39,927 nt of DNA from Pseudomonadota bacterium (GTDB lineage Bacteria > Pseudomonadota > Gammaproteobacteria > Burkholderiales > Burkholderiaceae_C): positions 1 to 39,927 of the forward strand of contig JAUNUR010000024.1 in assembly GCA_030538085.1 (NCBI GenBank), given 5' to 3'. Under the pieces are notes generated by a model that was not told where the DNA came from, searched no databases, and saw only the letters and a list, made by a program, of their open reading frames with translations. Below, piece by piece: positions 1 to 39,927 of the stretch. Made by a program: the position numbers and the translations under genes. Every line of letters starts with the position of its first letter. Position 1 is the stretch's first letter.

Positions 1-293
1 TCTGCTGGCAATCAGGAGCTTAGATGATCATGATCTCAAGACCTTGAAAGGGATGATTCTTAGGGCCTTTTGGCGTTCTCGCACTGCTGCGGAACTACAT
101 TTGGTGGTGTAGTTCCCCGATAGAGGAAACTTTCCTGCCACGCGGACGTTGCCACCGTGGGTCTGGTTCCACCACTGGCCGCGCATCCGAGGACGAACCG
201 GACGCCCCCGCGCATTTGCTTGCTGCCACAGCAATGAACGGTCGGCGGTTCGATCCCCAAACGCGGAATCGAACTGGCCGACGTGACATGCCG
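1..293. other. Noncoding left edge with two palindromes
   Basis: No convincing gene is seen here. It lies downstream of the AbiEii toxin gene. Two palindromes stand out. One has perfect 9-bp arms at 91-99 and 108-116 (GGAACTACA / TGTAGTTCC) with an 8-nt loop. The other is AGGAAA-C-TTTCCT at 124-136. The reading frames crossing this stretch are arginine- and glycine-rich shadows. It may be the inner end of the mobile island, but the island boundary lies outside the window or cannot be seen. Confidence 0.4.
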
Positions 294-1214
294 TCAGGCC
301 GCATCCCATCCCGCGCCCGCACGCCACTGACGGTCGAACCCGTCGCCCGCCGCGAGTGCCGCCAGCACCGGCAGCAAGAATTCGCGCAACGCCTCGATCA
401 CCGCGGCCAGCGTCATCGGCTCCAAGGCGTTCTTGCGCTGGAAGCCCGCCCACTGCATGTTCTTCTGCTCATGCTGGGCGAATTCGTCGGTGAGGCCCAT
501 AGGCAAAACGTGGGGCAGGCCCGGCGGGATGTCCGTGCCCCGTCGCTCGAACGTGGCCCGGATCGCCTGCGCCAGCACCGTGCCGTCGAAGTCGGAATGC
601 CGGGACAACACCCACAGATCGAAGTAATCCTTCATCCGGCTGTTGAGGATGCCGAGCTTGACCATCGCTTCGAGCTTTTCGGCGACGACCGTGTAACGGG
701 GATAGACCCGCAGTTGCGGCTGCGGCATGTCGTCGAGGATGACCGGGTACTGCACGTTCTCCGGGGCAGGCGTGACGGCATCGCCGAAGCCGATGTCGAT
801 CTGCACCGGGCAGCGCGCGTTGTCCAGCAGGCCCAGCAGCGTGACGCGCACGCCCGCGTAGTTGGCCTCCTTGCGGATCTCGGCGGCCTTCACGCTGTCA
901 ACCTGAAACGCGATGCCGTCATCACAGGCGATCTGGCTGATCCCGCGGAACAGCTTTTCCAGATGGGGAATTTCGGTGGAGCCGAAGCCCAACAGATCAG
1001 CATCGTGCGTCGGGCGATGTGGCAGATCGAACCAGAGATCGAACAGCAGCGCGCCTTTGAGCAGGAACTGCCCACGCTGCTCCGAGACACTCAGGCGGTA
1101 CAGGATGCGCTCCAGCGCATAGCGGGTCAGCAGCAGGTTGAAGTCGAGTTTCTCGGCGCGGGCCTTGTTGAGCAGTCGGGCACGAACCGACGCGGCGACA
1201 TTGCGCTGGTTCAT
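294..1214 (-). CDS. AbiEii-type nucleotidyltransferase toxin
   Basis: The gene encodes a 306-aa protein of the AbiEii / DUF1814 nucleotidyltransferase family, the toxin half of type IV abortive-infection systems. Near the N-terminus, LLKGALLFDLW followed by HDADLLGFG matches the family's lysine-glycine and D-x-D nucleotidyltransferase motifs. YTVVAEKLEAMVKLG and RMKDYFDLWVL match the conserved central and C-terminal motifs. The start at 1214 (MNQRNVAAS) is chosen because it overlaps the stop of the upstream antitoxin gene by four bases (ATGA), the usual coupling in this operon. The frame stays open further upstream, but that part lies inside the antitoxin gene. In the family the toxin transfers nucleotides onto cellular targets and arrests growth. 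The length is normal and no motif appears lost, so it is probably intact. Confidence 0.9.
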   Translation of the reverse strand: MNQRNVAASVRARLLNKARAEKLDFNLLLTRYALERILYRLSVSEQRGQFLLKGALLFDLWFDLPHRPTHDADLLGFGSTEIPHLEKLFRGISQIACDDGIAFQVDSVKAAEIRKEANYAGVRVTLLGLLDNARCPVQIDIGFGDAVTPAPENVQYPVILDDMPQPQLRVYPRYTVVAEKLEAMVKLGILNSRMKDYFDLWVLSRHSDFDGTVLAQAIRATFERRGTDIPPGLPHVLPMGLTDEFAQHEQKNMQWAGFQRKNALEPMTLAAVIEALREFLLPVLAALAAGDGFDRQWRAGAGWDAA

Positions 1215-1810
1215 GCCAGGCTCTCCAGATAGGGGCGCATCACGTTGGCCACGCGGTCGATCTTGGCGTAGTGCCAGATCTGGTCGCTGGTCATGCGCTT
1301 GCCGTTCCATGCCTCGCGCAGCGCCTCCAGCGCCACGTCGAGGCCGATCTTGTTGCGGTACTTGAAGCAGTCGGCCACGGTCTTGGCGACGCCGGTGACG
1401 CGGACGGTCACGCCATCGACGACGTGTTCCTCGACGCCCTCGGTCAGCGCCGCGCCGGAGAAACGCACGAGGCGCAGCGGCGGGTAATCGAGTTTCGGCG
1501 TGGCGGCCTTGTTGTCGATGGCCAGCCAGACCTCGAACGGGGCCTGCGTGGTCAGGTCATGGAAGCGCAGTGCCGACAGCAGGCACACCACGCCCTTGGG
1601 CACGCGCCGGGCGACCTCGGCCAGTGTGCCGTGGGCCGACACCGGACGCGCCGTGAGGCCGTACAGGCCGCGCCCGACGCGCTCCAGTTGCCCGCGCCGC
1701 ACTGCCCGCGTCAGGGCCACCCGTGGGATGCCCAGCGGGGCCAGATCGTGCGGGCGCAGCAGTCCCTGCGTGCGCACCAGCTCCAGCAGCTTGTCGGCGG
1801 TCGTGTCCAT
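1211..1810 (-). CDS. AbiEi-type antitoxin / autorepressor
   Basis: This 199-aa protein is the antitoxin partner of the AbiEii gene that follows it with a 4-bp overlap. The first 50 residues (TADKLLELVRTQGLLRPHDLAPLG ... ALTRAVRRGQLERVGRGLYGL, given here in part) form the winged-helix start typical of AbiEi proteins. The remainder, including VCLLSALRFHDLTTQ and TGVAKTVADCFKYRNKIG, matches the AbiEi C-terminal antitoxin region. Family members bind inverted repeats in their own promoter. The start at 1810 (MDTTADK) is just below a good promoter, and an inverted repeat flanks the -35 box. The coding frame continues upstream without a sensible start, so I ignore that part. Confidence 0.9.
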   Translation of the reverse strand: MDTTADKLLELVRTQGLLRPHDLAPLGIPRVALTRAVRRGQLERVGRGLYGLTARPVSAHGTLAEVARRVPKGVVCLLSALRFHDLTTQAPFEVWLAIDNKAATPKLDYPPLRLVRFSGAALTEGVEEHVVDGVTVRVTGVAKTVADCFKYRNKIGLDVALEALREAWNGKRMTSDQIWHYAKIDRVANVMRPYLESLA

Positions 1811-1818
1811 GATCCGGC

Positions 1819-1860
1819 ATATTGTTCCATAACATCGGTAGATGTCAATAACAACCGATG
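1819..1860 (-). promoter_or_regulatory. Putative abiE promoter and operator
   Basis: On the minus strand a perfect -35 box TTGACA (1843-1848) is followed after 18 bp by CATTAT-like CAATAT (1819-1824), a weak -10. An inverted repeat CATCGGT (1833-1839) / ACCGATG (1854-1860) surrounds the -35 element, which is where an AbiEi dimer would be expected to bind. Only 8 bases separate the -10 hexamer from the ATG at 1810, so the transcript may have almost no 5' leader. All of this is inferred from sequence alone. Confidence 0.5.
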
Positions 1861-2002
1861 GATAGGAACCCGCGCCACTGGGCGTGCATCCCGGACGAGG
1901 AGAACGCCCTACTGACGGATCGAGGTCAAGCGTACCCCGCAAGCGGACGCGGCAGCAGTGCCGTCGCGGTTTCCAGCGCCTTTCTGCATGGAGACACCGA
2001 CG

Positions 2003-2470
2003 ATGACCCGACGCTGCGCCTGCTGCGGCAAGCCCTTCGAACCCCGCCCGCAAGTTCCCGACCAAGCCTTCTGCTCGTCGCCCGACTGCCAGCGTGCCCG
2101 CAAGCGCCAGTGGCAGCGGGCCAAGCTCCAGTCCGATCCCGACTACCGGAGCAATCAACGCGCCGCGCAGCAGGCGTGGGCGCAGCGCAATCCGGGCTAC
2201 TGGAGCGACTACCGCGACGCCCAACCGGACTACGCGCAGCGCAACCGCGAGCAGCAACGGTCGCGCGATCAGGCCCAAAACGCCGGTCTTGCAAAGATGG
2301 ATGTGTGCGACCTGCCGTCGGGCTTGTATCGAATCACCCGGCACCCGGCGTTCCCAATGGAAAACGGCGCTTCGTGGGTCGTCGAGATCACGCCAGTGAC
2401 CCTCGCGTGTCCGCGCAAGATGGACGTGTCAAGAGAGGACTTGATCGACACCCCAGCTGTCCGCCCGTAA
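2003..2470 (+). CDS. Small Cys-rich zinc-finger-like protein linked to recombinase
   Basis: The 155-aa product starts MTRRCACCGKPFEPRPQ and continues FCSSPDCQRARKRQWQRAK. Two CxxC-type pairs (CACC and CSSPDC) followed by a basic helix suggest a zinc-binding, nucleic-acid-binding head. The middle contains repeated SDPDYRSNQ / RNPGYWSDYRD / AQPDYAQRN units. I recognise the type as a hypothetical protein often found beside large recombinase genes in Proteobacteria, but I know of no established function. The start at 2003 is preferred over 1958 and 1988 because GGAG lies upstream and the Cys motif follows directly. It precedes the recombinase by 137 bp on the same strand. A role as accessory or directionality factor is only a guess. 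Confidence 0.7.
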   Translation: MTRRCACCGKPFEPRPQVPDQAFCSSPDCQRARKRQWQRAKLQSDPDYRSNQRAAQQAWAQRNPGYWSDYRDAQPDYAQRNREQQRSRDQAQNAGLAKMDVCDLPSGLYRITRHPAFPMENGASWVVEITPVTLACPRKMDVSREDLIDTPAVRP

Positions 2471-2607
2471 CGTCGCCTCCAAACGGGTTCTCGAACATTC
2501 TGCATGGCAACGATTCCAACCGTGTGCGCAGCTTCCGTCAAGTGGCGACGCAACCATTGAAAGGAATGGCAGACCCGACAACGTCAACCATCGAAGTGAC
2601 CGGGTCT

Positions 2608-4185
2608 ATGCAATCGAACGAATCACCTCCAAGCCCAACAGGCTCCGGGCCGGCGTACCGCGCCGCGCAGTACGTGCGCATGTCCACCGAGCACCAGCAG
2701 TACTCGACGGAGAACCAGGGCGACAAAATCCGCGAGTACGCCGCCCGGCGCAACATCGAGATCGTCCGCACCTACGCCGACGAGGGCAAGAGCGGGCTGC
2801 GCATCGATGGCAGGCAGGCACTTCAGCAACTGATCGCCGACGTGCAGGCGGGCAAGGCCGACTTCCAGATCATCCTCGTCTATGACGTGAGTCGCTGGGG
2901 CCGGTTTCAAGACGCCGACGAGAGCGCCTACTACGAATACATCTGCCGCCGTGCCGGGATTCAAGTGGCCTACTGCGCCGAGCAGTTCGAGAACGATGGC
3001 TCGCCCGTGTCCACCATCGTCAAAGGCGTCAAGCGCGCGATGGCGGGCGAATACAGCCGCGAGCTTTCCGCGAAGGTGTTCGCCGGGCAGTGTCGCCTGA
3101 TCGAGTTGGGTTTCCGGCAAGGCGGGCCAGCGGGTTACGGCCTGCGGCGCGTGCTGATCGACCAGTCTGGCTCGGTGAAGGGCCAGCTTTCGCGCGGCGA
3201 GCACAAGAGCCTGCAAACCGACCGCGTGATCCTGCAGCCCGGCCCGGACGCCGAAGTCGCGGTCGTGAACCAGATCTACCGCTGGTTCGTCGAAGACGCG
3301 CTGTTCGAATCGGAAATCGCCGAACGACTCAACGCCAAGGGCATCCAGACCGACCTCGGGCGCGACTGGACGCGGGCCACGGTGCGCGAAATCCTCTCCA
3401 ACGAAAAATACATCGGCAACAACATCTACAACCGGCGCTCCTTCAAGCTCAAGAAGGTGCGCGTGGTGAACCAGCCGGAAATGTGGATCAAGAAGGAAGG
3501 CGCATTCGAAGGCATCGTGCCACCCGATCTGTTCTACACGGCACAGGGCATCCTGCGCGCACGGGCACACCGCTTCAGCAACGACGAACTGATCGAGAAG
3601 CTGCGCCGCCTATTCCAGCAGCACGGCTACCTCTCCGGCCTGATCATCGACGAAGCAGAGGGCATGCCGTCGGCGGCGGCCTACGCGCACCGCTTCGGCA
3701 GCCTGATCCGCGCCTACCAGACGGTCGGCTTCACGCCGGATCGGGACTACCAGTATCTTGAGGTCAACCAGTTCCTGCGCCGCCTGCACCCGGAAATTGT
3801 CGGCCAGACGGAGAAGATGATCGCCGAGGTCGGCGGCGCGGTGGTGCGCGATCCGGCGAGCGACCTGCTCACCGTCAACCGTGAATTCACCGTCTCGCTG
3901 GTGCTGTCACGCTGCCAGTTGCTGGACAACGGCCGCCACCGCTGGAAGGTGCGCTTCGACACCAGCCTGACACCCGACATTACGGTCGCCGTCCGGCTCG
4001 ACGACACGAACCAGTCACCGCTCGACTACTACCTGCTGCCGCGCCTGGACTTCGGTCGTCCGCGCGTTCAAGGCGGCATCCATCTGGCCGACCACAACGG
4101 CCTGGAACTCGAAAGCTACCGCTTCGACACCCTGGATGGCCTCTATGGCATGGCCGAGCGCAGCCGCATTCGGAGGGCAGCATGA
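2608..4185 (+). CDS. Large serine recombinase
   Basis: The 525-aa product is a site-specific recombinase of the resolvase/invertase superfamily. Its catalytic domain (about residues 20-160) contains YVRMSTEHQQ, in which S26 is the expected nucleophile. YDVSRWGRF (about 92-100) and the GEYSRELSAKV segment at the end of the domain also match. A 'recombinase' domain follows (GGPAGYGLRR, then VNQIYRWFVEDALFESEIAERLN and the conserved LSNEKYIGNN). The last 180 residues are not recognised, and no Cys-rich zinc ribbon is obvious. The frame stays open upstream; an alternative start at 2566 exists, but 2608 gives a normal family N-terminus. Its stop overlaps the next gene by four bases. It probably drives insertion and excision of the surrounding island. 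Confidence 0.93.
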   Translation: MQSNESPPSPTGSGPAYRAAQYVRMSTEHQQYSTENQGDKIREYAARRNIEIVRTYADEGKSGLRIDGRQALQQLIADVQAGKADFQIILVYDVSRWGRFQDADESAYYEYICRRAGIQVAYCAEQFENDGSPVSTIVKGVKRAMAGEYSRELSAKVFAGQCRLIELGFRQGGPAGYGLRRVLIDQSGSVKGQLSRGEHKSLQTDRVILQPGPDAEVAVVNQIYRWFVEDALFESEIAERLNAKGIQTDLGRDWTRATVREILSNEKYIGNNIYNRRSFKLKKVRVVNQPEMWIKKEGAFEGIVPPDLFYTAQGILRARAHRFSNDELIEKLRRLFQQHGYLSGLIIDEAEGMPSAAAYAHRFGSLIRAYQTVGFTPDRDYQYLEVNQFLRRLHPEIVGQTEKMIAEVGGAVVRDPASDLLTVNREFTVSLVLSRCQLLDNGRHRWKVRFDTSLTPDITVAVRLDDTNQSPLDYYLLPRLDFGRPRVQGGIHLADHNGLELESYRFDTLDGLYGMAERSRIRRAA

Positions 4186-5507
4186 ACAGGTCACATCACC
4201 CCACCGCATTGCAGATGATCCCGGTCGATCAGATCGTCGTGCTCAACCCGCGCGACCGCAATGGCCGTGTGTTCGAGGAAATCGTCGGCAACATCAAGAA
4301 GATCGGCCTGAAGAAGCCGGTCACGGTCACGCCGCGCGACGATCTGGAGGATGGCAAGCGCTTCGACGTGCCGGAGGCGTTCGAGGACGGCTTCTCGATG
4401 GTGCAGTTGAAGGCGCTGACCTTCCTCAGTCCGGACGGTGCGCTGAAACTCGAATGCACCGCGATGCAATCCAGCCAGCAACGCTCCGTGCATGAACTGC
4501 TGAAGGAGAAGTTGAACGGCCCGCTGGAAGGCAACTGGACGGTGACGGCGGCGCAGGTCAATCTCTACTATCCGCCGGAGCCGGGCCGCACGCGCGCGAA
4601 GGTGGTCACCATCGAAGTGTCGCCGCGCGAAACGGTGGCGTTGGCCGTCCTCGGCAAGGTGGTCAAGCCGACAGTCGTGGATCAATCCTTCGTGCTTTGC
4701 CCGCACTGCCAGCAGCATCGGGCGCAGGTGTGGGGCGATGGTCGTGGCGGACGGATGTGCCGCTGCCCAGACTGCGGGCCGGTGGCCGTTGAGGTGAACG
4801 ACGGCGCGGCACTGGCCTTGGACGAGGAATGGCTGCGCACGAAGATGCGCCTCGCGCTCGACATCGAGAGCCGCGATGGCATCGATGATCTGGGCGGTGG
4901 CGTGTGGCGCTTGGGCGATGCCCGGCGGTCGCCCGTCGTGCTGGCCCGCGACCTGACGCGCGTGCTGCACGAACCCGCGCTGCTGAATCGCGTGCGCGTG
5001 GCGGGCGGCGACACCCGGGTGATCACGCCGAGGCCGAGCACGACGCGCGGTTCGCCCTTCGGCACGGGCGTCGAGTGGCTGGTGCTGGAAGAACGCTTCG
5101 CGCTCTACGGCGGTGCGATTTCGTTCATCGCCACGTCGCCGTCCGCGATGCCAGCAGTCGACGATCCGGCGACACCGGTGTACGGGCCGTTCTCGGCAGA
5201 CTTCAAATGGGCGACGCTGCCGGACATCAGCAGCGCGCCGATCCAGTTCACCGATGGTCAGGCCAAGGTGTTCGAGTCGCTGTGGTCGTTCAAAGGCGAA
5301 GCCACGACGGCGGACCGGATCATGCCGCGTGCAGGCTTGGACAGCGCCAAGCCGAGCGACCTGTTCAAGATCAAGACGAAGGACAAGGGCAAGCCGGGGC
5401 CAGAGGCGCAGCACGCGGCCTATGGTGCGCTCGTGGTCACGCAGCAACGCGCGGGGCTGTATGCGATGCCGTGTGCGGCAGCGGGAAAGGAGGTCGCCAT
5501 GACGTGA
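4182..5507 (+). CDS. ParB/RepB N-terminal head fused to an unknown Cys-motif protein
   Basis: The 441-aa product begins like a ParB/RepB N-terminal domain: residues 13-51 (IPVDQIVVLNPRDRNGRVF, then IGLKKPVTVTPR) match the first part of that fold. The match stops near DGKRFDV (residues 58-63). The expected GxGR/GEHR arginine motif and the rest of the nuclease-like ParB domain are missing. From about residue 64 the sequence is of another kind, with CPHC...CRCPDC (C173, C176, C193, C195, C198) suggesting a zinc ribbon. A C-terminal segment is lysine-rich (KIKTKDKGKPG). The start overlaps the recombinase stop by ATGA, so the two are translationally coupled. The protein is best read as an in-frame deletion fusion of two formerly separate genes; its function is unknown. 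Confidence 0.75.
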   Translation: MNRSHHPTALQMIPVDQIVVLNPRDRNGRVFEEIVGNIKKIGLKKPVTVTPRDDLEDGKRFDVPEAFEDGFSMVQLKALTFLSPDGALKLECTAMQSSQQRSVHELLKEKLNGPLEGNWTVTAAQVNLYYPPEPGRTRAKVVTIEVSPRETVALAVLGKVVKPTVVDQSFVLCPHCQQHRAQVWGDGRGGRMCRCPDCGPVAVEVNDGAALALDEEWLRTKMRLALDIESRDGIDDLGGGVWRLGDARRSPVVLARDLTRVLHEPALLNRVRVAGGDTRVITPRPSTTRGSPFGTGVEWLVLEERFALYGGAISFIATSPSAMPAVDDPATPVYGPFSADFKWATLPDISSAPIQFTDGQAKVFESLWSFKGEATTADRIMPRAGLDSAKPSDLFKIKTKDKGKPGPEAQHAAYGALVVTQQRAGLYAMPCAAAGKEVAMT

Positions 5508-5579
5508 TCACACCACCCGATGCGCCGAGGCTCGCGCCGACCTCAAGAGCCTGACCTTTCAATTTTTGGAGTGCTTGAA

Positions 5580-5810
5580 ATGAGTGGAAAGAACCAATGG
5601 GTCGTTCCCGTCAACGACGGTGATCAGTGGGGTGTGCGGGGAGAAGGCAACGACCGTCTCACCTCCATCCATGACACGCAGCAACAGGCGATTGACCGTG
5701 CGCGGGACATCGCAATCAACCAGCAGAGCGAGATGCTCATCCAAGGGCGGGACGGACAGATCCGTGAGCGCAACAGCTACGGTGACGACCCGTTCCCGCC
5801 AAAGGGCTGA
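5580..5810 (+). CDS. DUF2188-type small protein
   Basis: The 76-aa product (MSGKNQWVVPVNDGDQWGVR ... TQQQAIDRARDIAINQQSE, ending RNSYGDDPFPPKG) has the layout of DUF2188 proteins. These have a VVP..d.WgV strand pair, then a helix rich in A and R, and a HGRDGqIRE..sYG end. Such proteins are common near phage and mobile-element genes, and their role is not established. The start at 5580 has GGAG 8 bases upstream, whereas an in-frame codon at 5520 has no comparable site. The gene follows the ParB fusion after 72 bp and is probably the last gene of the island's plus-strand group. Confidence 0.75.
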   Translation: MSGKNQWVVPVNDGDQWGVRGEGNDRLTSIHDTQQQAIDRARDIAINQQSEMLIQGRDGQIRERNSYGDDPFPPKG

Positions 5811-6068
5811 CGTGGGGGCTGGCCTCGCGGGTTTGCCGGTGTGCTTTGCTCGTGCAAACCCGCGAGCCAACCATTTCCATCAGCACACACACAAGTGGTT
5901 GATGAACAACGCCGTCTGCGTGTGCCACGGCGAAGAAGTTGGCGCAGGTTTCGAGAGAAGATAGGGCGGAGCAGGGGCGAACCGGGCGAGTCATGCCGCC
6001 CATGCCCGACACGGTTGGCACACGCAGAATGGCCCGGAAGCCCGCGCAGTGTGCGGAACCCGCAAAGG
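5811..6068. other. Noncoding island edge with long hairpin
   Basis: No gene is supported between the DUF2188 gene and the tRNA terminator. A strong hairpin with perfect 13-bp arms at 5824-5836 and 5854-5866 (CTCGCGGGTTTGC / GCAAACCCGCGAG) follows the stop codon. It has no T-run, so it may act as an mRNA-stabilising structure or a factor-dependent terminator. The boundary between island and ancestral chromosome should lie in this stretch, since the tRNA terminator beyond it looks native. I could not identify an attachment core. Confidence 0.4.
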
Positions 6069-6096
6069 AAAACGCCCAACCGAGAACGGTTGGGCG
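6069..6096 (-). terminator. Rho-independent terminator of the tRNA gene
   Basis: A perfect 10-bp stem CGCCCAACCG (6073-6082) / CGGTTGGGCG (6087-6096) with loop AGAA is followed on the minus strand by TTTTCC. It begins 8 bases beyond the encoded CCA end of the tRNA, so it fits a tRNA terminator. Confidence 0.85.
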
Positions 6097-6104
6097 CTGA
6101 ATAG

Positions 6105-6181
6105 TGGTGGTGGTAGGTGGAATCGAACCACCGACCTTGGGGTTATGAATCCCACGCTCTAACCGACTGAGCTATACCACC
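6105..6181 (-). tRNA. tRNA with CAU anticodon (probably Met)
   Basis: Read on the minus strand, the 77-nt gene folds as a full cloverleaf. It has acceptor GGTGGTA / TACCACC, D arm GCTC-AGTCGGTTA-GAGC, anticodon loop TTCATAA, T arm GGTGG-TTCGATT-CCACC, discriminator A and an encoded CCA. The anticodon is CAU. That fits elongator tRNA-Met, but tRNA-Ile2, whose C34 is modified to lysidine, cannot be excluded by eye. It is not the initiator type, because position 1-72 is a normal G-C pair. The closing pair of the anticodon stem, 31-39, is an A-C mismatch. The recombinase island lies beyond its 3' end. Confidence 0.95.
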
Positions 6182-6236
6182 GGCAACCGCGCATTATAGG
6201 GGAAATGCCGCCGCGCCAGTGGCGAATTCGCGGGGG

Positions 6237-7016
6237 TCATTGGTGCTTGAACACCGCTGGCCGCTTGTTGACGAACGCGTCCATGCCTTCCTTCTGGTCA
6301 GCGGTGGCGAACAGCGCGTGGAACATGCGGCGCTCGAACATCACGCCGTCGGCCAGCGTGCCCTCGTAGGCGCGGTTCACGCATTCCTTGGCTGCCAGCA
6401 CGGCCATGCGGCCGTAGCCGCTGATCATGAGGGCCGCGCCCAGCGCCTCTTCCATCAGCTTGTCCAGCGGCACCACGCGGCTGACCAGGCCGGCACGCTC
6501 AGCCTCGGTGGCGTCCATCATGCGGCCGGTGAGGGCCAAGTCCATCGCCTTGGCCTTGCCCACGGCGCGCGGCAGGCGCTGCGTGCCGCCGGCGCCGGGG
6601 ATGATGCCGAGCTTGATTTCGGGTTGGCCGAACTTGGCGTTGTCGGCGGCGATGATGAAGTCGCACATCATCGCCAGCTCGCAGCCGCCGCCCAGCGCGA
6701 AGCCGCTGACGGCGGCGATGACGGGCTTGCGGATGGTGCGGATGGTTTCCCAGTCGCGCGTGATGTAGTCGTCGCGGTATACGTCGGCGAAGCTGTAGGT
6801 GGCCATGGCGCCAATGTCGGCGCCGGCTGCGAAGGCCTTCTCGTTGCCGGTGATGATCATGCAGCCGATGGCCTCATCGGCGTCGAAGGCCTTGAGCGCC
6901 TGGCCCAGCTCCACCATCAGTTGCGGGCTGAGCGCGTTGAGTTGTTTGGGCCGGTTCAGCGTGATGACGCCGACCTTCTCGCCCTCGGTATGGGTGGTGA
7001 TGAATTCGTAGGCCAT
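6237..7016 (-). CDS. paaF: Enoyl-CoA hydratase, phenylacetate-linked
   Basis: The 259-aa protein is a crotonase-fold enoyl-CoA hydratase. It shows the oxyanion-hole segment KAFAAGADIGAM and both catalytic glutamates, in GGGCELAMMCD and FGQPEIKLGI, followed by PGAGGTQRLPR. It would hydrate 2,3-dehydroadipyl-CoA or similar short enoyl-CoA esters. The PaaF assignment rests on its position, divergent from paaG-paaI-paaK across a TetR-type operator. The enzyme family alone does not fix the substrate. The start MAYEF at 7016 has AAGGAGAA just upstream. The family's length is normal. Confidence 0.85.
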   Translation of the reverse strand: MAYEFITTHTEGEKVGVITLNRPKQLNALSPQLMVELGQALKAFDADEAIGCMIITGNEKAFAAGADIGAMATYSFADVYRDDYITRDWETIRTIRKPVIAAVSGFALGGGCELAMMCDFIIAADNAKFGQPEIKLGIIPGAGGTQRLPRAVGKAKAMDLALTGRMMDATEAERAGLVSRVVPLDKLMEEALGAALMISGYGRMAVLAAKECVNRAYEGTLADGVMFERRMFHALFATADQKEGMDAFVNKRPAVFKHQ

Positions 7017-7084
7017 GCGGGTTCTCCTTGTGTGATGGTGTCAGGTTGGATGGCACTATAACCAGCCGCCATGACCGCGCGCAG

Positions 7085-7108
7085 TTAACCGACCGATGGG
7101 TCGGTTAA
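7085..7108. promoter_or_regulatory. Perfect TetR-type operator between paaF and paaG
   Basis: TTAACCGACC (7085-7094) and GGTCGGTTAA (7099-7108) form a perfect 10-bp inverted repeat around GATG. The half-site ACCGACC matches the known consensus of PaaR-type TetR repressors of phenylacetate genes in Betaproteobacteria. It lies 31 bp before paaG and 69 bp before the divergent hydratase gene, so one repressor could control both. No paaR gene is obvious next to it. Confidence 0.8.
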
Positions 7109-7138
7109 TGGTAAATTGCGCCCCGAGGAGACAAGACC

Positions 7139-7957
7139 ATGACCACCCCCGCACACGGCGCGGCCACCGAGCCCGCCGTTCTGTTCGCCAAAGAGGGCGC
7201 CGTCGCCCTGCTCACGCTCAACCGTCCCGCCGCGCTCAACAGTTTCACGCGCCAGATGCACCGCGATCTGTGGGCTGTGCTCGACCAGATCGAGGCCGAT
7301 AAATCGATCCGCGCGCTGGTGCTCACCGGCGCCGGCCGCGGCTTCTGTGCCGGCGCCGACCTGTCGGAGTTCGACTTCCGCCCAGGTGAGGACATCATGT
7401 TCCGCGCCGACCCCGGCCCGGTGATCGACCAGGCCTTCAACCCCACCACACGGCGCCTGATCAACGTGCGCGTGCCCACCGTGTGCGCCGTCAACGGCGT
7501 GGCGGCGGGCGCGGGCGCGTCGGTGGCCATGGCGTGCGACATCGCCATTGCCGCGCCGGGCGCCAGCTTCATCCAGGCTTTTAGCAAAATCGGGCTGGTG
7601 CCTGACAGCGGCGGCACATGGCTGCTACCGCAACGCGTGGGCCTAGCGCGCGCCATGGCGCTGTGCATGACGGGCGACAAGCTGAGTGCCACCGATGCCA
7701 AGGCCATGGGCATGATCTGGGACGTGGCCGACGACCCCGTGGCCGCCGCCAAGGCCATGGCCGAGTGCCTGGCCGCCATGCCGACCAAGGCGCTGATCGC
7801 CACGCGCCACCTGCTGCGCAACGCGCACACGCACAGTCTGGACGAGCAACTGGACCTGGAGCGCGACGTGCAGTCGCGCCTGGGCTTCACGCACGACTAC
7901 ATCGAGGGTGTCAGCGCCTTTTTGCAGAAGCGCCCCGCGCAATTCAAGGGCGAATGA
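7139..7957 (+). CDS. paaG: Epoxyphenylacetyl-CoA isomerase PaaG
   Basis: The 272-aa crotonase-fold protein corresponds to PaaG, 2-(1,2-epoxy-1,2-dihydrophenyl)acetyl-CoA isomerase. That enzyme converts ring-1,2-epoxyphenylacetyl-CoA to the oxepin form in aerobic phenylacetate breakdown. GRGFCAGADLSEF forms the oxyanion-hole region. KIGLVPDSGGTW carries the aspartate characteristic of PaaG instead of the second glutamate of hydratases. The start at 7139 has GAGGAGA upstream. Its stop overlaps the start of paaI. It is the first gene of a paaG-paaI-paaK operon under the palindromic operator. Confidence 0.93.
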   Translation: MTTPAHGAATEPAVLFAKEGAVALLTLNRPAALNSFTRQMHRDLWAVLDQIEADKSIRALVLTGAGRGFCAGADLSEFDFRPGEDIMFRADPGPVIDQAFNPTTRRLINVRVPTVCAVNGVAAGAGASVAMACDIAIAAPGASFIQAFSKIGLVPDSGGTWLLPQRVGLARAMALCMTGDKLSATDAKAMGMIWDVADDPVAAAKAMAECLAAMPTKALIATRHLLRNAHTHSLDEQLDLERDVQSRLGFTHDYIEGVSAFLQKRPAQFKGE

Positions 7958-8424
7958 TGACGGCGCATCTTTCCGAAGCCGACGCCGCCGACCTGGCGCG
8001 CCGCGTGGGCGAATCGATGTACGCCGCCGACGCGGCGTCGAAAGACACCATGGGCATGGAGTTGATCAGCTGCCAGCCCGGCCGCGCCAGCATGCGCATG
8101 GTCGTCAAGCCCCTGCACCTGAACGGTCACAAGATTTGCCACGGTGGCTTCATCTTCACGCTGGCCGATTCCACCTTCGCCTACGCTTGCAACAGCCGCA
8201 ACCACGTCACCGTGGCCAACGGCTGCAGCATCGAGTTTCTGCGACCGGCGCACGAGGGCGATGTGCTGACCGCCGAGGGCGTCGAGCAGAACCTGGCCGG
8301 CCGCCACGGCGTCTACGACATCCGCGTCAGCAACCAGAAGGGGCAGGCGGTGGCGCTGTTCCGCGGCAAGAGCACGCAGATCAGCGGTACCGTCATCCCG
8401 GAGTCCGCAGGAGCCTCCTCATGA
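7954..8424 (+). CDS. paaI: Hydroxyphenylacetyl-CoA thioesterase PaaI
   Basis: The 156-aa protein is a hot-dog-fold thioesterase. LHLNGHKICHGGFIFTLADS contains the HGG turn and the aspartate used by PaaI-type enzymes. CSIEFLRPAHEGD is the conserved second half. In the phenylacetate pathway PaaI releases CoA from dead-end hydroxyphenylacetyl-CoA or oxidised intermediates and so prevents CoA trapping. The start is taken as the first of two tandem ATG codons (7954 and 7957), overlapping the paaG stop. Its own stop overlaps the paaK start by ATGA. Confidence 0.93.
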   Translation: MMTAHLSEADAADLARRVGESMYAADAASKDTMGMELISCQPGRASMRMVVKPLHLNGHKICHGGFIFTLADSTFAYACNSRNHVTVANGCSIEFLRPAHEGDVLTAEGVEQNLAGRHGVYDIRVSNQKGQAVALFRGKSTQISGTVIPESAGASS

Positions 8425-9722
8425 CCGACAAGACCTTTCCGCTGGAGCCGATCGAGAAAGCCAGCATCGACGAGTTGCGCGCCTTGCAACTGCAGCGGCT
8501 GAAGTGGTCGCTGGCCCACGCCTACGCCAATTCGCCGGTCTACAAGGCCAAGTTCGATGCGGCGGGCGTGCACCCGGACGACCTGCAGCAGTTGTCCGAC
8601 CTGGCCAAGTTTCCCTTCACCACCAAGAAGGATCTGCGCGACAGCTACCCCTTCGGCATGTTCGCCGTGCCGCGCGATCAGATCGTGCGCATTCACGGCA
8701 GCAGCGGTACCACCGGCAAGCCGACAGTGGTGGGCTACACGCGCAAGGACATCGACACCTGGGCTGGCGTGGTGGCGCGCAGCATCCGCGCCAGCGGGGC
8801 GCGGCCCGGCGACATGGTGCACGTGAGCTACGGGTATGGCTTGTTCACCGGCGGCCTGGGCGCGCACTACGGGGCAGAGCACCTGGGCCTCACCGTGGTG
8901 CCCTTCGGCGGCGGTCAGACCGAGCGGCAGATCCAGCTGATCCAGGACTTCCGGCCCGACATCATCATGGTCACGCCCAGCTACATGCTGGCGATTGCCG
9001 ATGAGGTGGAGCGCATGGGTCTCGACCCAAAGGAGCTGAGCCTGCGTATCGGCATCTTCGGCGCCGAGCCGTGGACCAACGAGATGCGCAGCGCCATCGA
9101 GGCGCGTATGAACATCGACGCGGTCGACATCTACGGCCTGTCGGAAGTGATGGGCCCCGGCGTGGCCAACGAATGCGTCGAGACCAAGGACGGCCCAACG
9201 ATCTGGGAAGACCACTTTTACCCCGAGATCATCGACCCCGACACCGGCGAGCCGGTGCCCGACGGGCAGGAGGGCGAGCTCGTCTTCACCAGCCTCACGA
9301 AAGAGGCGCTGCCCATCATCCGCTACCGCACGCGCGACCTCACGCGCCTGCTGCCCGGCACAGCGCGCACCATGCGCCGCATGCAGAAGATCACCGGCCG
9401 CAGCGACGACATGATGATCATCCGCGGCGTCAACGTGTTCCCGACGCAGATCGAGGAACTGCTGCTCAAGCGCCCCGAGCTGTCGCCGCACTACCAGTGC
9501 GTGCTGACGCGGGAAGGCCCCATGGACAACCTGAAGGTGGCGGTGGAATGCGCGCCGGGCGTCGACCCCGAGGGCATCGCCGCGCGCGCCGCCGCCAAGC
9601 TGCTGCAGCACGAGATCAAGGTGTACGTGGGCAGCAGCGTCGAGGTCGATCTGAAGGGTGAAGGCGGCATCGAACGCAGCGTGGGCAAGGCCAGGCGGGT
9701 GGTCGATCTGCGGCCGAAGTAA
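8421..9722 (+). CDS. paaK: Phenylacetate-CoA ligase PaaK
   Basis: The 433-aa adenylate-forming ligase activates phenylacetate to phenylacetyl-CoA with ATP, the entry step of the pathway. The P-loop-like motif GSSGTTGKPTVVGYT lies at about residues 93-107. IYGLSEVMGPG and the acyl-adenylate motif TGRSDDMMIIRGVNVFP follow. The length and ends match PaaK. The ATGA overlap with paaI shows translational coupling. No paaABCDE or paaZ gene is within the window, so the ring-epoxidation and ring-opening steps must be encoded elsewhere. Confidence 0.96.
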   Translation: MTDKTFPLEPIEKASIDELRALQLQRLKWSLAHAYANSPVYKAKFDAAGVHPDDLQQLSDLAKFPFTTKKDLRDSYPFGMFAVPRDQIVRIHGSSGTTGKPTVVGYTRKDIDTWAGVVARSIRASGARPGDMVHVSYGYGLFTGGLGAHYGAEHLGLTVVPFGGGQTERQIQLIQDFRPDIIMVTPSYMLAIADEVERMGLDPKELSLRIGIFGAEPWTNEMRSAIEARMNIDAVDIYGLSEVMGPGVANECVETKDGPTIWEDHFYPEIIDPDTGEPVPDGQEGELVFTSLTKEALPIIRYRTRDLTRLLPGTARTMRRMQKITGRSDDMMIIRGVNVFPTQIEELLLKRPELSPHYQCVLTREGPMDNLKVAVECAPGVDPEGIAARAAAKLLQHEIKVYVGSSVEVDLKGEGGIERSVGKARRVVDLRPK

Positions 9723-9737
9723 TCACTCCGCGGCTTG

Positions 9738-9975
9738 AACCTAGAAACGGCAGTTGACCTCTCGCCATCCTTGGACAACTGGCATGAGCACTGATTTTCA
9801 CAGCTTCGATCACATTCACCTGTTGGGTGAGCGCGCTATGCACCCGATCGCACCGCGCTGGGCGTGCCATGCCGCGTTGCTCGTCCTTGCAGGCACGAGC
9901 CAGCCACGTCCTCGCGTCTTGCCTGACACGCCCATCACGGCACGCTCGGGCGCATCCAACTGCCGTTTCTAGGTT
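9738..9975. mobile_element. MITE-like repeat, long copy
   Basis: The element begins with AACCTAGAAACGGCAGTTG (9738-9756) and ends with its perfect reverse complement (9957-9975). These are 19-bp terminal inverted repeats around 200 bp with no transposase. A related copy lies at 36844-37030. The shared inner part includes GGGTGAGCGCGCTATGCAC and GGCACGCTCGGGCGCATCC. This copy carries about 70 bp (around 9873-9943) that the other lacks. TTGA flanks both ends. Confidence 0.8.
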
Positions 9976-10089
9976 GATTCCAATTCCAGATCAAAGCTGC
10001 CATATCTCGTCATTCCGGCGAAGGCCGGAATCCAAACGGCGTGCGCCGGGACGACGGTTATGAACGCCCTGAAGTGGAGATGGAATCAG
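9976..10089. repeat. REP/BIME-like repeat, copy 1
   Basis: The element runs from GATTCCAATTCCAGATCAAA to GTGGAGATGGAATCAG, abutting the MITE-like repeat on its left. The core holds CGTCATTCCGGCGAAGGCCG, a hairpin with CCGGC-type arms. The first 36 bases closely match the start of the repeat at 16196-16292. No gene is present. Confidence 0.8.
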
Positions 10090-10112
10090 GGCCAGCAGTG
10101 CCATGGTTCCAT

Positions 10113-10604
10113 TCATGACGTTGCCAGCGCGAGCTTCTCCGGCCACAGGTAGAGCAGCGCCACCGTCATCACCACATAGCGCGTGAACTTGCCCGCCGCC
10201 ATCCAGGCGGTGCAGGGGGCCAGGGGCATGCGCAGCCAGCCGGCCACGGCGCACAGTGGATCGCCGATGACAGGCAAGAAAGACAGAAAGCACGCCGGCG
10301 GGCCGATGCGCCGCAGCCAGTCGAGCGCGCGTAAGTGCGTGGGCGAGTGGCGCCACTTGTCCACCACCTGGTGCGCGCCCAGCCCCATCCACCAAGTCAC
10401 CACGCCGCCCAGCGTGTTGCCAACGGTGGCCACCCCGATGGTGGGCCAGAACAGGTGCGGGCTGAGCTTGATCAGTCCGAACACCGCCGGCTCGGAGCCG
10501 AAGGGCAGCAGCGTGGCCGCCAGGAAGGAAACCACGAACACGGTCGACAGGCCGTATTCGGGCAGCGTGAGCAGGTCAAGCAGTTGATGTAACCAAGCGT
10601 CCAT
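10113..10604 (-). CDS. YqaA/DedA-like small membrane protein
   Basis: The 163-aa product (from MDAWLHQLLDLL) belongs to the YqaA group of small integral membrane proteins related to DedA/SNARE-associated proteins. It shows GLSTVFVVSFLAATLLPFGS, then the glycine-rich IGVATVGNTLGGVVTWWMG. FLSFLPVIGDPLCAVAGWLRMP follows and matches the conserved proline/glycine loop. About four membrane segments are visible. The frame also allows starts at 10691 and 10655, but none of the starts has a convincing ribosome site; 10604 gives the family's usual N-terminus. The family's role is unclear, with membrane homeostasis or lipid transport suggested for relatives. Confidence 0.8.
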   Translation of the reverse strand: MDAWLHQLLDLLTLPEYGLSTVFVVSFLAATLLPFGSEPAVFGLIKLSPHLFWPTIGVATVGNTLGGVVTWWMGLGAHQVVDKWRHSPTHLRALDWLRRIGPPACFLSFLPVIGDPLCAVAGWLRMPLAPCTAWMAAGKFTRYVVMTVALLYLWPEKLALATS

Positions 10605-10674
10605 TGAGGAGGTCGAGCCGTGGGCCGGCGCATTGTAGGCAGCGGTGAAGCCTCTCATGCGTATTGGCTGTCGA

Positions 10675-10750
10675 AATGACAAATGGCTCATTCGTCATTT
10701 GTCATGCGGCGCCAGCCGCGGTCATTGGTCATCGTCTTGAACGCAAAACG
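10675..10750 (+). repeat. Dispersed repeat, copy A
   Basis: Positions 10693-10750 match the reverse complement of 29521-29578 at 52 of 58 bases. The leading AATGACAAA (10675-10683) is shared as well. Inside, ATGACAAATG (10676-10685) and CATTTGTCAT (10696-10705) form a perfect 10-bp inverted repeat with a 10-nt loop. The repeat lies between the YqaA-like gene and the TetR gene. Confidence 0.75.
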
Positions 10751-10768
10751 GCATCAAGGCTGAACCAG

Positions 10769-10815
10769 CCTGGAGCATTTCCAGGACAAATTCATGCTAA
10801 CCTCTAAAAATAGAG
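10769..10815. promoter_or_regulatory. Two short palindromes before the tetR start
   Basis: CCTGGA-GCATT-TCCAGG (10769-10785) and CTCTA-AAAA-TAGAG (10802-10815) precede the TetR start codon at 10816. The second ends directly at the ATG, so it could mask the ribosome site or be an operator half. The short AT-rich stretch may contain the promoter. This is inference from symmetry alone. Confidence 0.35.
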
Positions 10816-11487
10816 ATGACTATAAATATAGACAGTAATCAATTTTCACGCCGAGAGCGCAAGGCCGCCGCCACGCGCGTGGGCCTGGTGCAGGCTCTGG
10901 CGGAGCGGCTGGATGCGCGCTCGCTCGACGCGATTTCGGTGCGTGAACTGGCCGAGGCGGTGGACGTGTCGGATGCCACGTTCTTCAACTACTTCGCCAC
11001 CAAGCTGGAACTGGCGCTGTACTTCATCCAGCTCTGGTCGCTGGACGTGGGCGCGCGCGCCGAGCAGGCGCTGGCCGAGGGCAGCGTGCGGCAGGCGGTG
11101 GACGAAGTGTTCAACGTCACCGCGGCGGGGGTGCGCGAGCGGCCCGGCCTGTTTGGCGAAATCATCGCCGTGCAGGCGCGGCTGCCCGCCGATGCCGCCT
11201 GGCGCGACGTGCCGCTCTTGGATCGCCTGCTGGTCTGGCCCGACCGGCCCGAGGTGCTGGCGCAATCCGGTCAGGGCCTGGACGGGCTGTTCCCACGCCT
11301 GATCGCCGAGGCCGTGGCGCGCGGCGAACTGCCACCGGATGCCGATCAATCCGCTGGCCTGTTGGGGCTGGTGTCGATCTTTTTCGGGGTGCCACTGGTA
11401 TTGGCGCGCCGCGCGCCCGAGGCGGTGCAGGGCGCCTACGCCCACCAGTTGCGGCTGTGGTGGCGGGCGCATGGCGGCGATGGGTGA
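10816..11487 (+). CDS. TetR-family transcriptional regulator
   Basis: The 223-aa protein has a TetR N-terminal DNA-binding domain: RRERKAAATRVGLVQALAERL, then ISVRELAEAVDVSDATFFNYFATKLELA with the helix-turn-helix (given in parts; about residues 10-65). The recognition helix VSDATFFNYFATK is typical. The C-terminal ligand region (70-223) is not assigned to a subfamily. The start MTINIDSNQFS at 10816 is AT-rich, unlike the rest of the gene. It could control the neighbouring acyltransferase-like gene downstream or the divergent YqaA-like gene. There is no evidence that it is the phenylacetate repressor. Confidence 0.9.
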   Translation: MTINIDSNQFSRRERKAAATRVGLVQALAERLDARSLDAISVRELAEAVDVSDATFFNYFATKLELALYFIQLWSLDVGARAEQALAEGSVRQAVDEVFNVTAAGVRERPGLFGEIIAVQARLPADAAWRDVPLLDRLLVWPDRPEVLAQSGQGLDGLFPRLIAEAVARGELPPDADQSAGLLGLVSIFFGVPLVLARRAPEAVQGAYAHQLRLWWRAHGGDG

Positions 11488-11540
11488 TGGCGGCGGGATT
11501 GTCGTGCCTCGCTCCTGGCGGCCAGACTCTCGAATACCGC

Positions 11541-11620
11541 TTGTGGGCGCGGCCTTGGCCGCGATAAGGGGCACGCTCCACGCCGCCATCGCCATCGCGG
11601 GCAAGCCTGCTTCCACACAA
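11541..11620. repeat. BIME-like inverted repeat
   Basis: The arms are TTGTGGGCGCGGCCTTGGCC (11541-11560, continuing GCGAT) and, inverted, ATCGCGGGCAAGCCTGCTTC (11594-11613, continuing CACACAA). They resemble the GCGGGCTTGCCCGCGAT-type REP units I know from Pseudomonas. They are imperfect mirror copies separated by about 28 bp. The element sits between the tetR stop and the Lnt-like gene. Confidence 0.65.
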
Positions 11621-11658
11621 ACCCAGCTCCGATCCATCCCGTGCAGAGCCCACCCACC

Positions 11659-13116
11659 ATGACCATCCACCGCACGCTCACCGACCGTTTTTCCACCCGC
11701 GCCTTGCTGCTGATCGGCGGCGTGCTCATCGTTGCCTGCGCCTACCGCTGGGCGATTCCGGCGTTGACCTGGGTGGCGCTGGTGCCCTGGCTGGTGGTGG
11801 CGCGCCGGTTGCGCGGCGCGCGGGGATGGCTGGGCTTGCTGGCGGTGGTGACGCTGGCGGTGCACCTGCAAATCACCAAGATCATCACGCCCCCTGTTCC
11901 ACTGATGATGGTGCTGGGCTTCGCGCCGCCGATGGCGCTGGGCATCTGGGCGGTGCTGGCGGCGTCGGAGTGGCTTCGCCGCCGCACGGGCGAGGCCGCT
12001 GGCGTGGCGGCCTTCGTGGGGCTGACCATCGTGTCCGAGTGGCTGACCTACGCCCACAGCCCGATGGGCATGTGGGGAACCGCGGCCTCGATGCTCGCCG
12101 ACGACCTGCTCCTGCTGCAACTGACGGCGTTGACCGGCATCGCGGGCATCGGCGCGCTGGTGGCGCTGTCGAACGCGCTGCTGGCATGGGCGCTCACGCG
12201 GCCTCGGCCGCGTATGGCGCTGCGCCCGCTGTTGGGCATGGCGGCGCTGTTGCTGCTGGTGTATGGCTGGGGCGCGGTGCGCGTGCTCCAGCCCAGTCCC
12301 GGCGATGTGTTGCGCGTGGCCGCCATCACCACATCGATGGGGCTGGATGGCGGCCTGCCAGCGCCCGAAGCGCTGGCCGCCAACACCCGCGCGCTGCTGG
12401 CGCGCACGCGCACCGCGGCTGAGCAGGGCGCGCGGTTCATCGTCTGGAATGAAGCCGCCACCGTGGTGCTGCCCGGCGACGAAGCCGCGCTGCTGGCCGA
12501 AGGCGCCGAGCTGGCGCGCGCGCAGGGGGTGGAGCTGGTGCTGGCCTATGCGGCGATTGTCTCGCGCGAACCGCTGATGCTGGACAACAAGTACGTCTGG
12601 TTTGGCGCCGATGGCCAGCCCATCGAAACCTACCGCAAGCACCACCCCGTGCCGGGAGAACCATCGCTGACCGGCGACGAGCCGCTGCGCGTTCACCCGC
12701 GCCCCTGGGGCCGTGCGGCGGGCGCCATCTGCTACGACTACGACTTTCCCGCGCTGGGCCGCGCGCATGCGCGGCAGGGCGCGGCACTGGTGGCGCTGCC
12801 CGCGTCCGATTGGCTGGGCATTCAGCCGCTGCACACGCGCATGGCGCGCATCCGTGCCATCGAAGGCGGCTTTGCGCTGGTGCGGGCCACGCGCTGGGGT
12901 GAATCGGCGGTGTTCGACGCGCATGGCCGCCTGCGCGCTTCCATGCCGGGCCACGAACCGCACGGCCACCTGCTGCACGCCAGCGTGCCGGTGCGGCAAG
13001 TACCCACGCTCTACACCCGCTGGGGCGACCTGCCCATGCTGGCGCTGGCGGGCGGTTTGCTGGCCTGGGTGGCGTGGCGGTGGCGCCGGGCGGCTGCCAA
13101 GACAGCGCCAGCATGA
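11659..13116 (+). CDS. Lnt-like membrane nitrilase / N-acyltransferase
   Basis: The 485-aa protein has an N-terminal membrane half (about residues 15-210, six or so hydrophobic segments) and a C-terminal nitrilase domain. This is the architecture of apolipoprotein N-acyltransferase. The expected Glu-Lys-Cys triad is present as E265 (WNEAATVV), K327 (YRKHHPVPGE) and C358 (ICYDYDFP). A last hydrophobic segment (LPMLALAGGLLAWVAWRW) precedes a basic tail, again as in Lnt. The overall sequence is diverged from canonical Lnt, so a second, specialised acyltransferase is possible. The start ATG at 11659 was chosen; a GTG at 11641 is also open. The gene follows tetR across a BIME-like repeat. Confidence 0.8.
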   Translation: MTIHRTLTDRFSTRALLLIGGVLIVACAYRWAIPALTWVALVPWLVVARRLRGARGWLGLLAVVTLAVHLQITKIITPPVPLMMVLGFAPPMALGIWAVLAASEWLRRRTGEAAGVAAFVGLTIVSEWLTYAHSPMGMWGTAASMLADDLLLLQLTALTGIAGIGALVALSNALLAWALTRPRPRMALRPLLGMAALLLLVYGWGAVRVLQPSPGDVLRVAAITTSMGLDGGLPAPEALAANTRALLARTRTAAEQGARFIVWNEAATVVLPGDEAALLAEGAELARAQGVELVLAYAAIVSREPLMLDNKYVWFGADGQPIETYRKHHPVPGEPSLTGDEPLRVHPRPWGRAAGAICYDYDFPALGRAHARQGAALVALPASDWLGIQPLHTRMARIRAIEGGFALVRATRWGESAVFDAHGRLRASMPGHEPHGHLLHASVPVRQVPTLYTRWGDLPMLALAGGLLAWVAWRWRRAAAKTAPA

Positions 13117-13233
13117 CCCACGCACCGTGCGCGGCCAGGGTTTCAACTGCTGAAATTTTGGGCAGGTAAACTTGCTGCTCCCCCCTGCCGACAGCCCGCC
13201 TTGCCCGCCCCTCGTCCCGTCACCGCCGACCCC

Positions 13234-14271
13234 ATGCACATCGGCCCACACACCGTGCCCAACCGCCTGTTCGTGGCCCCCATGGCGGGGGTGACGGATC
13301 GGCCGTTCCGCCAGCTGTGCCGCGCTTTTGGCGCCGGTTATGCGGTGAGCGAGATGGTGACCTCGCGCAAGGATTTGTGGCACACGCTCAAGACCTCGCG
13401 CCGCGCCGACCACGCGGGTGAGCCGGGCCCCATCGCGGTGCAGATCGCCGGCACCGACGCGGCCATGATGGCCGAGGCCGCGCGCCACAACATCGACCGC
13501 GGCGCGCAGATCATCGACATCAACATGGGTTGTCCGGCCAAGAAGGTGTGCAACAAATGGGCCGGCAGCGCGCTGATGCAGGACGAGGCACTGGCGCTTT
13601 CGATCATCCAGGCCGTGGTGGCGGCTTGTTCGCCGCACGGCGTGCCGGTGACGCTGAAAATGCGCACTGGCTGGTGCGCTCGGATGAAAAACGCCCTTGA
13701 CATTGCCCGCGCCGCCGAGAACGCTGGTGTGCGGATGGTGACGGTGCATGGCCGCACGCGCGAGCAGGGCTATCGTGGAGAGGCCGAGTATGAAACCATG
13801 GCCGCCGTCAAGGCCGCGCTGAAGATTCCGGTGGTGGCCAATGGCGACATCGACTCACCCGAGAAAGCCGCCGCCGTGCTGCGCGCCACCGGCGCCGACG
13901 CGCTGATGATCGGCCGCGCCGCACAGGGCAGGCCATGGATATTCCGCGAGGTGGCGCACTTTCTCGCCACGGGCCAGCACCTGGCACCGCCGCTGGTGCT
14001 GGAAGTGCGCCGGGCCTTGCTTGATCATTTGCAGGACCACTACGCCCTGTATGGCGAATTCACCGGCGTGCGTTCGGCGCGCAAGCACATCGGCTGGTAC
14101 GTGCGCGATCTGCCGGGTGGCGTGGCCTTTCGCGCGCGCATGAACGGCATCGACGGCGCGGCGTTGCAGTGGCAAGCCGTGGCCGATTATTTCGAGGAAC
14201 TGGCTGACGGCCACGAGCGCTTGCCCACGGCATCCGCCGCCCAGTTCGCGGGAGCATTGGAGGCCCGCTAG
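13234..14271 (+). CDS. dusB: tRNA-dihydrouridine synthase B
   Basis: The 345-aa flavoprotein reduces specific uridines in the tRNA D-loop. NRLFVAPMAGVTDRPFR opens the TIM barrel. INMGCPAKKVCNKWAGSALM contains the catalytic cysteine, and DALMIGRAAQGRPWIF forms the FMN phosphate site. The ATG at 13234 (MHIGPHTVPN) is preferred to an in-frame TTG at 13201. fis follows after 4 bp, the classic dusB-fis operon of Proteobacteria. Confidence 0.95.
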   Translation: MHIGPHTVPNRLFVAPMAGVTDRPFRQLCRAFGAGYAVSEMVTSRKDLWHTLKTSRRADHAGEPGPIAVQIAGTDAAMMAEAARHNIDRGAQIIDINMGCPAKKVCNKWAGSALMQDEALALSIIQAVVAACSPHGVPVTLKMRTGWCARMKNALDIARAAENAGVRMVTVHGRTREQGYRGEAEYETMAAVKAALKIPVVANGDIDSPEKAAAVLRATGADALMIGRAAQGRPWIFREVAHFLATGQHLAPPLVLEVRRALLDHLQDHYALYGEFTGVRSARKHIGWYVRDLPGGVAFRARMNGIDGAALQWQAVADYFEELADGHERLPTASAAQFAGALEAR

Positions 14272-14275
14272 AACC

Positions 14276-14509
14276 ATGAGCAGGAAAAACATCGAGGAGT
14301 GCGTGCGCGACAACCTGGAGGCGTACTTTCGTGATCTGCGCGGCACCGAGCCAGGGGGGCTGTACGACATGGTGATGCACGTGGTGGAAAAGCCGCTGCT
14401 CGAAGTGGTGATGCAGCAGGCCGACCACAACCAGTCGCGCGCCGCCGAGTGGCTGGGCATGAACCGCAACACCTTGCGCAAGAAGCTGGTGGAACACAAG
14501 CTGATCTGA
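14276..14509 (+). CDS. fis: Fis-family nucleoid protein
   Basis: The 77-aa product is a Fis-family DNA-binding protein. The C-terminal helix-turn-helix reads QSRAAEWLGMNRNTLRKKL, the hallmark of Fis and NtrC-type DNA-binding ends. The N-terminal region is shorter than in E. coli Fis (98 aa), as is usual in Betaproteobacteria. It lies 4 bp behind dusB and is cotranscribed. Fis bends DNA and regulates growth-phase genes and site-specific recombination. Confidence 0.93.
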   Translation: MSRKNIEECVRDNLEAYFRDLRGTEPGGLYDMVMHVVEKPLLEVVMQQADHNQSRAAEWLGMNRNTLRKKLVEHKLI

Positions 14510-14594
14510 TGAGCGGATCACCCGTCAGCCATCATTTCGTCATTGACGCCGCGTGAGCGGCCAAGTCATTCCGTCTTTTTTCATGGGTACTGAT

Positions 14595-16199
14595 ATGAAT
14601 GCACTGATCTCCGTTTCCGACAAGACCGGCGTGGCCGACTTCGCCGCCGCGCTGGTGGCGCTGGGCTTCAACCTGCTGTCGACTGGCGGCACCGCCAAGC
14701 TGCTGCAGGACGCCGGCCTGCCCGTGACCGAGGTGGCCGAGGTGACGCAGTTCCCCGAGATGCTGGATGGCCGCGTCAAGACGTTGCACCCCAAGGTGCA
14801 CGGCGGCCTGCTGGCGCGCCGCGATGTGCCGGCGCACATGCAGGCGCTGGCCGACCACGGCATTGGCACCATCGACTTGGCTGTGATCAACCTGTACCCG
14901 TTCGAGGCCACGGTGGCCAAGGCCGGTTGCACGCTGGCCGACGCCATCGAGAACATCGACATCGGCGGCCCGGCCATGGTGCGCAGCGCGGCCAAGAACT
15001 GGAAAGACGTGGCCGTGCTGACCGACGCCGATCAGTACGCGCCCGTGCTGGACGAGCTGAAGGCCAACCAGGGCAAGCTGTCGGACAAGACACGCTTCGG
15101 CCTGGCCGTGGCGGCGTTCAACCGCATCAGCAACTACGACGCGGCCATCAGCGATTACCTGTCTGCTATCGATTTCGATGCTTCTCGCGCAGGCGACGTA
15201 CCGGCTCGGGGCTTGTTTGCCGGGCAGAGCAATGGCCGCTTCGTCAAGCTGCAGGACTTGCGCTATGGCGAGAACCCGCACCAGCAAGCCGCCTTCTACC
15301 GCGACCTGTACCCGGCGCCCGGCTCGCTGGTCACCGCCGAGCAGCTGCAGGGCAAGGAGCTGAGCTACAACAACATCGCCGATGCCGACGCGGCGTGGGA
15401 ATGCGTGAAGCAGTGGGTGGAGCCGGCGTGCGTGATCGTCAAGCACGCCAACCCCTGCGGCGTGGCTGTGGGTGCCAACGCGCTGGAGGCTTACGGCAAG
15501 GCCTTCAAGACCGATCCCACCAGCGCCTTCGGCGGCATCATCGCCTTCAACGTGCCGGTGGATGGCGCGGCGGCCGAGGCCGTGAGCAAGCAGTTTGTCG
15601 AGGTGCTGATGGCGCCCGACTTCACGCCCGAGGCGCTGGCCGTGTTCAAGGCCAAGGCCAACGTGCGCGTGCTGCGCATCCCGCTGGACGGCGTGCAACG
15701 CGATGGCGCCACGCCGTTCGAGCGCGGCCAGAACGCCATGGACATCAAGCGCGTCGGCTCGGGCTTGCTGATCCAGACCGCCGACTTCCACGACCTGAAG
15801 GCGGCCGACCTGAAGGTGGTGACCCAGAAGCAGCCGACGCCCGAGCAGATCGCCGACCTGCTGTTTGCCTGGAAGGTGGCGCAGTTCGTCAAGAGCAACG
15901 CCATCGTGTTCTGCGGCGGCGGCATGACGCTGGGGGTGGGCGCGGGGCAGATGAGCCGGCTCGATTCAGCCCGCATCGCCAGCATCAAGGCCGAGCACGC
16001 GGGGTTGTCGCTGCAGGGCAGCGCGGTCGCCAGCGATGCCTTCTTCCCGTTCCGCGACGGGCTGGACGTGGTGATCGACCACGGCGCCAGCTGCATGATC
16101 CAGCCCGGCGGCTCGATGCGCGACCAGGAAGTGATCGACGCCGCCGACGAGCGCGGCGTGGCGATGGTGTTCTCGGGCGTGCGGCATTTCCGGCACTGA
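14595..16199 (+). CDS. purH: Bifunctional purine biosynthesis protein PurH
   Basis: The 534-aa enzyme carries out the last two steps of IMP synthesis: AICAR formyltransferase and IMP cyclohydrolase. The N-terminal MGS-like cyclohydrolase domain starts [15 protein letters not shown] and includes [10 protein letters not shown] and [15 protein letters not shown]. The transformylase domain holds [28 protein letters not shown] and [13 protein letters not shown]. The start at 14595 gives the usual N-terminus; upstream in-frame codons at 14553 and 14583 are possible. A stretch around residues 191-212 ([16 protein letters not shown]) looks like an insertion relative to what I recall of PurH. The TGA stop lies inside the end of a repeat element. 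Confidence 0.96.
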
Positions 16200-16292
16200 T
16201 TTCGACTCCAGATCAAAGCTGCAATATCTCGTCATTCCGGCGCAAGCTGGAATGACGGGTAGCTTGCCGCCTGGATCTGGAGTTGGAATCAG
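16196..16292. repeat. REP/BIME-like repeat, copy 2
   Basis: The 97-bp element has 19-bp ends CTGATTTCGACTCCAGATC (16196-16214) and GATCTGGAGTTGGAATCAG (16274-16292) that are reverse complements at 17 of 19 bases. The core is CGTCATTCCGGCGCAAGCTG. It shares its left third with the repeat at 9976-10089. The purH stop TGA (16197-16199) lies inside its left end. Confidence 0.8.
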
Positions 16293-16312
16293 AAAGGCCA
16301 GTACGCTGCAAT

Positions 16313-16340
16313 AAAAAAGCGCCCAAGGGGGCGCTTTCTT
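16313..16340. terminator. Bidirectional terminator between purH and peptidase gene
   Basis: AAAGCGCCC (16316-16324) pairs perfectly with GGGCGCTTT (16329-16337) around AAGG. On the minus strand it is followed by TTTATT after a T-rich stem base, and on the plus strand by CTTTCTT. It can serve both convergent genes, purH and the M23 peptidase. Confidence 0.85.
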
Positions 16341-16383
16341 TCTTGGTTGAGCAGCAGAAAAACCGCCGCCCGGTGCTTCGTGC

Positions 16384-17763
16384 TTACTCGAAGCTGCTTT
16401 GCGTGACCTCGCTGGCCGCGGCCAGTTGCGTCTTCATGTCGGCGGCCAGTTTGGCGAACGCGGCCTTGCCGCCGGGAGACACGGGCACGTGCTCGCGCTG
16501 CTCGGCCAGCACTTCGGCGGGGTTCTGCGGATCGCCATTGACGCGGAACTCCAGATGCAGGTGCGGGCCGGTGGAAACGCCCGTGGAGCCCACGGCGCCG
16601 ATGGTTTCGCCCTGCATCACGTTATCGCCCGTCTTCACGTCGATGCGCGACAGGTGGGCATACACCGTGGAGTCCTTCTTGTTGCGGTGCTGGATGTAGA
16701 TGACGTTGCCGTAACCGTTCTGCACGCCGGCGAAGGTAACGGCGCCATCGCCAATGGTGCGCACCGGCGTGCCGGTGGGCGCGGCGTAGTCAACGCCGTT
16801 GTGCTCGCGGCTGTAGCCGTACACCGGGTGGGTGCGCATGCCAAAGCCGCTGGTGATGCGCGATACCTCCAGGGGAGACAGCAGATAGGCCTTGCGCAGG
16901 CTCTGCCCGTCGAACGAGTAATAGCCGCCTTTCAGGGCGTCTTGTTCCTTGAACCAGATGGCCTGATGCGTCCGGCCACGGTTGACGAACTCGGCGCTCA
17001 GAATCTTGCCGGCGCGCACCGGCTCGCCATCGGCCTCCAGCGTTTCGTAGACCAGCGAGAAGCGGTCACCCCGATGCAGGCCACGGTGGAAATCGACGTC
17101 GGAGCCAAAGATTTCGGTCAACTGCTTCGTCACGCTGTCGGGCAGGCGGACCTCGTCGGTGGCGGCGTACAACGTGCCGCGGATCACGCCGCTGGCGATG
17201 CGCTGGCTGGCCATCAGTGGAGCGGTTTCAACGCGCACGCTGAAACCATCGTCGTCTTTTTCGACCACCAGGCGCTTGAAATTCTGGTCGTCGCCCTTTT
17301 CCAGCCAGTGGGTTTGCAGCTTGGTCAGCTCGTGCTGGTCGCTGGCTTCTGCCGTGACCAGGCGGCTGGCGCGGCCAAACAGCACCTGGCGCGTGGTTTC
17401 GTTTTGGCGCAGGAAAGCCGCCGCGGCCGGATCGGCCAGGCCCAGGCGCTTCAGCAGGGCTTCGGGGGTGTCGTTGGCGCGGGTCGACTCGCTGCGGTAC
17501 AGGGTGAACGAATGGGTATCCAGGCTGTCGCTCTGGGCGGTCAGGTTTTGCAGCTCGATCGTCTCGGACACCAGGCGCAGTGGCTCGGTGGGAACCACGG
17601 GCGCCAGGGATGCCACGGCAAAGGCGCCACCGCCGCTGCCCAGCATGAAGGCGGCCAGGGCGGCGGTGATGCGCTTGGGATGACGGTGAATGAGATCGGC
17701 GACGGCCAGACCGGATGAAATCAGGTGTTGCTTCACGCGACGGTGTTCCGTTAATCGTTGCAA
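16384..17763 (-). CDS. M23-family (LytM) cell-wall endopeptidase, membrane-anchored
   Basis: The 459-aa protein has a basic N-terminus and one membrane segment (about residues 32-55, AALAAFMLGSGGGAFAVASL). A periplasmic linker domain follows, then a LytM/M23 zinc peptidase domain. HNGVDYAAPTGTPV and GPHLHLEFRV hold the metal-binding and catalytic histidines, with YAHLS between them, so it should be an active peptidoglycan D,D-endopeptidase. It has no clear coiled coil, so it is closer to MepM-type enzymes than to EnvC. It is divergent from tyrS. The start at 17763 is the first ATG, ahead of a short hydrophilic leader. Confidence 0.92.
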   Translation of the reverse strand: MQRLTEHRRVKQHLISSGLAVADLIHRHPKRITAALAAFMLGSGGGAFAVASLAPVVPTEPLRLVSETIELQNLTAQSDSLDTHSFTLYRSESTRANDTPEALLKRLGLADPAAAAFLRQNETTRQVLFGRASRLVTAEASDQHELTKLQTHWLEKGDDQNFKRLVVEKDDDGFSVRVETAPLMASQRIASGVIRGTLYAATDEVRLPDSVTKQLTEIFGSDVDFHRGLHRGDRFSLVYETLEADGEPVRAGKILSAEFVNRGRTHQAIWFKEQDALKGGYYSFDGQSLRKAYLLSPLEVSRITSGFGMRTHPVYGYSREHNGVDYAAPTGTPVRTIGDGAVTFAGVQNGYGNVIYIQHRNKKDSTVYAHLSRIDVKTGDNVMQGETIGAVGSTGVSTGPHLHLEFRVNGDPQNPAEVLAEQREHVPVSPGGKAAFAKLAADMKTQLAAASEVTQSSFE

Positions 17764-17886
17764 TCAGATTAGTGCGGTGGCTAAGCCACCTGCCGAAGTG
17801 CTCTTGGAGCCAGAGCACGGCCTCTAGAATCAGGGCCTTAACGAGCCAGTATAACGTCGTAGGTGCCCTCCTACAACCGCAAATGC

Positions 17887-19131
17887 ATGAAGACTGACGC
17901 CAACATTACAAGTCATCCGATTTCCGACCGTGTCCAGGAAGCCATGGCCGTGTCGCTGCGCGGCTGCGAGGAGCTGCTACCGCAGGACGATTGGCTGAAA
18001 AAGCTGGCCCGTGCCGAGGCCACCGGCCAGCCGTTGCGCATCAAGCTGGGGCTAGACCCGACGGCGCCCGACATCCACATCGGTCACACCGTGGTGCTGA
18101 ACAAGATGCGCCAGTTGCAGGACCTGGGGCACCAGGTGATCTTCCTGATCGGCGACTTCACCACGTTGATCGGCGACCCGAGCGGGCGCAACACCACCCG
18201 CCCGCCGCTGACGGAGGAGCAGATTCGCGCCAACGCCGACACCTACAAGGCGCAGGCCTTCAAGGTGCTCGATCCGGCGAAAACCGAGCTGCGCTACAAC
18301 AGCGAGTGGAGCGATGCGCTGGGCACGCGCGGCCTGATCCAGCTGGCCGCCAAATACACCGTGGCGCGCATGATGGAGCGCAACGACTTTCACGAGCGCT
18401 TCCATGCCGGCAACTCGATCAGCATCCACGAATTCCTGTATCCGCTGATGCAGGGCTATGACTCGGTGGCGCTCAAGGCCGACATCGAACTGGGCGGCAC
18501 CGACCAGAAGTTCAACCTGCTGATGGGCCGTCACCTGCAGCAGGAATACGGGCAGGAGCCGCAGTGCATCCTGACCATGCCGCTGCTGGAGGGGCTGGAC
18601 GGCGTCGAGAAGATGTCGAAATCCAAGAACAACTACGTTGGCATCACCGAAGACGCCAACACCATGTTCGCCAAGGTGCTGTCGATCAGCGACGAGCTGA
18701 TGTGGCGCTGGTACACGCTGCTGTCGTTCAGGTCGATGGCCGAGATCGAGGCGCTGCAACGCGAGGTGGCCGCTGGCCGCAACCCGAAGGACGCCAAGGT
18801 GATGCTGGCCAAGGAGATCACCGCGCGCTTTCATTCGGCGGCGGCGGCCGACAGCGCCGAGCAGGACTTCATCCACCGCAGCAGGGGCGGCGTGCCCGAC
18901 GAAATTCCCGAAGTGTCCCTGGCCTTGGGCGAAAGCGGTGAGCTGGGCATCGGCCTGGTGCTCAAGCAGTCCGGCCTGGCCCCTTCGACCAGCGAGGCCA
19001 ACCGCCTGATCGACGGCGGCGGCGTGCGGGTTGATTCCAGCGTGATCAGCGACAAGGGCCTGAAGCTGAAAGCAGGCGTTTACGTCGTGCAGGTGGGCAA
19101 GCGCAAATTCGCGCGGATTGCGCTTGCCTGA
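17887..19131 (+). CDS. tyrS: Tyrosyl-tRNA synthetase
   Basis: The 414-aa class I synthetase charges tRNA-Tyr. It shows the HIGH box as [11 protein letters not shown], the KMSKS loop as [13 protein letters not shown], and a C-terminal S4-like RNA-binding domain ([19 protein letters not shown]). It resembles the TyrRZ type common in Betaproteobacteria. The start MKTDANIT at 17887 is preferred to a GTG at 17863. The stop is 2 bp before the next gene, so tyrS probably begins the transcript that continues into the ccm genes. Confidence 0.96.
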
Positions 19132-19133
19132 CC

Positions 19134-19838
19134 GTGGCCGACGCTGCCGCAGCGCTCGCGGTCCAGGGGTTTGTCCTGCTGCCCACGGTGTGTTCGCGGG
19201 CGGAATGCGCGCGCATCGCCGCACAGACCGAACTGCTCGCCATGTCCAACGCTGGCCGGCGTGACCTGCTGGCCCAGTCCTGGTGCCGCGATTTGGCGCG
19301 TCAGCTGGGGCGGCGACTGGTGTCCGCGGGTGTACTGACGGATGGAGCGTGGGCGGTGCAATGCACTTATTTCGAGAAAACGCTCGCTACCAACTGGTTG
19401 GTGGCGGCGCACCAGGATTTGTCCGTGCCGTTGGCTGATCGTGCCTCGGCGCCGGGATGGCGGGGATGGGCCAGGAAGGAGGGCATGTGGTTCGCCCAGC
19501 CGCCGGTGCCCATGCTGGAGCGCCTGCTGGCCGCGCGCCTTCATCTCGACCCGTGCGGCGAGCACGATGGACCGTTGCGCGTTGTACCAGCTTCGCACCA
19601 ACGGGGCGTGGTATCGCCCGAAGAAGCCGTTCGCCGGCGTGGCGCGGACGTGGCTTGCATGGCTGACGTGGGCGATGTGCTGCTGATGCGTCCGCTGGCC
19701 TTGCATGCGTCCTCCCGCGCGTCGGGGGACAGCCGGCGGCGCGTACTTCACTTCTTGTGGGCGCCCCCGTCGCCGGGTGATGGGCTGGATTGGCCGGTGA
19801 ACGCCGTACCCTTGCCCCGTGCTGGAAAGGAAGCCTGA
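19134..19838 (+). CDS. Phytanoyl-CoA dioxygenase (PhyH)-like protein
   Basis: The 234-aa protein starts at a GTG 2 bp after tyrS. It has the non-heme Fe(II)/2-oxoglutarate dioxygenase pattern: AAHQDLSVPL supplies H93 and D95, LALHASSRAS supplies the distal H191, and RRRVLHF supplies a 2-oxoglutarate arginine. GPLRVVPASHQRG is typical of PhyH-like enzymes. The substrate is unknown. Its stop overlaps the ccmA start (TGATG), so it is translated with the ccm genes, though no role in cytochrome c maturation is known to me. Confidence 0.82.
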   Translation: MADAAAALAVQGFVLLPTVCSRAECARIAAQTELLAMSNAGRRDLLAQSWCRDLARQLGRRLVSAGVLTDGAWAVQCTYFEKTLATNWLVAAHQDLSVPLADRASAPGWRGWARKEGMWFAQPPVPMLERLLAARLHLDPCGEHDGPLRVVPASHQRGVVSPEEAVRRRGADVACMADVGDVLLMRPLALHASSRASGDSRRRVLHFLWAPPSPGDGLDWPVNAVPLPRAGKEA

Positions 19839-20476
19839 TGCGCGACGCTGCATCGCTCATCAAGCTTCAAGGCGCGGCGGGTGAGCGCGGCGGCGTGCTG
19901 CTGTGGGGGCCGCTGGATTTGAGTGTGGCGCCGGGCGACGTGGTGCACGTGCAAGGCCCCAACGGCTGCGGCAAGACCACGCTGCTGCGCACGCTGGCCG
20001 GGCTGCGCGAGCCAGCGGTGGCCACGGTGTCGCGGCTGTGCCCTGATCTGTGGTGGATCGGCCATGCCAGCGCGCTGGCCGAAGATCTGGACGCGCTGCT
20101 CAACCTGCGCCTGCTGCTGGATGTGGCTGGCGCGGCAGGGGTGCCCGGCGAGCGCATGGAGCGGCTGCTGAGCAGCCAGGGCGTGCCGCTGGGGCGCCCG
20201 GTGCGCTTGCTGTCGGCGGGGCAGCGGCGCAAGCTGGCGTTGAGTCCCCTGGCCCTGGCGCCGCGCCGGCTGTGGCTGCTGGATGAACCGTTCGATGCGC
20301 TGGACGCCGGCGCCTGCGGCGCGCTGGCCGATCTGGCGGCGCGCCACGTGGCCGGCGGCGGCGCCATCGTGCTGACCAGTCATCAGCCGTTGCCCACGGG
20401 GTTTCCTGAAAGCAAAAAATTGCCGTTGCGCGTGTCTGGTAAAGCTCACCAGCTATCGAAACAGGAGTTGGCATGA
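19838..20476 (+). CDS. ccmA: Heme export ATPase CcmA
   Basis: The 212-aa ABC ATPase powers release of holo-CcmE from the CcmABCD complex. Walker A is GPNGCGKTTLLRTLAG, the signature is LLSAGQRRKLALS, and Walker B is LWLLDEPFDALD. The start at 19838 has GGAAAGGAAG just upstream, which outweighs an in-frame codon at 19790. The tail after GAIVLTSHQPLP is short and not conserved. It overlaps ccmB by ATGA. Confidence 0.95.
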   Translation: MRDAASLIKLQGAAGERGGVLLWGPLDLSVAPGDVVHVQGPNGCGKTTLLRTLAGLREPAVATVSRLCPDLWWIGHASALAEDLDALLNLRLLLDVAGAAGVPGERMERLLSSQGVPLGRPVRLLSAGQRRKLALSPLALAPRRLWLLDEPFDALDAGACGALADLAARHVAGGGAIVLTSHQPLPTGFPESKKLPLRVSGKAHQLSKQELA

Positions 20477-21159
20477 CCGGACCGCTGCTGCGCGCCATCT
20501 TCCTGCGCGATGTGTCGCAGGCGCTGCGCCAGCCGGCTGATCTGGCCTGGCACGCGCTGTTCTTCGCCGTGGTGGCGGCGCTGTTTCCGCTGTCGCTCAA
20601 ACCTGACGCGGCCACGCTGCGGCTGCTGGCCCCGGGAGTGCTGTGGGTGGGGGCGCTGCTGGCGGTGCTGCTGGCGTCGGCGCGCATGTTCCAGGACGAG
20701 TTGCGCAGCGGCTGGATCGACCAGTGGCTGCTCACTTGCCGCGCCACCGGCACGCCGCTGGCGCTGCTGGTGGCGGCGCGCCTGGCCGCGCAGTGGGTGC
20801 TGGCGGCGCTGCCGGTGCTGGCGGTGGCGCCGCTGCTGGCGCTGCAGTTCGGGCTGGGTGCCTGGCCGCTGGCGGTGCTGATGGCGTCGCTGGCGCTGGG
20901 CACGGCGGTGCTGGTGCTGATCACCGGCGTGGCGGCGGCGCTGGCCGGCGGCCTGCAAGGCGCGGCGCTACTGGTGATGCTGATCGTGCTGCCGCTGGTG
21001 GCGCCAGTGGTCATCTTTGGCGCGCAGGCGGTGCATGCGGCCATGCGCGGGCTGTCGCCGGTGGCCGATCTGGCCCTGCTGGGCGCCATGCTGGCCGTGG
21101 CGTTGCTGGTGTGCCCCTTGCTGGCGGCGGTGGGGTTGAAAGCGGCGGTGGAGGCATGA
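20473..21159 (+). CDS. ccmB: Heme exporter membrane protein CcmB
   Basis: The 228-aa protein has six hydrophobic segments and the CcmB layout. It begins LLRAIFLRDVSQALRQPADLAW, followed by PGVLWVGALLAVLLASARMF and DELRSGWIDQWLL, the conserved cytoplasmic region. It forms the membrane part of the CcmAB transporter. It overlaps ccmA by ATGA. Normally ccmC would follow; here a nucleotidyltransferase gene comes first, 4 bp downstream. Confidence 0.95.
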   Translation: MTGPLLRAIFLRDVSQALRQPADLAWHALFFAVVAALFPLSLKPDAATLRLLAPGVLWVGALLAVLLASARMFQDELRSGWIDQWLLTCRATGTPLALLVAARLAAQWVLAALPVLAVAPLLALQFGLGAWPLAVLMASLALGTAVLVLITGVAAALAGGLQGAALLVMLIVLPLVAPVVIFGAQAVHAAMRGLSPVADLALLGAMLAVALLVCPLLAAVGLKAAVEA

Positions 21160-21163
21160 GCGC

Positions 21164-21742
21164 GTGCCGGGCTTGAGCGAAGCGGATTTTCTGGCGCTGG
21201 TGCGCCGCAACGCCGCCAACGCGGCCTTGCTCGAACGGCTGCCCGCGCTGGCCCTGCCCGATGCCTACCTGGCCGCGGGCTGCCTGTTTCAGGCGGTGTG
21301 GAACCAGCGCGGCGGTCGGGCGCCGGACTGGGGCGTGCGCGATTACGACGTGTTCTATTTCGATCCGGGCGATTTGTCAGCCGATGCCGAAGCGCGGATC
21401 GAGGCCCGTGTGCGGCAAATCACCGCCGACTTGGGCGTGACGGTGGAGGTCAAGAACCAGGCGCGCGTTCACACCTGGTACCGCGACTGGTTTGGCGCCG
21501 ACTACCCGCCGCTGCGCTGCACGCGCGAAGGCATCGAGCGTTTTCTGGTCGCCTGCACCTGTGTCGGCATCCGGCTGGGCGATGGCGCGCTGCATGCGCC
21601 CGGTGGCCTGGACGACTTGTGGCGCGGCGTGCTGCGCATCAACCCGCGCCACGCGATGCCAGCGCTTTTCAGCGCCAAGGCGCTGAGCTACCAGCGCCGC
21701 TGGCCGTGGCTGACGGTGGTCGAGCCAGCGGCCGTGGCTTGA
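21164..21742 (+). CDS. Nucleotidyltransferase-like protein inserted between ccmB and ccmC
   Basis: The 192-aa protein belongs to the COG3575-type (DUF925) nucleotidyltransferase-like family. It has LPDAYLAAGCLFQAVWNQR followed by GVRDYDVFYFD, the D-Y-D motif expected for metal binding. VHTWYRDWFG and the R.EGIERFLVACTCVGIR segment match the family. The start is GTG at 21164, 4 bp after ccmB. Its biochemical role is unknown. It lies within a canonical ccm operon with no long gaps, so it is probably co-expressed. Confidence 0.8.
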   Translation: MPGLSEADFLALVRRNAANAALLERLPALALPDAYLAAGCLFQAVWNQRGGRAPDWGVRDYDVFYFDPGDLSADAEARIEARVRQITADLGVTVEVKNQARVHTWYRDWFGADYPPLRCTREGIERFLVACTCVGIRLGDGALHAPGGLDDLWRGVLRINPRHAMPALFSAKALSYQRRWPWLTVVEPAAVA

Positions 21743-21804
21743 TTCGTGTCAAAAATCCGACCGGGATCAAGTCTCGTTTGTTCATCTGCCGCTAGAGTCG
21801 GCGC

Positions 21805-22593
21805 ATGGCTTCGCAGCCCACCTTGTTTCACTTCGCCGCCCCCAAGCGCCTGCACGTGCTGGCCGGGCGCTGGGTACAGCCCTGCCTGTGGCTGGCGGCC
21901 GCGATGGCGTTGCCGGGCCTGTGGCTGGCGCTGGTGGTCACGCCGGCCGACGCGGTGCAGGGCGAGGGCTACCGCATCCTGTACGTGCACGTACCGGCGG
22001 CGTGGATGTCGATGTGGATCTACGCCGTCATGGCGTTCTGGAGCTTCGTCGGCCTGGTCTGGCGCACGCGCGCCTCGCACCTGATGGCGCATGCGCTGGC
22101 GCCCACGGGCGCGGTGTTCGCGCTGCTGTCGCTGGTGACCGGCGCGCTGTGGGGCAAGCCCATGTGGGGCACCTGGTGGGTGTGGGATGCGCGCCTCACC
22201 ACCTCGCTCTTGCTGCTGTTCATCTACCTGGGTTATCTGGCGCTGCTGCGCGCGCACGAGGGCCGCGCCAGCGCCGACAGGCCCTGCGCCGTGCTGGGGC
22301 TGCTGGGGGCGTTGAACCTGCCGGTGATCTATTTCTCCGTCCACTGGTGGAACACGCTGCACCAGGGCGCCAGCATCACGCCGTCGGGCGCCAGCATGCC
22401 TGGCGCCACGCTGACGGGCCTGCTGCTGATGGCGGGCGCGGCCTGGATGTGGACTTTCGCCACGTCGTTCAGGCGCGTGCAACTGTTGATCGAGGAGCGC
22501 GAAGCGCACACCCGCTGGCTGCGCAGCTTGCGACGGGACACCGACGATGCGGTCGCCGATGGCGCGCCACCCGCAAGGCTTGGAGAGGTTTGA
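21805..22593 (+). CDS. ccmC: Heme handling protein CcmC
   Basis: The 262-aa membrane protein has six segments and the periplasmic tryptophan-rich motif WGTWWVWDARLTTS, which binds heme for transfer to CcmE. Conserved heme-ligand histidines appear in YVHVPAAWMSM and FSVHWWNTLHQG. The length is slightly above E. coli CcmC. The 62-bp gap before it is one of the larger ones in the operon. Confidence 0.96.
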   Translation: MASQPTLFHFAAPKRLHVLAGRWVQPCLWLAAAMALPGLWLALVVTPADAVQGEGYRILYVHVPAAWMSMWIYAVMAFWSFVGLVWRTRASHLMAHALAPTGAVFALLSLVTGALWGKPMWGTWWVWDARLTTSLLLLFIYLGYLALLRAHEGRASADRPCAVLGLLGALNLPVIYFSVHWWNTLHQGASITPSGASMPGATLTGLLLMAGAAWMWTFATSFRRVQLLIEEREAHTRWLRSLRRDTDDAVADGAPPARLGEV

Positions 22594-22597
22594 AGTC

Positions 22598-22795
22598 ATG
22601 AGTTTCCTGACCCCTTGGTGGAACGATCTGGGTGCCTTTGTGCAGATGGGCAAGCATGGCGCTTATGTTTGGCCCGCCTTCGGCGTGTGCGCGCTGGCAT
22701 TGGCGCTGGAATGGGCCGGCCTGCGCCGGCAGGCGCGCCGCTTGCGGGGCCAGGCGCCCGCCGTGCCGCCATTGGCCGCTGGAGAAGCCGAATGA
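22598..22795 (+). CDS. ccmD: CcmD
   Basis: The 65-aa small membrane protein has the CcmD pattern: FVQMGKHGAYVWPAFGVCAL with a single membrane segment and a basic cytoplasmic tail (RRQARRLRGQ). It stabilises the CcmABC complex and helps release holo-CcmE. The start at 22598 has GGAGAGG upstream, 4 bp after the ccmC stop. It overlaps ccmE by ATGA. Confidence 0.93.
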   Translation: MSFLTPWWNDLGAFVQMGKHGAYVWPAFGVCALALALEWAGLRRQARRLRGQAPAVPPLAAGEAE

Positions 22796-23259
22796 GCACC
22801 GCCTTGCATTCCCCGCCCGCGGGTACGCCCTGGACGCCGCGCCGCAAGCGGCTGCTGTTCATCAGTGCCGCCGTGCTGCTGGCCGGCATCGCGCTGGCGC
22901 TGGTGCTGCGCGCTTTCAACGACAACCTGGTGTTCTTCCTCACGCCCACGCAGGTGGCGCAGGGTCAGGCCAAGGGCAAGGACAGCGTGCGCATCGGCGG
23001 GATGGTGCAGGCCGGCTCCATCCAGCGTGGCGTGGGCGTGGGGCATGATCTGGAAGTGCGCTTCGTGCTGACCGACGTGGCGCACACCGTGCCCGTGGTG
23101 TATCGCGGTGTGCTGCCCGATCTGTTCGTCGAGGGCAAGGGCGCCGTGGCGCAGGGGCGCCTGGACGCACAGGGCCAGCTTGTCGCCAGCGAAGTGCTGG
23201 CCAAGCATGACGAGAACTACGTGGCGCCGGGGGTGGAGTTGCACCCTGCTGGCAAATGA
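22792..23259 (+). CDS. ccmE: Periplasmic heme chaperone CcmE
   Basis: The 155-aa protein has an N-terminal membrane anchor (LLFISAAVLLAGIALALVL) and an OB-fold periplasmic domain. The heme-binding motif is LAKHDENYVAP, whose histidine binds heme covalently. The last residues (GVELHPAGK) are short. It overlaps ccmD, and its stop overlaps the next ORF by one base. ccmF would be expected next but is displaced by an unrelated gene. Confidence 0.96.
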   Translation: MSTALHSPPAGTPWTPRRKRLLFISAAVLLAGIALALVLRAFNDNLVFFLTPTQVAQGQAKGKDSVRIGGMVQAGSIQRGVGVGHDLEVRFVLTDVAHTVPVVYRGVLPDLFVEGKGAVAQGRLDAQGQLVASEVLAKHDENYVAPGVELHPAGK

Positions 23260-23958
23260 ATGGATCAAATGACAACTCCGTTTGATTCGGTGCTCGACAA
23301 AGAGGGGGGCACGGTGGTTCCAGAGGCGATTCGAAGCCACTGGGCTTTGGAAGCTCCTCAAGCGCTGCGCTGGACGCTGAATCCGACAGGCACGGTTTGC
23401 GTCGAGCCTCTGAAAGACCGCAAGCTACGCGACTCTTTGCCGTCGCGGATGAAGAGCCAATGGCAAGTCGCGACTGCCGCTGAGGCTTTTGCGGCGGCGC
23501 AGTTCTCCCGCTGCGGTTGGGACGTGTCGGTTCAATACGGCGCGAATCAGCCGGAGTACGATCTGGTGGCTGTCGATGGAGACCGGATGCTCAAGGTGTC
23601 AGTCAAAGGCAGCAAGGATGGCAGCTGGGGGCTCACTCAGTCCCATCTGAAGAACGCTGATTACTACGCTGCTATAGACGCTTGGCTCAGTAAGCACTCC
23701 AAAAAAACGCTCTTCTGCTTGGTGCAATTCAAAAAAGTTGCTGCTTTCGAGTTGCCTCGGTTGTACTTGGCAACCCCAAGCGAGATCGCTGCGCAGTTGC
23801 GCGCCACATGCAAGGGGCGGGGCGATACGATCCTGTACGAGCACCACGCATGGACAAGCCGCGCACGCGGAGCAGGAACGATTGAAGCGATCCCGCCACA
23901 TTGGGCGTTTACCGACGAACGGTTGGAGCAACTGGCAGCCGAGTTGGCGCAAGGCTAG
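23260..23958 (+). CDS. AbrB-like domain fused to PD-(D/E)XK-like domain, between ccmE and ccmF
   Basis: The 232-aa protein is not a ccm component. Residues 8-50 (VLDKEGGTVVPEAIRSHWAL, ending CVEP) resemble the swapped-hairpin fold of AbrB/SpoVT/MazE-type DNA-binding antitoxins. Residues 73-118 resemble a PD-(D/E)XK nuclease core: a helix with E75, then D101 (YDLVAVDG) and K116 in KVSVKGS. The residue two before the lysine is Ser, where an acidic residue or Gln is normal, so activity is uncertain. VQFKK and LYLATPSEIAAQLR (about 155-181) fit the last strand and helix seen in related proteins. Base composition looks less GC-rich than its neighbours, which suggests recent acquisition. Both domain calls are by eye. 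Confidence 0.6.
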   Translation: MDQMTTPFDSVLDKEGGTVVPEAIRSHWALEAPQALRWTLNPTGTVCVEPLKDRKLRDSLPSRMKSQWQVATAAEAFAAAQFSRCGWDVSVQYGANQPEYDLVAVDGDRMLKVSVKGSKDGSWGLTQSHLKNADYYAAIDAWLSKHSKKTLFCLVQFKKVAAFELPRLYLATPSEIAAQLRATCKGRGDTILYEHHAWTSRARGAGTIEAIPPHWAFTDERLEQLAAELAQG

Positions 23959-23966
23959 TACGACCC

Positions 23967-26090
23967 ATGCTTCCCGAACTCGCCCACCTCCTGCTGATCC
24001 TCGCCCTGCTCGCCGCGGCGGCCCAGTCATGGGCGGGGCTGGCGCCACGCGCGCTGCCGCGCCTGGCCCGCGTGGCGCTGGCGTGGCAACTGGGCGGCAT
24101 CGCGGTGGCGTTCGGGCTGCTGGGGGCGGCGTTCGTGCAGGACGATTTCTCGGTGATGTACGTGGTGCAGCACGGCCACACCGACTTGCCGCTGCTGTAC
24201 AAGATTTCCGCCATCTGGGGCGGGCACGAGGGCTCGCTGCTGCTGTGGGTGCTGATCCTGGCGGGCTGGTCGGCGCTGGCGGCGTGGTGGCTGGAAATGG
24301 CTAGCGCGGGCACTCATGCCCGCGCAGCGGCTGACGGCATGGCACGCGGGCATGAATGCCCGCCCCGCGAACCGGGAAGCGATTACGTCGCCCGCGTGCT
24401 CGGTTTTCTTGGCCTGGTGTCGCTGGCGATGCTGGCTTTCATCCTGCTCACCTCCAATCCCTTCACACGCCTGCTGCCGGCGATGGACGAAGGGCAAAGC
24501 CTGAACCCGCTGCTGCAAGACCCGGGCCTGGCGCTGCACCCGCCGCTGCTGTACCTGGGCTACGTGGGCACGGCGGTGCCGTTCGCCATGGTGATGGCGG
24601 TGCTGGCTTATGCCGGCGCGCCAGCGGCATGGGTGCGGCTGATGCGGCCCTTCGTGCTGCTGGCCTGGGCCTTCCTGTCGGTGGGCATCGCGCTCGGTTC
24701 GTGGTGGGCGTATTACGAACTGGGCTGGGGCGGCTGGTGGTTCTGGGACCCGGTGGAAAACGCCTCGTTCATGCCCTGGCTGGTGCTGGCCGCGCTGGCG
24801 CACACGCTGGCGGTGCGCGAAGGGCGGCGCGCGCTGCCGCACTGGACGGCGGTGCTGGCCATTGGTGCCTTCATGCTGTCGCTGCTGGGGCTGTTTCTGG
24901 TGCGCTCGGGCGTCATCACCTCGGTGCACGCGTTCGCCACCGATCCGCGGCGCGGCGTGTTCCTGCTGGGCTTGATCGCCGGTTTTCTGCTGGGCGCGAT
25001 GGGCCTGTACGCCCGCCATGCCGAGCGCTTGCAAGACGCGCGCGGTCCGCTGCCCACGGCGCTGGCCTCGCGCGAGACGGCGGTGCTGCTCAACAACCTG
25101 CTGCTGCTGGTGGCCTGCGCCACGGTGCTGCTGGGCACGCTGTACCCGCTGGCGATGGACGCGCTGGGGCTGGGGCAGCTCAGCGTTGGCCCGCCGTATT
25201 TCGAGGCGGTGCTGGCGCCGGTGTTTCTGCTGCTGCTGGCGTTGCTGGTTCCGGCGGCGTGGCTGCGCTGGGGCGCGGGGGTGGGAAGTGATGCGCGGCG
25301 GTACATCGCACGCTGGTCGATGGCCAGCGTGGCCCTGGTGTTCGGCATGGCGGTGCTGCTGAAGCTCGAATTCGGCGCCTATCGCTGGCCGACCGCGCTG
25401 ACCATGGGGTTGTCGCTGCTGGTCGTGGTGGCCACGCTGCGTTGGGCCGTGCGCCAGTGGCGCAAGGGTGGCCTTGCCGCGCAGCGGAGCTTCGGGGTGC
25501 GTCGCCTGACCGCGTCGCAGTGGGGCATGGTCGTGGCCCACCTGGGCGTGGCGGTGTTCGCCATCGGCGTGGCCATGGTGGGCGGTTACGGCGTGGAGCG
25601 CGACGTGCGCCTGCAGCCGGGCGATACGCACGCGCTGGCGGATTGCCAACTGCGCTTTGACCAAGTGCAGCCGCACCGCGGCCCCAACTACATGGGGCTG
25701 GCCGGGCATTTCACGCTGCAATGCCCTGAGCAGGCGCCGCGCGCCATGGTGGCTGAAAAACGCAACTACGTCGGCAGCAGCATGCCCATGACGGAGAGCG
25801 CCATCCGCTGGGGCCTGACGCGCGACCTGTACGTGGCCATGGGCGAGCCGCTGGGCGCGTCGCCTTATGGCGCCTGGAGCGTGCGCGTGCAATACAAGCC
25901 CTTCATGCGCTGGGTCTGGTTCGGCGTGGTGCTGATGGCGCTGGGCGCCGGCATCGCGGCGGCATCGCGGCGCTACCGGGCGGTGCGGGAGCGCGCGCGG
26001 GCGGGCGTGCCCGCGACGCTTGCTCCGTCCGCGCCGCTGGTTCCCGCGGTGGGCGAGCACGCTCGTACGACGCAGGCGCGCGAGGGTTGA
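23967..26090 (+). CDS. ccmF: Heme lyase CcmF
   Basis: The 707-aa protein has many membrane segments. The heme-binding WWD motif WGGWWFWDPVENASFMPW lies in the first half. IWGGHEGSLLLWVLIL and DPGLALHPPLLYLGYVG hold conserved histidines, and LVRSGVITSVHAFATDP follows. It attaches heme to apocytochromes with CcmH. A loop of about 25 residues (ASAGTHARAAADGMARGHEC, continuing PPRE) is encoded by a BIME-like palindrome and is absent from what I recall of CcmF. A basic tail follows the last segment. The start at 23967 is preferred to an upstream in-frame codon at 23901. Confidence 0.95.
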   Translation: MLPELAHLLLILALLAAAAQSWAGLAPRALPRLARVALAWQLGGIAVAFGLLGAAFVQDDFSVMYVVQHGHTDLPLLYKISAIWGGHEGSLLLWVLILAGWSALAAWWLEMASAGTHARAAADGMARGHECPPREPGSDYVARVLGFLGLVSLAMLAFILLTSNPFTRLLPAMDEGQSLNPLLQDPGLALHPPLLYLGYVGTAVPFAMVMAVLAYAGAPAAWVRLMRPFVLLAWAFLSVGIALGSWWAYYELGWGGWWFWDPVENASFMPWLVLAALAHTLAVREGRRALPHWTAVLAIGAFMLSLLGLFLVRSGVITSVHAFATDPRRGVFLLGLIAGFLLGAMGLYARHAERLQDARGPLPTALASRETAVLLNNLLLLVACATVLLGTLYPLAMDALGLGQLSVGPPYFEAVLAPVFLLLLALLVPAAWLRWGAGVGSDARRYIARWSMASVALVFGMAVLLKLEFGAYRWPTALTMGLSLLVVVATLRWAVRQWRKGGLAAQRSFGVRRLTASQWGMVVAHLGVAVFAIGVAMVGGYGVERDVRLQPGDTHALADCQLRFDQVQPHRGPNYMGLAGHFTLQCPEQAPRAMVAEKRNYVGSSMPMTESAIRWGLTRDLYVAMGEPLGASPYGAWSVRVQYKPFMRWVWFGVVLMALGAGIAAASRRYRAVRERARAGVPATLAPSAPLVPAVGEHARTTQAREG
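24304..24363. repeat. BIME-like palindrome pair within ccmF
   Basis: GCGCGGGCA-CTCA-TGCCCGCGC (24304-24325) and GCGGGCAT-GA-ATGCCCGC (24346-24363) are near-identical inverted copies of each other (one mismatch over 19 bases) and each is palindromic. They are in frame in ccmF and code for a hydrophilic loop. The frame and length (multiple of three) are preserved. Confidence 0.7.
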
Positions 26091-26202
26091 AGAGCATGGA
26101 GCGATGCGTGTCGAGCCAGTCGCCATCCGCCACCGAGTCGGCGCGGCACGCCGTGGATCCGATGGCTGCTCTGCTTTGCTCCCGTTGCGTGGAGGTGGCG
26201 GC

Positions 26203-26763
26203 ATGAGCGCGCCCCCCTCGCGCCGCCGCTGGGGCCTGTGGGCGGCGTTCGCCCTGGTCGTCACGCTGCTGGCGCTGCTGGCCGTGGGCATGACGCGCGA
26301 TCCGCGCCAGCTCGACAGCGTGCTGATCGGCCAGCCCTGGCCCGCGCGCTCGCTGCCCTTGCTGGAACTGCCCGAGCACCAGATGGGGCCGGCTGAATGG
26401 CGCGGCAAGGCGCGCGTCATCAACCTGTGGGCATCGTGGTGCGTGACCTGCCTGCAGGAACACCCGGAACTGACGCGCCTGCTGGACAGGCTGAAGGCGC
26501 AGGGGCACGAAGACCAGTTGATTGGCCTGAACTACAAGGACAAGCGCGCCGACGCCCTGAACTGGCTGGGCCGGCATGGCAACCCGTTCTATGCGTCGAT
26601 CCAGGACGCCGATGGGCGCCTGGGCATCGACCTGGGTGTGTACGGAGCGCCCGAAACCTTCGTCATCGACGCGCAAGGCGTGATCCGCTTCAAGCACGTG
26701 GGCGCCGTAACCGACGAGATCATCCGCACGCGCATCGTGCCGCTGCTGGAGGCCGGGCGATGA
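26203..26763 (+). CDS. ccmG: Thioredoxin-like CcmG/DsbE
   Basis: The 186-aa membrane-anchored periplasmic thioredoxin reduces apocytochrome cysteines. After a hydrophobic anchor (LWAAFALVVTLLALLAVGM), the active site is NLWASWCVTCLQEHPEL, a C-V-T-C pair rather than the usual C-P-T-C. YGAPETFVIDAQGVIRFKHVG is the conserved CcmG cis-proline region. The start at 26203 has GGAGG 8 bases upstream. About 112 bp separate it from ccmF. Confidence 0.95.
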   Translation: MSAPPSRRRWGLWAAFALVVTLLALLAVGMTRDPRQLDSVLIGQPWPARSLPLLELPEHQMGPAEWRGKARVINLWASWCVTCLQEHPELTRLLDRLKAQGHEDQLIGLNYKDKRADALNWLGRHGNPFYASIQDADGRLGIDLGVYGAPETFVIDAQGVIRFKHVGAVTDEIIRTRIVPLLEAGR

Positions 26764-27206
26764 GAAATTCCAAGGGATTTCCGGTGTTTTCCTCCGTCAA
26801 ATCAAGACTCATTGCTTTTATATTGATAGCGTTCGCGGCAGCCGCCAACGCCGATGACCTGGCCGACCGCATGCACCAGCTGACGCAGGATTTGCGTTGC
26901 CTGGTGTGCCAGAACGAATCGCTGGCCGATTCACACGCGCCGCTGGCGATGGACTTGAAGCGCGAGATCCGCACCAAGATGGAGCAGGGCGAGAGCGACG
27001 CGCAGATTCGCGATTTCCTGTTGCAGCGCTACGGCGATTTCGTCAACTACAACCCGCCGCTGAAGGCCAGCACGCTGCTGCTGTGGGTGGGGCCGCTGCT
27101 GCTGCTGGGCGCGGGTGGCTTCGTCGTGTGGCGCGCGGTGCGTGGGCGGGTGGCGCGCTCGGGGGCTGGCGCCGTGCTCGCCGACGACGCGGAGGACACG
27201 CCATGA
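26760..27206 (+). CDS. ccmH: CcmH
   Basis: The 148-aa periplasmic protein has a signal/anchor (LIAFILIAFAAAANA) and the redox motif LRCLVCQNESLADS (L-R-C-x-x-C). A C-terminal membrane segment follows (LLLWVGPLLLLGAGGFVVW). It presents apocytochrome to CcmF. The start overlaps the ccmG stop. The signal region is coded by an AT-rich stretch (TTTTATATTGATAGCGTTCG), unlike its neighbours. Confidence 0.94.
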   Translation: MRNSKGFPVFSSVKSRLIAFILIAFAAAANADDLADRMHQLTQDLRCLVCQNESLADSHAPLAMDLKREIRTKMEQGESDAQIRDFLLQRYGDFVNYNPPLKASTLLLWVGPLLLLGAGGFVVWRAVRGRVARSGAGAVLADDAEDTP

Positions 27207-27946
27207 GCCCGATGGCGATGATCATCGCCACCGACTGGCTGTGGCCCTTCGTGCTGGCGGCCATGGTGCTGGTGGCGCTGTTCACGGCGTCGCTGGCGTG
27301 GTCGGCCGGCAGCGGCGGCGTCGATGGCTCGGGTGCGCGCCGCCGCATCTGGGTGTTGACCATCACCCTGCCGCTGGCCGCCATGGCGCTGTACGCCGCG
27401 CTGGGCAACCCGCGCGGCCTGAACCCGCGCGACCGCCACCCAGTGCCGGACGAAGCCGCCGAAACCATGGTCGGCAAGCTGGCCGAGCGCCTGCGGGCCG
27501 AGCCCGACAACCCCGCCGGCTGGCTGATGCTGGCGCGCAGCTACAAGGTGCTGCAGCGCTATGCCGAATCGGCCGAGGCCTGGGAGCATGCCAAGGAACT
27601 GGCCTGGGACGACGTGGAGGCGATGAGCGAATGGACCGAGGCGCGCATCCTCAGCCAGGGGCAGCGCTTCGACCGCCGCAGCCAGGAGCTGCTGGCCCGC
27701 GCCATGAGCCTGGACGCCAACGCGCCCGGCGTGCTGATGCTGCGCGGCTTGTCCGCGCTGGACCGCGGCGACGTGCCCGCGGCCCAGAAGGTGCTGACCC
27801 AGTTGCGCGACCAGTACGCCGAAGGCAGCCTGGACCGGCAGGCGCTGGATGCCGCGCTGGCGCAGTTGGCCGAGGGGCGCGACCCCCGGGTGTCGCGGCC
27901 TCAGGCGCCACCCTTGCCTCGGCAAACGCCAGAAGCTGCCCAGTGA
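27203..27946 (+). CDS. ccmI: CcmI
   Basis: The 247-aa protein starts with a membrane segment (WLWPFVLAAMVLVALFTASLA) and a second (WVLTITLPLAAMALYAALG). It continues with a TPR-type domain (PDNPAGWLMLARSYKVLQRY, and AWEHAKELAWDDVEAM). It is a chaperone for apocytochrome c delivery to CcmFH. It overlaps ccmH by ATGA and ends the ccm run. Confidence 0.93.
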   Translation: MSPMAMIIATDWLWPFVLAAMVLVALFTASLAWSAGSGGVDGSGARRRIWVLTITLPLAAMALYAALGNPRGLNPRDRHPVPDEAAETMVGKLAERLRAEPDNPAGWLMLARSYKVLQRYAESAEAWEHAKELAWDDVEAMSEWTEARILSQGQRFDRRSQELLARAMSLDANAPGVLMLRGLSALDRGDVPAAQKVLTQLRDQYAEGSLDRQALDAALAQLAEGRDPRVSRPQAPPLPRQTPEAAQ

Positions 27947-27980
27947 ACGGCCTGGTACGCACCGCACCGTGCGCCAACGA

Positions 27981-28001
27981 AAACGCCGCCCGGAGGCGGC
28001 G
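27981..28001 (-). terminator. Terminator after MliC-like gene
   Basis: CGCCGCC (27984-27990) / GGCGGCG (27995-28001) with loop CGGA is followed on the minus strand by TTTTCGTT. It lies 22 bp past the stop of the secreted protein gene at 28024. Confidence 0.75.
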
Positions 28002-28023
28002 CTGGAGTGGCGGATGGCGGTGT

Positions 28024-28842
28024 TCAGCGCACCGGATCGCAGTTCTTGCGCAGGATTTCGTCCACCGGCGTCGGCTGGCCGTTGATGACTTGCGTGTCGG
28101 CGCGGGTCAGCATGCCGCTCTTGGCTTGCAGGCGGCGCTTGCCGGGCAGGTTTTCAATCGCCCACTTCAGGCCGTCGCCCTCGAACACGGTCATGTCCTC
28201 GGTGCTTTCGCTGCTGTAGTTCAGCGCGACCGGGCTGCCGTCCAGCATGACCTGGGCGCCGGCGGTGGCTTCGCCGTAGTGGTAGCGCAGTTTCACGGTC
28301 TGGCCGCCCTGGCAGCGGTAGCTGATCCAGTTGGCCTTGTTCACCTCGCTCTGAACGCCGGAGCCCGCGGGCGCGGCGGCGCTGGCACCCGTGGCGCCGA
28401 CGATGGAGATGTTGAGCGTGTACGACGTGGCGCCGCCGCCCTTGCGGGCGCCGTTGCGGGTCTTCATCACGCGGACTTCGTAGCCGCCGTTGTGGGGCAG
28501 GACCTGGTCTTGCAGCAGCAGCGGATCGTCGATCGAATCCACGGCCACGCCTTTGCTGTCCTTGGAGTACACCACGGCTTCCACGTCGGGGCTGGGGCTG
28601 TCGAGCGTGACGTTCAGCACCTGGCCCTTGCGGGCGGTGAAGCGGTAGCTGTGAAACTCCAGACCACGCAGGCTGCCCTGGTAAGTGGCTTCGGTGGCGC
28701 CGCGCTTGAATTGCACCTGGGTGCTGCGGGCAGGCCCATCCTCGCGCTGTGCCCATGCGGGCGTGGTGGCGATGGCGGCGCACGCCAGCGCGGTGGCCAG
28801 GCAGAGGCTGCGAACGGGGCGATGAAAGTTTGCGTAGGTCAT
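28024..28842 (-). CDS. Secreted protein with PPC-like and MliC-like domains
   Basis: The 272-aa protein has a signal peptide (residues 1-31, ending TTPAWA). Residues 42-149 (QVQFKRGATEATYQGSLRG, then SYRFTARKGQVLNVTL and GGYEVRVMKTRNGARKG) resemble a bacterial pre-peptidase C-terminal (PPC) beta-sandwich. The last 105 residues (YRCQGGQTVKLRYHYGEATA, AQVMLDGSPVALNYSSEST, ILRKNCDPVR) resemble MliC/PliC lysozyme-inhibitor domains. C177 and C268 are placed for their disulfide. A periplasmic lysozyme inhibitor is the best guess. The start at 28842 gives a clean signal peptide; the open frame continues further upstream without support. It is divergent from napF. Confidence 0.75.
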   Translation of the reverse strand: MTYANFHRPVRSLCLATALACAAIATTPAWAQREDGPARSTQVQFKRGATEATYQGSLRGLEFHSYRFTARKGQVLNVTLDSPSPDVEAVVYSKDSKGVAVDSIDDPLLLQDQVLPHNGGYEVRVMKTRNGARKGGGATSYTLNISIVGATGASAAAPAGSGVQSEVNKANWISYRCQGGQTVKLRYHYGEATAGAQVMLDGSPVALNYSSESTEDMTVFEGDGLKWAIENLPGKRRLQAKSGMLTRADTQVINGQPTPVDEILRKNCDPVR

Positions 28843-28986
28843 GAGTGAAAAGGGTTTATCCAAGTTCAACAGGAGTCGCATCATGCGCCTGTTTTGTGGA
28901 GGTTCTGTCGGAGAACAGGCCGTTCGCGGTGGCGGTATGCTTTGTTTTGTGAGCAAGCGTTTCCGCCCATTCCGGAGGTTGGTGTG

Positions 28987-29517
28987 ATGGATCCCCGTCG
29001 CCGTTTGTTTCTGCGCGGTCGCGTGGCCGAGGCCGCCGCGCCGCAGGCGCCCGCCGTGCAGCGCCCGCCCTGGGCCGTGGCCGAGGAGCGGTTTACCCAG
29101 TTGTGCGTGCGCTGCCACGCCTGTGTCGAGGATTGCCCGCGCGACGTGCTCAAGGTGGGCGACGGTGGCTTTCCAGAGGTCCGGTTCGCGTCGCAGGGCT
29201 GCGATTTCTGTGGCGCATGCGAGGCCGCGTGCGAGCCGCAGGCGCTGAACCGCGCGGCGGCCGAAGCCGTGCATGGCGCGGCCCCTCTCGCGGCATGGCC
29301 AGACTGGCAGGTACGGATTGGCGCGCAGTGCCTGGCGCTGCAGAAGGTGGAATGCCGCATGTGCGCCGACACCTGCGAGCCCCGCGCCATCCGCTTTCGG
29401 CCCGCCGCGGGGGGCATCAGCCAGATGGCGCTAGACCTGGCGGCCTGCACGGCCTGCGGGGAATGCGTGGGCGTGTGTCCCGTCGGCGCGGTCGACATGG
29501 TGCGCGGCGGCGGTTGA
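28987..29517 (+). CDS. napF: Ferredoxin-like NapF
   Basis: The 176-aa cytoplasmic protein has four cysteine clusters: CVRCHACVEDCP, CDFCGACEAACEP, CRMCADTCEP and CTACGECVGVCP. It therefore should bind several [4Fe-4S] clusters. NapF interacts with NapA in the cytoplasm and may help cluster insertion. Here it is separate from the rest of the nap genes, on the opposite strand, convergent with napC. The start at 28987 has GGAGG upstream; a GTG just before it is also possible. Confidence 0.93.
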   Translation: MDPRRRLFLRGRVAEAAAPQAPAVQRPPWAVAEERFTQLCVRCHACVEDCPRDVLKVGDGGFPEVRFASQGCDFCGACEAACEPQALNRAAAEAVHGAAPLAAWPDWQVRIGAQCLALQKVECRMCADTCEPRAIRFRPAAGGISQMALDLAACTACGECVGVCPVGAVDMVRGGG

Positions 29518-29520
29518 CTC

Positions 29521-29594
29521 CGTTTTACATTCAAAACGATGACGAATGACTGCGGCTGGCGCTGCATGACAAATGACGGATTTTCTTTGTCATT
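29521..29594 (-). repeat. Dispersed repeat, copy B
   Basis: The reverse complement of 29521-29578 matches 10693-10750 at 52 of 58 bases. The flanking TTTGTCATT (29586-29594) matches copy A's AATGACAAA. Another GTCATTTGTCA at about 29608-29618 adds an inverted partner. It lies between napF and the napC terminator. Confidence 0.75.
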
Positions 29595-29661
29595 GATGCG
29601 CAGCGAAGTCATTTGTCAGGTTGAAAGTCAATGCGTATGGCTGGGGCGCCTGGAGAGCAAC

Positions 29662-29691
29662 AAAAAAAGGCCATCATGAAGATGGCCTTTT
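29662..29691 (-). terminator. Terminator of the nap operon
   Basis: AAAAGGCCATC (29665-29675) pairs with GATGGCCTTTT (29681-29691) around ATGAA. On the minus strand the stem is followed by a T-run (TTTGTTG). It lies 19 bp past the napC stop. Confidence 0.85.
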
Positions 29692-29709
29692 GCTTGGGCA
29701 AGCGCGGCG

Positions 29710-30378
29710 TCAGTTGGCCGGGATCGGCTCCATGATCTCGGGCTTGCCCAGATCGGCGGGGTTGGCCTTGGGCGCGCCGATGTACTGTTCGATCGGCGGC
29801 AGCGTGTGCGCCACGCCCTTGTGGCAGTCGATGCAGGTCTGCCCGGCGGCGAAGGCCTGATCGTGCATGGTGGCGCTGCGGCGGTTCTGCTCGGCGAAAT
29901 CCATGAAGTTGAAGTTGTGGCAGTTGCGGCATTCGCGGCTGTCGGTGCGCTTCATGCGCGCCCATTCGCGGCTGGCGAGTTCGGCGCGCTTGGCGTTGTA
30001 TTTCTCGGGCGTGTCGATGCTGCCCAGCATCTTGTGCCACAGCTCCTTGCTGGCCTGCACCTTGCGGATCATCTTGTGCGTCCACTCCTTGGGCACGTGG
30101 CAGTCGGGGCAGGTGGCGCGCACGCCGGTGCGGTTCTGATAGTGGATGGTGTTGCGGTATTCCACGTAGACGTTGTCGTACATCTCGTGGCAGGAAATGC
30201 AGAACTCCTCGCGGTTGGTCCACTCCATGGCCGTGTTGAAGGCACCCCAGAACAGGATGCCGGCCACGAAGACGGACGACAGGAGGGCGAAGCGCCGCGT
30301 GCGCACCATCGCCAGCAGGCGGGCGAACAGGCCGGGGCGTTCAGGAGCGGCGGGTGGGGTGGATGTGGGTTCGGTCAT
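29710..30378 (-). CDS. napC: Tetraheme cytochrome c NapC
   Basis: The 222-aa NapC/NirT-type quinol dehydrogenase has one N-terminal membrane segment ([19 protein letters not shown]). Four CxxCH heme sites follow: CISCH, CPDCH, CRNCH and CIDCH. It passes electrons from quinol to NapB. The start MTEPTST at 30378 has GGAGGG upstream and is preferred to an in-frame codon at 30402. Its hemes depend on the ccm genes upstream in the window. Confidence 0.96.
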
Positions 30379-30426
30379 GGAATATCCCTCCGGCGCTTGC
30401 ATTAAGCGTGCAAGCGGTTCTGGTTT

Positions 30427-30912
30427 TTATTGCAGGCCTCTGGAGCGCTGGAACGTGTTTTCCACCAGCGGACGAGCATCTGTTTGTGGCACATGGCACT
30501 GGGTGCAGAAGTAGCGGCGCGGGCTGATGTTGTCCAGCTCCTGCCCCTCGCGGGTGCGGAAGTGCGTGATGCTGACGCGGATGGTGCCCGCGGCCTTGGC
30601 CTTGTTGAAGGCGTGGCAATCCATGCACTTGTTGAAATTCTTGTTGATCTGGTAGCCGGCGATGGTGTGCGGAATCAGCGGGGGTTGCTGCACGAAGTCG
30701 CGGTCGATGGGGCGCGTGTCGCGTTCCTGGCGCGAGGGGGCGATGGCGATGTTGTCCTGGAGGGGGACGCCGCCACGCAGCGACTCCAGTTTCACGATGC
30801 CTGCCGGCGCGGCGTTGGCCGCGGCCGAAGGGGCGGTTTGCGCTTGGGCCAGCCCGGTGGCCAGCGTGCCAGCAACAAGCAGGGTCTTGATCAGGTGGAT
30901 GAACTTGGCCAT
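30427..30912 (-). CDS. napB: Diheme cytochrome c NapB
   Basis: The 161-aa periplasmic protein has a signal peptide ending LATGLAQAQ and two heme sites, KCMDCHAF and FCTQCHVPQTD. It is the small subunit of periplasmic nitrate reductase and passes electrons to NapA. IDRDFVQQPPLIPHTIAGY is the typical conserved segment. The start follows napH by one base. Confidence 0.96.
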   Translation of the reverse strand: MAKFIHLIKTLLVAGTLATGLAQAQTAPSAAANAAPAGIVKLESLRGGVPLQDNIAIAPSRQERDTRPIDRDFVQQPPLIPHTIAGYQINKNFNKCMDCHAFNKAKAAGTIRVSITHFRTREGQELDNISPRRYFCTQCHVPQTDARPLVENTFQRSRGLQ

Positions 30913-30913
30913 C

Positions 30914-31834
30914 TCAGTCTCTCCGGTGGTCGAATCGGTGGGTGAAAGTGAATACGTCCTTGCTGCATACGTCGATGCAGCGGCCGCAATTGGTGCATTC
31001 CGCCGTCTTGATGACGGGCAGGGCGCCGCCCTTGCCCTTGAGCGGAATCGGGATGATGTGCGGTTCGGGGCAGACGGCGTAGCAGTCGGCGCAGTCGTTG
31101 CACTGGCTGGAGTGCCGGGCGCTCACGCGCAGCAGGCTGCCCTTGCCGATGAAGTGGTAGGCGGCGCCCATGGGGCACACGTGACCACACCAGCCGCGTG
31201 GCGCGACCAGCAGATCGAACAGGAATACCGCCGCCACGGCGCCCCAGGCCACCACGCCGCCGAAGATGATGGCGCGGTGCATCATGCTGACGGGGTTGAC
31301 CCATTCCCATGCGACCAGGCCAGTGAGGGCGCTGACCACGAGCACGGCGCCCATGATCCAGTAGCGCAGTTCGCGCTTGGGGGCGCGGCCACTGGTGATG
31401 TTGAACCTGCGGCGCAGCCAGGACGCGCTGTCGGTCACCATGTTGACCGGGCAGGCCCAACTGCAGAACACACGGCCGCCCACCAGCGCATAGAACGCGA
31501 TGACGATGGCGGCGCCCAGCAGGGCGGCGGTTTCGGGCCAGTGGCGCGTTGCCAGCACCTGTGCCAACAGGAAGGGATCGGTGAGCGGCAGCACGTCCAG
31601 CGTCAGGCTGGATGACAGGTTGCCCTTGACGATCCAGATGCCCGCCACGGGACCGAGCAGGAACAGGCCCAGGATGCTGAGTTGCGACAGCCGCCGCAGC
31701 ACCAGCCACTGGTGCGCTTTCCACCAGCCCTTCTCACGAATGGCTTCGGCGCTGGGACTGTAGGCGCCTGTCTTGACGGCCGCTGGCGGTGTCCCGGCCG
31801 AAGAAGCAGTCTGGTTGGGCACGGCGGTGCTCAT
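30914..31834 (-). CDS. napH: Quinol dehydrogenase membrane component NapH
   Basis: The 306-aa protein has four membrane segments, the CxxxCP motifs FCSWACPVN and [10 protein letters not shown], and two ferredoxin-type clusters ([12 protein letters not shown] and [11 protein letters not shown]) near the C-terminus. With NapG it forms a second route from quinol to NapB. The start overlaps the napG stop by ATGA. Confidence 0.96.
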
Positions 31835-32700
31835 GGCGCGGCCCCCGGCTTGCTGCCCAGGATGGAGGGCGGGTTGTAAGGCTCGGCGCCCGAGCGCAGC
31901 GGCGCCAGGTCACCTGGTACCGGCTGATCGGGCAGGCGCTGCATCGGTTGACCGAACTTGGGCAGGCCGGGCGTGGCCTCGACCTTCTCGCCGGAGCGGG
32001 TTTCGCCCACGTGGCCCACATCGCTGCGCTGGGTGAGGTTCTTCAGGTAGTGATCGCCGATTTCGCCACGCGCCACGTTCATGGGCAGCACCTTGATGGC
32101 GGCCTCTTCCAGCACGCAGCTTTTCTCGCATATCCCGCAGCCGGTGCATTTGTCGGCATGCACGGTGGGCAGCAGCATGGCGTGGCGGTCGCTGCGCGGG
32201 TTGCTCATTCGCTCCAGCGTGATCGCTTCGTCGATCACGGGGCAGACGCGGTAGCACACGTCGCAGCGCAGACCCAGGAAGTTGAGGCAGTTCTCTTCGT
32301 CGATCAGCACCGCCGTGCCCATGCGGGCCTTGGTGATGTCGGTGAGGGCGTGGTCCAGCGCGCCCGTGGGGCAGGCCTTGACGCAGGGAATGTCCTCGCA
32401 CATCTCGCACGGGATGTCGCGTGCTTCGAAGTAAGGCGTGCCGATGGCGACATCGGCACCCAGGCCGCTGCCCCAGGTGCTCAGTTTGAGGTTCTGTGGT
32501 GGACAGTCGCGCACACACAGGCCGCAGCGTACGCAAGCCGCCAGAAACTCGCGTTCCGGCAGTGCGCCGGGCGGTCTGATGGCTTGTGCCGGCCGTGCCA
32601 GCGAGGGCTTGGCAAGCACGGCCGCCCCGCCGGCCACCATGGCGGCCGTGGTGGCCGTGGCGGCACCTTGCAGCAGGTTGCGACGGTTGATCTTGGCCAT
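31831..32700 (-). CDS. napG: Ferredoxin-type protein NapG
   Basis: The 289-aa protein starts with [20 protein letters not shown], a twin-arginine signal. It binds several [4Fe-4S] clusters: [35 protein letters not shown] and [11 protein letters not shown]. It is exported and couples NapH to NapC or NapB. The start at 32700 is the Tat-signal Met. About 58 bp separate it from napA. Confidence 0.95.
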
Positions 32701-32758
32701 GTCGATACTACTCTTTCAATAGCTGCTGGCGCACGCTGGCCGTGCGCCGCAGTTCCAT

Positions 32759-35299
32759 TCAAGCCTTGACCACCTTGGCGGCGCACTTCTTGAAGTCGGT
32801 TTCCTTCGAGATCGGGCAGGTGGCGTCCAGGGTCAGCTTGTTGACCAGGCGGCTTTCGTCGAAGAAGGGCAGGAAGATCAGCCCGCGCGGCACCTTGTTG
32901 CGGCCACGTGTTTCGACGGCGGCGAGGATTTCGCCACGGCGCGTCTGTACCTTCACCTGGGAGCCGCGCTGCAGCTTGCGTGCGGCGGCGTCGTCTGGGT
33001 GCATGAAGCACACGGCCTCGGGCACGGCGCGGTGCAACTCGGCCACGCGGCGCGTCATGCTGCCGGTGTGCCAGTGCTCCAGCACGCGGCCAGTGCACAG
33101 CCACAGGTCGTATTCCTTGTCCGGTGCCTCGGCGGCCGGCTGATAGGGCAGGGCGAAGATGACCGCCTTGCCATCCTTGTGGCCGTAGAACTTGATGCCC
33201 TCGCCTTTCTTGACGTAGGGGTCGTAGCCCTCGCGGAAGCGCCATAGCGTTTCCTTGCCATCCACCACCGGCCAGCGCAGGCCGCGGTTCTCGTGGTAGG
33301 CGTCGAACGGGGCCAGGTCGTGCGCGTGACCGCGGCCGAATTCGGCGTATTCCTCGAACAGGCCCTTTTGCACGTAAAAGCCCAAGTCCTTCGACTCGTC
33401 GTTCATGTAGTCCTTGATGAACTTGCCGTTCACCTTGGCCAGTTCACTCGCCGGGAACTTGTTGACCTTGCCGTTCTTGAAGAGCACGTCGAACAGGGTC
33501 TTGCCCTTGTATTCAGGCTTCTTGGCCAGCAGCTCGGCGGGCCATACTTCTTCCACCTTGAAGCGCTTGGAGAATTCGATGTACTGCCACAGGTCGCTCT
33601 TGGCCTGGCCGGGTGGCGCGATCTGCTGGCGCCAGAACTGCGTGCGGCGCTCGGCGTTGCCGTAGGCGCCTTCCTTTTCCACCCACATGGAGGTGGGCAG
33701 CACCAGGTCGGCGCTCATGGCGCTGACGGTGGGGTAGGGGTCGCTCACCACCACGAAGGCTTTCGGGTTGCGCCAGCCGGGGTAGATTTCTTCGTTGATG
33801 TTGGGGCCGGCCTGCATGTTGTTGGTGGTGCTGGTCCAGTAGCACAGCAGCTTGCCGTCCTTCAATGCGCGGCTTTGGGCCACGGCGTGCAGGCCGATGT
33901 TGCCGGGCAGCGTGCCCTCGGGCAGTTGCCACAGCTTTTCGGTGATTTGCCGGTGCTCGGGGTTGGTCACCACCATGTCGGCAGGCAGGCGGTGGGCGAA
34001 GGTGCCGACCTCGCGCGCGGTGCCGCAGGCGCTGGGCTGGCCCGTCAGGCTGAAGGGGCCGTTGCCGGGCTGGCTGATCTTGCCCGTCAGCAGGTGGATG
34101 TTGTAGATGAGGTTGTTGGCCCAGGTGCCGCGCGTGTGCTGGTTGAAGCCCATGGTCCAGAAGCTGACGACCTTGATCTTCGGGTCGGCGTACAGCTGGG
34201 CCAGCGCCTCCAGTTGGCGCACCGGCACGCCCGAGAGCTTGCTGGTGTAGTCGGCGGTGTAGGTGCTGACGAACTTGGCGAATTCCTCGAAGGTGATGGG
34301 CTTGGCGTCGTTCGGGTTGGTCTTGGGCTTGCCGTCGGCGCCGGGGTAGCCGTTGGCCTTGGCGTCTTTTTCCAGCGGGTGGTTGGGCCGCAGGCCGTAG
34401 CCGATGTCGGTTTCGCCGGCCTTGAAGTTGACGTTCTTCTTGACGAAGTCCTGGTTCACCTTCTTGTTGACGATCAGGTAGTTGGCGATGTAGTTCATGA
34501 TCGCCAGATCGGTCTGAGGCGCGAAGATGATGGGCTGGTCGGCCAGGTCGTAGCTGCGGTGCTCGAAGGTGGACAGCACGGCGACCTTGCACTCGGGGTG
34601 CGACAGACGGCGGTCGGTGATGCGGCTCCACAGGATGGGGTGCATCTCGGCCATGTTGCTGCCCCACAGCACGAAGGCGTCGGCCTGCTCGATGTCGTCG
34701 TAGCAGCCCATCGGCTCGTCGATGCCGAAGGTGCGCATGAAGCCCGTCACGGCGCTGGCCATGCAGTGGCGCGCGTTGGGGTCGATGTTGTTGCTGCGGA
34801 AGCCCGCCTTGTACAGCTTGGAGGCGGCGTAGCCTTCCCAGATCGTCCACTGGCCCGAGCCGAACATGCCCACGGCGCCGGGGCCGCCGGCCTTGAGTGC
34901 CTCTTTCCACTTCTCGGCCATGATGTCGAAGGCTTCGTCCCAGCTGATGGGCGTGAACTCGCCATCCTTGTCGTACTTGCCGTTCTTCTTGCGCAGCAGG
35001 GGCGTGGTCAGGCGGTCCTTGCCATACATGATCTTCGACAGGAAGTAGCCCTTGATGCAGTTCAGGCCGCGGTTGACCGGCGCCTCGGGGTCGCCCTGCG
35101 TGGCCACTACCCTGTCACCCTGCACGCCCACCATTACCGAGCAGCCGGTGCCGCAGAAGCGGCAGGGGGCCTTGTCCCAGCGCACGGCGCCGGGCAGCGG
35201 TGCCTTTTGCTGCGCTTCGGCAACGATGGGAATGCCAGCGGCCGCGGCGGCGGCGGTCATGGCCTGGGACTTGAGAAAAACGCGGCGGTCGGATTTCAT
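32759..35299 (-). CDS. napA: Periplasmic nitrate reductase catalytic subunit NapA
   Basis: The 846-aa molybdoenzyme reduces nitrate to nitrite in the periplasm. RRVFLK with the following Ala-rich stretch is a twin-arginine signal peptide. C46, C49, C53 (CRFCGTGC) and C81 bind one [4Fe-4S] cluster. C179 in [13 protein letters not shown] is the likely Mo ligand. [17 protein letters not shown] and the C-terminal dinucleotide-binding segments fit NapA. The start at 35299 overlaps napD by ATGA. Confidence 0.97.
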
Positions 35300-35670
35300 T
35301 GGGCTTCTCCTGCGCCTTCAGCGGCGCTTGTCGATGCGGTGGAAACGGAAACGGTGGAAGGCTGGGCCTGGCGGCGGGCGAAATCGCCCACGTTCTGGCG
35401 CCAAGCGCGGAAGTCGAAATCAGGGGCGGCGGGGTGGGCATCGCCGTCGCTTTGCTCGAACACCAGCGACAGGTTGAACACCTCGGGCCATTGAGTGACC
35501 TCGGCCATGATGGCGGCGGCGGGATTCTGGTCGGTGCTTTCGATGACGGCCACCAGGCGACCATCGCCCGCATCGGGTCCCAGATCAACCCCTGGCGTGT
35601 GTGCCAATCTGTGCTTGACGTCCGCCAGATTTTTTGGGTGGACTCGAACAACAACCCCGAGAACGCTCAT
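35296..35670 (-). CDS. napD: NapA signal-peptide chaperone NapD
   Basis: The 124-aa protein has the NapD ferredoxin-like fold: [20 protein letters not shown], then [19 protein letters not shown] and [15 protein letters not shown]. It binds the NapA twin-arginine signal before export. A 45-residue tail ([19 protein letters not shown] and onward) is longer than in E. coli NapD (87 aa). It is the first gene of napDAGHBC here; no napE is seen before it. Confidence 0.93.
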
Positions 35671-35813
35671 TGAATTAACCTCTTTGTATGTAGGGTAACT
35701 GCTGACGGGGGGAGCTTAACTTGACTTGCGATAAGTTTGGCGGGTTAACCCAGCGAAGCGTAACTTTTTGGCACTTCGCCATGTCGTCTGATTTCTCCTG
35801 AAATAGGAGCACC

Positions 35814-35827
35814 TTGATCAGTATCCA
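35814..35827. promoter_or_regulatory. Putative Fnr-type box upstream of napD
   Basis: TTGAT-CAGT-ATCCA matches the Fnr/Anr/Dnr consensus TTGAT-N4-ATCAA at 9 of 10 defined positions. It lies about 144 bp before the napD start and 80 bp before the divergent CDF gene. It may place the nap operon under oxygen or nitric-oxide control, as is common for nap. Transcription-start evidence is absent. Confidence 0.6.
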
Positions 35828-35906
35828 TAAGGGATAACGTCATATTAATGTTGTAATCAAGTGTGTGTCGAGTCATTTCCGTGTCCGTCCTGATGACAAT
35901 TTGCTC

Positions 35907-36863
35907 ATGAATTCACCTGCTGTTCGTGCCTGGATGACGCCGCGCCGCCTGATGGCGGTGTCGATCGTGGTTGCCCTGATGACCATCGCGCTCAAGACGG
36001 TGGCGTGGTGGATCACGGGCTCGGTTGGTTTGCTGTCGGACGCGATGGAGTCCTTCGTCAACCTGGCGGCGGCCATGTTCGGCCTGCTGATGGTGACGGT
36101 GGCCGCGCAGCCGGCCGACGATGACCATCCTTTCGGCCACGACAAGGCCGAGTATTTTTCGTCCGGCTTCGAGGGCATTCTGATCATCGGTGCCGCCGCG
36201 GCCATCATCTGGACGGCGCTGCCACGTTTCTGGAACCCGCAGCCGCTGGAGCAGGTGAGTTGGGGGCTGGCGTTGTCGGTCGCCAGCTCGATGCTCAATG
36301 GTCTGCTGGCCTGGGTGATGTTGCGGGCCTCGCGCATGCACCGTTCCATCGCGCTGGAGGCCGATGCCAAGCATCTGTTGACCGACGTGTGGACGTCGGC
36401 GGGCGTGGTCATTGGCCTGCTGCTGGTGGGCGTGACGGGCTGGCTGTGGCTGGACCCGCTGGTGGCCATCGGCGTGGCGCTGAACATCGTGTGGGAGGGC
36501 GCGCGGCTGATCTGGCGCTCGTGGAGCGGCCTGATGGACAGCGCCGTGGACCCCGAGGAACAGGTACTGATCGACGAAGTGCTGACCCGCTTCACGCTCC
36601 GCCACGGCGGGCAGCCGACAGTGCAGTTCGACCACGTGATGACGCGCAAGGCGGGCCAGCGGCGCTTTGTTTCGCTGCACATGCACCTGCCAGCCAGTTG
36701 GACGCTGGGCGAGGCCGACCGCTGGCGCCATGAGGTGGAAAACGCGCTGGCGCAGGCCGTGCCCGGCCTGCATGCCAGCATCCAGATGCTGCCGGACGGA
36801 GTGGAGCCAATCACGGTGGACCTGAACGAGCCGGTGACTGTTGAATCTAGAAACGGCGGCTGA
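35907..36863 (+). CDS. Cation diffusion facilitator (metal efflux) transporter
   Basis: The 318-aa protein is a CDF-family divalent-metal/proton antiporter. It has six membrane segments, with metal sites in the first (SVGLLSDAMESFVNLAAA) and the fifth (DAKHLLTDVWTSAGVVIG), and the cytoplasmic loop DDDHPFGHDKAEYFSS. The C-terminal domain (HMHLPASWTLGEADRW) is complete. The start at 35907 (MNSPAVRAWM) is preferred to a GTG at 35865. The last residues (SRNGG) and the stop TGA are encoded by the left end of a MITE-like repeat. It is divergent from napD. Confidence 0.9.
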   Translation: MNSPAVRAWMTPRRLMAVSIVVALMTIALKTVAWWITGSVGLLSDAMESFVNLAAAMFGLLMVTVAAQPADDDHPFGHDKAEYFSSGFEGILIIGAAAAIIWTALPRFWNPQPLEQVSWGLALSVASSMLNGLLAWVMLRASRMHRSIALEADAKHLLTDVWTSAGVVIGLLLVGVTGWLWLDPLVAIGVALNIVWEGARLIWRSWSGLMDSAVDPEEQVLIDEVLTRFTLRHGGQPTVQFDHVMTRKAGQRRFVSLHMHLPASWTLGEADRWRHEVENALAQAVPGLHASIQMLPDGVEPITVDLNEPVTVESRNGG

Positions 36864-37030
36864 CCGCTCGCCATCATTGGGTAACCCACATGAAATCTGG
36901 ATTTCACGACTCCGATTTTCACGGCTCCGATGACGTTCACCCATTGGGTGAGCGCGCTATGCACCTGATCGCACCGCGCTGGCCGTGCCATGCGGCACGC
37001 TCGGGCGCATCCAACCGCCGTTTCCAGGTT
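36844..37030. mobile_element. MITE-like repeat, short copy
   Basis: The element has 19-bp ends AATCTAGAAACGGCGGCTG (near 36844-36862) and CAACCGCCGTTTCCAGGTT (37012-37030), which pair at 16 of 19 positions. The inner sequence matches copy 9738-9975 but lacks about 70 bp. Its left end overlaps the stop of the CDF gene, and its right end lies 19 bp before dtd. TTGAA flanks both sides. Confidence 0.8.
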
Positions 37031-37049
37031 GAATGATGGTGTTGAAGCC

Positions 37050-37487
37050 ATGCAAGCCCTGATCCAGCGCGTTTCCGAAGCCCGCGTCACCGTCGATGGC
37101 CGCGTGACCGGCGCCATCGACGGTGGTCTGCTGGTGCTGCTGTGCGCCGAGCGCGGCGACGACGATGCAGTGGCGGACAAACTGCTGACCAAGCTGCTCA
37201 AGCTGCGCATCTTCAGCGACGCCGCCGGCAAGATGAACCTGAGCGTGCGGGACGTGGGCGGTGGGCTGCTCATCGTCAGCCAGTTCACGCTGGCGGCTGA
37301 TACCTCGGGCGGCAACCGCCCCAGCTTCACCAACGCCGCGCCACCGGATGAGGGGCGACGCCTTTACGAGTATTTCGTGGCCCAGGCAGGGAAAGCGCAT
37401 CCGGTGGTGGCGACGGGTGAATTCGGCGCCGACATGCGGGTGGCGCTGGTCAACGACGGGCCGGTGACGATTCCACTGCGCGCATGA
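37050..37487 (+). CDS. dtd: D-aminoacyl-tRNA deacylase
   Basis: The 145-aa enzyme hydrolyses D-aminoacyl-tRNA. The family motifs are [17 protein letters not shown] (with the S-Q-x-T catalytic loop) and [18 protein letters not shown] (with the Gly-cisPro-like chirality region). [17 protein letters not shown] is the usual N-terminus. Its start at 37050 is just beyond the repeat, so the repeat may provide or disturb its 5' leader. The likely ribosome site is GTTGAA-like and weak. Confidence 0.96.
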
Positions 37488-37529
37488 CCGCCGCTGGCGG
37501 CGAGCCCATGGCGTCATGCGGGCCGTGCG

Positions 37530-37982
37530 TCAGCCGTATGGGTTGGCCAGGCCCAGGTTGGCCAGAATGCGGGCTTCCTCGGCCTCCATCGCTTCGGCGT
37601 CGGCGGTGCTGGTTTCATGATCCCAGCCCTGCGCGTGCAGCGCGCCGTGCACCAGCAGGTGGACGTAGTGGTGGGCCAGCGGCTTGTTCAATTCAACCGC
37701 CTCGCGCGCGACCACCGGCGCGCACAGCACCAGGTCGGCGGCCACCATGGGCGCGCCGCTGTAGTCGAAGGTCAGCACGTTGGTGGCGTGGTCCTTGCCG
37801 CGATAGTCGCGGTTGAGCCGCTGGCCCTCGTCGGCATCGACGATGCGCACGGTGATCTCGGCGGCTTGCACCTCGCCGCCCAGCGCGGCGCGCAGCCAGC
37901 GCGCGACGCGGTGGCGCGGCAAGGCGGCGCGGTGCTCGGCAACGCCGACGAAACGGGCGAACTGCAGGGACAGGGTCAGCAT
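37530..37982 (-). CDS. ybeY: Endoribonuclease YbeY
   Basis: The 150-aa metallo-endoribonuclease acts in 16S rRNA maturation and ribosome quality control. The zinc motif HGALHAQGWDH (H-x3-H-x5-H type) is present, with YRGKDHATNVLTFDY earlier. The start at 37982 has GGAGGT upstream. It is convergent with dtd. Confidence 0.95.
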   Translation of the reverse strand: MLTLSLQFARFVGVAEHRAALPRHRVARWLRAALGGEVQAAEITVRIVDADEGQRLNRDYRGKDHATNVLTFDYSGAPMVAADLVLCAPVVAREAVELNKPLAHHYVHLLVHGALHAQGWDHETSTADAEAMEAEEARILANLGLANPYG

Positions 37983-37997
37983 GGGGACCTCCGGAAT

Positions 37998-38933
37998 TCA
38001 GCTTGACCAGCCATAGCGCAGCAGGTGAAAGTAGATCGGCGCGGCGAAGATGACCGCGTCCACCCGGTCGAGCATGCCGCCGTGGCCCTCAATCAGCGTA
38101 CCCCACTCCCGCACGCCACGGTCGCGCTTGATGGCGGACATGACCAGCCCGCCAAACACGCCCATCACGCAGACGGCGAACGCCACCGCCATGGCCTGCC
38201 AGGGGGAGAAGGGCGTGATCCACCACAGCAGGCCACCCAGCAAGGAGGCGCTGGCGATGCCGCCCGCCACGCCTTCCCAGGTTCTGGAGGGCGCCAGCCG
38301 GGCGGGCAGGGGGTGGCGGCCCACGAAGCGGCCCCACACATGTTGCAGCGCATCGCTGCCCTGCACCACGATGATGAGGAACGCGATGAGCAGCAAGTTG
38401 CGGTCTTCGAAGCCGGGGATGCGCAGCGTGAGCAGCGCGGGCACGTGGCTGATGCAGAACACCGCCACCATCAGGCCCCATTGCACCTTGGCGGCGCGCT
38501 CCAGAAAGCGCGTGGGATCGCCGCCGATGGATGACAGGATGGGCAGCACCAGGAAGGCGTAGACCGGTATGAAGATGGCGTACAGCCCATACCACTCGAT
38601 CCAGATCAGGTAGTACTGCATGGGCAGCGCCAGGTAGAACGCTGCGGCCAGCGCCAGGTGGTCGCCGCGGCGCGTGTAGGCCAGGCTGTAGAACTCGCGC
38701 AGCGCGTGAAACGAGATCAGGAAAAACAGCGCGATCACCCCGCCCTTGCCGAATGCGAAGGCCAGGCCCAGCACGCCCAGCATCAGCCACCAGGCGTGCA
38801 CGCGGTCGTTCAGGCCGTCGATGGTGGCGTTGGGCCGCCCCTCGGCTACGCGCCACTTCAGGAAGGCGCCCGCGGCGGATGCCAGCAGCAGCGCCAGCAC
38901 CGCGGCCAGAAACAGCCAACCCGTGACGCTCAT
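37998..38933 (-). CDS. cdsA: Phosphatidate cytidylyltransferase
   Basis: The 311-aa membrane enzyme makes CDP-diacylglycerol from phosphatidate and CTP. The family signature SRTWEGVAGGIASASLLGG and the later KRDRGVREWGTLIEGHGGMLDRVDAV segment (shown in part) are present. About eight membrane segments are visible. The start at 38933 overlaps the acyltransferase stop by ATGA, placing the two steps of phospholipid synthesis side by side. The unusual N-terminal half (with a hydrophilic stretch at WRVAEGRPNATIDGLND) suggests the YnbB-like branch rather than canonical CdsA. Confidence 0.88.
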   Translation of the reverse strand: MSVTGWLFLAAVLALLLASAAGAFLKWRVAEGRPNATIDGLNDRVHAWWLMLGVLGLAFAFGKGGVIALFFLISFHALREFYSLAYTRRGDHLALAAAFYLALPMQYYLIWIEWYGLYAIFIPVYAFLVLPILSSIGGDPTRFLERAAKVQWGLMVAVFCISHVPALLTLRIPGFEDRNLLLIAFLIIVVQGSDALQHVWGRFVGRHPLPARLAPSRTWEGVAGGIASASLLGGLLWWITPFSPWQAMAVAFAVCVMGVFGGLVMSAIKRDRGVREWGTLIEGHGGMLDRVDAVIFAAPIYFHLLRYGWSS

Positions 38934-39685
38934 GGCGCGGCCTCGGTGGTGGCGGGGGCTGGCGCGTCGTCCTGCCGGGCGTGGGCGGGGCGCAGTGCCA
39001 GCATGGCCAGGCGCGCGCGTTGCAGAAAGGCGTCCTTGTCCTCGTCCGGCTGCGGCGTGATGGGCGGCCCGTAAATCACCGAGCAGGCCAGCGGCACCGG
39101 CAGCACCTCGCCCTTGGGCAGCACGCGCTTGAGGTTCTCGATCCACACCGGCACCAGCCGCGCTCGCGGGCATTGCAGGGCCAGGTGAAACAGCCCGCTC
39201 TTGAAGGGCAGCAGCGTGGCATCGGTGGTGTTGCGCGTGCCTTCCGGGAACATGATGAGCGAATGCCCCGCTTCCAGCGCCTGCGCCATTTGGTCCACCG
39301 GGGTGATGGTGCTGGGCGGTGCGCCCTCGGCTGGCTGGCGGCGGATCATCAGCGCGCGGAAGACATCGCGCCCGATGAAGCGGCGCAGGCCCGAGGCAAG
39401 CCAGTAATCCTCGCCCGCCACCGGGCGCGTGTTCTGGCGCAGCTCGGGCGGCAGCGTGGCCCACAGCAACGCGAAATCGCCGTGGCTGTTGTGGTTGGCG
39501 AAGTACAGCGTCGGCACGGCCCGCAGGCTGGCGCCCGGCGCCAGCAGCGCGCGCACGCCGGTCAGCAGGCGCGCGAAGCCGATGATGACTTGACCGGCCA
39601 ACCCGGCCACCGCGCGCAGCGCCAGGCGTTGCGCCGTTTCACGTGGGCCGGGTGCGGGCACGGGTTGAGGAAGGTGTTCGCTCAT
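38930..39685 (-). CDS. 1-acyl-glycerol-3-phosphate acyltransferase-like protein
   Basis: The 251-aa protein is a PlsC-family acyltransferase. NHNSHGDFALLWA contains the catalytic H-x4-D motif, and LIMFPEGTRNTTDATLLPFK contains the EGTR motif. A hydrophobic stretch (AVAGLAGQVIIGFARLL) precedes the catalytic site. It probably acylates lysophosphatidate ahead of the CdsA-type enzyme. The start MSEHLPQ at 39685 is preferred to one at 39712; either is possible. Confidence 0.85.
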   Translation of the reverse strand: MSEHLPQPVPAPGPRETAQRLALRAVAGLAGQVIIGFARLLTGVRALLAPGASLRAVPTLYFANHNSHGDFALLWATLPPELRQNTRPVAGEDYWLASGLRRFIGRDVFRALMIRRQPAEGAPPSTITPVDQMAQALEAGHSLIMFPEGTRNTTDATLLPFKSGLFHLALQCPRARLVPVWIENLKRVLPKGEVLPVPLACSVIYGPPITPQPDEDKDAFLQRARLAMLALRPAHARQDDAPAPATTEAAP

Positions 39686-39825
39686 GCCCGGTACTCTAAA
39701 CACAAGCGGCATGCGTTTCCGTGACGCGCGGATGGACGCCGCCTGAATTCGGGGGGTGTGAACCTATTGATATTTTCAAAAATCACGACAGCGCGGGCCA
39801 TCAGAAAAACCCCCTCACATCCCCT

Positions 39826-39921
39826 CGTCATTGCGGCGAAGGCCGCAATCCATGGGGCGCCACCTTCACACGGTGTTGACCCGCTGACACCGTGTGGATT
39901 GCGGCCTTCGCCGCAATGACG
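39826..39921. repeat. Nested palindrome, REP/BIME-like
   Basis: The outer arms at 39826-39852 and 39895-39921 are perfect 27-bp inverted copies built on CGTCATTGCGGCGAAGGCCG. A nested hairpin has perfect 10-bp arms CACACGGTGT (39867-39876) and ACACCGTGTG (39887-39896). The core relates to the repeats at 9976 and 16196, with CCGG changed to GCGG. It lies in the noncoding 3' edge of the window. Confidence 0.85.
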
Positions 39922-39927
39922 GGATGA

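Follow-up and report, generated by a model that had tools for sequence, protein, structure and literature searches.

A gene of 232 codons lies between ccmE and ccmF in the window, the whole 39,927-nucleotide stretch of contig JAUNUR010000024.1 that was analyzed. The locus raises the question of what this gene encodes and how it came to stand there. Judged from its sequence, it may be a defence-type nuclease that was captured at a toxin-antitoxin cassette site and joined to a relic antitoxin head, a reading to which we give a probability of about 0.5. The features concerned are the following.

22792..23259, + strand: ccmE, the upstream flank
23260..23958, + strand: fused gene P0001, 232 aa, between ccmE and ccmF, recognized by its open reading frame and foreign composition
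23284..23424, + strand: AbrB/PrlF-type half-domain, residues 9-55, with a degenerate DNA-contact loop and without the toxin-binding tail
23449..23955, + strand: PD-(D/E)XK-like nuclease part, residues 64-232, matched by whole stand-alone genes
23482..23484, + strand: codon of E75, conserved in the core alignment
23560..23562, + strand: codon of D101, conserved in the core alignment
23599..23607, + strand: codons of S114-V115-K116, the third motif with Ser in the acidic place, conserved in the core alignment
23967..26090, + strand: ccmF, the downstream flank

Gene position and composition

The fused gene opens with an ATG at 23260, the base after the ccmE stop codon (TGA, 23257-23259), and closes with a TAG at 23956-23958, 8 bp before the ccmF ATG at 23967. 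An earlier note on this DNA had given the same coordinates, length and spacing, and the reading of the open reading frames reproduced them exactly. Its remark that the gene is less GC-rich than its neighbours was borne out gene by gene: GC was 0.582 for the fused gene and 0.684-0.735 for the ccm genes; GC3 was 0.665, compared with 0.81-0.92 for those ccm genes that were read in frame. Rows for ccmD were left out here and in the reading of the congeners' operons, its query being out of frame. GC as low or lower was found in 11 of 785 sliding 699-bp segments, those over the fused gene itself included. The head (0.587) and the nuclease part (0.580) were alike in GC. A chance open reading frame was ruled out by homology and by the coding GC3.

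A promoter scan of 22500-24500 found none, which says little because shuffles expect only 0.1; one terminator-like site was found in the same interval against 2.0 expected by shuffles, again of little weight. Terminator, Rfam and repeat scans of the fused gene gave nothing of note, and there was no Rfam match in 22700-24300. From its position the gene would be read from the ccm transcript, and on the same ground the suggestion of a defence or selfish gene on that transcript is plausible.

The N-terminal half

An HMM built from seven AbrB antitoxins gave residues 9-55 a score of 31 bits, whereas 2000 shuffles reached no more than 9.0 bits; the match to the AbrB/MazE/PrlF superfamily is thus beyond chance. 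With the model of the antitoxin subfamily found in AbrB+PIN pairs, residues 9-58 gave 30.2 bits (E 1.6e-11, one-sequence search). Pfam PrlF gave 11.7 bits (E 0.29) and missed its cut-off of 32 bits, so that the AbrB/MazE-type resemblance proposed earlier holds at profile level and below the curated cut-off. The core residues G, T, VP and IR were kept, and the 63 codons of the head were open and in frame with the nuclease part. By these profiles and residues the head is a diverged AbrB domain.

One loop of the AbrB/MazE/PrlF superfamily serves DNA contact. In place of the basic (K/R)-G-(Q/R)-T-T of 36 related antitoxins the head has E-G-G-T-V, and its 45-residue core carries a net charge of -3, where the same 36 relatives range from +1 to +4. 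A head that binds DNA well is unlikely on these residues, and the idea of a working DNA-binding head is not supported. The antitoxin's toxin-binding tail was also absent; in MazE and like AbrB-type antitoxins the C-terminal part binds the toxin (PMC4803016, the part of the paper that was available).

A single-gene toxin-antitoxin system, in which the fused nuclease is restrained by the AbrB half or autoregulated through it and the ccm operon serves only as landing site, has two-gene pairs at the same junction in congeners in its favour. Fused antitoxin-toxin genes are known as well, PrlF-YhaV and YefM-YoeB being given in the available part of PMC11980606, and they share with the window gene an antitoxin-type DNA-binding domain N-terminal to an enzyme in one gene. 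They differ in that the window enzyme is PD-(D/E)XK-like and not a BECR-fold toxin, and in that the antitoxin tail is missing here. The missing tail and the degenerate loop both speak against such a system, and a conventional type II pair was not found either, the fused gene filling the whole gap (open reading frames overlapping it were unprofiled). A search of 10,638 six-frame fragments from 93 loci of nuclease relatives, with models made from this antitoxin type and with some loci being one contig fetched twice, gave no AbrB at E <= 0.5; the nuclease therefore seems not to need such an antitoxin. A separate AbrB scan of viral contigs gave 3 loci. We regard a single-gene toxin-antitoxin system as unlikely.

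The AbrB-nuclease fusion was unique in the material searched, namely the 80 best contig relatives out of 140 together with the genomes sampled, and no account of an AbrB-PD-(D/E)XK fusion was found in the accessible parts of open-licence PMC papers. The architecture had been called unusual, a DNA-binding antitoxin-like head joined to a nuclease-like domain; both halves were recovered and the AbrB fusion was unique as searched, but the head is unlikely to be the working DNA binder that the description implied.

The nuclease part and its family

Pfam PDDEXK_5 (PF11645) matched the window protein with 21.6 bits (E 2.4e-4), below its gathering cut-off of 26.1 bits, and matched 50 of 72 family members at E <= 1e-3; one NCBIfam model of the YraN-like group matched up to 18 of the 72. 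The family alignment (A2) had 72 rows after five near-duplicates were dropped. Searched against PDB sequences, its profile found the UPF0102 protein 3fov as the best match (E 0.003), and the single window sequence found nothing below E 0.08. No PDDEXK_5 or YraN-type match extended past about residue 160, and the C-terminal region beyond it has no named family. Nothing beyond these weak matches came from Pfam and NCBIfam scans of the family or from a PADLOC scan of the window protein, in which the PADLOC 2.0 anti-phage defence profiles gave 0 families at E <= 10.

Residues E75, Q92, D101, S114, V115 and K116 were identical in all 79 aligned cores, with the conservation of E75 less independent because this residue was in the pattern that selected the cores. 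That pattern missed two loci, L110, in which the E is present, and L083, in which the frame read lacks it. The catalytic residues expected of a PD-(D/E)XK enzyme (E75, D101, K116) are thus conserved, with S114 at the third acidic place, and the proposal of a PD-(D/E)XK-like centre holds at profile level, below curated cut-offs. The serine that had been singled out is present as described and is the rule of the family, not a defect, being found in every core. Like the PDDEXK_5 and UPF0102 YraN-like nucleases, the window protein has an E in its first part, a D and then x-V-K, and the core profile matches; it differs in scoring below cut-off, in having S-V-K for an acidic third motif, and in its AbrB head. 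From this pattern the family is PD-(D/E)XK-like and, as a rule, has Ser where an acidic residue is usual, and residues 64-232 would have nuclease activity.

Relatives of the nuclease and the breakpoint

Relatives matched residues 64-232 at 51-75% identity and left the head out. A contig scan returned 161 stretches with 140 relatives, the best 80 of which were kept. By record title these came from Proteobacteria, Clostridia, Cyanobacteria, Acidobacteria, Spirochaetes, Chloroflexi, Verrucomicrobia and others; many were MAGs with unchecked binning. Among these best 80 of 140 the nuclease was mostly stand-alone and spread across many bacterial phyla. In the family-level search 9 of 399 genomes matched at E <= 1e-3, including the window's own and two weak partial ones; the order-level search gave 2 of 399 and a set of 60 relatives gave three, the window's own genome counted each time. 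Within the genus, the other 28 genomes, a set with several incomplete ones, gave no match to the fused gene. Phage and plasmid collections held no match to the window gene at E <= 1e-3; in the viral scans two contigs matched, the same two in both.

DNA homology to the relatives (blastn) opened at 23437-23461 in the best matches, at the ATG at 23449 in three cases and at 23448 in three, and none of 88 matches started upstream of 23437. The breakpoint lies near Met64, which is the ATG of the stand-alone relatives. Ahead of the equivalent of Met64 there were at most 10 open residues in 47 of 76 cores, 11-55 in 25 and more in 4; this set of 76 leaves out L071, L093 and L121, which have in-frame stops, and the pattern misses L083 and L110.

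The shortness of this open frame in most relatives would suit a nuclease that starts at its own Met64 behind a decaying, functionless remnant of an antitoxin, and the head is indeed very diverged and charge-reversed in its key loop. Against such a start, the 63-codon head has stayed open and in frame with its AbrB core residues kept, and no clear ribosome-binding site was seen by eye before Met64. We think it improbable that the head is a remnant of this kind.

The view that the nuclease family is always stand-alone was rejected. In one of the 4 cores with more than 55 open residues, that of Paenibacillus thalictri (L117:5200-6492), the nuclease part lies behind DUF6946 in a protein of 431 aa (PF22187 at 32-229). 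That gene resembles the window gene in having another domain in front of a nuclease part of the same family and differs from it in the head, DUF6946 in one and AbrB in the other. The window is therefore not alone in having a fusion, but in the material searched it alone had an AbrB head.

A selfish endonuclease standing on its own and spreading through cuts at intergenic sites, much as homing enzymes do, would explain a mostly lone nuclease at these identities in many phyla and the decay of some copies, 3 of the 80 having an early in-frame stop (L071, L093, L121). PDDEXK_5 presumably includes an intron-encoded enzyme. The available part of PMC3943268 names PD-(D/E)xK as one homing endonuclease family. 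Such spread is hard to reconcile with neighbours that differ between loci, with no relative having been found at ccmE-ccmF and no Rfam match at the site, and with the clostridial hsdR-nuclease-hsdM order described below, which argues for a role; neither an association with introns nor an occupied site in relatives was found. A homing-like element is, in our judgement, quite improbable.

The ccmE-ccmF junction

Among 29 genomes of the genus, ccmE was present in 12 and ccmF in 13, and a single contig spanned a readable junction in 11, these being the window and 10 congeners. Four congeners (G008, G010, G015, G023) carried an AbrB+PIN pair in 683-696 bp, with PIN above the Pfam cut-off in all four. 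The junction of G014 (714 bp) held a Gp49-type toxin gene and a second small gene, and that of G022 (L022) a 516-bp insert with a 156-aa open reading frame that had no Pfam match at E <= 0.01. Three were empty (G007, G009, G018). Cassette content at this junction thus varied across congeners, and from this variation we propose that it is a cassette site of the genus, often with a toxin-antitoxin pair. A small insert of 236 bp in G001 (L027:1932-2170) has 24-nt inverted ends that are 88% complementary and looks MITE-type.

Outside the genus the best 30 ccmF loci of 120 matched genomes were taken, of which 28 were from other genera and three had no ccmE in the locus; all 25 readable junctions were empty, with gaps of -4 to +15, some of the starts being extrapolated. 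No other copy of the fused gene was found at ccmE-ccmF in the 10 congeners or these 25 loci. The earlier note had taken the gene to be unrelated to ccm, and this view gained from its not being kept at the junctions read. A ccm function, for example help in cytochrome c assembly, has in its favour the position inside the operon; against it stand the 25 empty junctions, the lack of a match in the other 28 genus genomes, several of these incomplete, and the nuclease and AbrB profiles. It was rejected on distribution and is very improbable indeed.

A tree of ccmC, ccmE and ccmF placed the window with G014, G010, G023, G008 and G007 on weak support, with G022 and G015 next. An AbrB+PIN cassette in the common ancestor of the window's group is plausible from this placement.

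The ccm genes had also been described as a tight run, which is not uniform: a nucleotidyltransferase gene at 21164-21742 on the + strand (PF06042, E 6e-44) stands between ccmB and ccmC and leaves a gap of 62 bp before the latter. Since this gene too is lodged there, the ccm operon takes up more than one passenger. Matches to the PF06042 gene covered nearly its full length in G010 and G014 and a remnant in G008, and G023 gave none. In G014 (L145) about 1.4 kb separates the ccmC match from the ccmE match, a wider interval than in the congeners read, which suggests another passenger near ccmD.

Descent of the head

The AbrB+PIN (VapB-type/VapC) pairs are alike to the fused gene in that the head matches their antitoxin subfamily and that four congeners have them at the same junction; the fused gene differs in lacking the toxin-binding tail and the PIN toxin and in its acidic loop. 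An AbrB set was collected from the 29 genomes of the genus with two Pfam families at E <= 0.01, giving 114 loci after removal of four duplicates. Compared with the window head, the four junction AbrBs ranked 1-4 of the 114 (19.1, 18.2, 16.5 and 16.1 bits; the fifth 10.4), although their orthologue-like nature makes them worth little more than a single draw in this ranking. They alone were strongly of the subfamily, at 113.7-119 bits against 55.6 for the next, with a model that includes them.

Antitoxins of the subfamily type were found in 164 of 399 family genomes at E <= 1e-6. In a comparison that added three AbrBs from the order and 29 subfamily members from other genera, the ranks of the junction copies were only 9, 10, 12 and 18 of 36, and the three from the order scored as well or better (22 to 18.3 bits against 18.0 to 15.2). 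Because the subfamily is common and the junction copies rank low among the 36, the head need not descend from a local copy. A tree of AbrB cores gave the head no settled placement, with a window branch length of 2.8. The resident vapB genes have a GC of 0.65-0.66 against 0.587 for the head; the head matches the nuclease part in GC and not vapB, which fits a fusion that arrived ready-made. The head appears to be the right type of antitoxin at the right site, and local descent is possible.

The course of events on the favoured reading of a captured nuclease with a relic antitoxin head would be as follows. At a junction that in this genus serves as a cassette site, often for a toxin-antitoxin pair, an AbrB antitoxin of the subfamily seen in the four congeners would have contributed its N-terminal dimerisation half, which came to run in frame into a horizontally acquired, mostly stand-alone PD-(D/E)XK gene, so that the nuclease took the place of the antitoxin's toxin-binding tail and of the PIN toxin. 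The ccm transcript would supply the protein, which would dimerise through its AbrB half, and the nuclease part would cut DNA as a restriction-like or defence effector. The nuclease activity, the dimerisation, the defence role, the co-transcription and an origin of the fusion at this very site are the conjectural steps of this course. If it is correct, the locus is a concrete and testable example of how an antitoxin module, at one fixed place on the chromosome, can turn into the head of a different enzyme, and sister species may still carry the precursor cassette.

Relatives in clostridial hsd loci

In 18 of the best 80 of 140 relatives, all Clostridia by title, the nuclease gene lay between hsdR-like and hsdM-like genes on the same strand (L076, L077, L080, L090, L092, L105, L106, L108, L118, L122-L126, L130, L131, L135, L137). 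Fifteen of these were found by a strict tblastn test; in L080, L118 and L130 the upstream hsdR ends inside the nuclease match. The flanks of L080 carried ResIII, EcoEI_R_C and HSDR_N (HsdR) on one side and N6_Mtase and HsdM_N (HsdM) on the other. Close spacing was frequent in these loci, and the 18 copies sat in a clade of 26 with a support of 0.92. The clostridial genes are related to the window nuclease part at 51-63% identity; the window gene differs in having no adjoining hsd genes, and the clostridial genes in having no detected AbrB head. In the accessible parts of open-licence PMC papers no description of a nuclease between hsdR and hsdM was found, and none that links PDDEXK_5 to type I restriction.

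From this gene order the clostridial copies are possibly an unnamed accessory of type I restriction, and the window gene points to a conserved nuclease family inside clostridial type I restriction operons. A bolder form of the favoured reading would have the cassette site change its enzyme and an antitoxin without toxin and tail gain a defence-type nuclease, the outcome being a new architecture in one gene, with the antitoxin's dimerisation half, without DNA specificity, driving or controlling a PD-(D/E)XK effector whose family is an undescribed type I restriction accessory that also travels alone. We offer this form tentatively and hold it to be doubtful as a whole.

Outside the hsd loci the neighbours varied by locus, with single methylase, restriction and TIR-type PADLOC matches. 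An enrichment of defence genes next to the nuclease was considered and dropped; in a test of 105 of 107 near proteins and 73 of 77 far ones, PADLOC matches outside the hsd loci were scattered at ±1 and ±4 alike. On a phage contig (L004:4004-4549) the nuclease lies between methylase-like and ATPase-like open reading frames with tail-like genes around, the names being given by eye.
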